Source of the DNA: Streptomyces sp. Z26
GTDB taxonomy: Bacteria; Actinomycetota; Actinomycetes; Streptomycetales; Streptomycetaceae
Length of the DNA: 64,000 bases
Assembly: GCF_003665095.1 (NCBI RefSeq)
Contig: NZ_RCHV01000002.1
Span: 4,202,501-4,266,500, forward strand
Direction of reading: 5' to 3'
Shown here piece after piece: positions 1-64,000 of the stretch. A program made the position numbers and the translations under genes. A model generated the notes under the pieces. That model saw only the letters and a list, made by a program, of their open reading frames with translations. It was not told the origin of the DNA and did no database searches. Each line of letters opens with the position of its first letter. Within the stretch, counting starts at the first letter, position 1.

Positions 1-529
1 GCGGGAGCCGCAGCAGCCCGTCCAGCATCGCGCGGTCGGCGGGCGGACCGGGGTGCGCGGGGGTCGCGCGGCAGCCGGGGTGCAACTGGTGCCAGGGTGA
101 CAGCGCGTACTCGTACACCGCGGCGCGTACCCAGCCCGCCGGGTCCCGGTCGGCGGCGACCTCGGGCCAGCGCTCCCAGGCGAGATGGAACGCGTGGGCC
201 ACGGCGTGCTCGGCGATACGGCGGTGGGCGCAGAGCAGGTACGCCTGCCGGGTCAGGGCGCGGGCGTTCCGCGTGTAGAGGGCGTCGAAGGCGAGCACGG
301 CGGAACCGACCTGCTCAACGGGTCGCCCGGCGGGGGCGGGCCGCTTCCCGTCCGCCTCCGTCTCCGTCCCCGCCTCCGCTGTCGGGTGCTCCCCGGTGGC
401 GGGTTCCGGCGCGACCGCCGCCACCGTCCCCGGCTCGTCCGCGTGGGCGGGTCCCGTCTCGGCGGTCGCCCTCCGCCGGGCCCGCCACCTCTTCCTCGTC
501 GCCGTCCCCGTCTTCGACCTGGCCGTCAT
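1..529 (-). CDS. sigma-70 region 2-like protein (3' part outside window)
   Basis: The gene reads leftward from an ATG at 529 and runs off the left edge, so only about 176 N-terminal residues are visible. After a basic, Ala/Glu-rich leader of about 80 residues comes an ECF sigma region 2-like stretch: FDALYTRNARALTRQAYLLC followed by AFHLAWERWPEVAADRDPAGWV. That is the RNA-polymerase core-binding and -10 recognition helix pattern. Whether region 4 follows cannot be seen, so a true sigma factor and a degenerate relative are both possible. It is divergent from the membrane protein gene at 675, and the AT-richer gap 530-674 probably holds both promoters. Confidence 0.6.
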   Translation of the reverse strand, partial: MTARSKTGTATRKRWRARRRATAETGPAHADEPGTVAAVAPEPATGEHPTAEAGTETEADGKRPAPAGRPVEQVGSAVLAFDALYTRNARALTRQAYLLCAHRRIAEHAVAHAFHLAWERWPEVAADRDPAGWVRAAVYEYALSPWHQLHPGCRATPAHPGPPADRAMLDGLLRLP

Positions 530-674
530 GCTCGCTCTCCGTACCGTGGACCCGTCCCGATCATGGACTCACCGACCATACGGTCTGAAAAGTTACACAT
601 CATCTCATTCATCTACACCGCGACATTCGCTCAGCTAAGCGGGCGAAAGGCGCCGTTGTTGGCAGCATGACCGG
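530..674. promoter_or_regulatory. AT-rich divergent intergenic region
   Basis: This 145 bp gap separates two divergent genes and is clearly less GC-rich than its flanks, especially at about 570-640. Divergent promoters are inferred from position; no confident -35/-10 pair or operator was identified. Confidence 0.35.
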
Positions 675-2609
675 GTGCCGAACTCCACGTATCTCCCCCC
701 GACACCCCACCCGGACGGCCCAGCCGCCCCCCGGCACCGGCCGCCCGTCGGCACCTGGCTGGCGGGCGGAGCGGTGGCGGCCGGGCTCGGACTCGGCGTC
801 TTCGCCGTGGCCGTACTGCTGCTGTGGATCAGCACCCCGTACCCCGGCGACGGGCCCGGCGGCGCGCTCCACGTCGCCGCCGGGCTGTGGCTGGCCGCGC
901 ACGGCGCCGACCTCGTACGGGACGGGACGCTGACGGGCGGTACGGCGCCGGTGGCGCTCACGCCGCTGCTGTTCTCCGCGCTCCCCGCCTGGCTGCTGTT
1001 CCGCGCGGGGCGGGCCGCGCAGGACGACGGTGAGGAGGAGGGCGGCGCGGGCGAGGACGATGGCGACGGCGCGTACGGCGACGGTCCGGGCGCCCACCCG
1101 CCCGAGCGGCGGCCGGAGACCGAACCGGCGGACGCGGCGCCCGCCACGGGAGGGCCGGACGCGGCGCTCGGCGACGCGCTCCGGGCCGCCCTCTGGTCGG
1201 CGGCCGGTTACCTCCTCGTCGCGGGCGCCACCGTCGCGTACACCGCGAACGGCCCGCTGCGCGTCGACGTGCTCAGCGCCGCCCTCTGCCTCCCGCTGTT
1301 CGCGGCGGGGGTGTCGGCGTGCGCCGTACGGTGCGCGCCGGAGCGCGCGTCCACCGCGCGGGGCGCGCTCGCGGCCCGCCTACGGGAGGCGGACCGCGTA
1401 CCGGCCTCCGTACGGCGGGTGGTGACCAGCCCGCACCTCCCCGGGACGCTACGGGCGGCGCGCGCCGCGACCGTACTGCTGCTCGCCGGTGGCGCCGCGC
1501 TCACCCTGCTCGCGCTGGCCTGGCACGCGGGCGCCGTCGGGCACTCGTTCCCGCAGCTCGGCGGGGCCTGGGCCGGACACGTCTCGGTCGCCCTGCTCAC
1601 GCTGGCGCTGCTCCCCAACGCCGTCGTCTGGGCCGCCTCCTACGCGCTCGGCCCCGGCTTCGCGCTGGGTACGAGCAGCGTGGTCGGGCCGTTGGGCGCC
1701 GACCGCCCGGAGCTGCCGCACTTCCCGCTGCTCGCCGCGCTGCCCGCCGAGGGCGCCGAAGTGACGCCGCTGACCTGGGCGTTGGCGGCGCTGCCCGTCG
1801 CGGCCGGGCTGACGATGGGTTGGCGCGTGGGCCGTACGGCCGCCCCGGTGTGCGGGCGCCGCGACCTCGCGCGCACCCACCGGCAGACGGCGGGGGCTGC
1901 GTGGGCGGCGGCCTGCGTGTGCGCTGTCGTGCTCGCCGCGCTCGCGGGCTTCTCCGGCGGGGCGCTCGGCAACGGCGATCTGGCGCGGTTCGGGCCGAGT
2001 TGGTGGCAGGTCGGCGCGGCGGCGCTCGCCTGGACGGCGCTGGTGGGCGCGCCCGCCGCGCTCGCCGTACGGGCGTGGCGGCTGCGCGGGGCGCCGCCGC
2101 TGGCGAAGCCGGACGCGGGGCGGGTGGCGGCACCGGCCGCGCCGGGGGAGGGGGCCGCCGTGGCCGCGCCGTCGAGGTGGCGGAAGTGGCGGGGTGGGGT
2201 ACGGGGCGAGCCCGGGGCCGGGGCCGAGGCCGGGGACAAGGTCGCGGCCGGGGCGAAGTGGCAGCTCAGGGGCAGGCGGAAGGGCAAGGGCAAGGGGAAG
2301 ACGGAGGGCGCGGAGGCGCCCGTGCCCCCGGGCGGTGGCACGGTGCTGACGGGGGACTGGGACGACGACGCCGAGTGGTACGGCACGGGCTCCCGGCGTA
2401 CGCGCTGGGCCGCGCTCAAGGCGGCGTCCGGCGGGCTGATGACCGAATTCGCGCCTGCCGACCGGTACTTCGACGCGGGCGACCAGGACCGGGCGCCCGA
2501 GCCCGTACGACCAGCCGGGCCCGTACGGCCACCCGGGCCCGTACGGCCACCCGAATCCGCGCCGGAGCCGGAGCCCGCCGCCGAGTCCGCGCCGCACGAC
2601 CGCCCCTGA
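675..2609 (+). CDS. DUF6350-like multi-pass membrane protein
   Basis: The 644-residue product has about eight to ten hydrophobic segments between residues 27 and 470, for example AGLGLGVFAVAVLLLW near the N-terminus. A Gly/Lys/Glu-rich cytoplasmic-looking tail of about 170 residues ends in repeated Pro-Val-Arg-Pro motifs. The sequence resembles the DUF6350 integral membrane proteins found beside purN in streptomycetes; their function is unknown. The GTG at 675 was chosen because the nearby ATG at 667 is out of frame; there is no strong ribosome binding site, so the start is uncertain. It converges with the next gene. Confidence 0.7.
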   Translation: MPNSTYLPPTPHPDGPAAPRHRPPVGTWLAGGAVAAGLGLGVFAVAVLLLWISTPYPGDGPGGALHVAAGLWLAAHGADLVRDGTLTGGTAPVALTPLLFSALPAWLLFRAGRAAQDDGEEEGGAGEDDGDGAYGDGPGAHPPERRPETEPADAAPATGGPDAALGDALRAALWSAAGYLLVAGATVAYTANGPLRVDVLSAALCLPLFAAGVSACAVRCAPERASTARGALAARLREADRVPASVRRVVTSPHLPGTLRAARAATVLLLAGGAALTLLALAWHAGAVGHSFPQLGGAWAGHVSVALLTLALLPNAVVWAASYALGPGFALGTSSVVGPLGADRPELPHFPLLAALPAEGAEVTPLTWALAALPVAAGLTMGWRVGRTAAPVCGRRDLARTHRQTAGAAWAAACVCAVVLAALAGFSGGALGNGDLARFGPSWWQVGAAALAWTALVGAPAALAVRAWRLRGAPPLAKPDAGRVAAPAAPGEGAAVAAPSRWRKWRGGVRGEPGAGAEAGDKVAAGAKWQLRGRRKGKGKGKTEGAEAPVPPGGGTVLTGDWDDDAEWYGTGSRRTRWAALKAASGGLMTEFAPADRYFDAGDQDRAPEPVRPAGPVRPPGPVRPPESAPEPEPAAESAPHDRP

Positions 2610-2682
2610 CCCCGGCCGCCCGGGACGGGACGGCGCGGAACGGCAGGTCAGGAGCGGGTCGGGGGCGCGGTCGGGCGCCGGG

Positions 2683-3528
2683 TCAGGTCTGGCCCTCCAG
2701 GACCGGCCGGATGCCGTCCGGCACCAGGTGGTCGCACTGCTGGCGGGACGCCTGGGTGAGCGAGTCGTTCCTGCACTCGTAGTAGTCGCTGTAGACGAGT
2801 TGCAGGCTGAAGGTGCTCGCCACGATCGTGAGGGTGAGGCCGCCGGTCACCAGCCCGGTGATCGCCGCGCTCGTACGGGCCTTCGCCGCCTGCGCCGGGG
2901 TGACGCTCACCGGGACGGGTGACGCGCCCCGGCCGCCGTCGTCCGCCCGGCCGCCGTTCCCCGCGCCGCCCGTACCGCCCGTACCGGCGCCCGACGTGCC
3001 GCCGTCCCCGTCCGACCCGGCGCGGCCGGGCTTGGCGCGCAGGCCGCTGACGCCCCAGTACACCGAGAGGGCGCCGAGCAGCAGCGCGATCTCCAGCAGG
3101 CTGAACAGTGCGAAGAACAGCCCCCAGATGCCCGTGTGCAGGGAGTAGCGGGCGTGCCGCTGGTAGCGGTCGGTCGGGTCCCAGCGCATGCCGGACCCCT
3201 TGCCGCCGCCCGGCCCCTGCCCGGGCCCGTCGGGCCCCTGCCCGCCGCCGTCCTGCTGCCCCGGGCGGCCGAACCCGCCGCTCTGGCGGCCCGGTTGGCG
3301 CGGGCTCCACTTGCCGCCCCAGCGCCCCGGCCGGTCGCCGTCGTCGCCACCACCGGAACCGGAACCGTCGCCACCGGAGGAACCGGAGCCGGAACCGGAC
3401 CCGTCGGAACCCCCGCCCTGGTGGCGCGGCTCCCACGGCCGGTCCGGCCGGTCGTCGGGCGGAGGGGCGAAGGGGTTGTCCTCGGAAGCGCTCTCGGCAG
3501 GGGCCGCGCGGCGGCGTCGGTCGGTCAT
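2683..3528 (-). CDS. hypothetical membrane protein with Gly/Pro-rich N-terminus
   Basis: The 281-residue protein begins MTDRRRRAAPAES. Its first 115 residues are disordered and rich in Gly, Ser, Asp and Pro. A hydrophobic segment follows (GLFFALFSLLEIALLLGALS), then a second Gly-rich linker and a second segment (AAITGLVTGGLTLTIVASTF). The C-terminus carries two Cys residues in YYECRNDSLTQASRQQC, possibly an exported disulfide. No enzyme motif is visible. Similar proteins sit next to purN in Streptomyces, from memory, without known function. It is divergent from purN across 258 bp. Confidence 0.65.
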   Translation of the reverse strand: MTDRRRRAAPAESASEDNPFAPPPDDRPDRPWEPRHQGGGSDGSGSGSGSSGGDGSGSGGGDDGDRPGRWGGKWSPRQPGRQSGGFGRPGQQDGGGQGPDGPGQGPGGGKGSGMRWDPTDRYQRHARYSLHTGIWGLFFALFSLLEIALLLGALSVYWGVSGLRAKPGRAGSDGDGGTSGAGTGGTGGAGNGGRADDGGRGASPVPVSVTPAQAAKARTSAAITGLVTGGLTLTIVASTFSLQLVYSDYYECRNDSLTQASRQQCDHLVPDGIRPVLEGQT

Positions 3529-3786
3529 GTGAGGTGTGTCTTCCCCTTGCTCTTCCCGCGTCGGGTGCGCATACGTACGTCCGACGCTACCGTCCGGCTC
3601 CGCCCCCGTCCCGTGGGGGGCCGGAGGAGTGCCGGTATCGTTGCCGACGGTCGGCGGCCTCGTGGAGTTCCCCGGTGAGCGCCGGTTCACGTTCGTGCGA
3701 CCGCACGGGCCCGGCCCACCGGACACGGGCCCGGCCCCGCAGGACCGACCGCACCCACCCCCGAACCCGCGAGAGGGAGCACCGCC

Positions 3787-4422
3787 GTGGCCGTGCCCGC
3801 CGCCCGTCGCCCCGCCCGCCTCGTCGTGCTCGTCTCCGGCGCCGGCACGAACCTCCAGGCGCTCCTCGACACGATCTCCGTACAGCACGTCATCGGCTAC
3901 GGCGCGGAGATCGTCGCCGTCGGCGCCGACCGGCACGGCACCGAGGGGCTGGAGCGCGCGAAGCGGGCCGGTATCCCGCAGTACGTCTGCCGGGTGGAGG
4001 ACCACGCGTCCCGCGAGGAGTGGGACGCGGCGCTGACCGCCGCCACCGACGCGTACGAGCCCGACCTGGTGATCTCGGCGGGCTTCATGAAGATCGTCGG
4101 CAGGGAGTTCCTGGGCCGCTTCGGGGGGCGCTTCGTCAACACGCACCCCGCGCTGCTGCCGAGCTTCCCCGGCGCGCACGGTGTACGGGACGCGCTCGCG
4201 TACGGCGTGAAGGTGACCGGCTGCACCGTCCACTTCGTCGACGAGGGCGTCGACACCGGCCCGATCATCGCCCAGGGCGTGGTCGCGGTGCGGGACGAGG
4301 ACGACGAACCCGCTCTGCACGAGCGGATCAAGGAAGTCGAGCGACGGCTGCTCGTCGAGGTCGTCGGGCGCCTGGCGCGTGACGGCTACCGCATCGAGGG
4401 ACGAAAGGTAATGATCCCGTGA
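3787..4422 (+). CDS. purN: phosphoribosylglycinamide formyltransferase (GART)
   Basis: This enzyme transfers a formyl group from 10-formyl-tetrahydrofolate to GAR, the third step of IMP synthesis. The 211-residue length is normal. The N-terminal [16 protein letters not shown] phosphate-binding loop is present, as are the catalytic residues Asn118 and His120 (in [12 protein letters not shown]) and Asp156 (in GVDTGPI). The GTG start at 3787 follows a purine-rich GAGAGGGAG stretch. Its stop overlaps the purH start by four bases (GTGA), so the two are a translationally coupled purNH operon. The promoter should lie in 3529-3786. Confidence 0.96.
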
Positions 4423-5981
4423 CCGCCGAAGGTACGAAGCGGCCCATCCGCCGCGCGCTGATCAGCGTCTACGACAAGTCCGGTCTGGAGGAGCTGGCCC
4501 GGGGACTGCACGAAGCGGGTGTGGAGCTGGTCTCCACCGGTTCGACGGCCGGGCGCATCAGGGCGGCCGGGGTACCCGTCACCGGCGTCGAGGAGGTCAC
4601 CGGCTTCCCCGAGTGCCTCGACGGCCGGGTGAAGACGCTGCATCCGCGCGTCCACGCGGGCATCCTGGCGGACCAGCGGCTGGACAGCCACCGGCAGCAG
4701 CTGAACGAGCTGGGGGTGGAGGCGTTCGAGCTGGTGGTCGTGAACCTGTACCCGTTCCGGGAGACCGTCGCCTCCGGCGCCGCGCCCGACGAGTGCGTGG
4801 AGCAGATCGACATCGGCGGCCCGTCGATGGTGCGCGCGGCGGCGAAGAACCACCCGTCGGTCGCCGTCGTCGTCAACCCCGAGCGCTACCCGGAGCTGCT
4901 GGCCGCGGCGAACGGCGGCGGCTTCGCGCTGGACGAGCGGAAGCGGCTGGCGGCAGAAGCGTTCCAGCACACGGCCGCGTACGACCTGACCGTCGCGACC
5001 TGGTTCGCGCTCGACTACGCCGCCGTCGACGACTCGCCGTTCCCCGACTTCCTCGGCTCCGCCTACCAGCGCGCCGACGTGCTGCGCTACGGCGAGAACC
5101 CGCACCAGCCCGCCGCGCTCTACGCCACCGGCAACGGCGGTCTGGCCGAGGCCGAGCAACTGCACGGCAAGGCCATGTCGTTCAACAACTACACCGACAC
5201 CGAGGCGGCCCGCCGCGCGGCGTACGACCACGACGAGCCCTGCGTCGCGATCATCAAGCACGCCAACCCCTGCGGCATCGCGGTCGGCGCGGACGTGGCC
5301 GAGGCGCACCGCAAGGCGCACGACTGCGACCCGCTGTCGGCGTACGGCGGCGTGATCGCCGTCAACCGGCCGGTGTCCGCGGCGATGGCGGAGCAGGTCG
5401 CGGACATCTTCACCGAGGTGATCGTCGCGCCCGCGTACGAGGACGGCGCGGTCGAGGTGCTCAGCCGGAAGAAGAACATCCGGGTGCTGCGCTGTCCCGA
5501 GGCGCCGTCCGACCCCGTCGAGATCAAGCCGATCGACGGCGGCGCGCTCCTCCAGGCCACCGACCGGCTCCAGGCCGACGGTGACGACCCGGGCCACTGG
5601 CAGCTCGCGGCCGGTCCCGAGCTGTCCGGCGAGGAGCTGGCCGAGCTGGCGTTCGCGTGGCGTGCCTGCCGTGCCGTGAAGTCGAACGCGATCCTGCTCG
5701 CCAAGCACGGCGCGACCGTCGGCGTGGGCATGGGCCAGGTCAACCGCGTCGACTCCGCGAAGCTCGCGGTGCAGCGGGCGGGCGAGGAGCGGGCGACCGG
5801 TTCGTACGCCGCGTCCGACGCGTTCTTCCCCTTCCCGGACGGGCTCCAGGTGCTGACGGAGGCGGGCGTCACGGCCGTCGTGCAGCCGGGCGGTTCCGTA
5901 CGGGACGAGGCCGTGATCGAGGCGGCGAAGGCGGCCGGGATCACCATGTACCTGACGGGGACGCGGCACTTCTTCCACTGA
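4419..5981 (+). CDS. purH: bifunctional AICAR formyltransferase / IMP cyclohydrolase
   Basis: It carries out the last two steps of de novo purine synthesis, AICAR to FAICAR to IMP. The 520-residue protein has the N-terminal MGS-like cyclohydrolase fold ([19 protein letters not shown]) and the C-terminal transformylase domain, including the Lys280-His281 pair in IIKHANPCG. It ends LTGTRHFFH, as is typical for PurH. The GTG start overlaps the end of purN. A strong hairpin terminator follows at 6026-6071. Together with folD downstream, this groups one-carbon and purine metabolism. Confidence 0.97.
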
Positions 5982-6025
5982 CCGCGGCCGGGTCCGGAAC
6001 GTCACCCGGAACCGCCCCCGCAACC

Positions 6026-6071
6026 GACGGAGGCCGCCGCCGCGACGTGCTCGCGGCGGCGGCCTCCCGTC
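6026..6071 (+). terminator. hairpin terminator after purH
   Basis: A roughly 20 bp GC-rich stem with one bulged G (left arm from 6026, right arm ending 6071) encloses the loop CGTGC. It lies 45 bp after the purH stop and also at the end of the convergent RDD gene, so it may act in both directions. Confidence 0.7.
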
Positions 6072-6123
6072 CGATGCGTCCCGCGCCACCCTCCGGCGGC
6101 CACCGGTCACGTCCCGCCGTACG

Positions 6124-6891
6124 TCACTTCTTGACGACGACGGTCCCGGCGGCACGGTCGTGCCAGCCCTGGAGCTTCCCGCTGTTGTCGAAGAACGGCG
6201 AGAGGTAGACCAGCACGGCGCCGATGTAGCAGAGGAAGGCGCCGACGATCGGGATGATGTAGCGGACGAACCCGCCGCCCACGCCGGGCAGTTGGCCGTC
6301 GTTCTCGCGTACGACGCGCAGGCCCATGGCCAGCTTGCCGAAGGTGCCGCCGACGAGGGCGACCATCAGCCACTCGTAGAGCAGCATGAAGACGCCGATG
6401 GCGGCCATCATCACCAGCGCCGCCCCGAACGCGCCCATCCCGGCGTCCGTCGCGTCGTTGATGCAGTCGTTGTACTCCGGGGTGCCGTACGTCTTGCTGC
6501 CGCAGTCGTCCGCGTCCTCCGCGATGCCGAGCGCGCCCGCCAGGCCGACCGCCATGGCGATGCCGAAGATCACGCCGGAGATGAGTCCGTCGATCAGCCG
6601 CGCGAGGAACCGCTGCCCCATGGTGGCGAGTTGGACGGGGCCGAGGTACGGGATGTTGATGTAGCCGTTGTTCGCCTGCACCGTGCCCGCCGGCATGCCG
6701 CCGGGCGGGTAGCCGCCCTGCGGGTAGCCGTACGGGGACTGCTGCGGGTATCCCTGCTGGGCCTGGCCGTACGGCGGCGGCTGCTGCGGGTAGCCGTAAC
6801 CGGGCTGGCCGCCCTGCTGCGGGTAGCCGTAGCCCTGCGGGGGCTGCTGCCCGTACGGGTTGTCGGGGCCTGGGGGCGGTGGGTAACTCAC
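6124..6891 (-). CDS. RDD family membrane protein
   Basis: The 255-residue protein starts at the GTG at 6891, with GGAGG ten bases upstream. The first about 80 residues are a Pro/Gly/Gln/Tyr-rich tail of repeated GYPQQ-type units. The RDD domain follows: [12 protein letters not shown] carries the Arg-Asp signature, with three or four transmembrane segments and a conserved C-terminal [17 protein letters not shown] proteins are membrane proteins of mostly unknown role, some linked to ion homeostasis. It is convergent with purH. Confidence 0.85.
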
Positions 6892-7290
6892 GGGCTGTGC
6901 CTCCGAGCGGGAGCGTGGGACGGAACGGAACAAATCGCTCCGGGGAAAGGTCCACCACCCGCGGCGGTGCCGCGTGAGCCGATCGTGCGCGTGTTGCTTC
7001 CCCCGAACGCGGGACACCGCCTCGGCCTCGGCTCCACCGGACGCGCCGGGCACGGCATCCGGCCCATATGCTGCGGGCCGTGGGGCGGCGCTGTCCAGCC
7101 GGTTCCGACGAATGTGGCGAATCCGCAACGCGCGCCGCACGCGCGGCTCGTACGCCCGGCTCGTCGGGCGGCCCGCACGCCCGGCCCGTACGCCCGCACC
7201 GCCCGCCGCGGGGGAGCCGCGGCGGAGCACACGCGTCCGCTGCGCGCACCTGGTTGGAGCCGAGGCCCCCTCATCCGCGATTATGGACGC
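6892..7290. other. 399 bp divergent intergenic region, RDD gene / folD
   Basis: No convincing ORF is present. The middle (about 7140-7200) holds short imperfect repeats of CGCCCGGC/CGTACGCCCG. The end next to folD is more AT-rich (GATTATGG just before the ATG) and has no obvious Shine-Dalgarno sequence, so folD might be translated from a short-leader or leaderless message. No operator was recognised. Confidence 0.4.
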
Positions 7291-8157
7291 ATGACCGCTC
7301 AGATTCTCGACGGCAAAGCAGCCGCAGCCGCGATCAAGTCCGAACTCGCCGCGCGCGTCGACGCGCTCCGGGCCCGGGGCCGTACGCCCGGCCTCGGCAC
7401 GCTGCTCGTCGGTGACGACGTGGGCAGCCAGAAGTACGTCGCGGGGAAGCACCGCGACTGCGCTCAGGTCGGTATCGCCTCCATCCAGCGCGAGTTGCCG
7501 GGCACGGCGACGCAGGAGGAGATCGAGGCGGTCGTACGGGAGTTGAACGACGACCCCGCCTGCACCGGCTACATCGTGCAGCTGCCCCTCCCCAAGGGCA
7601 TCGCCGTCAACCGGGTGCTGGAGCTGATGGACCCGGACAAGGACGCCGACGGCCTGCACCCCACCAGCCTCGGTCGGCTCGTCCTCGGTGAGCCGGGGCC
7701 GCTGCCGTGCACCCCGAACGGCATCATCGCGCTGCTGCGCCGCCACGAGGTGGAGATCCGCGGCGCGCACGTGGTCGTCGTCGGGCGCGGCATCACCGTC
7801 GGGCGGTCCATCCCGCTGCTGCTCACGCGCCGTTCGGAGAACGCCACCGTGACCCAGTGCCACACCGGCACCCGCGACATGCCCGCGCTGCTGCGCCAGG
7901 CGGACATCGTGGTGGCCGCGGCGGGCGTACCGCACCTGGTGAAGCCGGAGGACGTGAAGCCGGGCGCGGCCGTCCTGGACGTCGGCGTGAGCCGGGACGA
8001 GCACGGGAAGATCGTCGGCGACGTGCACCCCGGCGTCGCGGACGTGGCGGGCTGGATCTCGCCGAACCCGGGCGGCGTCGGCCCGATGACGCGCGCCCTG
8101 CTGCTCCAGAACGTCGTGGAGGCGGCGGAGCGCGCGGCGGACGCGGAGGCGTCCTGA
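7291..8157 (+). CDS. folD: methylene-THF dehydrogenase / methenyl-THF cyclohydrolase
   Basis: FolD interconverts 5,10-methylene- and 10-formyl-tetrahydrofolate with NADP, supplying formyl groups to PurN and PurH. The 288-residue length is typical. The active-site Tyr49 and Lys53 lie in [13 protein letters not shown] and [10 protein letters not shown] are family signatures, and [13 protein letters not shown] forms the Rossmann nucleotide site. The ATG at 7291 matches the usual N-terminus ([10 protein letters not shown]). The stop overlaps the next start (TGATG), indicating co-translation with the small membrane protein gene. Confidence 0.97.
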
Positions 8158-8582
8158 TGGGCGGCGACGGGGACGGCGCCGCCGCGGCACCCCGAGCCCC
8201 CCGGTCGCGTCGCTTCCCGACCTTCACCCGGGACACCGCGCGCCCCGAGGGCGGCGGCCGGGCGGCGGGCGGCGACGCCCCCGCGCCGTACCGGCAGTGG
8301 CCGCTGCTCGCGGTCTGCGGCGGGGTGCTGGCGGGGCTGCTGCTGGTGCTGGTCGAGTTCCGGTCGGGGACGGTCGTCGTCGGCCTGTCCCTGCTCGGCG
8401 GCGCGGTCCTGCGCTGGGCGCTGCCCTCGGTGGGCATGCTCGCGGTCCGTTCGCGGTTCACGGACATGGTGACGTACGGGGTGCTGGGCGGCGCGATCAC
8501 GCTGCTGGCGCTGATGGCGCAGCCGTCGCCGCTGATCACCATCCCGTACCTGGACGACATCGTGCACTTCTCCGTCCGCTGA
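8157..8582 (+). CDS. DUF3017-like small membrane protein
   Basis: A 141-residue product with a 45-residue polar N-terminus rich in Ala, Arg and Pro. Three hydrophobic segments follow (LLAVCGGVLAGLLLVLVEF, a central TVVVGLSLLGGAVLRWAL, and VLGGAITLLALMA). Position directly after folD and the topology match the DUF3017 family of actinobacteria, whose function is unknown. The ATG shares a base with the folD stop, so expression is coupled to folD. Confidence 0.75.
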   Translation: MGGDGDGAAAAPRAPRSRRFPTFTRDTARPEGGGRAAGGDAPAPYRQWPLLAVCGGVLAGLLLVLVEFRSGTVVVGLSLLGGAVLRWALPSVGMLAVRSRFTDMVTYGVLGGAITLLALMAQPSPLITIPYLDDIVHFSVR

Positions 8583-8889
8583 CGCCGGGCCCCGCGGTGC
8601 CGCGCGGGCCCCTCCGCGGTGGCGAAATCCCGTACGCCGGGGGCGACTTGGCCCCGGCCCGACAAATGGCGGCGTCCGCGTACGAAACCGGCCGCCGCCC
8701 GTGACGGGCGGGCGGGAGGGGGCGCTCCCTGGTGGCACACTGGGGCGTGCACGCGCGGGGGCGGCGGTTCGCAACACTCCCGTACGCCCCCGGTCTGGAA
8801 CCACGGTCCCGGCTTCCCGTATCCCCCTGGGTGGCCAGTACGCAGATCCGACAGGGATCGGCACACGTGTGGGGGACGAGGGGGAGACG
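8583..8889. other. 307 bp intergenic region before the XRE-type regulator gene
   Basis: No ORF with normal Streptomyces codon bias was seen. The first half contains GC-rich inverted-repeat material (GGCCCCGGCCC near 8650) that could terminate the folD unit. The second half should carry the regulator's promoter; GGGGGAGACG just before the ATG at 8890 serves as ribosome binding site. Confidence 0.35.
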
Positions 8890-10104
8890 ATGCCTCGCTG
8901 GAAGGCGCTACCGGACGGACTGGACCCGCAGATAGGCGAGTTCACCAGTCAGCTGCGTCGCCTCGTGGACCGCAGCGGGATGAGCCTCGCGACGATATCG
9001 GACCGCACCGGCTACAGCAGGTCCTCCTGGGAGCGCTACCTCAACGGCCGTCTGCTGCCGCCGCGCGGCGCCGTCCAGGCCCTGGCCGACGTCACCGGCA
9101 CCGAGGTACGCCATCTCGCGACCATGTGGGAACTGGCCGAACGGGCCTGGAGCCGCAGCGAGATGCGGCACGACATGACGATGGAGTCCGCGCAGGTCGC
9201 ACAGGCCCGCGCCGCGCTGTCCCCCACCGGCGAGACCCCCGCCAAGGGGTGGAAGTGGGGCCTCGGCGGCGCCCGCGGCCCGGCCGCGCCCGCCACCCCC
9301 GCCGGTCCGCCGCCCGGCACGGTCGGCGCCCCCGCGGCCGACGACCGTACGTCCCCGCCGCCGCCCCAGCCGTACGGCCCGCCCCAGCCGTACGGGTACG
9401 GGGGCGCGCCCACCGGGCAGATGCCCGGCGCGGGACATGGCGCGGGACCCGGTCCCGCCACCGGCTCCGGCCTGGACCCGGCCTCGTGGGGCGCGAGGCC
9501 CCCGGCGCGTACGCCGGGGCAGGGGCACCCGCCGACCCCCGGGCCGTACGCCGCCGGGGCCGCCGGGGCGGGAGGCCGCGCCGGGCGGTCGGCCCGTACG
9601 ACGGGCGGTGGCGGGCGCCGGGCCCTGATGCTCGCCGCGGGCGTGGTGTCCGCGCTGATCGTGGTGGCGGGCGCGGCCGTCGCCTTCGACCTCACCGGCG
9701 ACGGCGACTCGGCCGCACCCGAACCGAGCCCGTCCGTGACGGACCCGAAGCTCCCCGCCGGGGTGAAGTGCTCGGGCCGTACCTGCGAGGGCAAGGACCC
9801 GGAGAAGATGGGCTGCGGCGGGCAGTACGCGAAGACCGCGGGCTCCCAGATCGTCGGCGCGAGCACGGTCGAGGTGCGCTACAGCAAGGTGTGCGGCGCG
9901 GTGTGGGCCCGGGTCACGGGCGGCGTCGACGGCGACACCCTGAAGATCTCGGGCGGCGCGGGCGCCAGCCGCAGCCAGGACGTGGACAGCGCGGACGCGT
10001 ACACCCCGATGGTCCCCGTCGAGGACATCGAGCGGGCCCGCGCGTGCGTGACCCTCGGCGTGGGCGGCAGCGGCTGCGCCCACGGCGCCGCCCCCACGTC
10101 CTGA
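8890..10104 (+). CDS. XRE-type HTH membrane protein with DUF2690-like domain
   Basis: The 404-residue protein starts with an XRE-type helix-turn-helix (about residues 20-75: FTSQLRRLVDRSG, then SLATISDRTGYSRSSWERYL). A long Pro/Gly/Tyr-rich linker follows, then one transmembrane helix (about 241-263) and an exported Cys-rich C-terminus. The last part (CSGRTCEGKDPEKMGCG) fits the DUF2690 family. A DNA-binding head on a membrane-spanning protein suggests a one-component sensor, but its ligand and target are unknown. ATG 8890 was chosen over upstream GTGs because of the preceding GGGGGAGA. Confidence 0.8.
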   Translation: MPRWKALPDGLDPQIGEFTSQLRRLVDRSGMSLATISDRTGYSRSSWERYLNGRLLPPRGAVQALADVTGTEVRHLATMWELAERAWSRSEMRHDMTMESAQVAQARAALSPTGETPAKGWKWGLGGARGPAAPATPAGPPPGTVGAPAADDRTSPPPPQPYGPPQPYGYGGAPTGQMPGAGHGAGPGPATGSGLDPASWGARPPARTPGQGHPPTPGPYAAGAAGAGGRAGRSARTTGGGGRRALMLAAGVVSALIVVAGAAVAFDLTGDGDSAAPEPSPSVTDPKLPAGVKCSGRTCEGKDPEKMGCGGQYAKTAGSQIVGASTVEVRYSKVCGAVWARVTGGVDGDTLKISGGAGASRSQDVDSADAYTPMVPVEDIERARACVTLGVGGSGCAHGAAPTS

Positions 10105-10228
10105 CCGGTGACGGTGCCCGGCCCCGGCCCCGGCGCGTGTCCGAAAAGGCGCCAGGAAGTGGCGTGAATGCCCGGTGGGAAAGGGGGCAGGCGTACGTTC
10201 AGCCCCCCACGGGTCAGCCAACACCACC

Positions 10229-10270
10229 GGCAGCCGCCCGCTTTCCCCCCTCCTTGAGCGGGCGGCTGCC
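10229..10270 (+). terminator. hairpin terminator before the mdh promoter
   Basis: Perfect 14 bp arms, GGCAGCCGCCCGCT at 10229-10242 and its complement at 10257-10270, with a pyrimidine-rich 14 nt loop. It lies 125 bp after the regulator stop and before the mdh promoter, separating the two transcripts. Confidence 0.75.
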
Positions 10271-10305
10271 CACGGTCCGGGGGGCGTCCGATAGCCTGGC
10301 GCCAG

Positions 10306-11406
<1,101 letters not shown>

Positions 11407-11456
11407 CCCCCGGCTGACGGGCGCCCCGCGCCCGTTCCCGAGTGCGGCCGTACGAC

Positions 11457-11491
11457 GGGCCGGCACGGACGCTCGCTGTCCGTGCCGGCCC
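11457..11491 (+). terminator. terminator after mdh
   Basis: A perfect 14 bp stem (11457-11470 with 11478-11491) closed by a 7 nt loop, GCTCGCT, 50 bp after the mdh stop. A classic Streptomyces hairpin terminator without a U-tract. Confidence 0.85.
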
Positions 11492-11653
11492 GTTCGCGTT
11501 GCGTGGCGCGGCGGGAATCGTGCGCCCATTGACGTCATTCGGTTAGGCATTCGTGCTGTTCCCGAGACCCCTGGCGACAGAGGCTCGTGACGTGAACCAC
11601 TTATTCGACTCCTGGACACATGAGGATCGCGCCATGGGGCAGGAGGAGCGTTT

Positions 11654-11679
11654 GATCACCGTGCCGCGGCACGGCGATC
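11654..11679. promoter_or_regulatory. 26 bp palindrome before the betaine operon
   Basis: Left arm GATCACCGTGCCG (11654-11666) and right arm CGGCACGGCGATC (11667-11679) match at 12 of 13 positions with no spacer. The site ends 34 bp before the betB start. Zero spacing makes a terminator unlikely and an operator for a dimeric repressor likely. The intergenic region 11407-11713 is otherwise AT-richer, contains the mdh terminator and holds no convincing gene. Confidence 0.5.
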
Positions 11680-11713
11680 ACGCACATTTCGTACATGGAA
11701 GGCAGATCACACG

Positions 11714-13216
11714 GTGTCCGTAGTCGAGAGCTTGTACATCAACGGAACCTGGCGTCCCGCCGCTGCCGGTGGGACGCGGGAGATCCTCGACCCGGCGGAC
11801 GCCTCGACGCTGGCCGTTGTGGCCGAGGGTGACGCGGCCGACACGGACGCGGCCGTCGCCGCCGCGCGGGAGGCGTTCGACAGCGGGCCGTGGCCCGGCA
11901 CGCCCGTCGCGGAGCGCGCGGGCCTGCTGCGCCGGGTGGCCGACCTGCTCCAGCGGGACCGCGAGGAGATCGCGCTCACCGAGTCGCGGGACACCGGCAA
12001 GACCCTCGAAGAGGGCCGGATCGACGTGGACGACGTCACCGCCGCCTTCCGCTACTTCGCGGACCTCGTCGTCAACGAGTCCGGCGGCCGCGTCGTCGAC
12101 GCGGGTAGCGCGGACGTGCACAGTGTCGTCGTCCACGAGCCGGTCGGCGTCTGCGCCATGATCACGCCCTGGAACTACCCGCTGCTGCAAGCCAGTTGGA
12201 AGGTCGCCCCGGCGCTCGCCGCGGGCAACACCTTCGTGCTCAAGCCCAGCGAGGTCACCCCGCTGTCCACGCTCCACCTGGCGCGGCTGCTGGCCGAGGC
12301 GGGCCTCCCGGCGGGCGTCGCGAACGTCGTCACCGGCGCGGGCGACCCCGTGGGCGCCCGGCTGTCCGAGCACCCGGGCGTCGACCTGGTGTCGTTCACC
12401 GGCGGCCTGGCCAGCGGTACGAAGGTGGCGCGGGCCGCCGCGCCCACCGTGAAGAAGGTCGCCCTGGAGCTGGGCGGCAAGAACCCGAACGTCGTCTTCG
12501 CGGACGCCTGCGACACCGACGAGCGCTTCGACCACGCGGTCGATCAAGCCTTGAACGCGGCGTTCATCCACAGCGGCCAGGTCTGCTCGGCCGGTGCCCG
12601 GCTCGTCATCGAGGAGTCCGTGCGCGCCCGCTTCGTCACCGAACTGGCGGAGCGCGCCTCCCGCATCCGGCTCGGGCGCGGCACCGAGGACGGCGTCGAG
12701 TGCGGGCCGCTCGTCTCCGAGCAGCAGCTCGCGAAGACCGAGGCGTACGTCGCCTCCGCGCTGGCCCAGGGCGCCACCCTCCGCTGCGGCGGCGAACGGC
12801 CCAAGCCCTCCGACGTACGCCCCGCCGCCGGGTACTTCTACCGCCCGACCGTCCTCGACGACTGCGACCGCACGATGCGCGTCGTGCGGGAGGAGACCTT
12901 CGGGCCGATCCTGACGGTCGAGACCTTCCGTACCGAGGACGAGGCGGTGGCGCTCGCGAACGACACCGAGTACGGCCTCGCCGGGGCCGTCTTCTCCGCC
13001 GACACCGCGCGCGCCCGCCGGGTCGCCGCCCGGCTGCGGCACGGCACCGTGTGGATCAACGACTTCCACCCCTACCTCCCGCAGGCCGAGTGGGGCGGCT
13101 TCGGCAAGTCCGGCGTCGGCCGTGAACTCGGCCCGCACGGTCTGGCCGAGTACCGCGAGACGAAGCACGTGTACGAGAACCTGCGCCCCGCACCCGTGCG
13201 CTGGTTCGCGGGCTGA
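11714..13216 (+). CDS. betB: betaine-aldehyde dehydrogenase
   Basis: It oxidises betaine aldehyde to glycine betaine with NAD(P). The 500-residue aldehyde-dehydrogenase-family protein has the PWNYPLLQASWK cofactor region, the general base Glu252 in LELGGKNPN and the nucleophile Cys291 in SGQVCSAGARL. The GTG start at 11714 gives the usual N-terminus. It is the first gene of a five-gene choline/betaine operon, with choline dehydrogenase 77 bp downstream, and context is the reason for preferring betaine aldehyde as substrate. Confidence 0.88.
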   Translation: MSVVESLYINGTWRPAAAGGTREILDPADASTLAVVAEGDAADTDAAVAAAREAFDSGPWPGTPVAERAGLLRRVADLLQRDREEIALTESRDTGKTLEEGRIDVDDVTAAFRYFADLVVNESGGRVVDAGSADVHSVVVHEPVGVCAMITPWNYPLLQASWKVAPALAAGNTFVLKPSEVTPLSTLHLARLLAEAGLPAGVANVVTGAGDPVGARLSEHPGVDLVSFTGGLASGTKVARAAAPTVKKVALELGGKNPNVVFADACDTDERFDHAVDQALNAAFIHSGQVCSAGARLVIEESVRARFVTELAERASRIRLGRGTEDGVECGPLVSEQQLAKTEAYVASALAQGATLRCGGERPKPSDVRPAAGYFYRPTVLDDCDRTMRVVREETFGPILTVETFRTEDEAVALANDTEYGLAGAVFSADTARARRVAARLRHGTVWINDFHPYLPQAEWGGFGKSGVGRELGPHGLAEYRETKHVYENLRPAPVRWFAG

Positions 13217-13293
13217 CCCACCCCCGTCGGCCCCCGCCGGACCCCTCGCCCGCACCCCCGGTGCCTTCACCCCTTCAAGGAGCAACCCCATCC

Positions 13294-14889
13294 ATGGCCA
13301 CCTATGACTACGTCATAGTCGGCGGCGGCACGGCAGGTTCCGTGCTCGCCTCCCGGCTCACCGAGGACCCCGGCGTACGCGTCGCGGTCATCGAGGGCGG
13401 TCCGTCCGACATGGACCGCCCGGAGGTCCTCACCCTGCGCCGCTGGCTCGGCCTGCTCGGCGGCGAGCTGGACTACGACTACCCGACGACCGAGCAGCCA
13501 CGCGGCAACTCGCACATCCGGCACAGCCGGGCCCGCGTCCTGGGCGGCTGCTCGTCGCACAACACGCTGATCTCGTTCAAGCCGCTCCCCTCCGACTGGG
13601 ACGAGTGGGCGGAGGCGGGCGCCGACGGCTGGGACGCCGCGGCCATGGACCCGTACTTCGGGAAGCTGCGGAACAACATCGTCGCGGTCGACGAGAAGGA
13701 CCGGAACGCCATCGCGCGGGACTTCGTCGAGGCCGCCACCGCCGCGCTGGAGGTGCCGCGCGTCGAGGGCTTCAACAAGGCGCCGTTCACCGAGGGCGCC
13801 GGGTTCTTCGACCTCTCGTACCACCCGGAGGACAACAAGCGCTCCTCCGCCTCCGTCGCCTACCTGCACCCCCACCTGGAGGCCGGGGACCGCCCCAACC
13901 TGGAGCTGTTCCTGGAGACCTGGGCGTACCACCTGGAGCTGGACGGCACCCGTGCCACCGGTGTGCGCGTACGGGCGGCCGACGGTACGGAGCGGCTGCT
14001 CACCGCCGAGCGCGAGGTGCTGTTGTGCGCGGGCGCCGTCGACACCCCGCGGCTGCTGCTGCACTCGGGGATCGGCCCGGCGCGGGAGCTGGAGGCGCTG
14101 GGGATACCCGTGGCGCACGACCTGCCGGGCGTCGGGGAGAACCTCCTCGACCACCCGGAGTCGGTGATCGTCTGGGAGACGGACGGCCCCATCCCGGAGA
14201 ACTCGGCGATGGACTCCGACGCGGGCCTCTTCGTACGGCGCGACGCGTCGGCCCCGGGGCCCGACCTGATGTTCCACTTCTACCAGATCCCGTTCACCGA
14301 CAACCCCGAGCGGATCGGCTACGAGAAGCCGGAGCACGGGGTGTCGATGACGCCGAACATCCCCAAGCCGCACAGCCGCGGCCGCCTCTTCCTCACCTCC
14401 GCCGACCCGGACGTGAAGCCCGCCCTCGACTTCCGCTACTTCACGGACGAGGACGACTACGACGCCCGCACCCTCGTCGACGGCATCCGCCTCGCCCGCG
14501 AGGTCGCCCGCGCCGAACCGCTCGCCAAGTGGCTGAAGCGGGAGGTGTGCCCCGGGCCCGAGGTCACCTCCGACGAGGAGCTGAGCGCGTACGCCCGCCA
14601 GGTCGCCCACACCGTGTACCACCCCGCGGGCACCTGCCGGATGGGCGCCGCCGACGACGGGCTCGCCGTCGTCGACCCCGAGCTGCGGGTGCGCGGCCTG
14701 GACGGCGTACGGGTCGTCGACGCCTCCGTCTTCCCGACGATGCCCACCGTGAACCCGATGATCGGCGTGCTCATGGTCGGCGAGAAGGCGGCCGACCTGC
14801 TGCGCGCCGACCGTTCCCCCGTTACCGAAGATTCCGATTCCGAGTCCCCCGCGAAGCCCGCCACGACGACACTGGGAGGTGTTGCGTGA
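13294..14889 (+). CDS. betA: GMC oxidoreductase, probable choline dehydrogenase
   Basis: A 531-residue FAD-dependent GMC oxidoreductase. The dinucleotide-binding motif [10 protein letters not shown] starts at residue 7, the GMC signature region lies around [12 protein letters not shown], and the catalytic His443 and Asn487 are in [11 protein letters not shown] and TVNPMIG. In this operon it should oxidise choline to betaine aldehyde. ATG 13294 was chosen over the GTG at 13261 because AAGGAG sits at 13276-13281 and the protein then begins directly at the FAD domain. Its stop overlaps the next start. Confidence 0.88.
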
Positions 14890-15992
14890 TGACCGAAACC
14901 ACCGAGACCCACCCGGTGTTCTCCGTACGCAATCTGTGGAAGGTGTTCGGCCCCAAGGCCGACAGGATTCCCGAGAACAAGGAGTACGCCGGGCTCGACG
15001 CCGCCGAGCTGCGCGCCCGTACCGGCTGCACCGCGGCCGTCCGCGACGTCACCTTCGACGTGCGCAAGGGCGAGGTCTTCGTCGTGATGGGCCTCTCCGG
15101 CTCCGGCAAGTCCACGCTCGTACGCTGCCTGACCCGGCTCATCGAGCCGACCGCGGGCACGCTTCTGATGGACGGCGAGGACGTGCGCGCCATGGACAAG
15201 ACGCGGCTGCGCGAACTGCGCCGGCACCGCGTCTCCATGGTCTTCCAGAACTTCGGCCTGCTGCCGCACCGCAGCGTCATCGACAACGTCGCGTACGGCC
15301 TGGAGATCCAGGGCAGGAGCCGCGAGGAACGCCGTGCCGTGGCCGCCGAGATGGTCGAGAAGGTCGGCCTGGAGGGGCTCGGCGAACGCCGTCCGGGACA
15401 GCTGTCCGGCGGTCAGCAGCAGCGTGTCGGGTTGGCGAGGGCCCTGGCCGTCGACCCCGAGGTGATGCTGTTCGACGAGCCCTTCAGCGCCCTGGACCCG
15501 CTGATCCGCCGCGACATGCAGGAGGAGGTCATCCGGCTGCACCGCGAGGAGGGCCGGACGATGGTGTTCATCACCCACGACCTGTCCGAGGCGCTGCGCC
15601 TGGGCGACCGGATCGCGCTCATGCGGGACGGCGAGATAGTCCAGCTCGGCACCCCCGAGCAGATCGTCGCCAACCCCGCCGACGACTACGTACGGGACTT
15701 CGTCCGCGACGTGCCCCGCGACCAGGTCATCTCCGTACGGCGCGCGATGCGCCCCGCCGAGCCCGCGGACGCCACCGCGTCCGGCGCGGAACTCCCGCCG
15801 AAGGCCCTCGTGTCCGAGGCCATCGAGACCGTGGCCCGCACCGGCGAGCCCGTACGCGTCGTGGCGGACGGCGAGCTGATCGGCGTCGTCGGCCACGCCG
15901 AACTCCTCGCCGTCGTCGCGGGCCTCGACGAGGAAGTGCCCGCCGAGGCGGGCCAGGACGGCCCCGAGGACCGGGAGGTGGCGACCGTATGA
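14889..15992 (+). CDS. glycine betaine ABC transporter ATP-binding protein
   Basis: The 367-residue ATPase of a ProV/OpuAA-type quaternary-amine importer. Walker A (GLSGSGKST) begins at residue 68, the signature LSGGQQQR at residue 172, and Walker B is [13 protein letters not shown]. As in ProV, the N-terminus has an extension ([19 protein letters not shown]) before the core domain. The C-terminus carries a CBS-like segment ([19 protein letters not shown]), which in OpuA-type transporters senses ionic strength. It is coupled to choline dehydrogenase upstream and to the permease downstream. Confidence 0.93.
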
Positions 15993-16057
15993 GCAGCCGT
16001 GTGAGCAGCCGTACGAGCACCGCAGCCATCTCGTACGAGCCCGGGAGGGCCGGATGA
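15989..16057 (+). CDS. possible 22-residue coupling ORF between transporter genes
   Basis: An ATG at 15989 overlaps the ATPase stop (ATGA). It opens a 22-codon frame beginning [13 protein letters not shown] whose TGA overlaps the permease ATG in the same manner. A ribosome could thus pass from ATPase to permease without a gap. The peptide resembles nothing known and may only relay translation, or it may be chance. Confidence 0.3.
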
Positions 16058-18093
16058 GCGCACCCACGCTGGAGAAGCAGGGCGCCACGCCCGCGCCCGA
16101 CACCGGCGGGGCCGGTGGCACGGACGGCGAGGGCCTGCCCGTACGCGTACGGCTGTGGCTCGCCGCGAACCCGCGGGCCGGTCTGGTGCTGCTGACGTTC
16201 CTGGTCGCCGTCGTCAGCGCCCTCGTCGTCGGCGAGAGCGACTGGCCGTCCGGCTGGACCGTCGACGTCGAGACGCCGCTGAACGACCTGAACAACTGGC
16301 TCGTCGACAACCGCGACACCCACTGGATCTTCCTGTACTTCCTGCTGCACATCAGCAACACGGCGCAGGACTCCGTGGACCTGATGATCGACCTGTTCGA
16401 CTCGCTCGGCTGGGTCGGCGTCACCGCGATCGGCACGCTCGTGGCGTGGGCCGCGGGCGGCGCCGATCTGGGCCGCCGCGCGCTGCGCGTCGCGGCGACC
16501 GCGCTCGGCGTGTTCGCGGTGTGCGGGCTGCTGGACATGTGGGAATCCACCATGGAGACCCTGGCCCTGATGACGGTCGCGGTGTTCGCCTCCGCCGTCC
16601 TCGGGCTGCTGCTGGGCCTCGGCGCCGGGCTGTCCGACCGCTGGGAGCGCATCCTGCGGCCGGTGTTCGACACGATGCAGGTCATGCCCGCGTTCGCGTA
16701 CCTGCTGCCGTTCCTGCTGATCTTCGGTATCGGCGTGCCGTCCGCGCTCGTCGCCACCGTCATCTACGCCGCGCCGCCCATGGCCCGGCTCACCTCCCTC
16801 GGCCTGCGCAACGCCGACCCGGCCGCCCTGGAGGCGTCCGCGTCGCTGGGTGCCAGCTCCTGGCAGCGGCTGCGTACGGCGCGGCTGCCGCTGGCCCGCA
16901 AGGAGATGATGCTCGGCCTCAACCAGACGATCATGATGTGTCTGTCGATGGTCGTGCTCGCGTCGCTGATCGGCTCCGGCGGCCTCGGCGAGGAGATCTA
17001 CCAGGCGCTCGGCGACATCGACGTCGGCGAGGCGCTCACCGCGGGCATCGCCGTCGTGCTGCTGGCCATCCTGCTGGACCGTACGACCGCCGCCGCGGGC
17101 GACCGCCTCGCCGCGTACGCGCCGCCGGGCTCCGGGCCGCTGGCGCGGCTGCGGGGCTGGCCGGTGTGGGCCGGGCTGGGCGTGCTGACGGGCGCGTTCG
17201 CCGCGTTCGGCAGCTCGCTGTGGGACCGCGAGTGGCCGGAGAACTGGACGGTGGACGTCGCGGAGCCGGTGAACACGGCCGTCGACTGGTTCATCGAGCA
17301 CCTCGGCTCCGGCATCCCCCTGCTCGGCGGCACCATCACCTGGGCCAACGGCTTCGCCAACGGCGTGCTCAACCCGCTGCGCTCCGCCCTCCTCGCCACC
17401 CCGTGGTGGGCCGTGGTGCTGCTGGTCGCCGTGCTCGGCTGGGCCGTCGGCACCTGGCGCGCGGCGCTGAGCAGCGTCGTCGCGCTCGGCGTGATCGGCG
17501 CGATGGGCCTGTGGGACCGGTCGTTCGACACGCTCTCGCAGGTGCTGGCGGGCCTGGTGCTGACGCTGCTGTTCGGCTTCCTGCTCGGTGTCCTGGCCGC
17601 CCGCGTCGACCGGGTCGACCGGATGCTGCGACCGGTGCTGGACACGATGCAGACGATGCCGCAGTTCGTGTACCTGATCCCGGTCATCGCCCTGTTCAGC
17701 CTCGGCCGCGCGGCCGGTATCGCGGCGGCGGTCATCTACGCGCTGCCCGCCGTCGTACGCATCACGGCGCAGGGCATCCGGCAGGTCGACCCGGCCGCGC
17801 TGGAGGCGGCGCAGTCCCTCGGCGCCACCGGCAGGCAGCAACTCCTCCAGGTCCAGCTGCCGTTGGCCCGCCGGGCGCTGCTGGTCGCCGTCAACCAGGG
17901 TGTGGTGCTCGTCCTGTCGATGGTCGTCATCGCCGGCATGGTCGGCGGCGGCGCGCTCGGCATCGACGTGGTCAAGGGCCTGTCCAAGGGTGACCTGGCG
18001 CTCGGCCTCCCGGCCGGTGTCGCCATCGTCTGCCTCGGCATCGTCCTGGACCGGCTGACGCAGCCCACCGTGCGCGAGCGGACGTACCGCTGA
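16054..18093 (+). CDS. glycine betaine ABC permease with duplicated permease domain
   Basis: The 679-residue protein contains two ProW-like permease domains in tandem. Domain 1 is at about residues 175-345 (EAA loop NADPAALEASASLGASSWQR) and domain 2 at about 512-670 (QVDPAALEAAQSLGATGRQQ). Each is preceded by a similar periplasmic-looking segment (WPSGWTVDVETPLN and WPENWTVDVAEPVN), so the whole unit is an internal duplication. A ProW-type transporter normally uses two copies of one permease; here one chain may supply both. It works with the ATPase upstream and the lipoprotein downstream. Confidence 0.9.
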   Translation: MSAPTLEKQGATPAPDTGGAGGTDGEGLPVRVRLWLAANPRAGLVLLTFLVAVVSALVVGESDWPSGWTVDVETPLNDLNNWLVDNRDTHWIFLYFLLHISNTAQDSVDLMIDLFDSLGWVGVTAIGTLVAWAAGGADLGRRALRVAATALGVFAVCGLLDMWESTMETLALMTVAVFASAVLGLLLGLGAGLSDRWERILRPVFDTMQVMPAFAYLLPFLLIFGIGVPSALVATVIYAAPPMARLTSLGLRNADPAALEASASLGASSWQRLRTARLPLARKEMMLGLNQTIMMCLSMVVLASLIGSGGLGEEIYQALGDIDVGEALTAGIAVVLLAILLDRTTAAAGDRLAAYAPPGSGPLARLRGWPVWAGLGVLTGAFAAFGSSLWDREWPENWTVDVAEPVNTAVDWFIEHLGSGIPLLGGTITWANGFANGVLNPLRSALLATPWWAVVLLVAVLGWAVGTWRAALSSVVALGVIGAMGLWDRSFDTLSQVLAGLVLTLLFGFLLGVLAARVDRVDRMLRPVLDTMQTMPQFVYLIPVIALFSLGRAAGIAAAVIYALPAVVRITAQGIRQVDPAALEAAQSLGATGRQQLLQVQLPLARRALLVAVNQGVVLVLSMVVIAGMVGGGALGIDVVKGLSKGDLALGLPAGVAIVCLGIVLDRLTQPTVRERTYR

Positions 18094-18194
18094 CGCGCAC
18101 CGGGCCGCGTACGGCCCCCGAACCCCCACGCACGACCCACGTCCCTGGCAGCCGGCCAGCCGACGACGCAACTACACGAGAAGGCACTTCCCTC

Positions 18195-19139
18195 ATGAGC
18201 AAACGGAGCAGAAACACCCTCGTCGCCGGTGTCGGCGTGGCCGGACTCCTGGCCCTCAGCGGCTGCGGCGCGGCGGAGACCGACAGCGGCGGCAGCGACA
18301 AGGTCACCATCACGCAGCCCTCGTGGGTCGGCGCGCAGGCGAACAGCGCCGTGGCGAAGAAGCTGCTGGAGGACGAGCTGGACGTCAAGGTCGACGTGCA
18401 GCAGATGGACGAGCCGGTCGCCTTCGACGCGCTGAACAGCGGCAAGGCGGACGCCATCCTGGAGGACTGGGACGGCGTCCCCAAGAAGGAGAAGCTGTAC
18501 GTCGAGGAGAAGAAGACCGTCGTACCCGGCGGCGACCTCGGCGTCGTGGGCCACATCGGCTGGTTCGTGCCGAAGTACTACGCGGACAAGAACCCGGACG
18601 TCCTCGACCCGAAGAAGCTCAACAAGTTCGCGAAGGACTTCCGGACGTCGGAGAGCGGCGGCAAGGGCCAGTTCCTCGGTGCGGCGCCGTCGTACACGAC
18701 GCACGACGAGGAACTGATCAAGAACCACAAGCTGGACTTCAAGGTCCTGCCCACCGGCAGCGAGGCCGCCCAGCTCAAGGAGATCCAGCGGCTCTACGAC
18801 GAGAAGAAGCCGTTCCTCACCTACTGGTGGGAGCCGCAGTGGATGAACGCCGAGATCGAGATGGTCGAGGTCAAGCTGCCCAAGTACGAGGACGGCTGCC
18901 TGGAGCCCGCGGAGCAGGTCACCTGCGGCTACGACACCCTCGACCTGAAGAAGTACTTCAACGCGGACTTCGCGAAGGACGGCGGTGACGCGCACACGTT
19001 CCTGAAGAACTTCAAGTGGACCACCGAGGACCAGAACGAGGTGGCCCAGATGATCGCCGGGAAGAAGATGGACCCGGACGACGCGGCCGACGCGTGGATC
19101 AAGGACAACAAGGCCACGTGGGAGAAGTGGCTGCCGTAG
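18195..19139 (+). CDS. glycine betaine-binding lipoprotein
   Basis: A 314-residue extracellular substrate-binding protein of the ProX/OpuAC family. The signal peptide ends in the lipobox LALSGC, with the lipidated Cys at residue 24. The mature part has the family features VTITQPSWVGAQANS and WWEPQWMNAEIEM; aromatic residues such as these form the quaternary-ammonium cage. It is the last gene of the osmoprotection operon, 101 bp after the permease, and is followed by a terminator. Confidence 0.93.
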   Translation: MSKRSRNTLVAGVGVAGLLALSGCGAAETDSGGSDKVTITQPSWVGAQANSAVAKKLLEDELDVKVDVQQMDEPVAFDALNSGKADAILEDWDGVPKKEKLYVEEKKTVVPGGDLGVVGHIGWFVPKYYADKNPDVLDPKKLNKFAKDFRTSESGGKGQFLGAAPSYTTHDEELIKNHKLDFKVLPTGSEAAQLKEIQRLYDEKKPFLTYWWEPQWMNAEIEMVEVKLPKYEDGCLEPAEQVTCGYDTLDLKKYFNADFAKDGGDAHTFLKNFKWTTEDQNEVAQMIAGKKMDPDDAADAWIKDNKATWEKWLP

Positions 19140-19161
19140 TCCCCGACAGCGCGTGAGCGGT

Positions 19162-19195
19162 GACGCCGGGTCCTCCACGACGGGGGCCCGGCGTC
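19162..19195 (+). terminator. terminator of the betaine operon
   Basis: A 12 bp stem (19162-19173 with 19184-19195, one G-U pair) with a 10 nt loop, 23 bp after the lipoprotein stop and before the convergent kinase gene. Confidence 0.7.
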
Positions 19196-19297
19196 CGTCG
19201 TACGGGGACGGTCGCGCGCGCGTCCTCGTCAGGGGCAGGCGGTACGGGGGTCAGTCGCGCGGCATGCTGTCGATGACCTTCCCCTCCGGGGTGCTGG

Positions 19298-22311
<3,014 letters not shown>

Positions 22312-22472
22312 CCGGACCGAGACCCTCGTCCCACGGCCGTCCAGCCGCCACACTGGCACGGGCGGGCGCGCGACGAGGGCGCGGCGCGAAGGGCACGGAG
22401 ACGACCGGCGACAGCACGACCGCACGGCACAACGGGGCAGGGCAGGGCACGCAGCGCAGGAGGGAGAACGAC

Positions 22473-23072
22473 GTGGGAACCGTCACGCTCGGTGTATCGA
22501 TCGCGGTCCCGGAACCGTACGGCAGCTTTCTCCAGGAGCGCCGTGCCGCCTTCGGCGACCCCGCCGCACACGGCATCCCGACGCATGTGACCCTGCTGCC
22601 GCCGACGGAGGCGGACAGCGCCGCGTGGCCGCTGATCGAGCGGCACCTCGCCGCCGTGGCGGCGGCGGGACGGCCGTTCACGATGCGGCTGTCGGGCACG
22701 GACACCTTCCGGCCGCTGTCGCCCGTGGTGTTCGTACGGCTCGCGGAGGGCGCCGCGTCCTGCGGGCTGCTCCAGGAGCGCGTACGCGGTGCCGACGGCC
22801 CGCTCCGCCGCGAGCTGCACTTCCCGTACCACCCGCACGTCACCGTCGCGCACGGCATCGGGGAGGACGCGATGGACCGGGCGTACGCGGAGCTGGCGGA
22901 CTTCGACGCGGTCTGGACCGTGGGCGGCTTCGCGCTCTACACCCAGGGCGCGGACTGCGTGTGGCGGCGGCAGCGGGAGTTCGCGTTCGGCGGCGGCAGG
23001 CCCTGTTTCCCGGCGGTGCCGCGGCAGACGGAGCTGTCGGACCTGTCCCGCCCGGCGGCGCCCTCGGTCTGA
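22473..23072 (+). CDS. 2'-5' RNA ligase family (2H phosphoesterase) protein
   Basis: A 199-residue protein with the two HxT motifs that define 2H phosphoesterases: His38-Val-Thr40 in THVTLLPP, and HVTVAHG near residue 128. Family members cleave or transfer 2',3'-cyclic phosphates in RNA or nucleotides; the substrate here is unknown. The GTG at 22473 follows AGGAGGGAG at ideal spacing. The gene lies 161 bp after trpS and ends before a hairpin at 23083-23107. Confidence 0.85.
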   Translation: MGTVTLGVSIAVPEPYGSFLQERRAAFGDPAAHGIPTHVTLLPPTEADSAAWPLIERHLAAVAAAGRPFTMRLSGTDTFRPLSPVVFVRLAEGAASCGLLQERVRGADGPLRRELHFPYHPHVTVAHGIGEDAMDRAYAELADFDAVWTVGGFALYTQGADCVWRRQREFAFGGGRPCFPAVPRQTELSDLSRPAAPSV

Positions 23073-23082
23073 GCGGTCCCGA

Positions 23083-23107
23083 CCCCGCCTGCTCTTTTCG
23101 GGCGGGG
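23083..23107 (+). terminator. hairpin after the 2H phosphoesterase gene
   Basis: Stem CCCCGCCTG (23083-23091) with CGGGCGGGG (23099-23107, one G-U pair) around a loop containing four T residues. Outer pairing (GACCCC with GGGGTC) extends it. Confidence 0.6.
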
Positions 23108-23157
23108 GAGTCGGGGTCGTGGCGTGAGAGACGTACGAGGCCGGGTAGGCGGTGGTG

Positions 23158-24237
23158 ATGGAAAGGCTCACCACGCTGCCCGGCATCGGCCCCTTCTTCG
23201 CCTGGTTCTTCGGGACCCGGGTGTGGCGGGTGTACGAGCACCTCGACGCGCGCAAGTGGCAGCGGCTGGCCGCCGCCATCACCTTCACGAGCTTCATGGC
23301 GTTCTTCCCGATGGTCGTCGTCGGCGTCGCCATCGGGGCGTCCTTCCTGACGCCGCAGCAGATGAAGGACGTCAAGAAGACCATCGCCGAGCAGGTCCCG
23401 GGGATCTCCGACCAGATCGACATCCAGTCCCTCGCGGACCACGCGGGCACCATCGGGCTCGTCGCGGGCGCGGCGCTGCTGTTCACGGGCGTCAACTGGG
23501 CCGGGACGCTGCGCGAGTGCCTGCGCGCCGTCTGGGACCTGGAGGAGGACCCGGGCAACCCGGTGCTGCTCAAGCTGAAGGACCTCGCGGTGCTGCTCGG
23601 CCTCGGCTTCGCCGGGCTTGTCTCCATGGCGGGTTCGGCGTTCGCGGTGTCCGCCGTCGACTGGGTCGCGGACCGCGTCGGGCTCGTCGAGGGCGGTGTC
23701 GGCACGTGGCTGCTGCGCCTCGCGGGGTACGCGGCGGCCGTCGGCGCGGACTTCCTGCTGCTCTGGTACGTGCTGCGGGTGCTGCCGCGGGTCAGCCCGC
23801 CGACGCGGGCGCTGGTGGTGGCGTGCCTCATCGGGGCGGTGGGCTTCGAGCTGCTGAAGCTGCTGCTCGGCGGCTACCTCCAGGGCGTGGCGGCCAAGAA
23901 CACGTACGGCGCGTTCGGTGTGCCCATCGCCCTGCTGCTGTGGATCAGCTTCATGACGAAGCTGCTGCTGTACTGCGCGGGCTGGACGGCGACGGACAAG
24001 GAGGAGCCCGTCGTGGACAAGGAGCCCCTCGCGGAGGAGGAGGGCGACGAGGGCGGGGTGGCCGCCGAGGCGGGCGACACCCCGGCCGAGGGCGCTACTT
24101 CTCCGGAGTCCGGTCCCCCTCCGGCCGCGGACCCGCCGCCTGCTGGTGGCGCCGCATCCGGCCGAGATCCGGCAGCGGCCACCGACGGTGCACCCCGTAC
24201 GCGCCGAGCGCCAGCACCGCCAGACAACCGGCCGTGA
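23158..24237 (+). CDS. YihY/BrkB family membrane protein
   Basis: The 359-residue inner-membrane protein has the family's six hydrophobic segments between about residues 40 and 280 (AAAITFTSFMAFFPMVVVGVAIGASF at the first; NTYGAFGVPIALLLWISFM at the last). It is not a proven ribonuclease despite the old RNase BN name; the function of the family is unclear. In-frame GTGs at 23152 and 23155 are alternative starts. The tail after about residue 285 is acidic and Pro/Ala-rich, and its last 143 bp overlap the convergent carboxypeptidase gene. Confidence 0.85.
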   Translation: MERLTTLPGIGPFFAWFFGTRVWRVYEHLDARKWQRLAAAITFTSFMAFFPMVVVGVAIGASFLTPQQMKDVKKTIAEQVPGISDQIDIQSLADHAGTIGLVAGAALLFTGVNWAGTLRECLRAVWDLEEDPGNPVLLKLKDLAVLLGLGFAGLVSMAGSAFAVSAVDWVADRVGLVEGGVGTWLLRLAGYAAAVGADFLLLWYVLRVLPRVSPPTRALVVACLIGAVGFELLKLLLGGYLQGVAAKNTYGAFGVPIALLLWISFMTKLLLYCAGWTATDKEEPVVDKEPLAEEEGDEGGVAAEAGDTPAEGATSPESGPPPAADPPPAGGAASGRDPAAATDGAPRTRRAPAPPDNRP

Positions 24238-25465
24238 CCGCGAACGCGGTGCCCGCGCCGCCGCCCGAGGAGTGGTCGCCGGAGGCACCGGCGGAGGTGA
24301 GCGACGCCTCGTCGGCGCCGCCCTTCGGGTCGCCGTTCCCGCCGCCCCCGGCGTCGCCGCCGGACCCGGGGTCGGCGGGCGGCACCAGTTCGCCGACGGG
24401 GCGTACGTCGTCGGCGGCGGCGAAGCCCCAGTCGAACAGCTTCGCCGTCTCCTCGTAGACGCCCAGGTGCCCGGCGCCGCCCTCGGGGTGCATGACGGTG
24501 ACCAGCAGCACGCGGCCGTCGCGTTCGGCGACGCCGGTGAAGGTGTTGCCCGCCTTGGTGGTGGAGCCGTTCTTCACGCCCGCGATGCCGGGGTACGGGT
24601 CGAGGCCGAAGTCGCCGGTGAGCAGCCGGTTGGTGTTCTGGATCTCGAACGTCTCGCGCTCCGGCTTCCCGTCCGCGTCCTTCTTCTGCTTCTCGCCCTT
24701 CTTGGGCTTCTTCACCTCGCCCGGGAACTTGGCGCGAACCGTCGCCGCGTAGTCCCGGAAGTCCTTCTTCAGCATCCCGGACCGGGCGATGAGCGTCAGG
24801 TCGTACGCCGACGAGACCTGGCCCGCGCGGTCGTACCCGTCGGGGGACACCGCGTGGGTGTCCTGCGCCCGCAGCTGCTCCGCGTGCGCGTTCATCTCCC
24901 GCACCGTCTTCTCCACGCCGCCGTTCATGGCGGCGAGGGTGTGCACGGCGTCGTTGCCGGAGCGGAGGAAGACGCCGAGCCAGAGGTCGCCCACGGAGTA
25001 CGTCTGCCCTTCCTTGACGCCGACCAGGCTGCTGCCCTCGCCCATGCCCGACAGGTCGGTCCGCTTGACCTCGTACTCGCGGTCCTTCGGGAACTTGGGC
25101 AGCACCGTGTCGGCGAACAGCATCTTCAGGGTGCTGGCCGGAGGGAGCCGCCAGTGCGCGTTGTGCGAGGCGAGCACGTGGCCGGTCTCCGCGTCCGAGA
25201 CGATCCAGGAGCGCGCCGTCAGCTTCTTCGGCAGCGCGGGCGCCTTGCCGCCGGGCCGCGGGTCGACCTGTGTGCCGGGTGCGCCGAGCCGCGCGCCGCC
25301 GAGCGTCGACATGTTCGCGGGGGGCTTCGGCGCGGGCTCGTCGTCCTTGTCGTCGGCGTGCGCCGGGGCGACGGACGTCAGCAGAAGGGGCGTCAGAAAC
25401 GCCGTGGCTCCGGCGAGTGCGAGGGCACGGCGCGGGCGGCGTACGGCAGATGAGGTCGTCGGCAC
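24095..25465 (-). CDS. dacC: D-alanyl-D-alanine carboxypeptidase (PBP-type, S11)
   Basis: It trims the terminal D-Ala of peptidoglycan stem peptides outside the cell. From the GTG at 25465 the 456-residue protein has a signal peptide ending in APAHA, the SxxK motif at Ser111-Lys114 (PASTLKML), an SGN motif (LRSGNDAV) and KNG in place of KTG (GVKNGSTTKAG). A Gly-rich linker and a C-terminal transmembrane helix (FAVTAGCLAVLALGAYG) anchor it. An ATG at 25486 and a GTG at 25501 would lengthen the signal peptide. The symbol follows streptomycete usage from memory. Confidence 0.9.
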   Translation of the reverse strand: MPTTSSAVRRPRRALALAGATAFLTPLLLTSVAPAHADDKDDEPAPKPPANMSTLGGARLGAPGTQVDPRPGGKAPALPKKLTARSWIVSDAETGHVLASHNAHWRLPPASTLKMLFADTVLPKFPKDREYEVKRTDLSGMGEGSSLVGVKEGQTYSVGDLWLGVFLRSGNDAVHTLAAMNGGVEKTVREMNAHAEQLRAQDTHAVSPDGYDRAGQVSSAYDLTLIARSGMLKKDFRDYAATVRAKFPGEVKKPKKGEKQKKDADGKPERETFEIQNTNRLLTGDFGLDPYPGIAGVKNGSTTKAGNTFTGVAERDGRVLLVTVMHPEGGAGHLGVYEETAKLFDWGFAAADDVRPVGELVPPADPGSGGDAGGGGNGDPKGGADEASLTSAGASGDHSSGGGAGTAFAVTAGCLAVLALGAYGVHRRWPLPDLGRMRRHQQAAGPRPEGDRTPEK

Positions 25466-25686
25466 CCGTCGAACGTACAGGCACATCCGTGCGGCGGGCA
25501 CCGGGAGGGTACGGATACGACACGGTGGGCCCCGAACAGCGACCGGATTAGGCCGATAGCCATACTTGGCTCCATGCGCCGGTCTTCCGGGGAGTCACCC
25601 CCGAAACCTCCGAGTCAGACCCGTTCCGCCCGCCCCGTGCCGCCGTTCGCGGCGACCGGTGCCGACGGTGGCCGTGACGGGGGGCG

Positions 25687-26988
25687 GTGGCGGTGACGGT
25701 CTTGGTGGGGCTGCTCGTCGCGGTGGTGCTGATCGCGCTGCTGGCCGTCGTGCACCGGTATCTGTGGCGGCGTCTCGTACGGGACGTGTCCGCGCCCGGC
25801 GGCTGGTGGCGGCGGGTCGGCACGGTGCTCGCGTACGTGCTGCCGGTGCTCTCGCTCGGCGCGTTCGTGACGCGGCAGGCGGGTACGCCGTTCGTGGTCC
25901 AGCAGGCGTTGGCGTGGCCGGGGTACCTGTGGATGGCGCTGCTGCTGTACCTGCTGCTGGCCCTGTGGGCGGGCGAGTTGGTACGGCTGGCGCTGCGGCG
26001 CGTCGAGGCCCGCCGGGACGCGCGGGTGGCGGCGCCGGAACCGGAGCCGGAACCGGCGTCGGTGCCGGCGGGTGCGGACGCGGAGACCTCGTCCGACGCC
26101 CCCGCTCCCGACGCCCCGGCCGTCCCCGACGCCCCCGCCGATCCCGGCCCGCGCGTCGAGGACCCCGCCCGCCGCCTCTTCGTCGCCCGTACGCTCGCCG
26201 TCGGCGCCACGGGCGTCGCCGCCGTGACCGTCGGCGCGGGCGCGTACAGCGTGCTCAACGGGCCCACCGTGAAGCGCCTCACCGTCCCGCTCGCCAAACT
26301 GCCGCGCCGCGCGCACGGGTACCGCATCGCCGTCGTCAGCGACATCCACCTGGGCCCGGTCCTCGGCCGCTCGCACTGCCGCCGCGTGGTCGACACGATC
26401 AACCGCACGCAGCCCGACCTCGTCGCCATCGTCGGCGACCTGGTCGACGGCGAGGTCGACGACCTCGGGCACGCCGCCGCGCCCCTCGCGGACCTGGAGT
26501 CGCGGCACGGCTCGTTCTTCGTCACCGGCAACCACGAGTACTTCGGGGACGCCGACGCCTGGCTCGACCACCTGCGGGGCCTCGGCGTCCACCCGCTGGA
26601 GAACGCCCGCCGGGAGCTGCCCGGCTTCGACCTGGCGGGCGTCAACGACGTGCAGGGCGAGGCGGAGGGCGACGGCCCGGACTTCGACAAGGCCCTCGGT
26701 GACCGCGACACCTCGCGCGCGTCCGTACTCCTCGCGCACCAGCCCGTACAGATCCACGACGCCGTCGACCACGGCGTCGACCTCCAGCTCTCCGGCCACA
26801 CCCACGGCGGCCAGCTCTGGCCGGGCAACTACCTGGCCGAGCTGGCCAATCCGACGGTGGCCGGGCTGGAGCGGTACGGGGACACGCAGCTGTACGTGTC
26901 GCGGGGCGCGGGCGCGTTCGGGCCGCCCGTACGGGTCGGGGCCGAGTCGGACGTGACGGTGGTGACGCTGGCGTCGAAGCAGGCGTGA
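25687..26988 (+). CDS. membrane-bound metallophosphoesterase (YkuE-like)
   Basis: A 433-residue protein with three or four N-terminal transmembrane segments, an acidic Pro/Ala linker, another hydrophobic segment near 180-200 and a calcineurin-like phosphoesterase domain. All metal-binding motifs are present: SDIHLGP, GDLVDGE, GNHEY and SGHTHGGQLWPG. YkuE-type enzymes act at the membrane surface, possibly on lipid or cell-wall intermediates; the substrate here is unknown. GTGs at 25687 and 25693 are both possible starts. It is divergent from the carboxypeptidase gene. Confidence 0.9.
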   Translation: MAVTVLVGLLVAVVLIALLAVVHRYLWRRLVRDVSAPGGWWRRVGTVLAYVLPVLSLGAFVTRQAGTPFVVQQALAWPGYLWMALLLYLLLALWAGELVRLALRRVEARRDARVAAPEPEPEPASVPAGADAETSSDAPAPDAPAVPDAPADPGPRVEDPARRLFVARTLAVGATGVAAVTVGAGAYSVLNGPTVKRLTVPLAKLPRRAHGYRIAVVSDIHLGPVLGRSHCRRVVDTINRTQPDLVAIVGDLVDGEVDDLGHAAAPLADLESRHGSFFVTGNHEYFGDADAWLDHLRGLGVHPLENARRELPGFDLAGVNDVQGEAEGDGPDFDKALGDRDTSRASVLLAHQPVQIHDAVDHGVDLQLSGHTHGGQLWPGNYLAELANPTVAGLERYGDTQLYVSRGAGAFGPPVRVGAESDVTVVTLASKQA

Positions 26989-27116
26989 CGGGCGGGGCGG
27001 CGGTGGAGGCGGTCCTTTCGGGGTGAATCCGGCGCAGTGCGGCGATCCGTGCAACTTCGGGCAAGTGTCGCGTGTCTGACCGGTTGTCATCGTGCACGCA
27101 CCGGAGGGGGACTCCC

Positions 27117-27749
27117 ATGCGCGACCTCAAGACGTACGCCGCCGCCCTGCTCGCCTGCGCCGGGCTGCTGGCCGCCGCGCCCTGCGCGGGAGCGGCCGCC
27201 CGCACCACCGCCGCGACCACGGCCATCACTGCCGCGACCACGGCCACCACTGCCGCCACCGTCACCGCGAGCTGCGCCGCCACCTGGGGCAGCCTGCCCA
27301 AGACGGGCGGCGACGACGGGAGCCGCCCGCTGACGAACGTCCGCACCGGGCGCCACGACTGCTACGACCGGATGGTCCTCGACATCCGCGGCGACCTGCC
27401 CGCGACCGCCGCGGGCTACCGGGTGCGCTACGTCGACCGCTTCCTCCAGGACGGCTCCGGCCGGGAGATCACGTTCGCGGGCGGCGCGGTCCTGGAGATC
27501 GTGGCGACCGCGCCCAGCTACGACCCGGACACGCACGAGCCGACGTACGGCGGCCGGGGCGGGAAGCCGCTGCCGGGCGTGGACCTCGCGGGCTACCGCA
27601 CGTTCCGCGACGCGCGCTTCGGCGCCAGCTACGAGGGGACGACGCAGCTCGGCCTCGGCGTACGGGCGCGGCTGCCGTTCCGCGTGTTCACCACGGGTGA
27701 CCGGCTGGTCGTGGACGTCGCCCACACCTGGGCGGCCGCGGCGCGCTGA
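27117..27749 (+). CDS. secreted AMIN-like domain protein
   Basis: The 210-residue protein has a signal peptide (AAALLACAGLLAAAPCAGAAA), then a Thr/Ala low-complexity stretch coded by a 21 bp tandem duplication (27210-27251). A domain resembling the AMIN-like proteins of actinobacteria follows (GRHDCYDRMVLDIRG through YEGTTQLGLGVRARLPFRVF to DRLVVDVAHTW). AMIN domains usually bind the cell envelope. The ATG at 27117 has GGAGGGGG upstream. It ends at a strong two-way terminator facing the sdh operon. Confidence 0.75.
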   Translation: MRDLKTYAAALLACAGLLAAAPCAGAAARTTAATTAITAATTATTAATVTASCAATWGSLPKTGGDDGSRPLTNVRTGRHDCYDRMVLDIRGDLPATAAGYRVRYVDRFLQDGSGREITFAGGAVLEIVATAPSYDPDTHEPTYGGRGGKPLPGVDLAGYRTFRDARFGASYEGTTQLGLGVRARLPFRVFTTGDRLVVDVAHTWAAAAR

Positions 27750-27755
27750 ACGCGC

Positions 27756-27792
27756 GGAGGGGCGGCACCCGGGTCCCGGGTGCCGCCCCTCC
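27756..27792. terminator. 18 bp bidirectional terminator
   Basis: A perfect 18 bp inverted repeat (27756-27773 and 27775-27792) with a single central base lies 6 bp after the AMIN-like stop and 15 bp beyond the sdhB stop. It can terminate both convergent transcripts. Confidence 0.9.
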
Positions 27793-27807
27793 GTCCGTCC
27801 TCGCGGG

Positions 27808-28587
27808 TCAGAAGCGGCGCGTGATCAGCGCCCGCTTGACCTCCTGGATCGCCTTCGTCACCTCGATGCCGCGCGGGCACGCGTCGGTGCAGTTGAACGT
27901 CGTACGGCAACGCCACACGCCGTCCCGGTCGTTGAGGATCTCCAGGCGCTGCTCGCCCGCCTCGTCGCGGCTGTCGAAGATGAAGCGGTGCGCGTTGACG
28001 ATCGCCGCCGGGCCGAAGTACTGCCCGTCGTTCCAGAACACGGGGCACGACGACGTGCACGCCGCGCACAGGATGCACTTGGTGGTGTCGTCGAAGCGCT
28101 CCCGGTCGGCCGCGCTCTGCCGCCGCTCACGCGTCGGCTCGTTCCCGGAGGTCACCAGGAACGGCATCACGTCGCGGTACGCCTGGAAGAACGGGTCCAT
28201 GTCGACCACGAGGTCCTTGAGGACCGTGAGCCCCTTGATGGGCTCGACCGTGATCGGCTTGTCCGGGTTGATGTCCTTGATCAGCGTCTTGCAGGCCAGC
28301 CGGTTGCGGCCGTTGATGCGCATCGCGTCCGAGCCGCAGATGCCGTGCGCGCAGGACCGCCGGAAGGTCAGCGTGCCGTCGACCTCCCACTTGATCTGGT
28401 GCAGCGCGTCCAGCACCCGTTCCTTCGGGTCGATCTCGATCCGGAAGTCCTGCCAGCTCGCCTCGCCCGAGACCTCCGGGTTGAAGCGGCGGATCCGGAT
28501 CGTCGCCGTGATCAGGTGCGAGGCGCTGTTCTCCGCCGAGTCGACGGGGCCGCCCTCCGCGCCCTTGGGAAGAGTTGCGGTGCTCAT
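27808..28587 (-). CDS. sdhB: succinate dehydrogenase iron-sulfur subunit
   Basis: Electron-transfer subunit of complex II. The 259-residue protein carries three clusters. The [2Fe-2S] ligands are in CAHGICGSD and GRNRLAC (Cys79, Cys84, Cys99, with Asp87 at the remaining position). [4Fe-4S] and [3Fe-4S] ligands are in CILCAACTSSCP and CRTTFNCTDACPRG. It is the last gene of sdhCDAB; its ATG overlaps the sdhA stop region at 28587. The terminator at 27756-27792 follows. Confidence 0.97.
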   Translation of the reverse strand: MSTATLPKGAEGGPVDSAENSASHLITATIRIRRFNPEVSGEASWQDFRIEIDPKERVLDALHQIKWEVDGTLTFRRSCAHGICGSDAMRINGRNRLACKTLIKDINPDKPITVEPIKGLTVLKDLVVDMDPFFQAYRDVMPFLVTSGNEPTRERRQSAADRERFDDTTKCILCAACTSSCPVFWNDGQYFGPAAIVNAHRFIFDSRDEAGEQRLEILNDRDGVWRCRTTFNCTDACPRGIEVTKAIQEVKRALITRRF

Positions 28588-30344
28588 CAGTACTTACGCT
28601 CCATCGGCTGGTAGCGGGTCTGGACGACGGGCTTGTAGTCCAGCCGGATCGACTCGGTGCCGTCGTCGCCCACCTCGCGGAACGCCATGGTGTGGCGCAT
28701 GAAGTTGACGTCGTCGCGGTTCGGGTAGTCCTCGCGGTAGTGGCCGCCGCGCGACTCCTTGCGCGCGAGCGCCGAGACCGCCGTGACCTCCGCGAGGTCG
28801 AGCAGGTTGCCCAGCTCCAGCGCCTCCAGCAGGTCCGTGTTGAACCGGCGGCCCTTGTCCTGGACGCTGATGTTCCGGTACCGCCTGCGCAGCTCGCCGA
28901 TCTGCTCGACGGCCTCCTTCAGCGTCTGCTCCGTACGGAAGACCATGACGTTCTTGTCCATCGTCTCCTGGAGCGCCTTGCGGATCTCCACCACGCGCTC
29001 GTTGCCGGTGGCGTCCCGCAGGTTCTCCACCTCGTCCTCGACGAACCGGGTGGGGTCCTCGGGGAGTTCGACGAAGTCCGCCGTGGAGGCCGCGTACTCG
29101 GCCGCCGCGATGCCCGCGCGCCGCCCGAAGACGTTGATGTCCAGCAGCGAGTTGGTGCCCAGCCGGTTCGCGCCGTGCACGGAGACGCAGGCGACCTCGC
29201 CCGCCGCGTACAGGCCCGGGACCGGCGTCGTGTTGTCCGACAGCACCTGCCCGCGCACGTTGGTGGGGATGCCGCCCATCGCGTAGTGCGCGGTCGGCTG
29301 GATCGGGATCGGGTCGGTGTACGGCTCGATGCCCAGGTACGTGCGCGCGAACTCCGTGATGTCCGGCAGCTTCGCGTCCAGCTGCTCCGGCGGCAGGTGC
29401 GTCAGGTCCAGGTAGACGTGGTCCTTGTCGGCGCCGCAGCCGCGGCCCTCGCGGATCTCGGTGTAGATCGCGCGGGAGACGACGTCGCGCGAGGCGAGGT
29501 CCTTCATCACCGGCGCGTACGTCTCCATGAACCGCTCGCCGTCGCGGTTCCGCAGGATGCCGCCCTCGCCGCGGGCGCCCTCGGTGAGGAGGATGCCCAT
29601 GCGCCAGATGCCCGTCGGATGGAACTGGAAGAACTCCATGTCCTCCAGCGGCAGCCCCCGCCGGTACGCCGCCGCCTGGCCGTCGCCGGTCAGCGTGTGC
29701 GCGTTCGACGACACCTTGAAGAACTTGCCGTTGCCGCCGGAGGCGAACACCACCGATTTCGCGCGGAAGACGTGGATCTCACCGGTGGCCAGCTCGTACG
29801 CCACGACGCCCGCCGTCCGGCGCACCCCGTCGGACTCGCCGAGCAGCAGGTCCAGGACGTAGAACTCGTTGTAGAACTCCACGCCCTCCTTGACGCAGTT
29901 CTGGTACAGCGTCTGGAGGATCATGTGGCCGGTGCGGTCGGCGGCGTAGCAGGAGCGGCGTACGGGCGCCTCGCCGTGGTTCCGGCTGTGGCCGCCGAAG
30001 CGGCGCTGGTCGATCGTGCCGTCCGGGGTCCGGTTGAACGGCAGGCCCATCTTCTCCAGGTCGAGGACCGAGTCGATGGCCTCCTTCGCGAGGATCTCGG
30101 CGGCGTCCTGGTCGACCAGGTAGTCGCCGCCCTTGATCGTGTCGAAGGTGTGCCACTCCCAGTTGTCCTCCTCGACGTTGGCGAGGGCGGCGGCCATGCC
30201 GCCCTGCGCCGCGCCGGTGTGGGAGCGCGTCGGGTACAGCTTGGTGAGCACGGCGGTACGGCTCCGCTTGGTGGCCTCGATGGCCGCGCGCATCCCGGCG
30301 CCGCCGGCGCCGACGATGACCGTGTCGTACTTGTGGATCTGCAT
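28587..30344 (-). CDS. sdhA: succinate dehydrogenase flavoprotein subunit
   Basis: Catalytic subunit oxidising succinate to fumarate at the membrane. The 585-residue protein has the FAD motif VGAGGAGMRA (from residue 11), the covalently flavinylated His42 in RSHTGAAQGG, and the active-site region HPTGIWRMGILLTEGARGEGG. Length and motifs are complete. It lies between sdhD and sdhB and overlaps sdhB by one base. Confidence 0.98.
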   Translation of the reverse strand: MQIHKYDTVIVGAGGAGMRAAIEATKRSRTAVLTKLYPTRSHTGAAQGGMAAALANVEEDNWEWHTFDTIKGGDYLVDQDAAEILAKEAIDSVLDLEKMGLPFNRTPDGTIDQRRFGGHSRNHGEAPVRRSCYAADRTGHMILQTLYQNCVKEGVEFYNEFYVLDLLLGESDGVRRTAGVVAYELATGEIHVFRAKSVVFASGGNGKFFKVSSNAHTLTGDGQAAAYRRGLPLEDMEFFQFHPTGIWRMGILLTEGARGEGGILRNRDGERFMETYAPVMKDLASRDVVSRAIYTEIREGRGCGADKDHVYLDLTHLPPEQLDAKLPDITEFARTYLGIEPYTDPIPIQPTAHYAMGGIPTNVRGQVLSDNTTPVPGLYAAGEVACVSVHGANRLGTNSLLDINVFGRRAGIAAAEYAASTADFVELPEDPTRFVEDEVENLRDATGNERVVEIRKALQETMDKNVMVFRTEQTLKEAVEQIGELRRRYRNISVQDKGRRFNTDLLEALELGNLLDLAEVTAVSALARKESRGGHYREDYPNRDDVNFMRHTMAFREVGDDGTESIRLDYKPVVQTRYQPMERKY

Positions 30345-30368
30345 GACGGAAACCTCAGCCCGGGTGCG

Positions 30369-30839
30369 CTAGCGGATGTTCGGGTCGAAGGTGAAGATCA
30401 CCAGCGTGCCCAGCAGAACGGTGAACACCGTGGCGGTGTACAGCAGCATCTTCAGCCAGAGCCGGGTGTTGTCCCGCTCGGCGTAGTCGTTGATGATCGT
30501 GCGCAGCCCGTTGGCGCCGTGCAGCATCGCCAGCCACAGCATGACCAGGTCCCAGGTCTGCCAGAACGGCGACGCCCAGCGGCCCGCGACGAACGCGAAA
30601 CCGATCTTCGACACGCCGCCGTCCAGCACCAGCTGGATCAGCAGGTGCCCGAGCACCAGCACGACGAGCACGATCCCGGACAGCCGCATGAACAGCCAGC
30701 CGTACAGCTCGAAGTTCGTGCGCGTCGCCTTGGGCGTACGGGCCGTGCGGGCCCGCGGCGCCTCGATGAGGGGGGCGGGGTTGTCCGGACCGTACGCGTC
30801 GGCCCCGGAGGTCCCGGTCAACTCGATGTCAGTGGCCAT
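30369..30839 (-). CDS. sdhD: succinate dehydrogenase membrane anchor subunit
   Basis: The 156-residue hydrophobic subunit has a polar N-terminus of about 45 residues and then three transmembrane helices (LSGIVLVVLVLGHLLIQLVL; LVMLWLAMLHGANGLRTI; MLLYTATVFTVLLGTLVIF). His residues in LGHLL and MLHGANGL are candidate haem or quinone-site ligands. ATG at 30839. It lies 5 bp downstream of the sdhC stop and 24 bp upstream of sdhA. Confidence 0.93.
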   Translation of the reverse strand: MATDIELTGTSGADAYGPDNPAPLIEAPRARTARTPKATRTNFELYGWLFMRLSGIVLVVLVLGHLLIQLVLDGGVSKIGFAFVAGRWASPFWQTWDLVMLWLAMLHGANGLRTIINDYAERDNTRLWLKMLLYTATVFTVLLGTLVIFTFDPNIR

Positions 30840-30844
30840 CTCGA

Positions 30845-31225
30845 TCAGCTCCCGAACAGCTCGCGCAACGTGTGCTGAAGCACCGGGTAGAACGCACCGG
30901 CCATCAGCACGGCCCAGACGCCCACGACCGTCCACAGCATCTGCTTCTGGTACTTCGCGCCCTTCGACCAGAAGTCCACGGCGATGACCCGCAGGCCGTT
31001 CAGCGCGTGGAAGAGGACGGCGGCGACGAGGCCGTACTCCATCAGGTTGACGAGCGGCGTCTTGTAGATCGCCACGGTGTCGTCGTACGCCTCGGGGGAC
31101 ACGCGCACCAGCGCGGTGTCCAGGACGTGCACGAACAGGAAGAAGAAGATGAGGACGCCGGTGACTCGGTGAGCCACCCAGGACCACATGCCTTCCCGGC
31201 CGCGATACAGCGTTCCAGCCGGCAC
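30845..31225 (-). CDS. sdhC: succinate dehydrogenase cytochrome b556 subunit
   Basis: First gene of sdhCDAB. From the GTG at 31225 the 126-residue protein begins with the usual actinobacterial PAGTLYRGREGMWSWVAHRVTG. It has three helices; His residues in VAHRVTG, LFVHVLDTALV and LFHALNGLRV are haem-ligand candidates. GGAGG (31237-31241 on the complement) precedes the start. The operon promoter should lie in 31240-31500. Confidence 0.93.
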   Translation of the reverse strand: MPAGTLYRGREGMWSWVAHRVTGVLIFFFLFVHVLDTALVRVSPEAYDDTVAIYKTPLVNLMEYGLVAAVLFHALNGLRVIAVDFWSKGAKYQKQMLWTVVGVWAVLMAGAFYPVLQHTLRELFGS

Positions 31226-31505
31226 GGAACAAAACCCTCCGGGAGCGAGGAAAGGGGCCGGCCGCCATATTTCGGTCGGGCCCGGCCGGGTACGGTCCAC
31301 CGGCCTTCGCCATCGTAGCCACGGCTTACCGGCCGGTCAGGGGCGGGGGCCGCCGTACGGCCTCCCCGGCAAGGGGCGGACGCGCCCCACCTGTGCCCGT
31401 TCCCGCCGCCACCGTGTCCGAACGGGCCCCCGGCGACGGCCCGTTCGGGCGCCGTACGGGCGCCGGGACGGCGCGACCGGGCGGCCCGCCCCGCGCGCCC
31501 CGGGC

Positions 31506-32069
31506 TCAGCGGCCCGGGGGAGCCGGGCCGCAGGGCCGCGCCGCGGGCCCCGCGTGCGGGGCCACGCCGAGCAGCCGGGCCAGCCGGCAGCGCGCCAGAC
31601 GGCGCAGCTCCTCGGCGGCGACGGCCCGCTCCGTGTCCTGGTCGTGGCCCAGTCGGGTGCGCAGGCCGACGAGCGCCACGTCGACCCGTTCCTCGGGGCG
31701 GCAGTCGTCCAGGCAGACGACGAAGGTGTGCCCGAACCGGGCCTCGTACGCGGCGTGCGCCGCCCGCAGCGCGGTGTGCGCGGCGAGTGCCCCCGGGCCC
31801 TCCGTGACGGGGTGGTCCGCGGGCTCGGCGGACAGCGCCTGCGCGATGTCGGTGTGGGTCATGTCATAGCTGGCCTCGTCGGCGGCGGCGAGCAGCGAGT
31901 CCGGGTCCGGGTACGGCCGGTGCGCCGCCAGCCGGTGCGCCCACCGGTCGCAGCGGCAGCAGCCGAGCAGTGTGCGCTCCGCCTCCGCGACGGACGCGGC
32001 GTTCAGCCGGAGCAGCGGGCGGCACGGGTCGCCGTCCCGGGGCGTGGGCAGCGGGAGGGACAGGGGCAT
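31506..32069 (-). CDS. degenerate OHCU decarboxylase-like protein
   Basis: The 187-residue protein resembles UraD, the OHCU decarboxylase of uric-acid breakdown, in overall pattern: LNAASVAEAERTLLGCCRCDRW, AAYEARFGHTFVVCLDD, RLGHDQDTERAVAAEELRRLA. The usual active-site His-Pro-Arg-Ile-Gly block is replaced by ADHPVTEG and the following Glu/Gln segment is altered. No other uricolytic gene is nearby. It may be a non-catalytic or re-purposed paralogue. ATG at 32069; divergent from the hexosaminidase. Confidence 0.65.
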   Translation of the reverse strand: MPLSLPLPTPRDGDPCRPLLRLNAASVAEAERTLLGCCRCDRWAHRLAAHRPYPDPDSLLAAADEASYDMTHTDIAQALSAEPADHPVTEGPGALAAHTALRAAHAAYEARFGHTFVVCLDDCRPEERVDVALVGLRTRLGHDQDTERAVAAEELRRLARCRLARLLGVAPHAGPAARPCGPAPPGR

Positions 32070-32356
32070 GGCTCCTCGGAACACGGGGTGACGGTGACGG
32101 CGGTCCCGCGGGATCGCGGACGCCGGGCCGGGTGACGGCGGCCCGCGCGGCGCGCGGCGGCGCGGCGTCGGGGCGGCGGCGGGGCGTGGGGCCACCGTAG
32201 CGAGGCGCCCGGGGCGCACGTCCGACGTCTGCGCGATTTTCACCCGGACGGGTACCTTCCGGGCGCGGGGCCCGGCGCCCGCCGCGCGCGGCCGCGCCCC
32301 TACCGCCGGGGCGGGCGGGGGCGGCGCCCGCCGGGCCGTGGCCCTACGGTGTGCGC

Positions 32357-33991
32357 ATGGGACGTGACTGGCTGAACGGGTCGAGGCTCCTGGTGCTGTG
32401 CGCCGCGCTGCTCGGCATCGCCGCCGTGGGCGTCGTCGCCCTCGCGCTCTCCGGCGGTGGCGACGACGGTGACGGCGGCGGCGACGGCGGCGGTCGGGCC
32501 GGGGACGGCGCGGCCAGCACCGCGCCGGAGGAGTCCGGGCCGCCCGCCCCGAAGCGCCCCGCCCGGCTCGGCCCGGCACCCGCGGCCGTACCCGCCGTAC
32601 GCGACTGGCGTCCCGTACGCGGTCCCGGCTGGCGCCCGGACGACGGCGGGCGCGTGGTCGCCGACGCCGACGGGTCGCTCGCGGACGAGGCGCGGCTGCT
32701 CGCGCGGGAGCTGCGGATGCCGTACGCCGAGGGGCCCGCCCGCAACGGCGACGTGGAGCTGCGCACGGTCGACGACCCGGCGACCCCGCGCGAGGCGTAC
32801 GTGCTGACCAGCCGCGACGGCCGGGTGCGGATCACCGGCTCGTCGGACGCCGGGGTGTTCTACGGCACCCGCACGCTGCTCCAGACGGTGCGGGCGCGCG
32901 GCGGGTTCGCGGACGGGGTGGTGCGGGACCGGCCGGACCGGCCGCAGCGCGGCTTCATGCTGGACATCGCGCGCAAGCACTTCGACGCCGACTGGATCGA
33001 GGACCGCGTCCGCGAGCTGGGCGACCTCAAGCTCAACCAGCTCCAGCTGCACCTCTCCGACGACCAGGCGTTCCGCGTCGAGAGCGACTCCCACCCGGAG
33101 ATCGTCTCGAAGCCGCACCTGACCAAGCGCGAGGTGCGCGACATCGTGCGACTGGCCGCGTCCCGGCACATCACGGTGATCCCGGAGATCGACTCGCCCG
33201 GCCACCTCGGCGCCGTCCTGCGCGCCCACCCGGACCTCCAGCTGCGGAACGCGTCGGGCGCGCGGGTGCAGGGCGCCGTCGACATCGCGAACCCGAAGGC
33301 CGGGAAGCTGGTGGACGAGCTGCTGGCGGAGTACGCCGAGCTGTTCCCCGGCCCGTACTGGCACCTGGGCGGCGACGAGTACCGCGCGCTGATGGCCGAG
33401 GACCCGGGCGCCGCCTACCCGAAGCTGGCCGCCGCCGCCCGCGAGCGCCACGGCGCGGACGCCGGCGTGACCGACCTGGCGACGGCCTGGCTCAACGACC
33501 GGGCCGCGGCCGTACGGAAGCACGGCAAGACACCGCAGGTCTGGAACGACGGCATGCACCGCGGCGGCGAGGTCAAGCCGAGCGAGCAGCGTCAGGTCGC
33601 GTACTGGACGGGCAAGGAGATCGGGGAGCGGCAGCCGGAGGAGTACCTGAAGGAGGGGTGGCGGCTGATCAACCTGAACGACGAGTACCTCTACTACGTC
33701 CTCGGGGAGCCCAACGACTTCACGTACCCGACCGGCGAGCGGATCTACGAGCGGTGGACGCCCGCCGTCGTACGCGGCACCGGCAGCGTGCCGGACGCGC
33801 TCGCCGGGCCGGACCGCATCCTCGGCGGGCGCTTCGCGGTCTGGTGCGACCTCTCGGACGCGCAGACCACGGCGCAGGTGGCGAAGGGCATCCGGATGCC
33901 GCTGCGCGCGACGGCGCAGAAGCTGTGGGACCCGCGCGACCCCGAGCTGAGCTGGGCGGACTTCCGGGCGCTGGCCGACCAGGTGGACTGA
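32357..33991 (+). CDS. beta-N-acetylhexosaminidase (GH20), membrane-anchored or secreted
   Basis: A 544-residue exported glycoside hydrolase. The N-terminal hydrophobic segment (LLVLCAALLGIAAVGVVALAL) is a signal anchor, followed by an acidic Gly-rich linker. The GH20 N-domain and barrel follow, with RPQRGFMLDIARKHF, LNQLQLHLSDDQAFR and the catalytic Asp340-Glu341 in HLGGDEY. It should release terminal GlcNAc from chitin or cell-wall fragments. ATG 32357 was chosen; a GTG at 32351 is two codons upstream. A hairpin terminator follows at 34058-34101. Confidence 0.92.
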   Translation: MGRDWLNGSRLLVLCAALLGIAAVGVVALALSGGGDDGDGGGDGGGRAGDGAASTAPEESGPPAPKRPARLGPAPAAVPAVRDWRPVRGPGWRPDDGGRVVADADGSLADEARLLARELRMPYAEGPARNGDVELRTVDDPATPREAYVLTSRDGRVRITGSSDAGVFYGTRTLLQTVRARGGFADGVVRDRPDRPQRGFMLDIARKHFDADWIEDRVRELGDLKLNQLQLHLSDDQAFRVESDSHPEIVSKPHLTKREVRDIVRLAASRHITVIPEIDSPGHLGAVLRAHPDLQLRNASGARVQGAVDIANPKAGKLVDELLAEYAELFPGPYWHLGGDEYRALMAEDPGAAYPKLAAAARERHGADAGVTDLATAWLNDRAAAVRKHGKTPQVWNDGMHRGGEVKPSEQRQVAYWTGKEIGERQPEEYLKEGWRLINLNDEYLYYVLGEPNDFTYPTGERIYERWTPAVVRGTGSVPDALAGPDRILGGRFAVWCDLSDAQTTAQVAKGIRMPLRATAQKLWDPRDPELSWADFRALADQVD

Positions 33992-34383
33992 CCGGGGCGG
34001 GAAGCGGAGTCGGGGTCGGGGACTCCGGTGGGGCCCGGAACGGGCCCGGAAACGGAAGACGGCCGAGGTCGCCACCCCCCACAGGAGAGACCTCGGCCGT
34101 CCTCACGGTACGGACGCACCAACCAGCAGCAGGTCCGTATCTTCTACAGCGCCGGGTCCCCGAAAACTGTTACCGCCCCCGCGTCACGCCTCCGCGACGG
34201 CCGCGGAACCGGCGCGCGCGGGCTACTCACGCGTCCGGCATGGACGCGGGCGCACACTTGGTCGTACCGTTCAGCAAACGCATCGACGCAGATCGATGCA
34301 GAGTGCAAGCAGCGACACGAGCGGTGTCCGGCCAGGGACACCGGAGAACGGATCGCGACGTCGCGGATGGCGAGGACACGGGC
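33992..34383. other. 392 bp intergenic region before the ECF sigma factor
   Basis: The first part carries the GH20 terminator. The rest (about 34102-34383) is less GC-rich and should contain the sigma-factor promoter. The sigma reading frame is open back to an ATG at 34242, which would add 47 residues; that extension lacks a ribosome binding site, so I treat it as leader. Confidence 0.4.
34058..34101 (+). terminator. terminator after the hexosaminidase gene
   Basis: Perfect 13 bp arms GACGGCCGAGGTC (34058-34070) and the complement at 34089-34101, with an 18 nt loop containing a C-run. Confidence 0.75.
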
Positions 34384-35070
34384 GTGCAGGGGGATGACGC
34401 GGAGCTGACCGCCGCGGTGCGCGCGGCACAGGACGGAGACGAGAGCGCCTTCCGTACCGTGTACCGCACCGTGCACCCGAGGCTGCTCGGATACGTACGG
34501 ACGCTGGTGCCCGACGCCGACGCGGAGGACGTCGCCTCCGAGGCGTGGCTCCAGATCGCCCGGGACCTGACCCGCTTCAGCGGCGACGCCGACCGCTTCC
34601 GCGGCTGGGCCGCCCGTATCGCCCGCAACCGCGCCCTGGACCACATCCGGATGCGCGGCCGCCGCCCCGCCGTCGCGGGAGACGACACCGAACTCGCCTC
34701 GCTCCCCGGCGGCGCCGACACCGCCGACCTCGCCATGGAGTCCCTCGGCACCGGACGGACGATGCGCGCCATCGCCACCCTCCCGCGCGACCAGGCCGAG
34801 GCGGTCGTGCTGCGCGTCGTCGTCGGACTCGACGCCAAGAGCGCCGCGGAGGTGCTCGGGAAGCGGCCCGGCGCGGTCCGTACGGCCGCCCACCGCGGAC
34901 TGCGCAAACTCGCCGAACTGCTCGACGGGGACGCGGAGGGGCCGGAGGGCGAGGCGCCCCTGCACGCCGACGGGAACGGCGGCGCGCCCCCGCCGCGCCG
35001 CGACCCCTCCCCACGGGGTCTGCGGCGCGGTGTGACGCGGAACGCCGCGCGAACGCTGAAGGAAACGTGA
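34384..35070 (+). CDS. ECF-type RNA polymerase sigma factor
   Basis: From the GTG at 34384 (GAGGAC upstream) the product is 228 residues. Region 2 is AFRTVYRTVHPRLLGYVRTLV through DVASEAWLQIARDL, and RFRGWAARIARNRALDHIR completes it. Region 4 is TLPRDQAEAVVLRVVVGLDA with the helix-turn-helix KSAAEVLGKRPGAVRTAAHRGLR. The C-terminal tail is short and basic. It is coupled (TGATG overlap) to a membrane protein that may be its regulator. Target promoters are unknown. Confidence 0.92.
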   Translation: MQGDDAELTAAVRAAQDGDESAFRTVYRTVHPRLLGYVRTLVPDADAEDVASEAWLQIARDLTRFSGDADRFRGWAARIARNRALDHIRMRGRRPAVAGDDTELASLPGGADTADLAMESLGTGRTMRAIATLPRDQAEAVVLRVVVGLDAKSAAEVLGKRPGAVRTAAHRGLRKLAELLDGDAEGPEGEAPLHADGNGGAPPPRRDPSPRGLRRGVTRNAARTLKET

Positions 35071-36482
35071 TGTCGGACAACCGGTACGAATGGCTGGACA
35101 AAGAGACCGCGGAGCGTCTGCTGCGCGGTCTGCCGGTCGACAGCACCCGGCTGAACGGCAGCGCCGACAGCGCGGAGCGGCTGGCGACGGCCCTCGGGGC
35201 GCTGTCCGCGGAGCCGGCTGACGGCCTGCTGCGCCGCACCGCCGCCGAGGTGCCGGGGGAACTCCCGGGCGAGGCGGCGGCGATGGACGCGTTCCGCTCG
35301 GCGCAGGAGGGGGTCCTGCGCAGCCGCCCCGTGGCGACGGTGCCTGACGCCGTACCCGAGGCGGCCGTGTCGGGCGCGCGGGTCGGCGCCGCGGCGGGGG
35401 CGGGAGCCTGGTCCGGGTCAGGGGCCCGGTCCGGTTCCCCTTCCGTACCGGCGTTCCCCGCGGTCGGATCGCGTACGGGTGTCGGCGGCGGCCGTCGCCC
35501 GTGGACCGTCACGCTGCCCGGCCTGGCCGGGCTGGCGGGCAGGCCCCTGCGGGCCGGATTCGCGATGGCCGTCGCGGGCTGCGCGCTCGGCGGCGTCGCG
35601 GTCGCGGCGGGCGCGGGCGTGCTCCCGACACCCTTCGGCGGCGTGGGCGGCGGCCCGGCGAAGCCCGGGGTGAGCGCCTCGACGACGGAGAGCGCGGAGA
35701 ACGAGGAGCGCGAGGGCGTCGGTGACGACGCGGACGGGCGCAAGGGCGGCCGTGAGGGGAGACCCGGCTCGTCGGAGGGCGAGCGTGGCGGCCCCACGGG
35801 CGGAAAGTCCTCCGCGCCCGGCAAGGGCGTGATCGGCGAGGGATGGAACGGCGAGCGGCTGCCGGACGACGCCGCCACGGCGGCCATCGTGCAGGCGGTG
35901 TGCAAGGCGTACGCGGACGGCACCATCGCGGGTGACGACCGGCGGAAGCTGGAGAAGGCGGCGGGCGGCCCGGCGGCCGTCGAGGCGTACTGCGCGAAGT
36001 TCGGCGGCACCCCGGGCGCGAGCACCCCCGGCGGCGGTACGCCGGGCGGCGGGCTCCCCGGTGGCACCCCGGGCGGCGGCGAAGGCGGCGAGGGCGGGGA
36101 GTCCGGCGACGGGTCGACCGGTGATCCGGGTGGCGACGGCGGTACGGGTGAGCCGGGCGGACCGGGCGGCGAGGGCGGCGACTCGGGCGACCCCGGCGGC
36201 GAGGGCGGCGACTCGGGCGAGTCCGGGGACGGTACGACGGGCGGCGAGACCGGCGGCGAGTCGGGCGACGGCTCGTCCGGCGGTGACGCGGGCGGCACGG
36301 AGTCCGGCGGTACGGAGTCCGGCGGCACCGGGTCCGGCGGCGAGACGGGCGGGACCACGAGCGCCGACACGAGCGGCGGGTCCGCCGACGACTCCACGGG
36401 CGGCGACGGTTCCGGCCCGTCCGGCACCTCGGACCCGGGGTCCGGCGGCGGCGCGGCGACCCGCGACGGCACGGCCTCCTGA
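35070..36482 (+). CDS. membrane protein partner of the ECF sigma factor, Gly-rich tail
   Basis: The 470-residue protein has a 75-residue N-terminal helical region (YEWLDKETAERLLRGLPVD, RLATALGALSAEPADGLLRR), a Gly/Ser linker, one transmembrane helix near residues 165-190 and an exported domain (TAAIVQAVCKAYADGTI, AVEAYCAKFGG). About 160 residues of Gly/Ser/Asp/Thr repeats end the protein. No zinc anti-sigma HxxxCxxC motif is present. Overlap with the sigma gene and the topology suggest a sigma-regulating membrane protein; this is inference. AAGGAAAC precedes the ATG. Confidence 0.7.
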   Translation: MSDNRYEWLDKETAERLLRGLPVDSTRLNGSADSAERLATALGALSAEPADGLLRRTAAEVPGELPGEAAAMDAFRSAQEGVLRSRPVATVPDAVPEAAVSGARVGAAAGAGAWSGSGARSGSPSVPAFPAVGSRTGVGGGRRPWTVTLPGLAGLAGRPLRAGFAMAVAGCALGGVAVAAGAGVLPTPFGGVGGGPAKPGVSASTTESAENEEREGVGDDADGRKGGREGRPGSSEGERGGPTGGKSSAPGKGVIGEGWNGERLPDDAATAAIVQAVCKAYADGTIAGDDRRKLEKAAGGPAAVEAYCAKFGGTPGASTPGGGTPGGGLPGGTPGGGEGGEGGESGDGSTGDPGGDGGTGEPGGPGGEGGDSGDPGGEGGDSGESGDGTTGGETGGESGDGSSGGDAGGTESGGTESGGTGSGGETGGTTSADTSGGSADDSTGGDGSGPSGTSDPGSGGGAATRDGTAS

Positions 36483-36992
36483 CGCGTCCGCGCGGGAGGC
36501 GCCCTGTCGCGGCGGGGTGGTACGGGGGCGCGACGGCGGATTCCGTCAGCCCTCCGACGCCCGGACGCCACCACTTTTTCAGACAGTCGGAAGACCGGTG
36601 TGACACTTTCGCTGCGCGTGACGCTGAAGAGAATGAGCCGACTGGTCATCGGCGGCGCGAGATACCCGGGGTTCCCCCGTACCTCAGGGTTCGCGCGATG
36701 GCGCGGACGGGACACGTTCCCCCGGTCCCGTCCGCGCCACACAAACAAACGGGGGCCACGGGGGCCGTCCCCCGGGGCGCACCACCCTTGATCCGCTCCT
36801 ATCGGCGGGTGTGCGGGTGGCGCCCCGGGGGATGGCGATTTCTCGCCCCTCTTACGGTGCCGCCCCCGCCTCTTCCGCCCGCTCCCCGGCTTCTTCCGGC
36901 CGCTGTGCCCCCGGTGCTGCCGGGGGCGTTGTCGACGGCGCGTCCATGGACCAGGATGGTTGGACTACCGGCGAGTAACAGGAGGGGTTCAC
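36483..36992. other. 510 bp intergenic region before the amidase gene
   Basis: No convincing gene is present. The first 120 bp follow the Gly-rich gene, and around 36570-36660 the sequence is more AT-rich and promoter-like. Around 36740 is an unusual ACAAACAAAC run followed by the long hairpin at 36769-36831. AGGAGGGG at 36980-36987 is the amidase ribosome binding site. Confidence 0.4.
36769..36831. other. 63 nt stem-loop upstream of the amidase gene
   Basis: A perfect 12 bp stem (CCCCCGGGGCGC at 36769-36780 with 36820-36831) continues after a single bulged A by 6 bp (CCACCC at 36782-36787 with GGGTGG at 36814-36819), leaving a 26 nt loop. It is 286 bp past the previous stop and 162 bp before the amidase, so it could be a distant terminator, a leader structure or part of a small RNA. 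Confidence 0.45.
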
Positions 36993-38540
36993 GTGCCCGG
37001 ACCGGACGAGGACGTCCCCGCGAGCCCCGCCCCCGACACCGCCCTCGGCGCCGTAGCGCCGCCCGCCCCCGCTCCTGACGCCGGGCCCGCTTCCCCCGGG
37101 GAGGCCGCTCCCGCGCCCGCACCCGGCCTCGCCGCGCAGGCGCGCGCGCTCGCCGCGGGCGAGGTCACGTCGCGGGCGCTCACCGAGCGGGCACTCGCCC
37201 GTATCGACGCCACACAGACCACGTTGAACGCCTTCCGCATCGTCCGCCACGAAGCGGCGCTCGCCGAGGCGGACGCCGCCGACGCGCGGCTCGCGGCGGG
37301 GGAGCGGGCGCCGCTGCTCGGGGTGCCGGTCGCGGTCAAGGACGACACGGACGTGGCCGGGGAGCCCACCGCGTTCGGCTGCCCCGGGGACTTCACGCCC
37401 AAGACGGCGGACGCGGAGGCCGTACGGCGGCTGCGGGCGGCCGGTGCCGTCCTCGTCGGCAAGACGAACACCCCGGAGCTGGGCCAGTGGCCGTTCACCG
37501 AGGGGCCCGCCTTCGGCGCCACCCGCAACCCGTGGGACCTGGCGTACGCCCCGGGCGGCTCGTCCGGCGGCTCCGCCGCGGCCGTCGCCGCCGGGCTGGT
37601 CGGCGGCGCCCTCGGCTCCGACGGGGCGGGCTCGGTGCGCATCCCGTCGGCGTGGACGCACCTCGTGGGCATCAAGCCGCAGCGCGGCCGGATCTCGTCG
37701 TGGCCGGACCCGGAGGCCTTCCACGGCATCACCGTGCACGGCACCCTCGCGCGTACGGTCGCCGACGCGGCCCTCCTCCTCCAGGCCGCCAGCGGCTCGA
37801 CCGCCGGGGACCTGCACCGGCCGCCGCCCGTGGACGTCGTGGCGGCGGCCGGGCGGGAACCGGGGCGGCTGCGGATCGCGCTGTCGTTCGCGACGGCGTT
37901 CACCGGTACGCCCAAGGAGCTGGACCCGGTCGTACGGGCCCGGGTGTCGGACCTCGCGGAGCGGCTGGCCGCGCTCGGCCACGAGGTCGTGCCGGTGGAC
38001 CCGCCGTACGGCCTGATCGGCGCGACGTTCGTGCCGCGCGCCACCGCGGGCGTACGCGCCTGGACCCGGCGGGTGCCGGACCGCGCGCTGCTCGACCCGC
38101 GGACGCGCGGCGTGGCCCGTACGGGTGGGCTGCTCGGCGGCCCGGCGCTGCGGCTCGCGCGCGCGGCGGAGGAGCCGTTGCGGCGGCGGGTGGGCGCGGT
38201 GTTCCGCCGCCACGACGTGGTGCTGGCGCCGACGACGGCGACCCCGCCGCCGCGGATCGGTGACTTCGACGGGCTGTCGGGCTGGCGGACGGACCGCCGG
38301 ATGATCGCCCACTGCCCGTACGCCTGGCCCTGGAACGTGCTCGGCTGGCCCGGTGTCAACGTCCCGGCCGGTTTCACGGACGGCGGGCTGCCGCTGGGCG
38401 CGCAGCTGCTGGGCCCGGCGGGCAGCGAGCCGCTGCTGGTGTCGCTGGCCGCGCAACTGGAGGCGGACCGGCGCTGGTACGAGCGGTGGCCGTCACCGGT
38501 GCACGGCGCGGGCGCGGGCGCCGGGGCCGCCGCCGGGTGA
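36993..38540 (+). CDS. amidase-signature enzyme
   Basis: The 515-residue protein starts at the GTG at 36993 behind a near-perfect AGGAGGGG. After an Ala/Pro-rich leader of about 45 residues comes the amidase signature fold with the Ser-cisSer-Lys triad: Lys116 in VAVKDDTDV and the GGSSGGS block at residues 188-194. The family hydrolyses carboxamides ranging from simple amides to Glu-tRNA-Gln; no GatB or GatC genes are near, so a stand-alone amidase of unknown substrate is likely. Confidence 0.88.
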   Translation: MPGPDEDVPASPAPDTALGAVAPPAPAPDAGPASPGEAAPAPAPGLAAQARALAAGEVTSRALTERALARIDATQTTLNAFRIVRHEAALAEADAADARLAAGERAPLLGVPVAVKDDTDVAGEPTAFGCPGDFTPKTADAEAVRRLRAAGAVLVGKTNTPELGQWPFTEGPAFGATRNPWDLAYAPGGSSGGSAAAVAAGLVGGALGSDGAGSVRIPSAWTHLVGIKPQRGRISSWPDPEAFHGITVHGTLARTVADAALLLQAASGSTAGDLHRPPPVDVVAAAGREPGRLRIALSFATAFTGTPKELDPVVRARVSDLAERLAALGHEVVPVDPPYGLIGATFVPRATAGVRAWTRRVPDRALLDPRTRGVARTGGLLGGPALRLARAAEEPLRRRVGAVFRRHDVVLAPTTATPPPRIGDFDGLSGWRTDRRMIAHCPYAWPWNVLGWPGVNVPAGFTDGGLPLGAQLLGPAGSEPLLVSLAAQLEADRRWYERWPSPVHGAGAGAGAAAG

Positions 38541-38628
38541 CCGGGGACGGGCGCGGCCGTGTGACCCTGGTCGGGCCGGGCCGTCCGCCCGGCCACGGGT
38601 TCCGTGAGCCGAATGGGGTGGTGTGAGC

Positions 38629-39186
38629 ATGTCCGTACCGCGGGTGGTCGTCGTCATGGGGGTCTCCGGCACGGGCAAGTCGACCGTGGGGGAGCTGGTG
38701 GCGGAAGCGTTGGGCGTGCCGTACGCGGAGGCCGACGCGTTCCACCCCGAGGCGAACATCGCCAAGATGTCCGCCGGCACACCCCTCGACGACGCCGACC
38801 GCGCGCCGTGGCTCGACGCGATCGGGGCGTGGGCGGCCGACCGTACGGCACGCGGGTTGGGCGGGGTCGTCAGCTGCTCGGCGCTGAAGCGCCGCTACCG
38901 CGACCGGCTGCGGGCCGCCGACCCCGCGCTGTTCTTCCTGCACCTGGACGGCTCGCGCGAGCTGGTCGCGGAGCGGCTGGCCGGGCGGCGCGGGCACTTC
39001 ATGCCGCGCGCGCTGCTGGACTCGCAGTTCGCGGACCTGGAGCCGCTGGAGCCGGACGAGCGGGGCGCCGCGCTGACGATCGACGCGGAGCCGCGTACGC
39101 TCGCCGCCCGCGCCGTCGCCCTGCTGGGGGCGCCGCCGGAGGGCGGCCCGGAGGCGGGCGGTGCGGAGTCCGGCGACACTACATGA
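38629..39186 (+). CDS. gntK: gluconokinase
   Basis: ATP-dependent phosphorylation of gluconate to 6-phosphogluconate. The 185-residue protein matches the GntK family throughout: the P-loop GVSGTGKS (residues 11-18), EADAFHPEANIAKMSAGTPL, DADRAPWLDAI, SCSALKRRYRD and RRGHFMPRALLDSQF. A GTG at 38623 would add two residues. No gluconate transporter is adjacent. Its 3' end overlaps the small convergent membrane-protein gene by 8 bp. Confidence 0.93.
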   Translation: MSVPRVVVVMGVSGTGKSTVGELVAEALGVPYAEADAFHPEANIAKMSAGTPLDDADRAPWLDAIGAWAADRTARGLGGVVSCSALKRRYRDRLRAADPALFFLHLDGSRELVAERLAGRRGHFMPRALLDSQFADLEPLEPDERGAALTIDAEPRTLAARAVALLGAPPEGGPEAGGAESGDTT

Positions 39187-39361
39187 GGCCGAGCCGGGTC
39201 ACGAGCACGGCGACGAGCACCAGCAGCGTCCAGCCGAGCGCGTGCTCCAACAGGTCCTGGAACCCGTCGTCGTCGGGCCCGCCGGTGCGGGAGAGGGACG
39301 TACGGGAGAGGGCCGCGCGGGAGAAGGGCGCGGTCAGCCGGGTCGCGAGCGCATGGGTCAT
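39179..39361 (-). CDS. small hypothetical membrane protein
   Basis: A 60-residue product (MTHALATRLTAPFSRAALS...) with one C-terminal transmembrane helix (ALGWTLLVLVAVLVTRLGLM). The ATG at 39361 is preceded by GAGGAA at good spacing, which supports a real gene. It overlaps the end of gntK by 8 bp. No function is recognisable. Confidence 0.5.
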   Translation of the reverse strand: MTHALATRLTAPFSRAALSRTSLSRTGGPDDDGFQDLLEHALGWTLLVLVAVLVTRLGLM

Positions 39362-39635
39362 GGGTGTTCCTCGTGCTCGGTGGGCGTACGTGGTGCGCGG
39401 CGGCGGACCGTACGGGCGGCGGGGCGCGGGGCCCTCGTACCGTCCGGTCGTCCGGCCCGGTCGTCCCGCCCACCTTGCGCAAACCACCCGCTCCGCGACC
39501 AGCCGTCCGCGTGCTTTGTGAGGCTTCACACCCCGGCCGCGCGCCGCGCGCCCGCACCCGTGTGACCGGTGGGGCGTGTGGTGCCCACGGTCCGGGTGCG
39601 GCGCGGGCACGTCGCGGCGCGCGGTCGGGGTGCGC

Positions 39636-41195
39636 TCAGCGCGCGGGCGCCGACGCGCGCACCGGCCCGTACGGCGGCGCGTACCGCCGCGCGTACGCCG
39701 CCACCTCCGCCGGGTCGTCCGTGGCCAGCCCCACGTAGCCGTCCGGGCGGACGAGGTACAGCGCGGGGCCGGTGCCGTACGCCGCGTGGGCGTGCGGCTC
39801 GGTGGGCGTGACCGCGTACGCGCGGACGGGGAGCGGCCCGCTGCCCGGCGGCGGCGGCAGCGGCGGCAGCGGGGCGCCGCCCACCGCGAGCAGCGTCCAG
39901 TGCGGCCCGCGGAACGCGTCGAAGAGGCGTACCCGCGCCCCTTCCGCCAGCGCGCACTCCGCGTCCGGCGCCCGGTCGCCCGCGCGCAGCGTCCCGCCGG
40001 GCGCGCGCCGGGTGTCGCGGCTGAGCGGCCCGTCCCGGTAGCCGAGGTCCAGCTGGTGCGTCTCGCGCCCGCGCCGCCGCCCCTCCGGGCGGCCCGCCTC
40101 GGCGGCCCGGTGCAGCCGGGTGCTGAGGCCGATGACGTCCTCGGCGACGGGCCGCCGCTCCCGCTCGTACGAGTCGACCAGCGCCTCCGCGTCGGCGGCG
40201 GCCACGCCGTCCGCGAGGGCCGTGGCCAGCTTCCAGCCCAGGTTGTACGCGTCCTGCACGCTCGTGTTCAGCCCCTGCCCGCCGTCCGGGGTGTGCAGGT
40301 GCGCCGCGTCGCCCGCGAGCAGCACCCGCCCGTCCCGGAACCGGTCGGCCAGCGCGGCGCGCGGCCGGAACGCCGACACCCAGCCCACGTCCCGTACGGC
40401 GGACGCGGCGAACGGCGTGCGCTCCGCGACGAGCCGCCGTACGCCCGCCGGGCTGGTGTCCGGGCGGGCGCCGTCCCCGTACCGCGCGACGATCTGGAAC
40501 TGGTCCGTGCCCGCCAGCGGACAGCAGGCGACGGCCCCGCCCGGGGCGTCCGCCCAGACGTGCCAGTGGTCCCGCGACATGCCGTCGACGCGGGCGTCGG
40601 CGACGAGCACCTGCGTGTCCGAGACGGCGCCGCCGGTCATGTCGACGCCGAGCAGCGCGCGTACGGTGCTGCGCCCGCCGTCGGCGGCGACCAGCCAGCG
40701 CGCCCGTACGGACGTGCCGTCGTCGAGGCGCGCCGTCACGCCGTGCGCGTCCTGCGCCAGATCGGCCAGCCCGGCGCCGAACCGCACGTCGCCGCCGAGC
40801 GCGCGCAGCCGCTCGTACAGCACCCGCTGGGTGCGCCACTGCGGCAGCATCCGGCCCTCCGGGTACGGGACGCCGGGTACGGGCCCGGTGGGGCGGGCGA
40901 CCATCTCGTACGCGCCGAGCGGCCGGTCGCCGTCCCAGCCGAGCATCGGCGGGTACGGGCCGCCCGCCGCGAGGACGGCGTCGACGACGCCGAGGTCGTC
41001 GAGGACCTCCAGGGTGCGGGGTTGGAGGCCCTTGCCGCGCGAGCCGGGGAACAGCGCGGCGTTCCGTTCGAGGAGCAGCGCGGGTACGCCGCGGCGGGCG
41101 AGGTCGACGGCCAGGGCGAGGCCGGTGGGTCCGGCTCCGACGACGAGCACGGCGGGGTCGGCACCCGCGTGCTTAACGTTGTTAAGTGGGCTCAT
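39636..41195 (-). CDS. FAD-dependent aromatic monooxygenase
   Basis: The 519-residue class A flavoprotein hydroxylase has the FAD loop VVGAGPTGLALAVDLARRG, the DG motif LVAADGGRSTVR and the GD motif RVLLAGDAAHLHTPDGGQG, and ends in a thioredoxin-like domain. This is the architecture of polyketide hydroxylases (RdmE/PgaE type) and of Rox- and TetX-like antibiotic-modifying enzymes. It is transcribed away from a TetR-class repressor across only 38 bp. One TTAAC-N3-GTTAA operator lies inside its codons 4-8 and another between the genes, so ligand-induced expression is expected. Confidence 0.88.
   Translation of the reverse strand: MSPLNNVKHAGADPAVLVVGAGPTGLALAVDLARRGVPALLLERNAALFPGSRGKGLQPRTLEVLDDLGVVDAVLAAGGPYPPMLGWDGDRPLGAYEMVARPTGPVPGVPYPEGRMLPQWRTQRVLYERLRALGGDVRFGAGLADLAQDAHGVTARLDDGTSVRARWLVAADGGRSTVRALLGVDMTGGAVSDTQVLVADARVDGMSRDHWHVWADAPGGAVACCPLAGTDQFQIVARYGDGARPDTSPAGVRRLVAERTPFAASAVRDVGWVSAFRPRAALADRFRDGRVLLAGDAAHLHTPDGGQGLNTSVQDAYNLGWKLATALADGVAAADAEALVDSYERERRPVAEDVIGLSTRLHRAAEAGRPEGRRRGRETHQLDLGYRDGPLSRDTRRAPGGTLRAGDRAPDAECALAEGARVRLFDAFRGPHWTLLAVGGAPLPPLPPPPGSGPLPVRAYAVTPTEPHAHAAYGTGPALYLVRPDGYVGLATDDPAEVAAYARRYAPPYGPVRASAPAR
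41173..41185. promoter_or_regulatory. TetR-type operator O1 (inside the monooxygenase 5' end)
   Basis: TTAAC-GTT-GTTAA, extended to CTTAAC...GTTAAG, is a 6+6 bp inverted repeat. It is AT-rich in a very GC-rich setting and nearly identical to O2 38 bp away. Confidence 0.65.
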
Positions 41196-41210
41196 GGGGG
41201 AAGCCTCGAC

Positions 41211-41223
41211 TTAACGGTGTTAA
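41211..41223. promoter_or_regulatory. TetR-type operator O2 (between monooxygenase and repressor)
   Basis: TTAAC-GGT-GTTAA. It partly overlaps a TAAATT box (41221-41226) eight bases before the repressor GTG. It lies just downstream of a TTGACA box read on the minus strand (41231-41226). Binding should therefore block both promoters. Confidence 0.65.
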
Positions 41224-41233
41224 ATTGTCAAGC

Positions 41234-41941
41234 GTGGACGACGAGAAGAAGCCCCCGAGGGCGCGCGCCGCACGACGGCCCGGACTGGAGCGCGGCCAGG
41301 TGGTGGACGCCGCGCTGCGGCTGCTGAACGAGGTCGGGCTCGAAGGGCTCACCCTGCGCCGCATCGCCAAGGAGCTGGACGTCCAGGCGCCCGCGCTCTA
41401 CTGGCACTTCGCGGGCAAGCGGGAACTGCTCGACGAGATGGCCACCGCGATGTTCCGCGCCGTCCTCGGCGGCGGCGACGGTGCTGGCGGCGGCGCGGCG
41501 GTGGCCGCCGACGGCGGTGACTGGCGGGAGTGGCTGGCCGGGACGCAACGGGCGCTGCGGCGCGGGCTGTTGGCGTACCGCGACGGCGCGAAGGTCTTCA
41601 GCGGCTCCCGCTTCACGGACTTCGGGCACGCGGCGGTCCTGGAGTCGTCCCTGCGTACGCTCGTCGCCGCCGGATTCACCCCGGACGCCGCCGCCCGCGC
41701 GCTCGCCGTCGCGTCCGCGTTCACCCTCGGCTTCGTCACCGAGGAACAGGGCGTCCACCCGGTGCCGGGCGAGCGCCGCCCCGGCTACGACGTCGCGGAG
41801 CGCGCCGAACGCATCGGCGCGGACCACCCGCTGGCGGCGCGGGCGGGTGCCGAACTCTTCGGGAACTACGAGGAGCGCTTCGAGGAGGGCCTGGAGGTCG
41901 TCGTCGCGGGCATCGAGGCGAGGCTGCTGCCCCGCACGTGA
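41234..41941 (+). CDS. TetR-class transcriptional repressor
   Basis: The 235-residue protein is close to the true tetracycline-repressor class: AALRLLNEVGLEGLT, the helix-turn-helix LRRIAKELDVQAPALYWHF, AGKRELLDEM, and the C-terminal YRDGAKVFSGSR (115-126). In TetR the last segment has His at the Mg-tetracycline-binding position; here it is Phe122, so the ligand probably differs. GTG 41234 is preceded by TAAATT but no ribosome binding site, suggesting a leaderless message. It should repress itself and the divergent monooxygenase. Confidence 0.85.
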   Translation: MDDEKKPPRARAARRPGLERGQVVDAALRLLNEVGLEGLTLRRIAKELDVQAPALYWHFAGKRELLDEMATAMFRAVLGGGDGAGGGAAVAADGGDWREWLAGTQRALRRGLLAYRDGAKVFSGSRFTDFGHAAVLESSLRTLVAAGFTPDAAARALAVASAFTLGFVTEEQGVHPVPGERRPGYDVAERAERIGADHPLAARAGAELFGNYEERFEEGLEVVVAGIEARLLPRT

Positions 41942-41993
41942 CGGCCGCCCCGCCGCTGACCGCCGCCCACCGGGCCGCCGCCGCGGGGGCCCG

Positions 41994-43178
41994 TCACGTC
42001 GCGAACGCCTTGCGCAGCCGCGGCGTCAACGGCCGCTCCACCAGCCTGTGCAGCAGCCACGCCAGCAGCAGCAGACCACCGATCGCCAGCGGCAGCACGG
42101 CCCACGACGGCAGCCCGAAGTCCCGGTGCAGGACGCGCACGACGACCCAGCCGAGGTGCTCGTGCACCAGGTAGAACGGGTACGTGAGCGCGCCCGCGAC
42201 CGTCAGCCAGCCCCAGTCCGCCCACTGGAAGCGGCCCAGGGCGATGGCGGCCACCAGCACGTAGCCGAGGGTCACGACGGCGATGATGCCGAGCGACGAG
42301 CGGTACGCGAACGGCGAGTCGGCGACCGGCCGCCACAGGCTGGCGACGGCGTAGTGCTGGCCGATCAGCCAGCTGCTGACGACGATCGCCCAGGCCGTCG
42401 CGTCGTGCCCGAAGCGGTGCACCAGGTGGAGGCCGACGCCGCCGATGAAGAACGGCGCGTACTCCGGCATCACGACCAGCGTCAGCGGCTCCCAGTCCGA
42501 CGCCTGCGCCAGCACGGCGGCCATCATCCAGCCCGCGCAGAAGAACACGACGCGCCGCCGGGTGGCACCGGGGATGACGACGAACAGCGCGAAGAGCAGG
42601 TAGAAGCGCATCTCGACCCAGAGCGTCCAGTCGACGCCCAGCACGCGGTCGGTGCCGACGGGCTCCTGGAGCATCGTGAGGTTCACCAGCATGTCGCTGG
42701 GCGACACCGCCTCGTACGTCACCCAGGGCAGCGCGAAGACCAGGGTGACCAGCACCACGGCCGCCCAGTACGCGGGCATCAGCCGCGAGATCCGGGAGGC
42801 GGTGAAGGCGCGCAGGCCGCGCCCCCAGCCGCTCATGCAGATCACGAAGCCGCTGATGACGAAGAAGACGTGGACGCCCAGGCAGCCGTACGAGAACAGC
42901 TGCGACAGCGTCGGGAACTGCTGGGACGGCGAGGAGCCCCAGGCGTCGGTGATCTCGCCGTTGCGGCCGCCGAGGTGGTAGCAGGCGACCATCAGCGCCG
43001 CGACCAGGCGCAGCCCGTCCAGCGCGCGCAGCCGGGGCGGCCCGGACCGGCGGGCGGTGGCGCGCTCCCGTGGCGGGGCCGACGTGGCCGCCGCCGAGGT
43101 GGGGGCGGCCGGGGCGGTGGACGCCCCGGTCAGGCGCGCGGCGGTACCGGCGACCGCCGCGGTTATCGGGACGCTCAT
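41994..43178 (-). CDS. acyltransferase family 3 (OafA-like) membrane protein
   Basis: A 394-residue integral membrane O-acyltransferase with about ten hydrophobic segments. The family start RLRALDGLRLVAALMVACYH and GVHVFFVISGFVICMS are present, including the conserved His and Arg regions, and the C-terminus is basic. Such enzymes acetylate cell-surface sugars. It is the last gene of the leftward arm of the nonulosonic-acid locus, so it may decorate that polymer. It is 90 bp from the polysialyltransferase-like gene. Confidence 0.85.
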   Translation of the reverse strand: MSVPITAAVAGTAARLTGASTAPAAPTSAAATSAPPRERATARRSGPPRLRALDGLRLVAALMVACYHLGGRNGEITDAWGSSPSQQFPTLSQLFSYGCLGVHVFFVISGFVICMSGWGRGLRAFTASRISRLMPAYWAAVVLVTLVFALPWVTYEAVSPSDMLVNLTMLQEPVGTDRVLGVDWTLWVEMRFYLLFALFVVIPGATRRRVVFFCAGWMMAAVLAQASDWEPLTLVVMPEYAPFFIGGVGLHLVHRFGHDATAWAIVVSSWLIGQHYAVASLWRPVADSPFAYRSSLGIIAVVTLGYVLVAAIALGRFQWADWGWLTVAGALTYPFYLVHEHLGWVVVRVLHRDFGLPSWAVLPLAIGGLLLLAWLLHRLVERPLTPRLRKAFAT

Positions 43179-43268
43179 GTCGACGTACTCATTTCCCCGT
43201 GCTCCGAACGTGTTCGCTCGCCGTGCTCGTCCCGCCGTGCCTGCTCCGGCGTCCCCGCGTCGGCGCGC

Positions 43269-44636
43269 CTACTTCAGCGTGCTCCGCTTGATGGCCCGCG
43301 CGTGCCGGGCGACCCTGCGCACCACGGCGTTGCGCGGCAGGAACGACAGCTGGGCCGGTACGGCGCCGGGCAGCCCCAGCGCGGTGAGCCTGCGCCGCTT
43401 GAAGTACGTCCAGGTGCGCTCGTCCAGCCGCGTCGACAGGTACTGCTCCGCCTCCGGCCGCAGCCCCGGGTAGATCTGCGCCTGCATGCAGAAGCCGACC
43501 GCCCGCACCAGCCCGGTGAGGTCGCGCCGTACCGCCTCCGCGTCCGGCGTCCGCCAGGACTCCACGGCCGCCGGGTCGGCGAGGTCGGGCAGCAGCGCGT
43601 CCACGAGCGTGACGGGGACGCGGTTGCTGTTCTGGTACGGCGTCAGCCGCTCCAGCAGCAGGTCCGTACCCGTACGCGCGACGCGCAGCCCGTAGAACGC
43701 CGACGCCGTCATCAGCGCCGTGGAGAAGCAGCCGACGACGAGCGCCGGGCGCAGCCGCTCGTACAGCACCTCCGCGAGCACCGGGTCGTCCAGCACGGTG
43801 AGTTCGACGCCCAGCTCCCCGGCCTCCTTCTCCAGTACGCGGGACTGGCGGGCGGGTGCCACCGGGTGCGGCTTGAACACCACGCGGCGGTGGCCGAGGG
43901 CGACGGCACCGCGCAGCATCCGTACGTGCAGCCGCTCCTCCTCCTCGGCGGAGAGGATGTCCAGCGCCGAGAGGTACTGCCCCAGCAGCAGCGCCGGTGC
44001 CGGGCCCTGCCCCACCTTCGCGGTGACGGACTCCGGGACGTCCTCGGTCAGTTCGGCCAGCACGTCCCGGAACGCGTCGGTGGGCACCGTCTCCGGCGCC
44101 ACCCCGAACTCGGTGAGCAGCAGCGGGCGCAGGCCCGGCAGCAGGTCCAGGTGGAGCACGCGGCGGACCCGGGTGCCCACCAGCGGGTCCAGCTTGTTGC
44201 GCGTCGGGCCGTAGCTCATCAGCCCGTCCGCGTACACGTCGATCGGCGCGTCCGGGAACATCTGGCAGAGCGCCAGCGCCGGGTTGACCTGGATCGACTC
44301 GACGACCAGCTCGACCGCGTCCTGGTGCGGCTCACCGAGGCCCCAGAGCAGCCGCAGATGGCGCTCCCACAGCGGCACGTCGTCGCCGCGCGGGGACCAG
44401 CCGCCGGGGTGGAACGGGCGGATCGTCTCGTTCCACGACAGCACCCGGTCGAAGCGGTCGCGCAGCCGCTCGAAGCCCGCCATCCGGTCGAGCGCGGGCG
44501 AGGTCTCGGGCGTCGCGGCGTTGTTGCTGACGAGCAGCAGCCGCCGGTCGGCGGAGTCGAAGCAGCCGGAGTCCAGGGCGGCGGCCAGGGTGGCGGCGCC
44601 GTAGAGGGACGAGGCGAAGAAGATCTGCGTACGCAT
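43269..44636 (-). CDS. polysialyltransferase-family glycosyltransferase
   Basis: The 455-residue protein begins MRTQIFFASSLYGAATLAAAL and carries SALYGLRV-like and KPHPV motifs (RRVVFKPHPVAPARQS, ALVVGCFSTALMTAS), the HP and SS-type motifs of bacterial polysialyltransferases and CDP-alcohol polymerases (GT-B fold). It ends in a basic membrane-associating tail. It probably polymerises or transfers a nonulosonic acid from the CMP sugar made by the neighbouring genes. Its ATG overlaps the stop of the family 2 glycosyltransferase. Confidence 0.75.
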   Translation of the reverse strand: MRTQIFFASSLYGAATLAAALDSGCFDSADRRLLLVSNNAATPETSPALDRMAGFERLRDRFDRVLSWNETIRPFHPGGWSPRGDDVPLWERHLRLLWGLGEPHQDAVELVVESIQVNPALALCQMFPDAPIDVYADGLMSYGPTRNKLDPLVGTRVRRVLHLDLLPGLRPLLLTEFGVAPETVPTDAFRDVLAELTEDVPESVTAKVGQGPAPALLLGQYLSALDILSAEEEERLHVRMLRGAVALGHRRVVFKPHPVAPARQSRVLEKEAGELGVELTVLDDPVLAEVLYERLRPALVVGCFSTALMTASAFYGLRVARTGTDLLLERLTPYQNSNRVPVTLVDALLPDLADPAAVESWRTPDAEAVRRDLTGLVRAVGFCMQAQIYPGLRPEAEQYLSTRLDERTWTYFKRRRLTALGLPGAVPAQLSFLPRNAVVRRVARHARAIKRSTLK

Positions 44637-45610
44637 CAGGCGGCCGCCTCCGCGTTCACCGGGCGCCTGCGCAGGCGGCGCAGCCGGGACGCGCGCTGCA
44701 CGTCCATCGAGTCGAGGGCCTCGGTGAGCACGTCGGCGGGCAGCCGCTTCAGTGCCGCGGCGCTCATCTGGCGCAGCTTGCGTGCCACTTGCGGTTCGAA
44801 CCTTCCGCTGCTCAGGTGGTGGGAGATGATCGCGCAGTACGTGCGTACGGCCTTCGGCAGCAGCTTGTCCGCCTCCGGGTCGCGGGACGTCTCGTCGATC
44901 ACCCGGTCGAAGGCGGTGATGAAGTCCAGCTGCCGCACGTCCCCGATCTGCGTCAGCGACGACGCGACGCCCCGCCGGTAGAAGACGCCGGTCAGGCCGA
45001 CCACGGCGAACGACTTCGCCTCGCGGTGCAGCCGCCAGATCCACGGCCGGTCCTCGGCGGTGCGCAGACCGTCCACGAAGTGCAGCAGCCCGTCGTCGAG
45101 GAGCCTGCGGTGGTAGATGCCCGCCCAGGCGTACGCGTAGTCGACGGAGGTCGTGCGGTCGGCGGGCAGGATCGCGTCCCGGGGGCTCAGTACGACGCCC
45201 CGGCGGCCGTGCGGCACGCGCGAGAGGGTGCGGGCGCGGCCGGTGCACTGGACGTGGTCCGTGCGCACGAAGTCGCAGCCGAGGCCCTCGATGGTGTCGA
45301 GGAGCTGGCGGTAGTAGCCCGGGGCGAGCCAGTCGTCACCGTCGAGGAACGTGACGTACTCGCCGTTCGCCGCGTCCAGTCCGGTGTTGCGGGCGGTCGC
45401 GAGGCCGCCGTTCTTCTCGTGCCGCACCCGCACCACGCCCCGGATGTCGCGCTCGGCGCGTTCCAGGATTTCCGGTGTCCCGTCGGACGAACAGTCGTCG
45501 ACGAGAATGAATTCGAAATCCGCGCGCGCGTTGGCCTGCAGACTTCTGAGGGTGTCCAGGGCATAGGACTGCACGTTGTAGAACGGCACGATGACGGAGA
45601 GCTTGACCAC
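44636..45610 (-). CDS. family 2 glycosyltransferase
   Basis: A 324-residue GT-A enzyme. KLSVIVPFYNVQSYALDTL opens the nucleotide-binding domain, EFILVDDCSSDGTPEIL and GGLATARNTGLDAA follow, and the metal-binding DxD is in FLDGDDWL. The C-terminal half resembles teichoic-acid-type GT2 enzymes. It likely adds a hexose or GlcNAc to the glycopolymer repeat. The GTG at 45610 has no clear ribosome binding site. First gene of the leftward arm. Confidence 0.88.
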   Translation of the reverse strand: MVKLSVIVPFYNVQSYALDTLRSLQANARADFEFILVDDCSSDGTPEILERAERDIRGVVRVRHEKNGGLATARNTGLDAANGEYVTFLDGDDWLAPGYYRQLLDTIEGLGCDFVRTDHVQCTGRARTLSRVPHGRRGVVLSPRDAILPADRTTSVDYAYAWAGIYHRRLLDDGLLHFVDGLRTAEDRPWIWRLHREAKSFAVVGLTGVFYRRGVASSLTQIGDVRQLDFITAFDRVIDETSRDPEADKLLPKAVRTYCAIISHHLSSGRFEPQVARKLRQMSAAALKRLPADVLTEALDSMDVQRASRLRRLRRRPVNAEAAA

Positions 45611-45797
45611 CCGCGAGACATTAGGTGTCCGCCCGGCATTCGTCTTGACCTGCGGAGTACGCGCGGGTGAACGCCGTGTGGCGGAATGGTTAACCCACCG
45701 GCCGGGCAAGGCGGTTGGCCGGACGTCGATCCGCTGTTAACCGTCTGTTGTACTGGCGTTGGGCCGCGAAACGAAATGCCTTCCTAGCGTCGGTGAC
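45611..45797. promoter_or_regulatory. divergent promoter region of the nonulosonic-acid locus
   Basis: The 187 bp gap between the two arms is AT-richer than its flanks and contains GTTAACC twice in direct orientation (45689-45695 and 45735-45741). TAGCGT at 45785-45790 stands seven bases before the rightward GTG and could be the -10 of a leaderless message. Both arms are likely co-regulated here. Confidence 0.45.
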
Positions 45798-47207
45798 GTG
45801 CCCACTCGTACTTCTGAACCCGCCACCTCCCCGGTCCGGGTCGCCGTTCTCGCGGACTCCGACACGCGCTGGAAATGGGGCGTGCTGACCGCCCGCCGAA
45901 TCGCTCCGGACGCCCGGATCGAGGGCCTCCTGCTGCGCGGCCGGGCCACCCCGACCCCGCGCCAGCTCGCCGAGGTGGGCGTCGAGGTCGACTCCGTACG
46001 GGAGGTCACCGGCACGCACTTCGTCCGTACGGCCGGGCGCGACGCGTACGACGTGATCGTCCTCGCCTGCGTCGGCGGCGCCGTGCAGGCGATGGTGCAC
46101 GGTCTCGCGGCGAACGCGCGGGCCGCCGCCGGGGCCGGGGACACGGCGGGGGCCCGCCGCCCGGTGCTCGTCACCGGCTACGTGGGGATCGTCTACGAGA
46201 AGCTGGCCGACGGCCTGCTGCTCCGGCACGGCGCCGACATGGTGCTCGCCAACTCCCGCTACGACGCCGAGCGGTTCCGCGCGGTGTACGAGGGGGTCGG
46301 CGCGGACGGCGGGAGCGTCGTCGAGTGTGCCCTGCCCTTCCTGGGCGGCACCGGGCCGCGTCCGGACGGGGGGCCGGACGCGGTCGGCACGGCCGGGAAG
46401 CCCGCCGGTTCCCACCCGTTCACCGTGGCGTTCGCCGTCCAGCCGTCCGTACCGGACAACCGCGGCGACCGCGCGTACCTGCTCCGCCGCGCCGCCGAGC
46501 ACGCCCGGCTGCACCCGGACCGCGAGGTGCTGGTGAAGCTCCGCAGCAAGCCGGGCGAGCACACCACGCACATCGAGGAGGAGCCGTACCAGCGGCTCGC
46601 CGAGCGGCTGCCCGGCGGCCTCCCCGCCAACTGCCGCCTGGTGTACGGGCACATGGGCGAGGTCCTGGACCGTACGGACCTGCTCGTCACCGTCAGCTCC
46701 ACGGCCGCCCTGGAGTCCCTGCACCGCGCGGTGCCCACCGCCGTCCTCACCGACCTCGGCGTCCGCGAGGCCCTCGGCAACCACCACTTCCTCGGCTCCG
46801 GCTGCCTCGTCTCCTGGGACCAGCTCGACGCGGGCGAACTGCCGAAGGCCGACCCGGGGTGGACCGCCCGGCAGGGCGTCTGCCCGACCGACGGCGGCGC
46901 GGCCACCTCGTACGCGACGGCGTTCGACACCGCCCGCGACCACCTCGCGGACCTCGTCGCGCGCGACAGCCTGCCGCTGCCCGCGCCCTTCTACACCCCG
47001 GCCACCGCGCCCGGCTACCTGCCGCGGGTCCTCGCCCGCTACGGCTTCGCGCCCGACGGCACCCCCCGCCCCGGCACCGACACCGCCGAGGACGCGACCG
47101 GCATGCGCCGGGCCGTACGGAACGCCGTACGCGAGGCGGCGCGCGGCGCGTACCGGCACGGCGTCCAGCGCGTCGCCCCGGTGATCCGCCGGATGGGGGA
47201 GCTGTGA
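45798..47207 (+). CDS. DUF6716-like putative glycosyltransferase
   Basis: The 469-residue protein from the GTG at 45798 has a GT-B-like pattern: an N-terminal VRVAVLADSDTRWKWG, a central VLVKLRSKPGEHTTH, and the LLVTVSSTAALESLHRAVPTAVLTDLG motif that in this fold binds the sugar nucleotide. It matches, from memory, DUF6716 proteins beside neuA/neuB in streptomycetes. It probably transfers a sugar in the glycopolymer. The stop overlaps the next GTG (GTGA), so the products are made in step. Confidence 0.7.
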   Translation: MPTRTSEPATSPVRVAVLADSDTRWKWGVLTARRIAPDARIEGLLLRGRATPTPRQLAEVGVEVDSVREVTGTHFVRTAGRDAYDVIVLACVGGAVQAMVHGLAANARAAAGAGDTAGARRPVLVTGYVGIVYEKLADGLLLRHGADMVLANSRYDAERFRAVYEGVGADGGSVVECALPFLGGTGPRPDGGPDAVGTAGKPAGSHPFTVAFAVQPSVPDNRGDRAYLLRRAAEHARLHPDREVLVKLRSKPGEHTTHIEEEPYQRLAERLPGGLPANCRLVYGHMGEVLDRTDLLVTVSSTAALESLHRAVPTAVLTDLGVREALGNHHFLGSGCLVSWDQLDAGELPKADPGWTARQGVCPTDGGAATSYATAFDTARDHLADLVARDSLPLPAPFYTPATAPGYLPRVLARYGFAPDGTPRPGTDTAEDATGMRRAVRNAVREAARGAYRHGVQRVAPVIRRMGEL

Positions 47208-48538
47208 GCACGTCCGACCACCAGGCCGCACAGGCCGCGAAGGGAACACAGATGGCACACCCCGAGCCGACGGCAGAACCCGCCGCCGTACGGAACGACG
47301 GCGTCGGGGAACAGCACGTGCTGGCCGTCATCCCCGCGCGCGGCGGCTCGAAGGGCGTGCCCGCCAAGAACCTCGCCGAGGTCGGCGGCGTCCCCCTCGT
47401 GTCCCGCGCGGTGCTCGCCTGCCGGGCGGCCCGCCTCGTCACGCACGTCGCCGTCTCCACCGACGACGCCTCCATCGCCGCCGCCGCGCGCGCGGCGGGC
47501 GCCGAGATCGTGGAACGCCCCGACGACATCGCGGGCGACCTGGCCACCAGTGAGGCCGCCGTACTGCACGCCATGGACACGCACGAGGCGCGGCACGGGC
47601 ACCCCGTGGACGCGGTGCTGCTGGTGCAGTGCACCAGCCCGTTCATCGCGGCGGAGGACATCGAGGGCGTCACGGCGGCGGTCGTCGAGGGCGGCGCGGA
47701 CAGCGCGCTCACGGTCGCCGCGTTCCACGGCTTCGTCTGGCGCGACACCGACCGCGACACCCACCGTGACGCCCACCGGGGGAGCGCCGCCGAGCGGGAC
47801 GCCGTCGGCGTCAACCACGACAAGGCGTTCCGCCCCCGCCGCCAGGACCGGCCGCAGGACTTCCTGGAGACGGGCGCCGCGTACGCCATGGACGGCCCCG
47901 GCTTCCGCAAGGCGGGCCACCGCTTCTTCGGCCGCACCGAGACGGTCCGTACGGACCCGGCGCGCGTGCTGGAGATCGACGACCCGCACGACCTCGCCCG
48001 CGCGCGTGCTCTCGCGCCGCTCCTCGACGCGGGCTCCGAAACGACCGCGGCGGCGGCCCCGCGCCCCACGCGCGCCGACATCGACGCGGTCGTACTCGAC
48101 TTCGACGGCACCCAGACCGACGACAGGGTGCTCGTCGACTCCGAAGGACGGGAACTGGTCGCGGTGCACCGCGGCGACGGCCTCGGCATCGCCGCGCTCC
48201 GCCGGGACGCGCTGAAGATGCTGATCCTGTCCACGGAGCAGAATCCGGTCGTCGCCGCACGGGCGAACAAGCTCAAGATCCCCGTGCTGCACGGCATCGA
48301 CCGGAAGGACCTCGCACTGCGCACCTGGTGCGAGGAGCAGGGCATCGCGCCGGAGCGCGTGCTCTACGTCGGGAACGACGTCAACGACCTGCCGTGCTTC
48401 GACCTCGTCGGCTGGCCCGTCGCGGTCGCGAGCGCACACGACGTCGTACGCGGCGCGGCCCGCGCGGTCACCTCCGCACCCGGTGGTGCCGGCGCGATCC
48501 GCGAGATCGCCTCGTGGGTCCTCGGCCCCTCTCTCTGA
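47204..48538 (+). CDS. fused CMP-nonulosonate synthetase and KdsC-like phosphatase
   Basis: The 444-residue bifunctional protein has two parts. Residues about 38-270 are a CMP-sugar synthetase of the NeuA/KdsB type, with the nucleotide loop IPARGGSKGVPAKN at 43-56 and the family TSPFI region. Residues about 285-440 are a HAD phosphatase of the KdsC type (Asp299 and Asp301 in DFDGT; GNDVNDLPC). It should remove the phosphate of a nonulosonate-9-phosphate and activate the free acid as the CMP sugar. GTG 47204 is coupled to the gene before; an ATG at 47252 is an alternative. Confidence 0.85.
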   Translation: MSTSDHQAAQAAKGTQMAHPEPTAEPAAVRNDGVGEQHVLAVIPARGGSKGVPAKNLAEVGGVPLVSRAVLACRAARLVTHVAVSTDDASIAAAARAAGAEIVERPDDIAGDLATSEAAVLHAMDTHEARHGHPVDAVLLVQCTSPFIAAEDIEGVTAAVVEGGADSALTVAAFHGFVWRDTDRDTHRDAHRGSAAERDAVGVNHDKAFRPRRQDRPQDFLETGAAYAMDGPGFRKAGHRFFGRTETVRTDPARVLEIDDPHDLARARALAPLLDAGSETTAAAAPRPTRADIDAVVLDFDGTQTDDRVLVDSEGRELVAVHRGDGLGIAALRRDALKMLILSTEQNPVVAARANKLKIPVLHGIDRKDLALRTWCEEQGIAPERVLYVGNDVNDLPCFDLVGWPVAVASAHDVVRGAARAVTSAPGGAGAIREIASWVLGPSL

Positions 48539-48582
48539 CCCCCCTCAGCCCTCAGCTCCTAGCAGAAGGAACCCCTCTCCTC

Positions 48583-49500
48583 ATGACCAACAGCAACCGC
48601 CTCCGGACCCTGGGTGACAAGACCGCCGGACCCGGCCAGCCCGTCTACATCACCGGTGAGATCGGCATCAACCACAACGGTGACCTGGAGAACGCCTTCA
48701 AGCTGATCGACGTCGCCGCCGAAGCGGGCTGCGACGCGGTCAAGTTCCAGAAGCGCACGCCCGAGATCTGCACCCCGCGCGACCAGTGGGACATCGAGCG
48801 CGACACCCCCTGGGGCCGGATGACGTACATCGACTACCGCCACCGCGTCGAGTTCGACGAGGACGGCTACCGCGCTATCGACGAGCACTGCCGCAAGGCG
48901 GGCATCCACTGGTTCGCGTCGCCGTGGGACACCGAGGCCGTCGCGTTCCTGGAGAAGTTCGACCTCCCGGCGCACAAGGTCGCGTCCGCGTCGCTGACCG
49001 ACGACGAGCTGCTGCGCGCCCTGCGGGCCACCGGCCGTACGGTCATCCTCTCCACCGGTATGTCGACGCCGAAGCAGATCCGGCACGCGGTCGAGGTCCT
49101 GGGCAGCGAGAACATCCTGCTCTGCCACGCCACGTCGACGTACCCGGCCAAGGCCGAGGAACTCAACATGCGGATGATCCACACCCTCCAGGCCGAGTTC
49201 CCGAACGTGCCGATCGGCTACAGCGGCCACGAGACGGGCCTCCAGACGACCCTGGCGGCCGTCGCGCTCGGCGCCACGTTCGTCGAGCGGCACATCACCC
49301 TCGACCGCGCCATGTGGGGCTCCGACCAGGCCGCCTCCGTGGAGCCGCAGGGCCTCCAGCGCCTCGTCCGCGACATCCGCACCATCGAGGAGTCGCTCGG
49401 CGACGGCGTCAAGAAGGTCTACGAGAGCGAGCTGGGCCCGATGAAGAAGCTGCGCCGCGTCCAGGGCGTCGTGGCCGACGCCGAGCCCGCGACCGTCTGA
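48583..49500 (+). CDS. nonulosonic (sialic) acid synthase, NeuB family
   Basis: The enzyme condenses phosphoenolpyruvate with a mannose- or ManNAc-type sugar to a nine-carbon keto acid. The 305-residue protein shows the NeuB barrel: ITGEIGINHNGDLENAFKLI, AGCDAVKFQKRTPEI, HWFASPWD, KVASASLTDDELL, STGMST, CHATSTYPAK, IGYSGHETG and ERHITLDRAMWGSD. It ends soon after the barrel and lacks the usual C-terminal SAF (antifreeze-like) domain of about 60 residues. AGAAGGA precedes the ATG. No UDP-GlcNAc 2-epimerase (NeuC) is nearby, favouring Kdn-type products. Confidence 0.9.
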   Translation: MTNSNRLRTLGDKTAGPGQPVYITGEIGINHNGDLENAFKLIDVAAEAGCDAVKFQKRTPEICTPRDQWDIERDTPWGRMTYIDYRHRVEFDEDGYRAIDEHCRKAGIHWFASPWDTEAVAFLEKFDLPAHKVASASLTDDELLRALRATGRTVILSTGMSTPKQIRHAVEVLGSENILLCHATSTYPAKAEELNMRMIHTLQAEFPNVPIGYSGHETGLQTTLAAVALGATFVERHITLDRAMWGSDQAASVEPQGLQRLVRDIRTIEESLGDGVKKVYESELGPMKKLRRVQGVVADAEPATV

Positions 49501-49513
49501 TCCGGCCGACGCG

Positions 49514-50788
49514 TTGAGCCACGCCGACACAGCCCCCGAGCCGGACCCGGCCGAGCCGCGCGTCGACGCGCGCCGCGCCGGGCCGGCCCGGGGGGACGGT
49601 CGCTACGCCGCCACCCTCGCGTTCGTGGAGAGCCCGGTCCAGCTGCTGAACGTACTGGAGTGGGCGCACACGAGCACGGGGCCGGCGGGGCAGGACACCG
49701 GGCCGTACGGGGACACCCGGCGGCCCGGGGACACGGGCCCGGCCGGGGACGCCGGGCGGCCCGACGGGGCGGGACGGCAGCGGCGCCGGACGGGCTGGTC
49801 CGGCAAGGCGCGGGCGTCGGCGGGTGCCCGGCCCGCGTTCGAGCTGGACGTCGTGATCCTGCCGCCGCACGACCCGATGACCCGCGGCCAGCTGCGCCGC
49901 ATGGCCGAACTCGCCCGCGACGAGGGGCACTCGGTCCGGTGGGCGGAGGCGCGCGGCGGCGCGTCCGCGCCCCTCAAGACGCTCTCGTCGCTGGCCCGGC
50001 CGCTGCGCCGCGCGTCGCGGATCGTCATCGGTGACCCGTTCTCGCGCTACGTGCAGCTGCTGCTCAACCTCACCGCCGCGCGGGAGGTCGTCGTGGTCGA
50101 CGACGGCACCGCCACCATGGAGTTCGTCGGCCAACTGGCCCGCGGCGAACGGCTCACCCGCTGGCACCGCAAGGGCGCCGGCGGGCCGGTCGCCGTGCTG
50201 TACGGGCCGGTGTCGCACCGCGCGCGGCGGCGGCTGACACCGACGGGCGGGCGGCGCGTCGAGGTGTTCAGCTCGATGCCGGTGGACGACACCGTCGCCG
50301 AGCTGGGCGTCACCGTCCGCGCGAACGACTTCGCCTGGACCCGCTCCCGCTTCGGCCCGCCCCGCCTCACCGGCGGTACGGACCTGGTCGGGACGTCGCT
50401 GGTGGAGACCGGGGTCGTCGACACGGACCGGTATCTGGAGGCCGTCGCCCGGCTCGCCCGCGAGCACGGCGCCACGCGCTACTTCGCACACCGCCGGGAG
50501 AGCGCCCAGAAGCTGCACCGGGTCGCGAACGGCGCGCAGCTGGAGATCGTACGGCCGGACCTGCCGCTCGAACTCGTCGCCCGGCGCGGACCGATCGGCC
50601 ACACGATCCTCAGCTTCCCCTCCACGGTGGTGCACACCCTGCCGCTGGCGCTGGCGGGCACCGACGTGAAGGTCGCCGTGTGCGACGTGGACCCGGCGTG
50701 GCTGACGGAGCAGGCGTCGCCGCGCGCGCAGGGGTTCCTGTCGGGGGTCACCGGCACGGCGCGGGCGGCGCACCGGCTGCCGTCGTGA
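49514..50788 (+). CDS. putative polysialyltransferase-like protein, unrecognised
   Basis: A 424-residue protein with a TTG start at 49514 (no GTG or ATG upstream in frame, no clear ribosome binding site), 13 bp after neuB. It shows a FVESPVQLLNVLEW beginning, a Gly/Arg/Pro-rich insertion, VVVVDDGTATMEF, YFAHRRES and GHTILSFPSTVVHTLPLAL. These resemble GT52/polysialyltransferase-like proteins, though weakly. Its place directly after neuB suggests it uses the CMP-nonulosonate. Tandem repeats follow its stop. Confidence 0.55.
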   Translation: MSHADTAPEPDPAEPRVDARRAGPARGDGRYAATLAFVESPVQLLNVLEWAHTSTGPAGQDTGPYGDTRRPGDTGPAGDAGRPDGAGRQRRRTGWSGKARASAGARPAFELDVVILPPHDPMTRGQLRRMAELARDEGHSVRWAEARGGASAPLKTLSSLARPLRRASRIVIGDPFSRYVQLLLNLTAAREVVVVDDGTATMEFVGQLARGERLTRWHRKGAGGPVAVLYGPVSHRARRRLTPTGGRRVEVFSSMPVDDTVAELGVTVRANDFAWTRSRFGPPRLTGGTDLVGTSLVETGVVDTDRYLEAVARLAREHGATRYFAHRRESAQKLHRVANGAQLEIVRPDLPLELVARRGPIGHTILSFPSTVVHTLPLALAGTDVKVAVCDVDPAWLTEQASPRAQGFLSGVTGTARAAHRLPS

Positions 50789-51090
50789 GCGCGCGGTGAA
50801 CCCGCGTCGGTGGGGCCACGGCGGTGAGCCCGCGGGGTGGGGCCCACGGCGGTGACCCGCGGTGGGCTTCGTCCGTCATGCCCGGAACGTGCCCGTGTCC
50901 TGCCCCGAGGGGGCGGCGCGGGCGTCCGAGCACGCCGTGACGCACACGTCACCCTGGGCGAGAGAACGAGAAGGCATACCCAACTCTCGGTAGAGACAAC
51001 CGCCGCGCAGCGTATTTTTTGGTCCCCTGTGGGGCTGAACTTTGTGTGATCCACTGTCAGTTGCCCTCCCGCACGCTCTAGGCTCCCGTC
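50789..51090. other. 302 bp intergenic region after the nonulosonic-acid locus
   Basis: The first 80 bp are the 28 bp tandem repeat. The part 50980-51070 is AT-rich for this genome (GTATTTTTTGG, AACTTTGTGTGATCC) and probably holds the amidohydrolase promoter. The final CTCTAGGCTCCCGTC before the ATG lacks a ribosome binding site, so a short leader is possible. Confidence 0.4.
50794..50869. repeat. 28 bp imperfect tandem repeat, about 2.7 copies
   Basis: Units start at 50794, 50822 and 50850, each with CGGTGA followed by a CCCGCG and GTGGGGCC(C)ACGG pattern; the third is partial. The complementary CCCGCGG/GGTGGG elements may fold and stop transcription after the glycopolymer operon. Confidence 0.5.
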
Positions 51091-52323
51091 ATGAACCAAC
51101 TCCTGTCCCCGGAGCCGAAGGCCGCGTCACCCGGCGAACCCGCACTGCCCGGCACGTTGCCGGACGCCCTCCGTACCGAGTTGATCGCCTTCCGGCGCGA
51201 CCTCCACATGCACCCCGAGCTGGGCAAGCAGGAGTTCCGCACGACGGCCGCGATCAAGGAGCGGCTGGAGCGGGCGGGGCTGGAGCCGCGCGTCCTCGCC
51301 ACGGGGACGGGACTCGTGTGCGACATCGGCGGACCGGCCGGAGCCGGTGACGCCCTCGCGCTGCGCGCCGACATCGACGCGCTGCCGATCCCGGACACCA
51401 AGTCCGTCCCGTACCGCTCCACCGTCGCCGACCGCGCCCACGCCTGCGGGCACGACATCCACACCACGGTCGTCCTCGGCGCCGGGCTCGTCCTCGCGGA
51501 CCTCGCCCGGCGGGGCCTGCTGCCCCGCCCCGTACGGCTGATCTTCCAGCCCGCCGAGGAGGTGCTGCCCGGCGGCGCGCCCGACGCGATCGACTGCGGG
51601 GTGCTGGAGGGCGTCGGCCGGATCATCGCCGTGCACTGCGACCCGCGGGTCGACGTCGGGCACATCGGGCTGCGCCAGGGCCCCATCACCTCCGCCTGCG
51701 ACCGGCTGGAGGTGGCCCTCAGCGGGCCCGGCGGCCACACCGCGCGCCCCCACCTGACGACCGACCTCGTCGCCGCGGCGGCCGCGGTGGCCACCGAGGT
51801 GCCCGCGCTGCTGTCCCGCCGCGTCGACACGCGTTCCGGCGTCTCGCTCACCTGGGGCCGTATCGCCTCCGGTCACGCCTGCAACGTCATCCCGCAGCGC
51901 GCCGAGCTGTCCGGCACCCTGCGCTGCCTCGACCTGCCCGGCTGGCACGCGGCACCCGACCTGGTGCACGCCGCGATCGACGAGGTGGCCGCCCTGCACC
52001 GGGCCAAGTCGGAGATCAACTACGTACGCGGAGTGCCTCCCGTCGTCAACGAGCCCGGCGCCACCGAGCTGTTGCACGACGCGATGGTGGCGCGGCGCGG
52101 CCCGTTCGGCGTGGAGAACACCGAGCAGAGCCTCGGCGGTGAGGACTTCTCCTGGTACCTGGAGCACGTGCCGGGCGCCATGGCCCGGCTCGGTGTCCGT
52201 ACGCCGGGGGAGCGGGCGGTGCGCGACCTGCACCAGGGCGACTTCGACGCGGACGAGCAGGCGATCACGGTGGGCGTGGAGCTGTTCACCGCCGCCGCGC
52301 TGCTCGACGCGGGCCGCTGGTAA
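51091..52323 (+). CDS. M20-family amidohydrolase
   Basis: The 410-residue metallohydrolase has the M20D features: FRRDLHMHPELGKQEF, LRADIDALPI, the metal ligands in AHACGHDIHTT, the catalytic Glu pair in FQPAEEVLPGG, and a lid domain with GPGGHTARPH. EQSLGGEDFSWYLEHVPGAM completes the site. Relatives hydrolyse N-acyl amino acids, IAA conjugates or small peptides; the substrate is not evident. It precedes the nucleoside-import operon and ends at a hairpin (52348-52384). Confidence 0.88.
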   Translation: MNQLLSPEPKAASPGEPALPGTLPDALRTELIAFRRDLHMHPELGKQEFRTTAAIKERLERAGLEPRVLATGTGLVCDIGGPAGAGDALALRADIDALPIPDTKSVPYRSTVADRAHACGHDIHTTVVLGAGLVLADLARRGLLPRPVRLIFQPAEEVLPGGAPDAIDCGVLEGVGRIIAVHCDPRVDVGHIGLRQGPITSACDRLEVALSGPGGHTARPHLTTDLVAAAAAVATEVPALLSRRVDTRSGVSLTWGRIASGHACNVIPQRAELSGTLRCLDLPGWHAAPDLVHAAIDEVAALHRAKSEINYVRGVPPVVNEPGATELLHDAMVARRGPFGVENTEQSLGGEDFSWYLEHVPGAMARLGVRTPGERAVRDLHQGDFDADEQAITVGVELFTAAALLDAGRW

Positions 52324-52347
52324 CTCCCGCTCGCGACCCCGGAGTCC

Positions 52348-52384
52348 GGCCCCGCGCCACCCGCACGTCGGGCGGCGCGGGGCC
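52348..52384 (+). terminator. terminator after the amidohydrolase gene
   Basis: Fifteen-base arms (52348-52362 and 52370-52384), complementary except for one A-C mismatch, around the 7 nt loop GCACGTC. Confidence 0.75.
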
Positions 52385-52469
52385 GCTCCCGTACGCCGTC
52401 GGCCGGGTGCCGTACGTACGCGCGCCACCCGCGCTTAACACCGATCCGATAACGGCCCAGGCGGACGCC

Positions 52470-52497
52470 TTTACGTGCTATCTACGCGCGTTAATCT
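52470..52497 (+). promoter_or_regulatory. promoter and operator of the BMP lipoprotein gene
   Basis: A -35 TTTACG (52470-52475) and a -10 TAATCT (52492-52497) are 16 bp apart. The spacer holds CTACGCGCGTTA (52482-52493), which differs at one base from the perfect palindrome CTACGCGCGTAG found before the importer ATPase and adenosine deaminase genes. A repressor there would block the polymerase. Confidence 0.6.
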
Positions 52498-52552
52498 GGG
52501 GCGGCAATCAGCGCCGGAAGTGGCGCTTCCGAGAGTCGAAGGGGACGTCCTC

Positions 52553-53590
52553 GTGCGTCGGGTACCCAAGCTTGCAGCCGTGGTCAGCGCCACCGCGGCC
52601 CTCGCACTGACGGCCACGGCCTGCGGTGAGAGCTCCACCGAGTCCAACTCCGGCAAGGACAAGGGCGTGGGCCTCGCCTTCGACGTCGGCGGCCGCGACG
52701 ACCACTCCTTCAACGAGTCGGCCGCGCGCGGCGCCGACAAAGCGAAGAAGGACCTCGACGTGGACGTCGAGATGCTGACGGCGGGCAACAACGAGACCGA
52801 GGAGGACCGCGTCCAGCGGCTCACCTCGCTCGCCCAGGACGGCTACAACCCCGTCATCGGCGTCGGCTTCAGCTACGGCAAGTCGATCGAGAAGGTCGCG
52901 AAGGACTTCCCCGACACGACGTTCGCCGTCGTCGACTCGGTGTCCGAGGGCAAGAACGTCGACAGCATCGTCTTCTCCGAGCACGAGGGCTCGTACCTCG
53001 CGGGTGTCGCGGCGGCCCTCAAGACCAAGACCGACAAGGTCGGCTTCATCGGCGGCGTGAACAACGCGCTGATCCAGAAGTTCGAGGCGGGCTTCGCGCA
53101 GGGCGTCAAGGACACGGACCCGAAGCTCAAGCTCACGTCGGAGTACCTCTACCCGACGAACGACAAGGGCTTCAACGACCCGGCCGCCGCCAAGGAGAAG
53201 GCGAAGGGCATGCTCGACCGGGGCATCGACGTAATCTACTCCGCCGCGGGCCAGTCCGGCGCCGGCTCCATCGAGGCGATCAGCAAGCAGAAGGGCGCCT
53301 GGGCGATCGGCGTCGACTCCGACCAGTACCAGCAGCCGGGTCTGGCGAAGTACAAGGACTCGATCCTCACCTCCGTCGTGAAGAACGTCGACGTGGCCGT
53401 CTACGACCTCATCAAGAGCGTCGAGGACGACAAGCCGCTCACCGGCACCAACGCGTACACCCTCAAGGAGGACGGCGTCTCCCTGGCGACGTCCGGCGGG
53501 TTCATCGACGACATCACGTCGAAGATCGACGAGGCCAAGAAGAAGATCGCGGACGGCGAGATCAAGGTCAGCGAGTCCCCGAAGAAGTAG
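52553..53590 (+). CDS. BMP-family nucleoside-binding lipoprotein
   Basis: The 345-residue lipoprotein has the lipobox LTATAC (Cys24) and the Bmp/PnrA fold: AFDVGGRDDHSFNESAARGA, VIGVGFSYGKSIEKVA, GSYLAGVAAALKTKTDKVGFIGGV, DVIYSAAGQSGAGSIEA and WAIGVDSDQY. BMP proteins bind purine and pyrimidine nucleosides outside the cell for the ABC importer encoded next. The GTG at 52553 follows AAGGGGA. A terminator (53616-53656) separates it from the importer, so the binding protein can be made in excess. Confidence 0.92.
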   Translation: MRRVPKLAAVVSATAALALTATACGESSTESNSGKDKGVGLAFDVGGRDDHSFNESAARGADKAKKDLDVDVEMLTAGNNETEEDRVQRLTSLAQDGYNPVIGVGFSYGKSIEKVAKDFPDTTFAVVDSVSEGKNVDSIVFSEHEGSYLAGVAAALKTKTDKVGFIGGVNNALIQKFEAGFAQGVKDTDPKLKLTSEYLYPTNDKGFNDPAAAKEKAKGMLDRGIDVIYSAAGQSGAGSIEAISKQKGAWAIGVDSDQYQQPGLAKYKDSILTSVVKNVDVAVYDLIKSVEDDKPLTGTNAYTLKEDGVSLATSGGFIDDITSKIDEAKKKIADGEIKVSESPKK

Positions 53591-53615
53591 CGGCGACCCG
53601 TACGGCCGGTCACAC

Positions 53616-53656
53616 CGGGCCCGGTGCGGTGAGGTCACCCCTCCGCACCGGGCCCG
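53616..53656 (+). terminator. terminator between the BMP lipoprotein and the importer genes
   Basis: Perfect 14 bp arms CGGGCCCGGTGCGG (53616-53629) and the complement at 53643-53656, loop of 13 nt, 26 bp after the lipoprotein stop. It splits the locus into two transcription units. Confidence 0.85.
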
Positions 53657-53742
53657 TTCCACGTCCAGGGCACGCCCCTCCGCCAGCGGTACGCGGACCC
53701 CGGCGACCCCCGGCACACCGGGTGGTCCCGGCGGCGGGGAGG

Positions 53743-53754
53743 CTACGCGCGTAG
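53743..53754. promoter_or_regulatory. CTACGCGCGTAG operator upstream of the nucleoside importer
   Basis: A perfect 12 bp palindrome between the terminator and the ATPase gene. TAGCGT at 53772-53777 may be the -10, putting the palindrome on the -35 area. The rest of 53591-53893 holds the terminator and a GAGGAG ribosome binding site at 53841-53846. Confidence 0.65.
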
Positions 53755-53893
53755 GGCCGGAGCGGGCGCGATAGCGTCGCCTTCGCCCCACACCCTCCAC
53801 TCCGGTCGGCCCGTCCCAGGCCGACCCCCTCCTTCACCCCGAGGAGAGTGCGTCATCACTTCCAGCAGCAGCCCGCCGACCGGCGGTTCGCCG

Positions 53894-55483
53894 GTGGACA
53901 GCGCCACCGGCGCGGCCGGGGCCGACGCCGCACCGGCGGTCCGGCTCCACGGCATCACCAAGCGCTTCCCCGGCGTCGTCGCCAACCACGACATCGACAT
54001 CACCGTGCGGCGCGGCACCGTCCACGCCCTCGTCGGTGAGAACGGCGCGGGCAAGTCCACGCTCATGAAGATCCTCTACGGCATGCAGCAGCCGGACGAG
54101 GGCACCATCGTGCTCGACGGCGAGACGGTGACGTTCGGCAGTCCCGCCGACGCCATCTCGCGCGGCATCGGCATGGTGCACCAGCACTTCATGCTCGCCG
54201 ACAACCTCACGGTCCAGGAGAACGTCGTCCTCGGCGCCGAGAAGCTGTACGGCATCCGCGGCGGCGCCCGCCGCAAGATCACCGAACTGTCCGACGCGTA
54301 CGGCCTGAACGTCCGCCCCGACGTCCTCGTCGAGGACCTCGGCGTCGCCGACCGCCAGCGCGTCGAGATCCTCAAGGTCCTCTACCGCGGCGCCCGTACG
54401 CTCATCCTCGACGAGCCCACCGCCGTCCTCGTGCCGCAGGAGGTCGACGCCCTCTTCGACAACCTCCGCGAGCTGAAGGCGGAGGGGCTGACCGTCATCT
54501 TCATCTCCCACAAGCTGGGCGAGGTGCTGTCCGTCGCCGACGACATCACCGTCATCCGGCGCGGTACGACCGTCGCGGCCGTGCACCCCTCCGAGACCAC
54601 GCCGAAGCAGCTCGCGGAGCTGATGGTGGGCAGCGAGCTGCCGTCGCCGGAGACCCGCGAGTCGACCGTCACGGACGTGCCGATGCTCACCGTCGACGGC
54701 CTGCGGCTGTCCGCGACCGACACGGACGGCGCCGTACGCACGGTGCTCGACGGCATCACGTTCACCATCCGCAAGGGCGAGGTGCTGGGCGTCGCGGGCG
54801 TCGAGGGCAACGGCCAGGCCGAGCTGGTCGAGGCCGTGATGGGCATGCGGCACCCGGACCGCGGCACGGTCACGCTGGACGGCGACGACATCTCCCGCCT
54901 CAGCACCCGCAGGCGCCGCGAGGACGGCATCGGCTACATCCCGGAGGACCGGCACCGGCACGGACTGCTGCTGGACGCGCCCCTGTGGGAGAACCGCATG
55001 CTCGGGCACGTCACCGAGACCCCGAACAGCCGCGGCCAGGTCCTGGACCTGAAGGCGGCCCGTACGGACACCGAGCGGATCGTCAGCGAGTACGACGTCC
55101 GCACACCGGGCATCGAGGTCACCGCCTCCAGCCTCTCCGGCGGCAACCAGCAGAAGCTGATCGTCGGCCGCGAGATGAGCCACCACCCGAAGCTGCTGAT
55201 CGCCGCGCACCCCACCCGGGGCGTGGACGTCGGCGCGCAGGCGCAGATCTGGGACCAGATCCGCGAGGCGCGCCGCGAGGGCCTGGCGGTGCTGCTGATC
55301 TCCGCCGACCTGGACGAGCTGATCGGCCTCTCGGACACCCTGCGGGTCATGTACCGCGGCCGCCTGGTCGCGGACGCGGACCCCGCCACGATCACCCCCG
55401 AGGAGTTGGGCTCCGCGATGACCGGCGCCGCCAGCGGCCATCTCGAACACCACGAGGACGGGACCGGAGGGGAGCGGTCGTGA
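53894..55483 (+). CDS. nucleoside ABC importer ATP-binding protein (two NBDs)
   Basis: The 529-residue protein has two ATPase domains, as in NupA/RbsA-type importers. NBD1 has Walker A GENGAGKST (48-56) and LILDEPTAVL; NBD2 has the degenerate loop GVEGNGQAE, LSGGNQQK and the ADLDEL region. It energises the two permeases that follow. The first standard start is GTG 53894. However, the frame is open upstream, and GAGGAG at 53841-53846 lies properly spaced from an in-frame GTC-ATC (53852-53857), so the protein may really begin about 13 residues earlier. Confidence 0.92.
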   Translation: MDSATGAAGADAAPAVRLHGITKRFPGVVANHDIDITVRRGTVHALVGENGAGKSTLMKILYGMQQPDEGTIVLDGETVTFGSPADAISRGIGMVHQHFMLADNLTVQENVVLGAEKLYGIRGGARRKITELSDAYGLNVRPDVLVEDLGVADRQRVEILKVLYRGARTLILDEPTAVLVPQEVDALFDNLRELKAEGLTVIFISHKLGEVLSVADDITVIRRGTTVAAVHPSETTPKQLAELMVGSELPSPETRESTVTDVPMLTVDGLRLSATDTDGAVRTVLDGITFTIRKGEVLGVAGVEGNGQAELVEAVMGMRHPDRGTVTLDGDDISRLSTRRRREDGIGYIPEDRHRHGLLLDAPLWENRMLGHVTETPNSRGQVLDLKAARTDTERIVSEYDVRTPGIEVTASSLSGGNQQKLIVGREMSHHPKLLIAAHPTRGVDVGAQAQIWDQIREARREGLAVLLISADLDELIGLSDTLRVMYRGRLVADADPATITPEELGSAMTGAASGHLEHHEDGTGGERS

Positions 55484-56592
55484 AGCTCGACAGGAACAGG
55501 CTGGTCCTCGCCGTCGCGGCGCCGCTGCTCGCGGTCGTCACCGCGCTGGTGATCACCTCGCTGATCATCGCGGCCACCGGCGAGGACCCGTTCCGCGCCT
55601 ACCAGGTGATGCTGGACTTCGGCTCCAAGAGCGACAGCCAGGTCTGGATCATCAACAAGGCCGTCCCGTACTACCTCTCCGCGCTGGCCGTGGCCATCGG
55701 CTTCCGGATGAACCTCTTCAACATCGGCGTCGACGGGCAGTACCGCATCGCGGCCTTCTTCGCCGCCGTCGTCGGCGGGGCGCTGTCGCTCCCCGGCTTC
55801 GTGCAGATCCCGGTGATCATCCTCACCGCGATGGTGACCGGCGCCATCTGGGCCGGTATCGCGGGCGTGCTGAAGACCACCCGGGGGGTCAGCGAGGTCA
55901 TCACCACGATCATGCTGAACTTCACCGCGGGCTCCCTGATCGGCTACTTCCTCCAGGAGGGCCGCCTCGCGGAGAAGGACGGGAACCTCTTCCACACCCC
56001 GGACATCCCGGACTCCGGCCACTTCTTCACGTTCCCGACGAACCCGAACCCGGTCGGCGGCTTCATCGTCGTCGCCGTCCTGGTCGGCGCCCTCTACTGG
56101 TTCGTGATCAACCGCACCCGCTTCGGCTTCGACCTGCGCGCCGTCGGCCGCTCGGAGTCCGCGGCGGAGGCCAGCGGCGTCAGCGTGAAGCGCATGGTGT
56201 TCACCTCGATGGTGCTCTCCGGGGCGGCCGCCGGGCTGGTCGGCATGCCCACGCTGCTGGGCGAGTCGTACAACTACGGCAACGACTTCCCCACCGGCAT
56301 CGGCTTCACCGGCATCGCGCTCGCCCTGCTCGGCCGCAACCACGCGGTCGGCATGGCCTTCGCCGCGCTGCTCTGGGGCTTCCTCGACCGGACCGGCAGC
56401 CAGCTCGAACTGGAGGGCTACGCGCAGGAGATCATCGAGGTGATGAAGGGCGTCATCGTGCTCTGCGTCGTCATCGCCTACGAACTGGTGCGCCGCTACG
56501 GCCTCCGCCTCCAGCAGCGCAGGGTCGGCGAGGAACTCGCCGCGCAGGCCCGGGACAACGGCACGAACGACAAGGCGGGGGTGTCCGCATGA
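55480..56592 (+). CDS. nucleoside ABC importer permease 1
   Basis: A 370-residue BPD_transp_2-type permease (NupB/YufP-like) with about eight to ten transmembrane helices. Family segments are AIGFRMNLFNIGVDGQYRIAAF, TTRGVSEVITTIMLNFTAGSLIGYFL, RAVGRSESAAEASGVSVKRM and YNYGNDFPTGIGFTGIALALLGRN. The GTG overlaps the ATPase stop (GTGA) and its own stop overlaps the second permease start (ATGA). Confidence 0.93.
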   Translation: MKLDRNRLVLAVAAPLLAVVTALVITSLIIAATGEDPFRAYQVMLDFGSKSDSQVWIINKAVPYYLSALAVAIGFRMNLFNIGVDGQYRIAAFFAAVVGGALSLPGFVQIPVIILTAMVTGAIWAGIAGVLKTTRGVSEVITTIMLNFTAGSLIGYFLQEGRLAEKDGNLFHTPDIPDSGHFFTFPTNPNPVGGFIVVAVLVGALYWFVINRTRFGFDLRAVGRSESAAEASGVSVKRMVFTSMVLSGAAAGLVGMPTLLGESYNYGNDFPTGIGFTGIALALLGRNHAVGMAFAALLWGFLDRTGSQLELEGYAQEIIEVMKGVIVLCVVIAYELVRRYGLRLQQRRVGEELAAQARDNGTNDKAGVSA

Positions 56593-57896
56593 GCACGAAC
56601 ATCACTGCCAGGCTCCAGGGTTCGCTGAGCGGCGCGGGCAAGGACAAGCCGGGCGCGGACGGCTCCGGACGGCGCCGCCTCACGTACCCGGTGGTCCTGC
56701 TGCTCGTCGCGGGCGGGCTGGTCTTCCTCTCGGCGCTCCGCGCCATCACCGACGTCGACGACCTGACCAGCTACGGGCAGTACAGCGCCGCGCTGGGCTG
56801 GGCCGTGCCGATCGGGCTGGCCGGGCTCGGCGGCCTGTGGGCCGAGCGGGCGGGCGTCATCAACATCGGCCTCGAAGGCATGATGATGCTCGGCACGTTC
56901 GCCGCCGGCTGGATCGGCTGGCAGCACGGGCCGTGGGCCGCGGTCGCCGCGGGCATCCTCGGCGGCGCGCTCGGCGGCCTCGTGCACGCCGTCGCGACCG
57001 TCACCTTCGGGGTCGACCACATCGTGTCCGGTGTCGCCGTCAACATCCTGGCGCTGGGCATGGTGCAGTTCCTCGCGAAGCTGTGGTTCGGCGCCCCGGG
57101 CAGCGACGCGGCCTCGCAGGGCGGCAACGACAAGCAGTCGCCGCCGATCGACGACATGCCGACGTTCACGGTGCCGGGGCTGGCCGACTGGCTGGCCTCC
57201 GTCGAGAAGCACGAGTGGTTCCTCGTCTCGGACACCGCGGGCATCCTCCGCGCCGCCTGCGACAACGTGTCCTGGGTGACGCTCCTCGCCGTGCTCCTCT
57301 TCGTCGGCACGTACGTGGTGCTGTGGCGTACGGCCTTCGGGCTGCGGCTGCGTTCCTGCGGCGAGAGCCCGGTGGCGGCCGAGTCCCTGGGCGTCAACGT
57401 CTACACGTACAAGTACGCCGCCGTCGTCGTCTCCGGCGCCCTCGCGGGCCTGGGCGGCGCGTTCCTCGCGGTGTACGTGCACCACTACCAGGAGAACCAG
57501 ACCGGCGGCCGGGGCTACGTCGGCCTCGCCACCATGATCTTCGGCAACTGGCGTCCGGGCGGCGTCGCCATGGGCGCGGGCCTGTTCGGCTTCATGGACG
57601 GCTCCCAGCTGCGCGGCGGCGGCCCGACGATCCACGCGCTGCTGCTCGTGGCGGCGCTGCTGCTCGCCGGGTACGCGGTGTGGAAGTTCCGCGGCGGCAA
57701 CCGTACGGCCGCCGCCGTGGCGCTCGTCGTCGCCGTGCTGACGGCGACCTGGTACGCGCTCACCGACACGGTGCCGCTGGAGCTGGTCGAGGCCAGCCCG
57801 TACCTCACCACGCTGCTCGTGCTGTCCCTGGCGGCGCAGCGACTACGGACGCCGAAGACGATCGGCAAGCCGTACCGCAGAGGCCAGGGCGCATGA
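56589..57896 (+). CDS. nucleoside ABC importer permease 2
   Basis: The 435-residue second permease (NupC/YufQ-like) has WAERAGVINIGLEGMMMLGTFAAGW, FGVDHIVSGVAVNILALGMVQFL and LRSCGESPVAAESLGVNVYTYKY, then extra C-terminal helices. It forms a heterodimer with permease 1. Overlapping start and stop codons link it to permease 1 and to cytidine deaminase, so import and catabolism are one operon. Confidence 0.93.
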   Translation: MSTNITARLQGSLSGAGKDKPGADGSGRRRLTYPVVLLLVAGGLVFLSALRAITDVDDLTSYGQYSAALGWAVPIGLAGLGGLWAERAGVINIGLEGMMMLGTFAAGWIGWQHGPWAAVAAGILGGALGGLVHAVATVTFGVDHIVSGVAVNILALGMVQFLAKLWFGAPGSDAASQGGNDKQSPPIDDMPTFTVPGLADWLASVEKHEWFLVSDTAGILRAACDNVSWVTLLAVLLFVGTYVVLWRTAFGLRLRSCGESPVAAESLGVNVYTYKYAAVVVSGALAGLGGAFLAVYVHHYQENQTGGRGYVGLATMIFGNWRPGGVAMGAGLFGFMDGSQLRGGGPTIHALLLVAALLLAGYAVWKFRGGNRTAAAVALVVAVLTATWYALTDTVPLELVEASPYLTTLLVLSLAAQRLRTPKTIGKPYRRGQGA

Positions 57897-58333
57897 CGTC
57901 CGGGCACACGCGGGGGCCCGCGGGCGGCACGGCCGTCGACTGGACCGGCCTGCGGGCCACGGCCCGGGACGTCATGTCCCGGGCCTACGCCCCGTACTCC
58001 GGCTTCCCCGTCGGCGCCGCGGCGCTCGTCGACGACGGCCGTACGGTCGCCGGGTGCAACGTGGAGAACGCGGCGTACGGCGTCGCGCTCTGCGCCGAGT
58101 GCGGCCTCGTCTCCGAGCTGTACGCCACCGGCGGGGGCCGTCTCACGGCGTTCACCTGCTGCGACCGGCACGGCGAACCGCTGATGCCGTGCGGCCGCTG
58201 CCGCCAGCTGCTGTGGGAGCACGGCGGCCCGGACATGCTGGTCGACACGGCGGGCGGCGTACGGCCGCTGTCCGACCTGCTGCCCGCCGCGTTCGACGCG
58301 AAGGACCTCGCGGAACGCCACGGCGACCGCTGA
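57893..58333 (+). CDS. cdd: cytidine deaminase
   Basis: Converts (deoxy)cytidine to (deoxy)uridine. The 146-residue protein is of the small tetrameric class: zinc ligands Cys67 (in ALCAEC, with the proton-shuttle Glu69), Cys100 and Cys103 (in PCGRCRQ), plus YSGFPVGAAAL and GCNVENAAYG for the ribose and base. The ATG overlaps the permease stop, tying deamination to nucleoside import. Confidence 0.95.
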   Translation: MTSGHTRGPAGGTAVDWTGLRATARDVMSRAYAPYSGFPVGAAALVDDGRTVAGCNVENAAYGVALCAECGLVSELYATGGGRLTAFTCCDRHGEPLMPCGRCRQLLWEHGGPDMLVDTAGGVRPLSDLLPAAFDAKDLAERHGDR

Positions 58334-58418
58334 CCGCTGACCGCCGGGGCAGCCGCGCGCCGCACCACGGCGGCCGCCGAACCGCACGGGTGCCCGCCGC
58401 CGGGCCGGACGACGTCGG

Positions 58419-58456
58419 GACGTACGCCACCAGGACGTACGCCCGCAGGACGTACG
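58419..58456. repeat. GACGTACG repeated three times with 15 bp period
   Basis: Copies at 58419-58426, 58434-58441 and 58449-58456, each containing the CGTACG palindrome, lie 58-95 bp before the deoA start. Equal spacing suggests phased binding sites, but GTACG is also a very common word in this genome. Confidence 0.4.
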
Positions 58457-58513
58457 ACGTCGCCGGGCCGGTCGGGTCGCCCCGTACCACCCGTACCGAA
58501 GGAGCCGAGTCCC

Positions 58514-59785
58514 ATGGACGCGATTTCCGTCATCCGCGCCAAGCGCGACGGACAGCCGCTCAGCGACGACCAGATCGACTGGGTCATCGACGCGTACACA
58601 CGCGGCGAGGTCGCCGACGAGCAGATGTCCGCCCTCGCCATGGCCATCCTGCTGAACGGCATGTCGCGTGCCGAGATCGCCCGTTGGACGGCGGCCATGA
58701 TCGCCTCCGGCGAGCGCATGGACTTCTCCTCGCTCAGCCGCCCCACCGCCGACAAGCACTCCACGGGCGGCGTCGGTGACAAGATCACGCTGCCGCTGGC
58801 ACCGCTGGTCGCGGCGTGCGGCGCCGCCGTACCGCAGCTGTCCGGACGCGGCCTCGGCCACACCGGCGGCACCCTCGACAAGCTGGAGTCGATCCCGGGC
58901 TGGCGGGCGTCGCTCAGCAACCCGGAGATGCTGGACATCCTCGACGCGAGCGGCGCCGTGATCTGCGCGGCGGGCGACGGGCTGGCCCCGGCCGACAAGA
59001 AGCTGTACGCGCTGCGCGACGTCACCGGGACCGTCGAGTCCATCCCGTTGATCGCCAGCTCCATCATGAGCAAGAAGATCGCGGAGGGCACCGGCTCCCT
59101 CGTCCTGGACGTGAAGGTCGGCTCGGGCGCGTTCATGAAGAACGCCGCCGACGCCCGCGAACTCGCCGCCACCATGGTCGGCCTCGGCAACGACCACGGC
59201 GTACGCACCGTCGCCCTGCTCACCGACATGTCCACGCCGCTCGGCCTCACCGCGGGCAACGCCCTGGAGGTACGCGAGTCCCTGCACGTCCTCGCGGGCG
59301 GCGGCCCCAAGGACGTCGTCGACCTCACCCTGGCACTCGCCCGCGAGATGCTGGACGCCGCCGGGCTCACCGACGCCGACCCGGCGAAGGCCCTCGCGGA
59401 CGGCTCCGCCATGGACCACTGGCGCCGCATGATCAGCGCCCAGGGCGGCGACCCCGACGCGCCCCTGCCGACCGCCCGCGAGCGGCACGTGATCCCGGCC
59501 CCGGCCTCCGGCGTGCTCGCCCGCCTCGACGCGTACGCCGTGGGCGTCGCCGCCTGGCGCCTCGGCGCGGGCCGGGCGCGCAAGGAGGACCCGGTGCAGG
59601 CGGGCGCGGGCGTCGAACTCCACGCCAAGCCGGGCGAGGAGGTCACGGAGGGCCAGCCGCTCCTGACGCTGCACACGGACACGCCGGAGCGCTTCCCGTA
59701 CGCGCTGGAGGCACTGGCCGACGCGTACGAGGTCGGCACCCTCGCGGCCTCGCCGCCGCCGATCGTGCTGGACCGCATCGACTGA
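58514..59785 (+). CDS. deoA: thymidine phosphorylase
   Basis: Phosphorolysis of thymidine (and probably deoxyuridine) to base and deoxyribose-1-phosphate. The 423-residue protein has IDWVIDAYTRGEVADEQMSALAM-type helices, the phosphate/anion loop KHSTGGVGDK (81-90), SGRGLGHTGGTLDKLESIPG and VKVGSGAFM. The distal C-terminal domain is complete. It is 180 bp after cdd and could be in the same transcript or have its own promoter near the GACGTACG repeats. Confidence 0.95.
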   Translation: MDAISVIRAKRDGQPLSDDQIDWVIDAYTRGEVADEQMSALAMAILLNGMSRAEIARWTAAMIASGERMDFSSLSRPTADKHSTGGVGDKITLPLAPLVAACGAAVPQLSGRGLGHTGGTLDKLESIPGWRASLSNPEMLDILDASGAVICAAGDGLAPADKKLYALRDVTGTVESIPLIASSIMSKKIAEGTGSLVLDVKVGSGAFMKNAADARELAATMVGLGNDHGVRTVALLTDMSTPLGLTAGNALEVRESLHVLAGGGPKDVVDLTLALAREMLDAAGLTDADPAKALADGSAMDHWRRMISAQGGDPDAPLPTARERHVIPAPASGVLARLDAYAVGVAAWRLGAGRARKEDPVQAGAGVELHAKPGEEVTEGQPLLTLHTDTPERFPYALEALADAYEVGTLAASPPPIVLDRID

Positions 59786-59932
59786 CGCGCGGGGCGCGGA
59801 CGGGGCCGTGCGAGGGCGGAACGTCACTGCTGACCTGCGGGTTTCCCGTACGGGTGACGCTCCGCCGCTGGACCGTTCCGGCAGGGGTTCGGCATGATGG
59901 GATCGGCGACGCACCGATATGAGGAGACCGCC

Positions 59933-60529
59933 ATGACCGCACTCCCCGTCGACCACGGGCCGGACTCCGGCTACGACTGGTACGACGACCAGGTCGTTCG
60001 TGTCTGGAAGGGCACGCTCGTACCCGAGGGCTGCAAGGTGGAGATCATCGAGGGGATCGTCACCGTGGCACCGCCGCCGTCCAACGCACACAACTTCGCC
60101 GCCGAGGAACTCCAGCGGCTGCTCTACACCGCCATGCCCGGGGACTGCGGCGTCTACCAGACCCAGGGTGTCACCATCGGTGGGACCAGCGAGCTGTACA
60201 TCCCGGACCTGGTCGTGCTGGCACGGGAGGTCGTGCGCAACAGTCCTGGGTACGCCGTCCCCGCCGAGGAGGCGTTGCTCACCGTCGAGATCACCTCACG
60301 GGGCAACGCCAACCACGACCGCGTGGCGAAGGCGCGCGGCTACGCGCGGGCCGGGGTCCCGCTGTACCTGCTGCTCGACCCGTGGCACTCCGGCAGGCCG
60401 ACCGCCACGCTGTTCGGGGAGCCCGAGGGCGGGACGTACCGGATGCTCCAGGCCGTCGAGTACGGCGGGGTGCTGACGCTGCCGGAGCCGTTCGACCTGA
60501 AGATCGACACGGCGGTCCTCCAGGACTGA
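59933..60529 (+). CDS. Uma2 family (PD-(D/E)XK-like) protein
   Basis: A 198-residue protein of the Uma2/DUF820 family, very common in Streptomyces. EIIEGIVTVAPPPSNAHN opens the domain; YIPDLVVLAREV supplies the Asp and LTVEITSRGNANHDRVAKARGY the Glu and Lys of a restriction-endonuclease-like fold. Activity and target are unknown. The ATG at 59933 follows GAGGAG. It is not obviously related to the nucleoside genes around it. Confidence 0.85.
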   Translation: MTALPVDHGPDSGYDWYDDQVVRVWKGTLVPEGCKVEIIEGIVTVAPPPSNAHNFAAEELQRLLYTAMPGDCGVYQTQGVTIGGTSELYIPDLVVLAREVVRNSPGYAVPAEEALLTVEITSRGNANHDRVAKARGYARAGVPLYLLLDPWHSGRPTATLFGEPEGGTYRMLQAVEYGGVLTLPEPFDLKIDTAVLQD

Positions 60530-60563
60530 CGGCCGCCCCCACCCCCGTCCCGGCCCCGCGGTC

Positions 60564-61853
60564 TCAGCCCGCCGCCACCGTCGTCGCCGTCGCGCGCGAC
60601 TCCCGTACGGCGCGCCGCGTCGCGTACAGCGTCACGCACGCCGCCAGCGCCAGCGCCGCCAGGGCGAAGGCGGCCGTGGCGCCCCAGCCCGCCGCGCGGT
60701 AGGCGAGCGCGCCGACGGCGCCGCCGAGGGAGCTGCCCAGGTAGTACGCCATCTGGTAGAGCGCCGCCGCCTGCGCGCGGCCCGTCGTGACCGTCCCGCT
60801 CACCGCGCCGGAGGCGACGACGTGCCCGGCGAAGAAGCCCGCCGTGATCAGCACCAGACCGGCGATCACCACGGCGAGGCGGCCCGAGAGGGACAGCAGC
60901 AGCCCCGTGGAGGCGGTGCCGATCGCGAGGTACAGCGCGCCGCGCCGCCCGAGCCGGGCGGTGAGCCGCCCGGCGGCGGTGGAGGAGGCGGTGCCGACGA
61001 GGTAGATGACGAAGACCGAGCCCGCCAGCCCCTGGGACAGCCCGAACGCGTCGCCGGTGAGGCGGTAGCCGATCACCGTGTAGACGGACCCGAAGACGGT
61101 CATGAACAGCAGCCCGATCGCGTACAGCCGCAGCAGCAGCGCGTTCCCGAGGTGCCCGCGTACGGTGCGGGCGAGCGCGCGCGGGCTCGCCGCCTGCGGG
61201 GTGAAGTGCCGGGCGCGGGGCGCGAGGACGCAGAACGCGACCACGCACAGCAGCGAGGTCGCGGCCACCGCCGCGAGCGCCGCCCGCCAGCCCCACGCCT
61301 CGGTGACCCAGCCGGTGAGGATGCGGCCGGACATGCCGCCGATGCTGTTGCCCGCGACGAACAGGCCGACCGCGCCGACCAGCGCCTTCGCCCGTACCTC
61401 CTCGGAGAGGAACGCCATGGCGGACGCCGGTACGCCCGCGATGGCCGCGCCCTGCACCACCCGCAGCGCGATCAGCCAGCCCAGCGAGGGCGCGAGGGGC
61501 AGCAGCAGGGCCAGCCCCACGGCGACGCCGAGGGCGACGGTCATGACACGGCGGCGCCCGTAGCGTTCGGAGACGGCGCTGAGCGGCAGGACGGCGAGGG
61601 CCAGCCCGACGGTCGCGCCGGACACGGTCCAGCTGGCGTGGTCGGCGGGGACGCCGAGGTCGGCGGAGATGGTGGGCAGCAGCGCCTGCGTGGCGTACAG
61701 CAGCCCGAACGCGGCCAGCCCGGCGGCGAACAGCGCGAGCGTCATCCGGCGGTAACCGGCCTGCCCCGGGCGGAGCCTGGTCGACTCGGGATCGGTCTCG
61801 GCGGGTACGGAGTCCACCGCTCCGGTGGGCGCGGCCGTGTCGGCGGAAGGCAT
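60564..61853 (-). CDS. MFS transporter, 12-helix type
   Basis: The 429-residue major facilitator protein has twelve hydrophobic segments. The MFS motif A-like loop is SERYGRRRVMTVALG, and a central loop separates the two six-helix halves. Substrate is unknown; relatives include sugar and drug exporters. It is divergent from a LysR gene across 149 bp, which suggests LysR control. The ATG at 61853 has no clear ribosome binding site. Confidence 0.88.
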   Translation of the reverse strand: MPSADTAAPTGAVDSVPAETDPESTRLRPGQAGYRRMTLALFAAGLAAFGLLYATQALLPTISADLGVPADHASWTVSGATVGLALAVLPLSAVSERYGRRRVMTVALGVAVGLALLLPLAPSLGWLIALRVVQGAAIAGVPASAMAFLSEEVRAKALVGAVGLFVAGNSIGGMSGRILTGWVTEAWGWRAALAAVAATSLLCVVAFCVLAPRARHFTPQAASPRALARTVRGHLGNALLLRLYAIGLLFMTVFGSVYTVIGYRLTGDAFGLSQGLAGSVFVIYLVGTASSTAAGRLTARLGRRGALYLAIGTASTGLLLSLSGRLAVVIAGLVLITAGFFAGHVVASGAVSGTVTTGRAQAAALYQMAYYLGSSLGGAVGALAYRAAGWGATAAFALAALALAACVTLYATRRAVRESRATATTVAAG

Positions 61854-61878
61854 GGACCGAACGTACGACCGCGTCCGC

Positions 61879-61927
61879 TGATGCGTCCAATGCGTGGAAC
61901 TGCGAGAATCGTTCCCGTCACGCATCA
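61879..61927. promoter_or_regulatory. inverted repeat between MFS and LysR genes
   Basis: TGATGCGT (61879-61886) and ACGCATCA (61920-61927) are perfect inverted copies 33 bp apart, enclosing the AT-richer centre of the divergent region. The layout would suit a LysR tetramer binding site, but the specific half-site assignment is inference. Confidence 0.4.
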
Positions 61928-62002
61928 CGCCTGTACGGCGCGGTGTCCCGCGCGCCGAGGGGCCGCCCGTACCGCCGTCCGTACGAGAGGGAGCACCGCC
62001 CG

Positions 62003-62917
62003 ATGACCGCCGACCGCTGGGGCGCCGCCCTCACCCCGCGCCTCGCGCACTTCGTCGCCGTCGCCCGGCACGAGCACGTCACCCGGGCCGCGGACGAACT
62101 CGGCGTGCCGCAGTCGACGTTGAGCCGCGCCGTGGCCCGCCTCGAAGCGGACCTGGGGGTGGCCCTCTTCGCGCGCCGTGGCCGTACGGTCGCGCTCACC
62201 CCGGCGGGCCGTACGTTCCTCGCGTCCGCCGAACGGGCCCTGGCCGCCGTCGAGGAGGCCGCCGAGACCGTACGCGCCGACGCCGATCCCGCCGCGGGCA
62301 AGGTCGCGTTCGGCTTCCTGCACTCGCTCGGCTGGGAGACCGTGCCCGGCCTGATCCGCGCCTTCCGCGCCGAACACCCGCGCGTCCGCTTCGCGTTGGT
62401 GCAGAACTACGGCGAGGCGATGCTGGAGCGCCTGCGCGCGGGCGAACTGGACCTCTGCCTCACCTCGCCCGTACCGGACCCGGACGACCCCGACGTGGTC
62501 GCCCGCCGCCTCGACGAGCAGCGGCTCAGCCTGGTCGTACCGGACGACCACCCGCTGGCGGCGCGGAAGCGGGTGCGCCTCGCGGAGGCGGCGGACGAGC
62601 CGTTCGTGACGCTGGAACCGGGGTACGGGCTGCGGCACATGCTCGAAACCCTCTGCGCGGAGGCCGGGTTCCGGCCGCGGATCGCCTTCGAGGGCGAGGA
62701 GACGGAGACCATCCGCGGGCTGGTGGCGGCGGGCCTCGGCGTCGCGCTGCTGCCGCCGCCGGGCATCGCGCGGCCGGGCGTACGCGAGCTGGCGGTCACG
62801 GCGCCGCGCGCGGTCCGCGAGATCGGCCTCGCCTGGTCGCGGGGGCGGGCGGATACCCCGCCGGTGGCCGCGTTCAAGGGCTTCCTGCTCGGCCACCGCG
62901 GGCACCTGCTGCCGTGA
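62003..62917 (+). CDS. LysR family transcriptional regulator
   Basis: A 304-residue regulator with the N-terminal helix-turn-helix (FVAVARHEHVTRAADELGVPQSTLSRAVARLEADLGVALF) and a type 2 periplasmic-like effector domain (GKVAFGFLHSLGWETVPGLI onward). The ATG at 62003 is preceded by GAGAGGGAG. It is divergent from the MFS transporter, its likely target, and convergent with the hydrolase gene. Confidence 0.92.
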   Translation: MTADRWGAALTPRLAHFVAVARHEHVTRAADELGVPQSTLSRAVARLEADLGVALFARRGRTVALTPAGRTFLASAERALAAVEEAAETVRADADPAAGKVAFGFLHSLGWETVPGLIRAFRAEHPRVRFALVQNYGEAMLERLRAGELDLCLTSPVPDPDDPDVVARRLDEQRLSLVVPDDHPLAARKRVRLAEAADEPFVTLEPGYGLRHMLETLCAEAGFRPRIAFEGEETETIRGLVAAGLGVALLPPPGIARPGVRELAVTAPRAVREIGLAWSRGRADTPPVAAFKGFLLGHRGHLLP

Positions 62918-62977
62918 CGTCCGTCGGCCACCTGCTGCCGTACGTCCGCCGCCCCGGCGGCGGGCGGGCGCGGGGGA

Positions 62978-63754
62978 TCAGCGCGGGAGCGAGCTGCCGA
63001 ACCCGGCGGCCAGCGGCATCCGCAGCCCCAGCGGCGGCGGCGCCGCGAGGGCGTCCGCGAGGGGGCGGGCGAAGTCCCGGCCGCCCAGCGTGCCGAGGAC
63101 GAAGTCCTCGGCGAGGGCGGTGACTTCGGCGCGGTGCTGGTGCAACCCGTGCCCGTCGGAGTGCACCTCGAAGCGGCAGACGTCGGCGTTGGTCTTCTTG
63201 GCGCGTTCCGCCAGCCGGTACGACAGCTCCGGGTCGCTCCGCTCGTCGTTCGTGCCGTGCACCAGCAGTACCCGCCGCCCGGCCAACTGCGCCACCGGCT
63301 CCCGCTCGACCGCGCCCGGCTCGTCCGCCGGGTCGGGCAGCCACGGAGCGATGGCCAGCACGGCGCTGACGGCCGGGTGCCCGCCCGCGCGCAGTGCCGC
63401 GCGCCCGCCCACGTCCGTACCGACGAGGCAGACGGACACGTCGCCGTAGCGCCGCACCACCTCGTCGACGGCCCACTCGGTGTCGGCCACGGGGTGGGCG
63501 GCGGCGCCGTTCCAGCCGCGGTAGCGGTAGTGGACGAGGTGGACCGCCAGGGCCTCCTCCTGGCCCGCGCGCGCGATCCGGCGCGCCAGCGGCAGCGCGG
63601 CGGCGACGGACACGGCGGAGCGGCGGCGCAGGCCGCGGGGCTCGCCGCCGGGCAGCAGGAGTACGACTCCCTGCACCGATCGGCGTTCACCCATCGGCCG
63701 CCCCAACTTGGCTTCCCGGTCCGGCAGTCGGTCCGGCGACGCTTGCTGAGCCAT
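62978..63754 (-). CDS. alpha/beta hydrolase with Asp at the nucleophile position
   Basis: The 258-residue protein has an alpha/beta-hydrolase pattern: VVLLLPGGEP near the start (oxyanion region), CLVGTDVGGRAAL at the nucleophile elbow, VLLVHGTNDERSDP for the acid and VHSDGHGLHQH for the His. The elbow has Asp in place of the usual Ser. Asp nucleophiles occur in epoxide hydrolases and dehalogenases, but the rest of the protein looks more like a dienelactone-hydrolase-type esterase. ATG at 63754, divergent from adenosine deaminase. Confidence 0.8.
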   Translation of the reverse strand: MAQQASPDRLPDREAKLGRPMGERRSVQGVVLLLPGGEPRGLRRRSAVSVAAALPLARRIARAGQEEALAVHLVHYRYRGWNGAAAHPVADTEWAVDEVVRRYGDVSVCLVGTDVGGRAALRAGGHPAVSAVLAIAPWLPDPADEPGAVEREPVAQLAGRRVLLVHGTNDERSDPELSYRLAERAKKTNADVCRFEVHSDGHGLHQHRAEVTALAEDFVLGTLGGRDFARPLADALAAPPPLGLRMPLAAGFGSSLPR

Positions 63755-63896
63755 GGCAGAACGATGACAGAAGGCGGGGTGCGACCGCCCGTGCCCGTTG
63801 ATCACCTTTGGGTATCGAAGCGCGGTCCCCGCCTGCCTGTTCGGAAGCGGACGGGCCCGCTCCGGCGGGTACGGGGAAGCGCCGCGCACTGCCGAT

Positions 63897-63918
63897 CTAC
63901 GCGCGTAGGCGTTACAGT
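63897..63918 (+). promoter_or_regulatory. promoter and CTACGCGCGTAG operator of adenosine deaminase
   Basis: The perfect 12 bp palindrome at 63897-63908 sits four bases before a TACAGT -10 box (63913-63918), which itself ends six bases before the ATG. The message is therefore probably leaderless and under the same control as the nucleoside-import genes. Confidence 0.6.
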
Positions 63919-63924
63919 GCGAAG

Positions 63925-64000
63925 ATGACGAGCGAGTCCCCTCTCACCCTCCCCACGAGGGAGCAGATCCGCCGCGCCCCGAAGGCGCTGCTGCACGACC
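63925..64000 (+). CDS. add: adenosine deaminase (5' end only)
   Basis: Only the first 25 codons are inside the window: MTSESPLTLPTREQIRRAPK followed by ALLHD. IRRAPKALLHD is the characteristic streptomycete adenosine deaminase N-terminus just before the metal-binding HxH. The enzyme would convert adenosine to inosine. Location after cdd and deoA and the shared operator support this. Confidence 0.75.
   Translation, partial: MTSESPLTLPTREQIRRAPKALLHD

Follow-up and report, generated by a model that had tools for sequence, protein, structure and literature searches.

The 64,000-nt window from Streptomyces sp. Z26, by which we mean the whole stretch of DNA analysed, contained seven genes between positions 41994 and 50788, arranged in two divergent arms, the left on the minus strand and the right on the plus strand (Table 1). 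ORF and profile searches recovered, in place, every gene of the seven-gene, two-armed locus described in the original prediction, which was silent on the absence of a SAF domain from NeuB, on the PHO boxes between the arms and on the likely nature of protein X. The GT2 gene opens the left arm and the DUF6716 gene opens the right arm.

Table 1. Genes and promoter features of the locus, in window positions, with S. coelicolor counterparts by gene order.
Feature	Position	Strand	S. coelicolor counterpart	Evidence
Membrane acyltransferase (Acyl_transf_3)	41994..43178	-		PF01757 6.6e-26
Polysialyltransferase-like GT (PST)	43269..44636	-	SCO4877	PF07388 3.9e-30
GT2 glycosyltransferase	44636..45610	-	SCO4878	PF00535 4.2e-32
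PHO-box-like array, towards GT2	45651..45694	-		four 11-nt units GTTAACCATTC/CGCCACACGGC/GTTCACCCGCG/CGTACTCCGCA
PHO-box-like array, towards DUF6716	45725..45768	+		units GTCGATCCGCT/GTTAACCGTCT/GTTGTACTGGC/GTTGGGCCGCG
DUF6716, putative GT-B glycosyltransferase	45798..47207	+	SCO4879	PF20471 6.8e-109
NeuA CMP-sugar synthetase + HAD fusion	47252..48538	+	SCO4880 (provisional)	PF02348 9.5e-19
NeuB catalytic barrel, 305 aa	48583..49500	+	SCO4881 (provisional)	PF03102 8.8e-82
Sialyltransferase-fold protein X	49514..50788	+	SCO4882	AlphaFold2 model, motifs

A NeuB scan of genome contigs picked up at least 582 relatives, and the best 80 of these were kept; with the window added, this gave 81 loci. 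Among these best 80 relatives, tblastn detected NeuA in 80/80, protein X in 78/80 and DUF6716 in 76/80, and the six misses (DUF6716 and X) were all at contig ends. Each contig-intact locus among the 80 kept DUF6716, NeuA, NeuB and X together, while the left arm was variable. Because the right-arm genes recur across the 80 relatives and the misses are contig ends, the arrangement is not due to chance. X, DUF6716 and NeuB also co-occurred in 18 of 20 same-genus genomes, and in the same two genomes the searches missed all three.

In 65 of 68 loci the motif GTTCAYY sat 62 (±1) nt from the start of GT2, against a control chance rate of ~0.0009 per slot, and in 61 of 68 GTTVACY sat at the same distance, 62 (±1) nt, from the start of DUF6716. 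Within the DUF6716-side array, GTTMACCNNNNGTTG occurred once in the window as compared to 0/100 shuffles; a looser two-unit pattern for the GT2-side array was without significance within the window. PhoP may bind both putative 11-nt-repeat arrays between the arms, which would turn both arms on.

By gene order and literature, the locus is this strain's counterpart of the S. coelicolor SCO4873-SCO4882 teichulosonic-acid cluster, for which Ostash et al. 2014 is reportedly the reference. The core finding is therefore not new; what is new is the shortened NeuB, predicted to make Kdn, a relative of sialic acid, and the sialyltransferase-like protein X, which had previously gone unrecognised. In the literature SCO4873-SCO4882 appears as the teichulosonic-acid cluster (PMC13011467) and is reported to be a PhoP target induced in S. 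coelicolor by phosphate shortage; its S. lividans counterpart is likewise cited (PMC8003754), and the Streptomyces polymer is said to consist of galactose and Kdn (PMC11481543). These citations bear out the link between a related S. coelicolor region and Kdn-containing teichulosonic acid that the original prediction had made. The S. coelicolor annotation gives SCO4877 as hypothetical, SCO4878 as a glycosyltransferase, SCO4879 as conserved hypothetical, SCO4880 as a transferase and SCO4881 as polysaccharide biosynthesis, followed by SCO4882 (PMC2267785, PMC8269224), and the window order agrees with SCO4877-SCO4882 by this published annotation. The NeuA and NeuB numbers are only provisional because a Planobispora table sets "sialic acid synthase" against SCO4880, not SCO4881. 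The left arm has three genes here (the GT2/PST pair and the acyltransferase) versus six numbers, SCO4873-4878, in S. coelicolor. A further likeness to the S. coelicolor cluster, for which PhoP control has been reported, lies in the PHO boxes between the two arms.

The window NeuB matched PF03102 with 274.6 bits (cut-off 22.1) but gave no match to SAF (PF08666), the protein stopping where SAF would begin. NeuB was 297-326 aa long in 81/81 loci, and SAF matches were seen in 0/9 scanned members of the SAF-less group (window included) versus 17/17 other NeuBs; in the tree, the SAF-less NeuBs formed one clade with support 1.0. Against TIGR03569, the N-acetylneuraminate synthase equivalog, the window protein scored 254.7 bits, below the cut-off of 399.65. 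In the N. meningitidis enzyme, Arg314 of the SAF domain contacts ManNAc and may place its N-acetyl, and R314A is inactive (PMC6795526); the window NeuB has no Arg314 because the SAF domain is absent. Of 13 ligand-contact residues taken from the same source (PMC6795526), 11 could be aligned. Seven of these were kept and four changed: along with the catalytic barrel, E25, Q55, K129, Y186, S213, H215 and E234 are common to N. meningitidis NeuB (1xuu, 4ipi and others) in 81/81, whereas N74 is replaced by G, T110 by S, F112 by W and N184 by S in 81/81. Phe288 of the meningococcal enzyme lies outside the aligned region. K53 and D247, which we take to be further active-site positions of meningococcal NeuB, were conserved in 81/81. 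The SAF-less NeuB is probably a Kdn-9-phosphate synthase, as predicted from these features.

In the genome (assembly 94.8% complete), which has a single NeuB, no match was obtained for NeuC/WecB-type epimerases (PF02350) or NanE, so the absence of NeuC noted for the locus holds genome-wide; mannose-6-phosphate isomerase is present. PF02350 matches were likewise absent from seven of the nine NeuB-bearing same-genus genomes sampled (this strain included), and the epimerase in the other two counts against the Kdn reading. That reading is strengthened because NeuC/WecB-type and NanE proteins gave no match, the isomerase is present, the HAD motifs are intact and SAF is lost, and the same features support the original suggestion, at the level of sequence, that the sugar would be Kdn made from a mannose phosphate. 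One alga is known to have a Kdn-9-P synthetase that is specific for Man-6-P, and the route Man-6-P to Kdn-9-P to Kdn to CMP-Kdn is described for Bacteroides thetaiotaomicron and Prymnesium parvum (PMC6200933). The same three steps are predicted here, with the phosphatase fused to the CMP-sugar synthetase; the likeness is to the pathway as that source describes it.

Within the HAD part of the NeuA fusion, the KdsC model aligned at residues 276-424 and the KDN-9-P phosphatase model at 280-424, both below their cut-offs (73 bits against 180 for NF058599, the KDN-9-phosphatase equivalog), and PDB 3mmz matched at 4.7e-89. Because NeuB and HAD both score below NCBIfam cut-offs, family membership does not settle exactly which substrates they use. 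One locus (L002) carries a NeuA without the HAD part. In vertebrate CMP-sialate synthetases the HAD half has a structural or regulatory role, and a phosphate-free route to Kdn, with NeuB taking free mannose and the HAD half serving such a role, would accommodate both the low phosphatase score and L002. We regard this route as unlikely, since the HAD catalytic motif pattern is intact in 80/81 loci, the window protein included, and since outside the genus HAD adjoins the SAF-less NeuB in 7/8 genes and SAF-bearing NeuBs in 0/17 (short flanks, biased sample). In the phosphorylated route to Kdn, the SAF-less NeuB would form Kdn-9-phosphate from mannose-6-phosphate and PEP; the HAD half would dephosphorylate this to Kdn, and the NeuA half would convert Kdn to CMP-Kdn.

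Protein X, described as unrecognised in the original prediction, indeed gave no sequence or profile match in Pfam, NCBIfam or PDB, but its AlphaFold2 model (pLDDT 81) resembles a bacterial polysialyltransferase. Foldseek matched the model to 5wcn (5.9e-7), and it aligned with the Mannheimia haemolytica polysialyltransferase (5wc6, 5wcn; GT38) over 320 residues with a Z score of 19.0, versus ~13-13.7 for generic GT-B folds. The order of the DDG, His and S/T motifs is the same in the two proteins, with spacings of 129 and 44 in X versus 138 and 48 in the M. haemolytica enzyme, although they are only 13-14% identical and lack a sequence-profile match. D196-D197-G198 was invariant in 38 aligned sequences and two distant homologues. 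The HP motif reads HR in X, with the His conserved, and so departs from the HP of GT38, GT52 and GT80. Judging from the model, X is probably a CMP-Kdn-dependent transferase, and would transfer Kdn from CMP-Kdn; the parts of the literature surveyed name no gene for this step.

With these proposed steps, the locus very probably builds a teichulosonic acid that contains Kdn, a wall polymer free of phosphate and made in phosphate scarcity. PF07388 proteins also serve capsules, and among the seven genes Pfam and NCBIfam searches recognised no exporter, teichoic-acid exporter, LCP ligase or other wall ligase, as would suit a Kdn polysaccharide that is secreted or capsule-like and has no link to peptidoglycan. 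This is rather improbable, as both counterparts, in S. coelicolor and in S. lividans, are cited as cell-wall glycopolymer clusters (PMC13011467, PMC8003754) and the reported induction by PhoP is in keeping with a polymer that takes the place of teichoic acid.

In 26/26 genomes with an over-cut-off DUF6716 match, one copy lay within ~2.2 kb of a NeuB match. The closest folds to the DUF6716 model were UDP-GlcNAc 2-epimerases (Z up to 19.8, rmsd 3.3, 305 aligned), and hhalign linked the two through a nucleotide-binding C-terminal half that they have in common (probability 76, 90 columns). The DUF6716 protein had no PF02350 match, PF20471 being its sole Pfam family at E up to 0.1. These likenesses and the constant proximity to NeuB would suit a cryptic NeuC-like epimerase supplying ManNAc for a Neu5Ac-type, N-acetylated nonulosonate, which we consider least probable of all: GT-B glycosyltransferases score little below the epimerases (MGD1 17.4; BshA and MurG 16.1); the profile alignment, covering only the C-terminal 90 columns, ends before HRRE(N/S), which was not seen by eye, and near that place 11 DUF6716 sequences read FAxQxxVP (equivalence by position, not alignment); NeuB has lost the domain that probably holds the N-acetyl group; the HAD phosphatase would be needless; and the published Streptomyces polymer is described as containing Kdn (PMC11481543). 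For a Kdn polymer, DUF6716, as a GT-B enzyme, would instead add the partner sugar that forms the backbone with the Kdn added by X.

The locus would represent a widely conserved Streptomyces surface-polymer system within the phosphate-starvation response. A different, teichuronic-acid-like Streptomyces wall polymer has been shown to act as a receptor for umbrella toxins (PMC13274773), a case that gives such polymers wider interest. Should the SAF-less NeuB prove to be a dedicated Kdn-9-phosphate synthase, the absence of SAF together with NeuA-HAD and DUF6716 would mark out genomes for Kdn polymers, and X would offer a testable candidate Kdn transferase. We see an even chance that actinomycetes hold a dedicated branch of nonulosonate synthases that lost SAF on specialising for mannose-6-phosphate and that is accompanied by two transferase families of its own, DUF6716 and X, the latter a cryptic CMP-Kdn transferase. 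In this view DUF6716, NeuA-HAD, NeuB and X form a minimal Kdn-polymer module, which in some species has no left arm and in others has gained GT2/PST pairs and acyltransferases. If so, polymer type could be predicted from genome sequence.

Because the left-arm genes vary in presence, the GT2/PST-like pair and the acyltransferase may decorate the polymer with variable side groups or with O-acyl groups. Of the 65 loci whose left flank reaches at least 6.5 kb, the one in the window among them, only 32 had an acyltransferase homologue, on either strand, to the left of DUF6716, so that this gene looks like an optional decoration; it is predicted probably to O-acylate the polymer. The GT2 and PST pair was present in 59/65 left arms. 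In the PST-like protein, T306 was invariant and H257, P258 and S305 nearly so (alignment A3, n=23). Two GT2/PST pairs were observed in S. malachitofuscus (L024) and in S. toyocaensis (L019).

The seven genes of the original prediction were all recovered in their two arms. The coding features and two promoter arrays are listed in the table. To the left lie an FAD monooxygenase and a TetR gene and to the right an M20 peptidase, a Bmp lipoprotein and an ABC transporter, and both flanks look unrelated to the locus. Export of the polymer and its attachment to peptidoglycan are not accounted for by the seven genes; we infer the order in which the transferases act in polymer assembly.

Genes and candidate regulatory arrays of the locus in the Streptomyces sp. 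Z26 window
Feature	Coordinates	Strand	Remarks
Acyl_transf_3 protein	43178-41994	-	left arm
Polysialyltransferase-like protein, PF07388	44636-43269	-	left arm
GT2	45610-44636	-	left arm
PHO-box-like array	45651-45694	-	GTTCAYY anchor before GT2
PHO-box-like array	45725-45768	+	GTTVACY anchor before DUF6716
DUF6716	45798-47207	+	right arm
NeuA-type synthetase fused to HAD phosphatase	47252-48538	+	right arm
NeuB	48583-49500	+	right arm
X, without family	49514-50788	+	right arm

A NeuB scan of named genomes placed the nearest relatives of the window NeuB in Streptomyces. At least 582 relatives were detected, and loci were compared for the best 80; the record titles of these name Streptomyces in 78 cases, [Kitasatospora] papulosa in one and Microtetraspora glauca in one. 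The gene order of the last (L042) is the same as in its Streptomyces neighbours, and the strain is possibly mislabelled. The comparison with other Streptomyces genomes, proposed with the original prediction, found the right arm conserved: in these best 80 of at least 582 loci, tblastn detected homologues of DUF6716 (PF20471) in 76, of NeuA in all 80 and of X in 78, and the arm was complete in every locus not interrupted by a contig end. Left arms were counted in 65 loci with a left flank of at least 6.5 kb, window included. GT2 and PF07388 homologues were both present in 59, each of them doubled in six; five left arms had no GT2, PF07388 or acyltransferase gene, and one had a divergent PF07388 gene alone. 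The acyltransferase was found in 32 of the 65, on either strand. Within the flanks surveyed, the right arm looks like a core, to which the left arm seems to add a variable set of decorations.

The link to Kdn teichulosonic acid in S. coelicolor is borne out by the literature, which names SCO4873-SCO4882 as the teichulosonic-acid biosynthetic cluster, under PhoP control (PMC13011467; S. lividans counterpart, PMC8003754), and gives galactose and Kdn as the composition of the Streptomyces polymer (PMC11481543). In an S. coelicolor table, SCO4877 is hypothetical, SCO4878 a glycosyltransferase, SCO4879 conserved hypothetical, SCO4880 a transferase and SCO4881 a polysaccharide biosynthesis protein (PMC2267785); the likeness of this cluster to the present locus was judged from published annotation tables. 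Assignment of NeuA and NeuB to SCO numbers is provisional, because the corresponding Planobispora table matches "sialic acid synthase" to SCO4880 (PMC8269224). The same table includes SCO4882 among Pho-regulon counterparts (PMC8269224); a search of open-licence papers gave no description of the role of SCO4882. Actinorhodin output was reportedly lower in SCO4878 mutants. The locus is a conserved, already published system, and the finding is sound; the parts worth following up are the synthase without a SAF domain and protein X.

Kdn had been proposed from the lack of a NeuC gene in the locus, and this absence extended to the whole source genome (6.50 Mb in 3 contigs, 94.8% complete), in which neither PF02350 (NeuC/WecB) nor NanE had a match and a type I mannose-6-phosphate isomerase was present. 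Among 118 genomes sampled from the class, 11 belonged to the same genus, source genome included, and 8 of these had no PF02350 match; among the nine of the genus with NeuB, it was missing in seven and present in two. The HAD catalytic motifs were kept in 80 of 81 NeuA-HAD proteins (80 named loci and the window). The sole exception, in S. oceani (L002, near 4300-5171), has a NeuA that has lost its HAD half, and tblastn over the 16 kb locus gave no HAD match. An alga is described as having a Man-6-P-specific Kdn-9-P synthetase (PMC6200933).

DUF6716 was considered as a cryptic NeuC. Its model (pLDDT 75) resembled UDP-GlcNAc 2-epimerases most (Z up to 19.8), with GT-B glycosyltransferases ranking next. 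In profile comparison with 10 epimerases (recovered from 10 of 30 loci), the C-terminal nucleotide half alone aligned (probability 76, 90 columns), and the motif FAxQxxVP seemingly takes the place of the epimerase HRRE stretch. A UDP-sugar glycosyltransferase is the favoured assignment, and a cryptic NeuC is very improbable. All 26 genomes with an over-cut-off DUF6716 match had one copy, by coordinates, no more than about 2.2 kb from a NeuB match; one (G172) had an additional copy elsewhere. The control E. coli genome also gave an over-cut-off match, which was unexpected for a family otherwise found near NeuB in actinomycetes here.

NeuB was 297-326 aa long in all 81 loci. The short proteins stop near KLRR, where other NeuBs run on with RRSL and about 60 residues; the SAF domain (PF08666), C-terminal in typical NeuBs, was matched by Pfam in 17 of 17 other NeuBs versus none of nine short ones scanned, window NeuB included. 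In a study of meningococcal NeuB, Arg314 sits in the SAF-type domain and is said to contact ManNAc, perhaps placing the N-acetyl group, and the R314A enzyme is inactive (PMC6795526). That study lists 13 contact residues: all 81 window-type NeuBs conserve seven, four are altered (N74 to G, T110 to S, F112 to W, N184 to S), and the remaining two belong to the missing domain or lie beyond the aligned part. We infer that loss of SAF would go with Man-6-P as the substrate. A search of open-licence papers gave no description of a SAF-less NeuB.

A FastTree phylogeny of 34 NeuB proteins placed all 17 SAF-less members in a single clade (support 1.0). Outside the genus, HAD and DUF6716 genes both adjoined seven of eight SAF-less neuB genes and either adjoined none of 17 SAF-bearing genes, a count biased because six of the eight loci were obtained through DUF6716 or X searches. 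It covered short flanks, leaving out L088 (frame not recovered) and most other listed NeuB matches; all eight SAF-less genes were also in the NeuB listing. A separate HAD-motif pattern was over-strict for loci outside the genus and is not counted as evidence. On contig C3 of genome G265 (L102), a SAF-less NeuB had neither HAD nor DUF6716 in its short flanks; the same genome has NeuB, HAD, DUF6716 and X on contig C4.

Among 68 two-armed loci, window included, 61 had GTTVACY at 62 (±1) nt ahead of DUF6716, 65 had GTTCAYY at 62 (±1) nt ahead of GT2, and 59 had both anchors; the chance expectation per slot was below 0.001. The S. coelicolor PHO box consists of two 11-nt repeats with core GTTCACC (PMC4415409), and both window arrays fit as candidate PHO boxes by sequence. 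GTTMACCNNNNGTTG occurred once in the window and in 0 of 100 shuffles; a looser minus-strand array pattern was not significant (three window matches, as many in 11 of 100 shuffles). The fixed-position counts of the two anchors were adopted because scoring of two-unit PHO boxes separated the window poorly from controls (window 11.1; 190-nt controls, 95th percentile 10.6, largest 16.1).

Spacing between the divergent arrays in the 59 loci was 62/63 (12 loci), 74 (29), 84/85 (4), 95 (11), 106 (2) and 610 nt (1). Apart from the outlier at 610, spacings near 63, 74, 85, 95 and 106 (45611-45797 and 67 homologous loci) differ by steps of about 10.7 nt, one helical turn, and, on a tree built for 57 of the 59 loci, the classes require at least five changes. 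The spacings look as if helical phase were preserved, and the two promoters may be coupled, the phasing being suggestive only because its period was fitted after inspection of the data.

Protein X had no match in Pfam or NCBIfam, and a PDB profile search returned nothing. Profile comparisons with the PF07388 protein and DUF6716 gave no sequence relation, so the assignment of X uses its predicted fold and its motifs alone. The top match of its AlphaFold2 model (pLDDT 81, pTM 0.81, 38 sequences) was Mannheimia polysialyltransferase (Foldseek 5.9e-7; Z 19.0 over 320 residues, rmsd 5.5), followed by other sialyltransferases (14.5, 14.3); no epimerase or generic GT-B protein scored above 13.7. X shares with bacterial sialyltransferases the D-D-G motif of the catalytic base and also the S/T pair, but its HP motif keeps His and has Arg in place of Pro, and X was for that reason kept out of a named family. 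Judging from fold and motifs, X probably works in a sialyltransferase-like way.

X was present in 20 of 396 phylum genomes: 18 of the 20 of the same genus (source included), all with NeuB and DUF6716, and two others, in which X lies near NeuB. The two same-genus genomes without an X match also showed neither NeuB nor DUF6716. One genome of the genus (G285) carries two sets of NeuB, X and DUF6716, on contigs C9 and C19. In the window X, a low-complexity segment of about 50 residues (about 55-105) is inserted that five compared homologues lack, and pLDDT of the model falls under 50 at residues 59-92.
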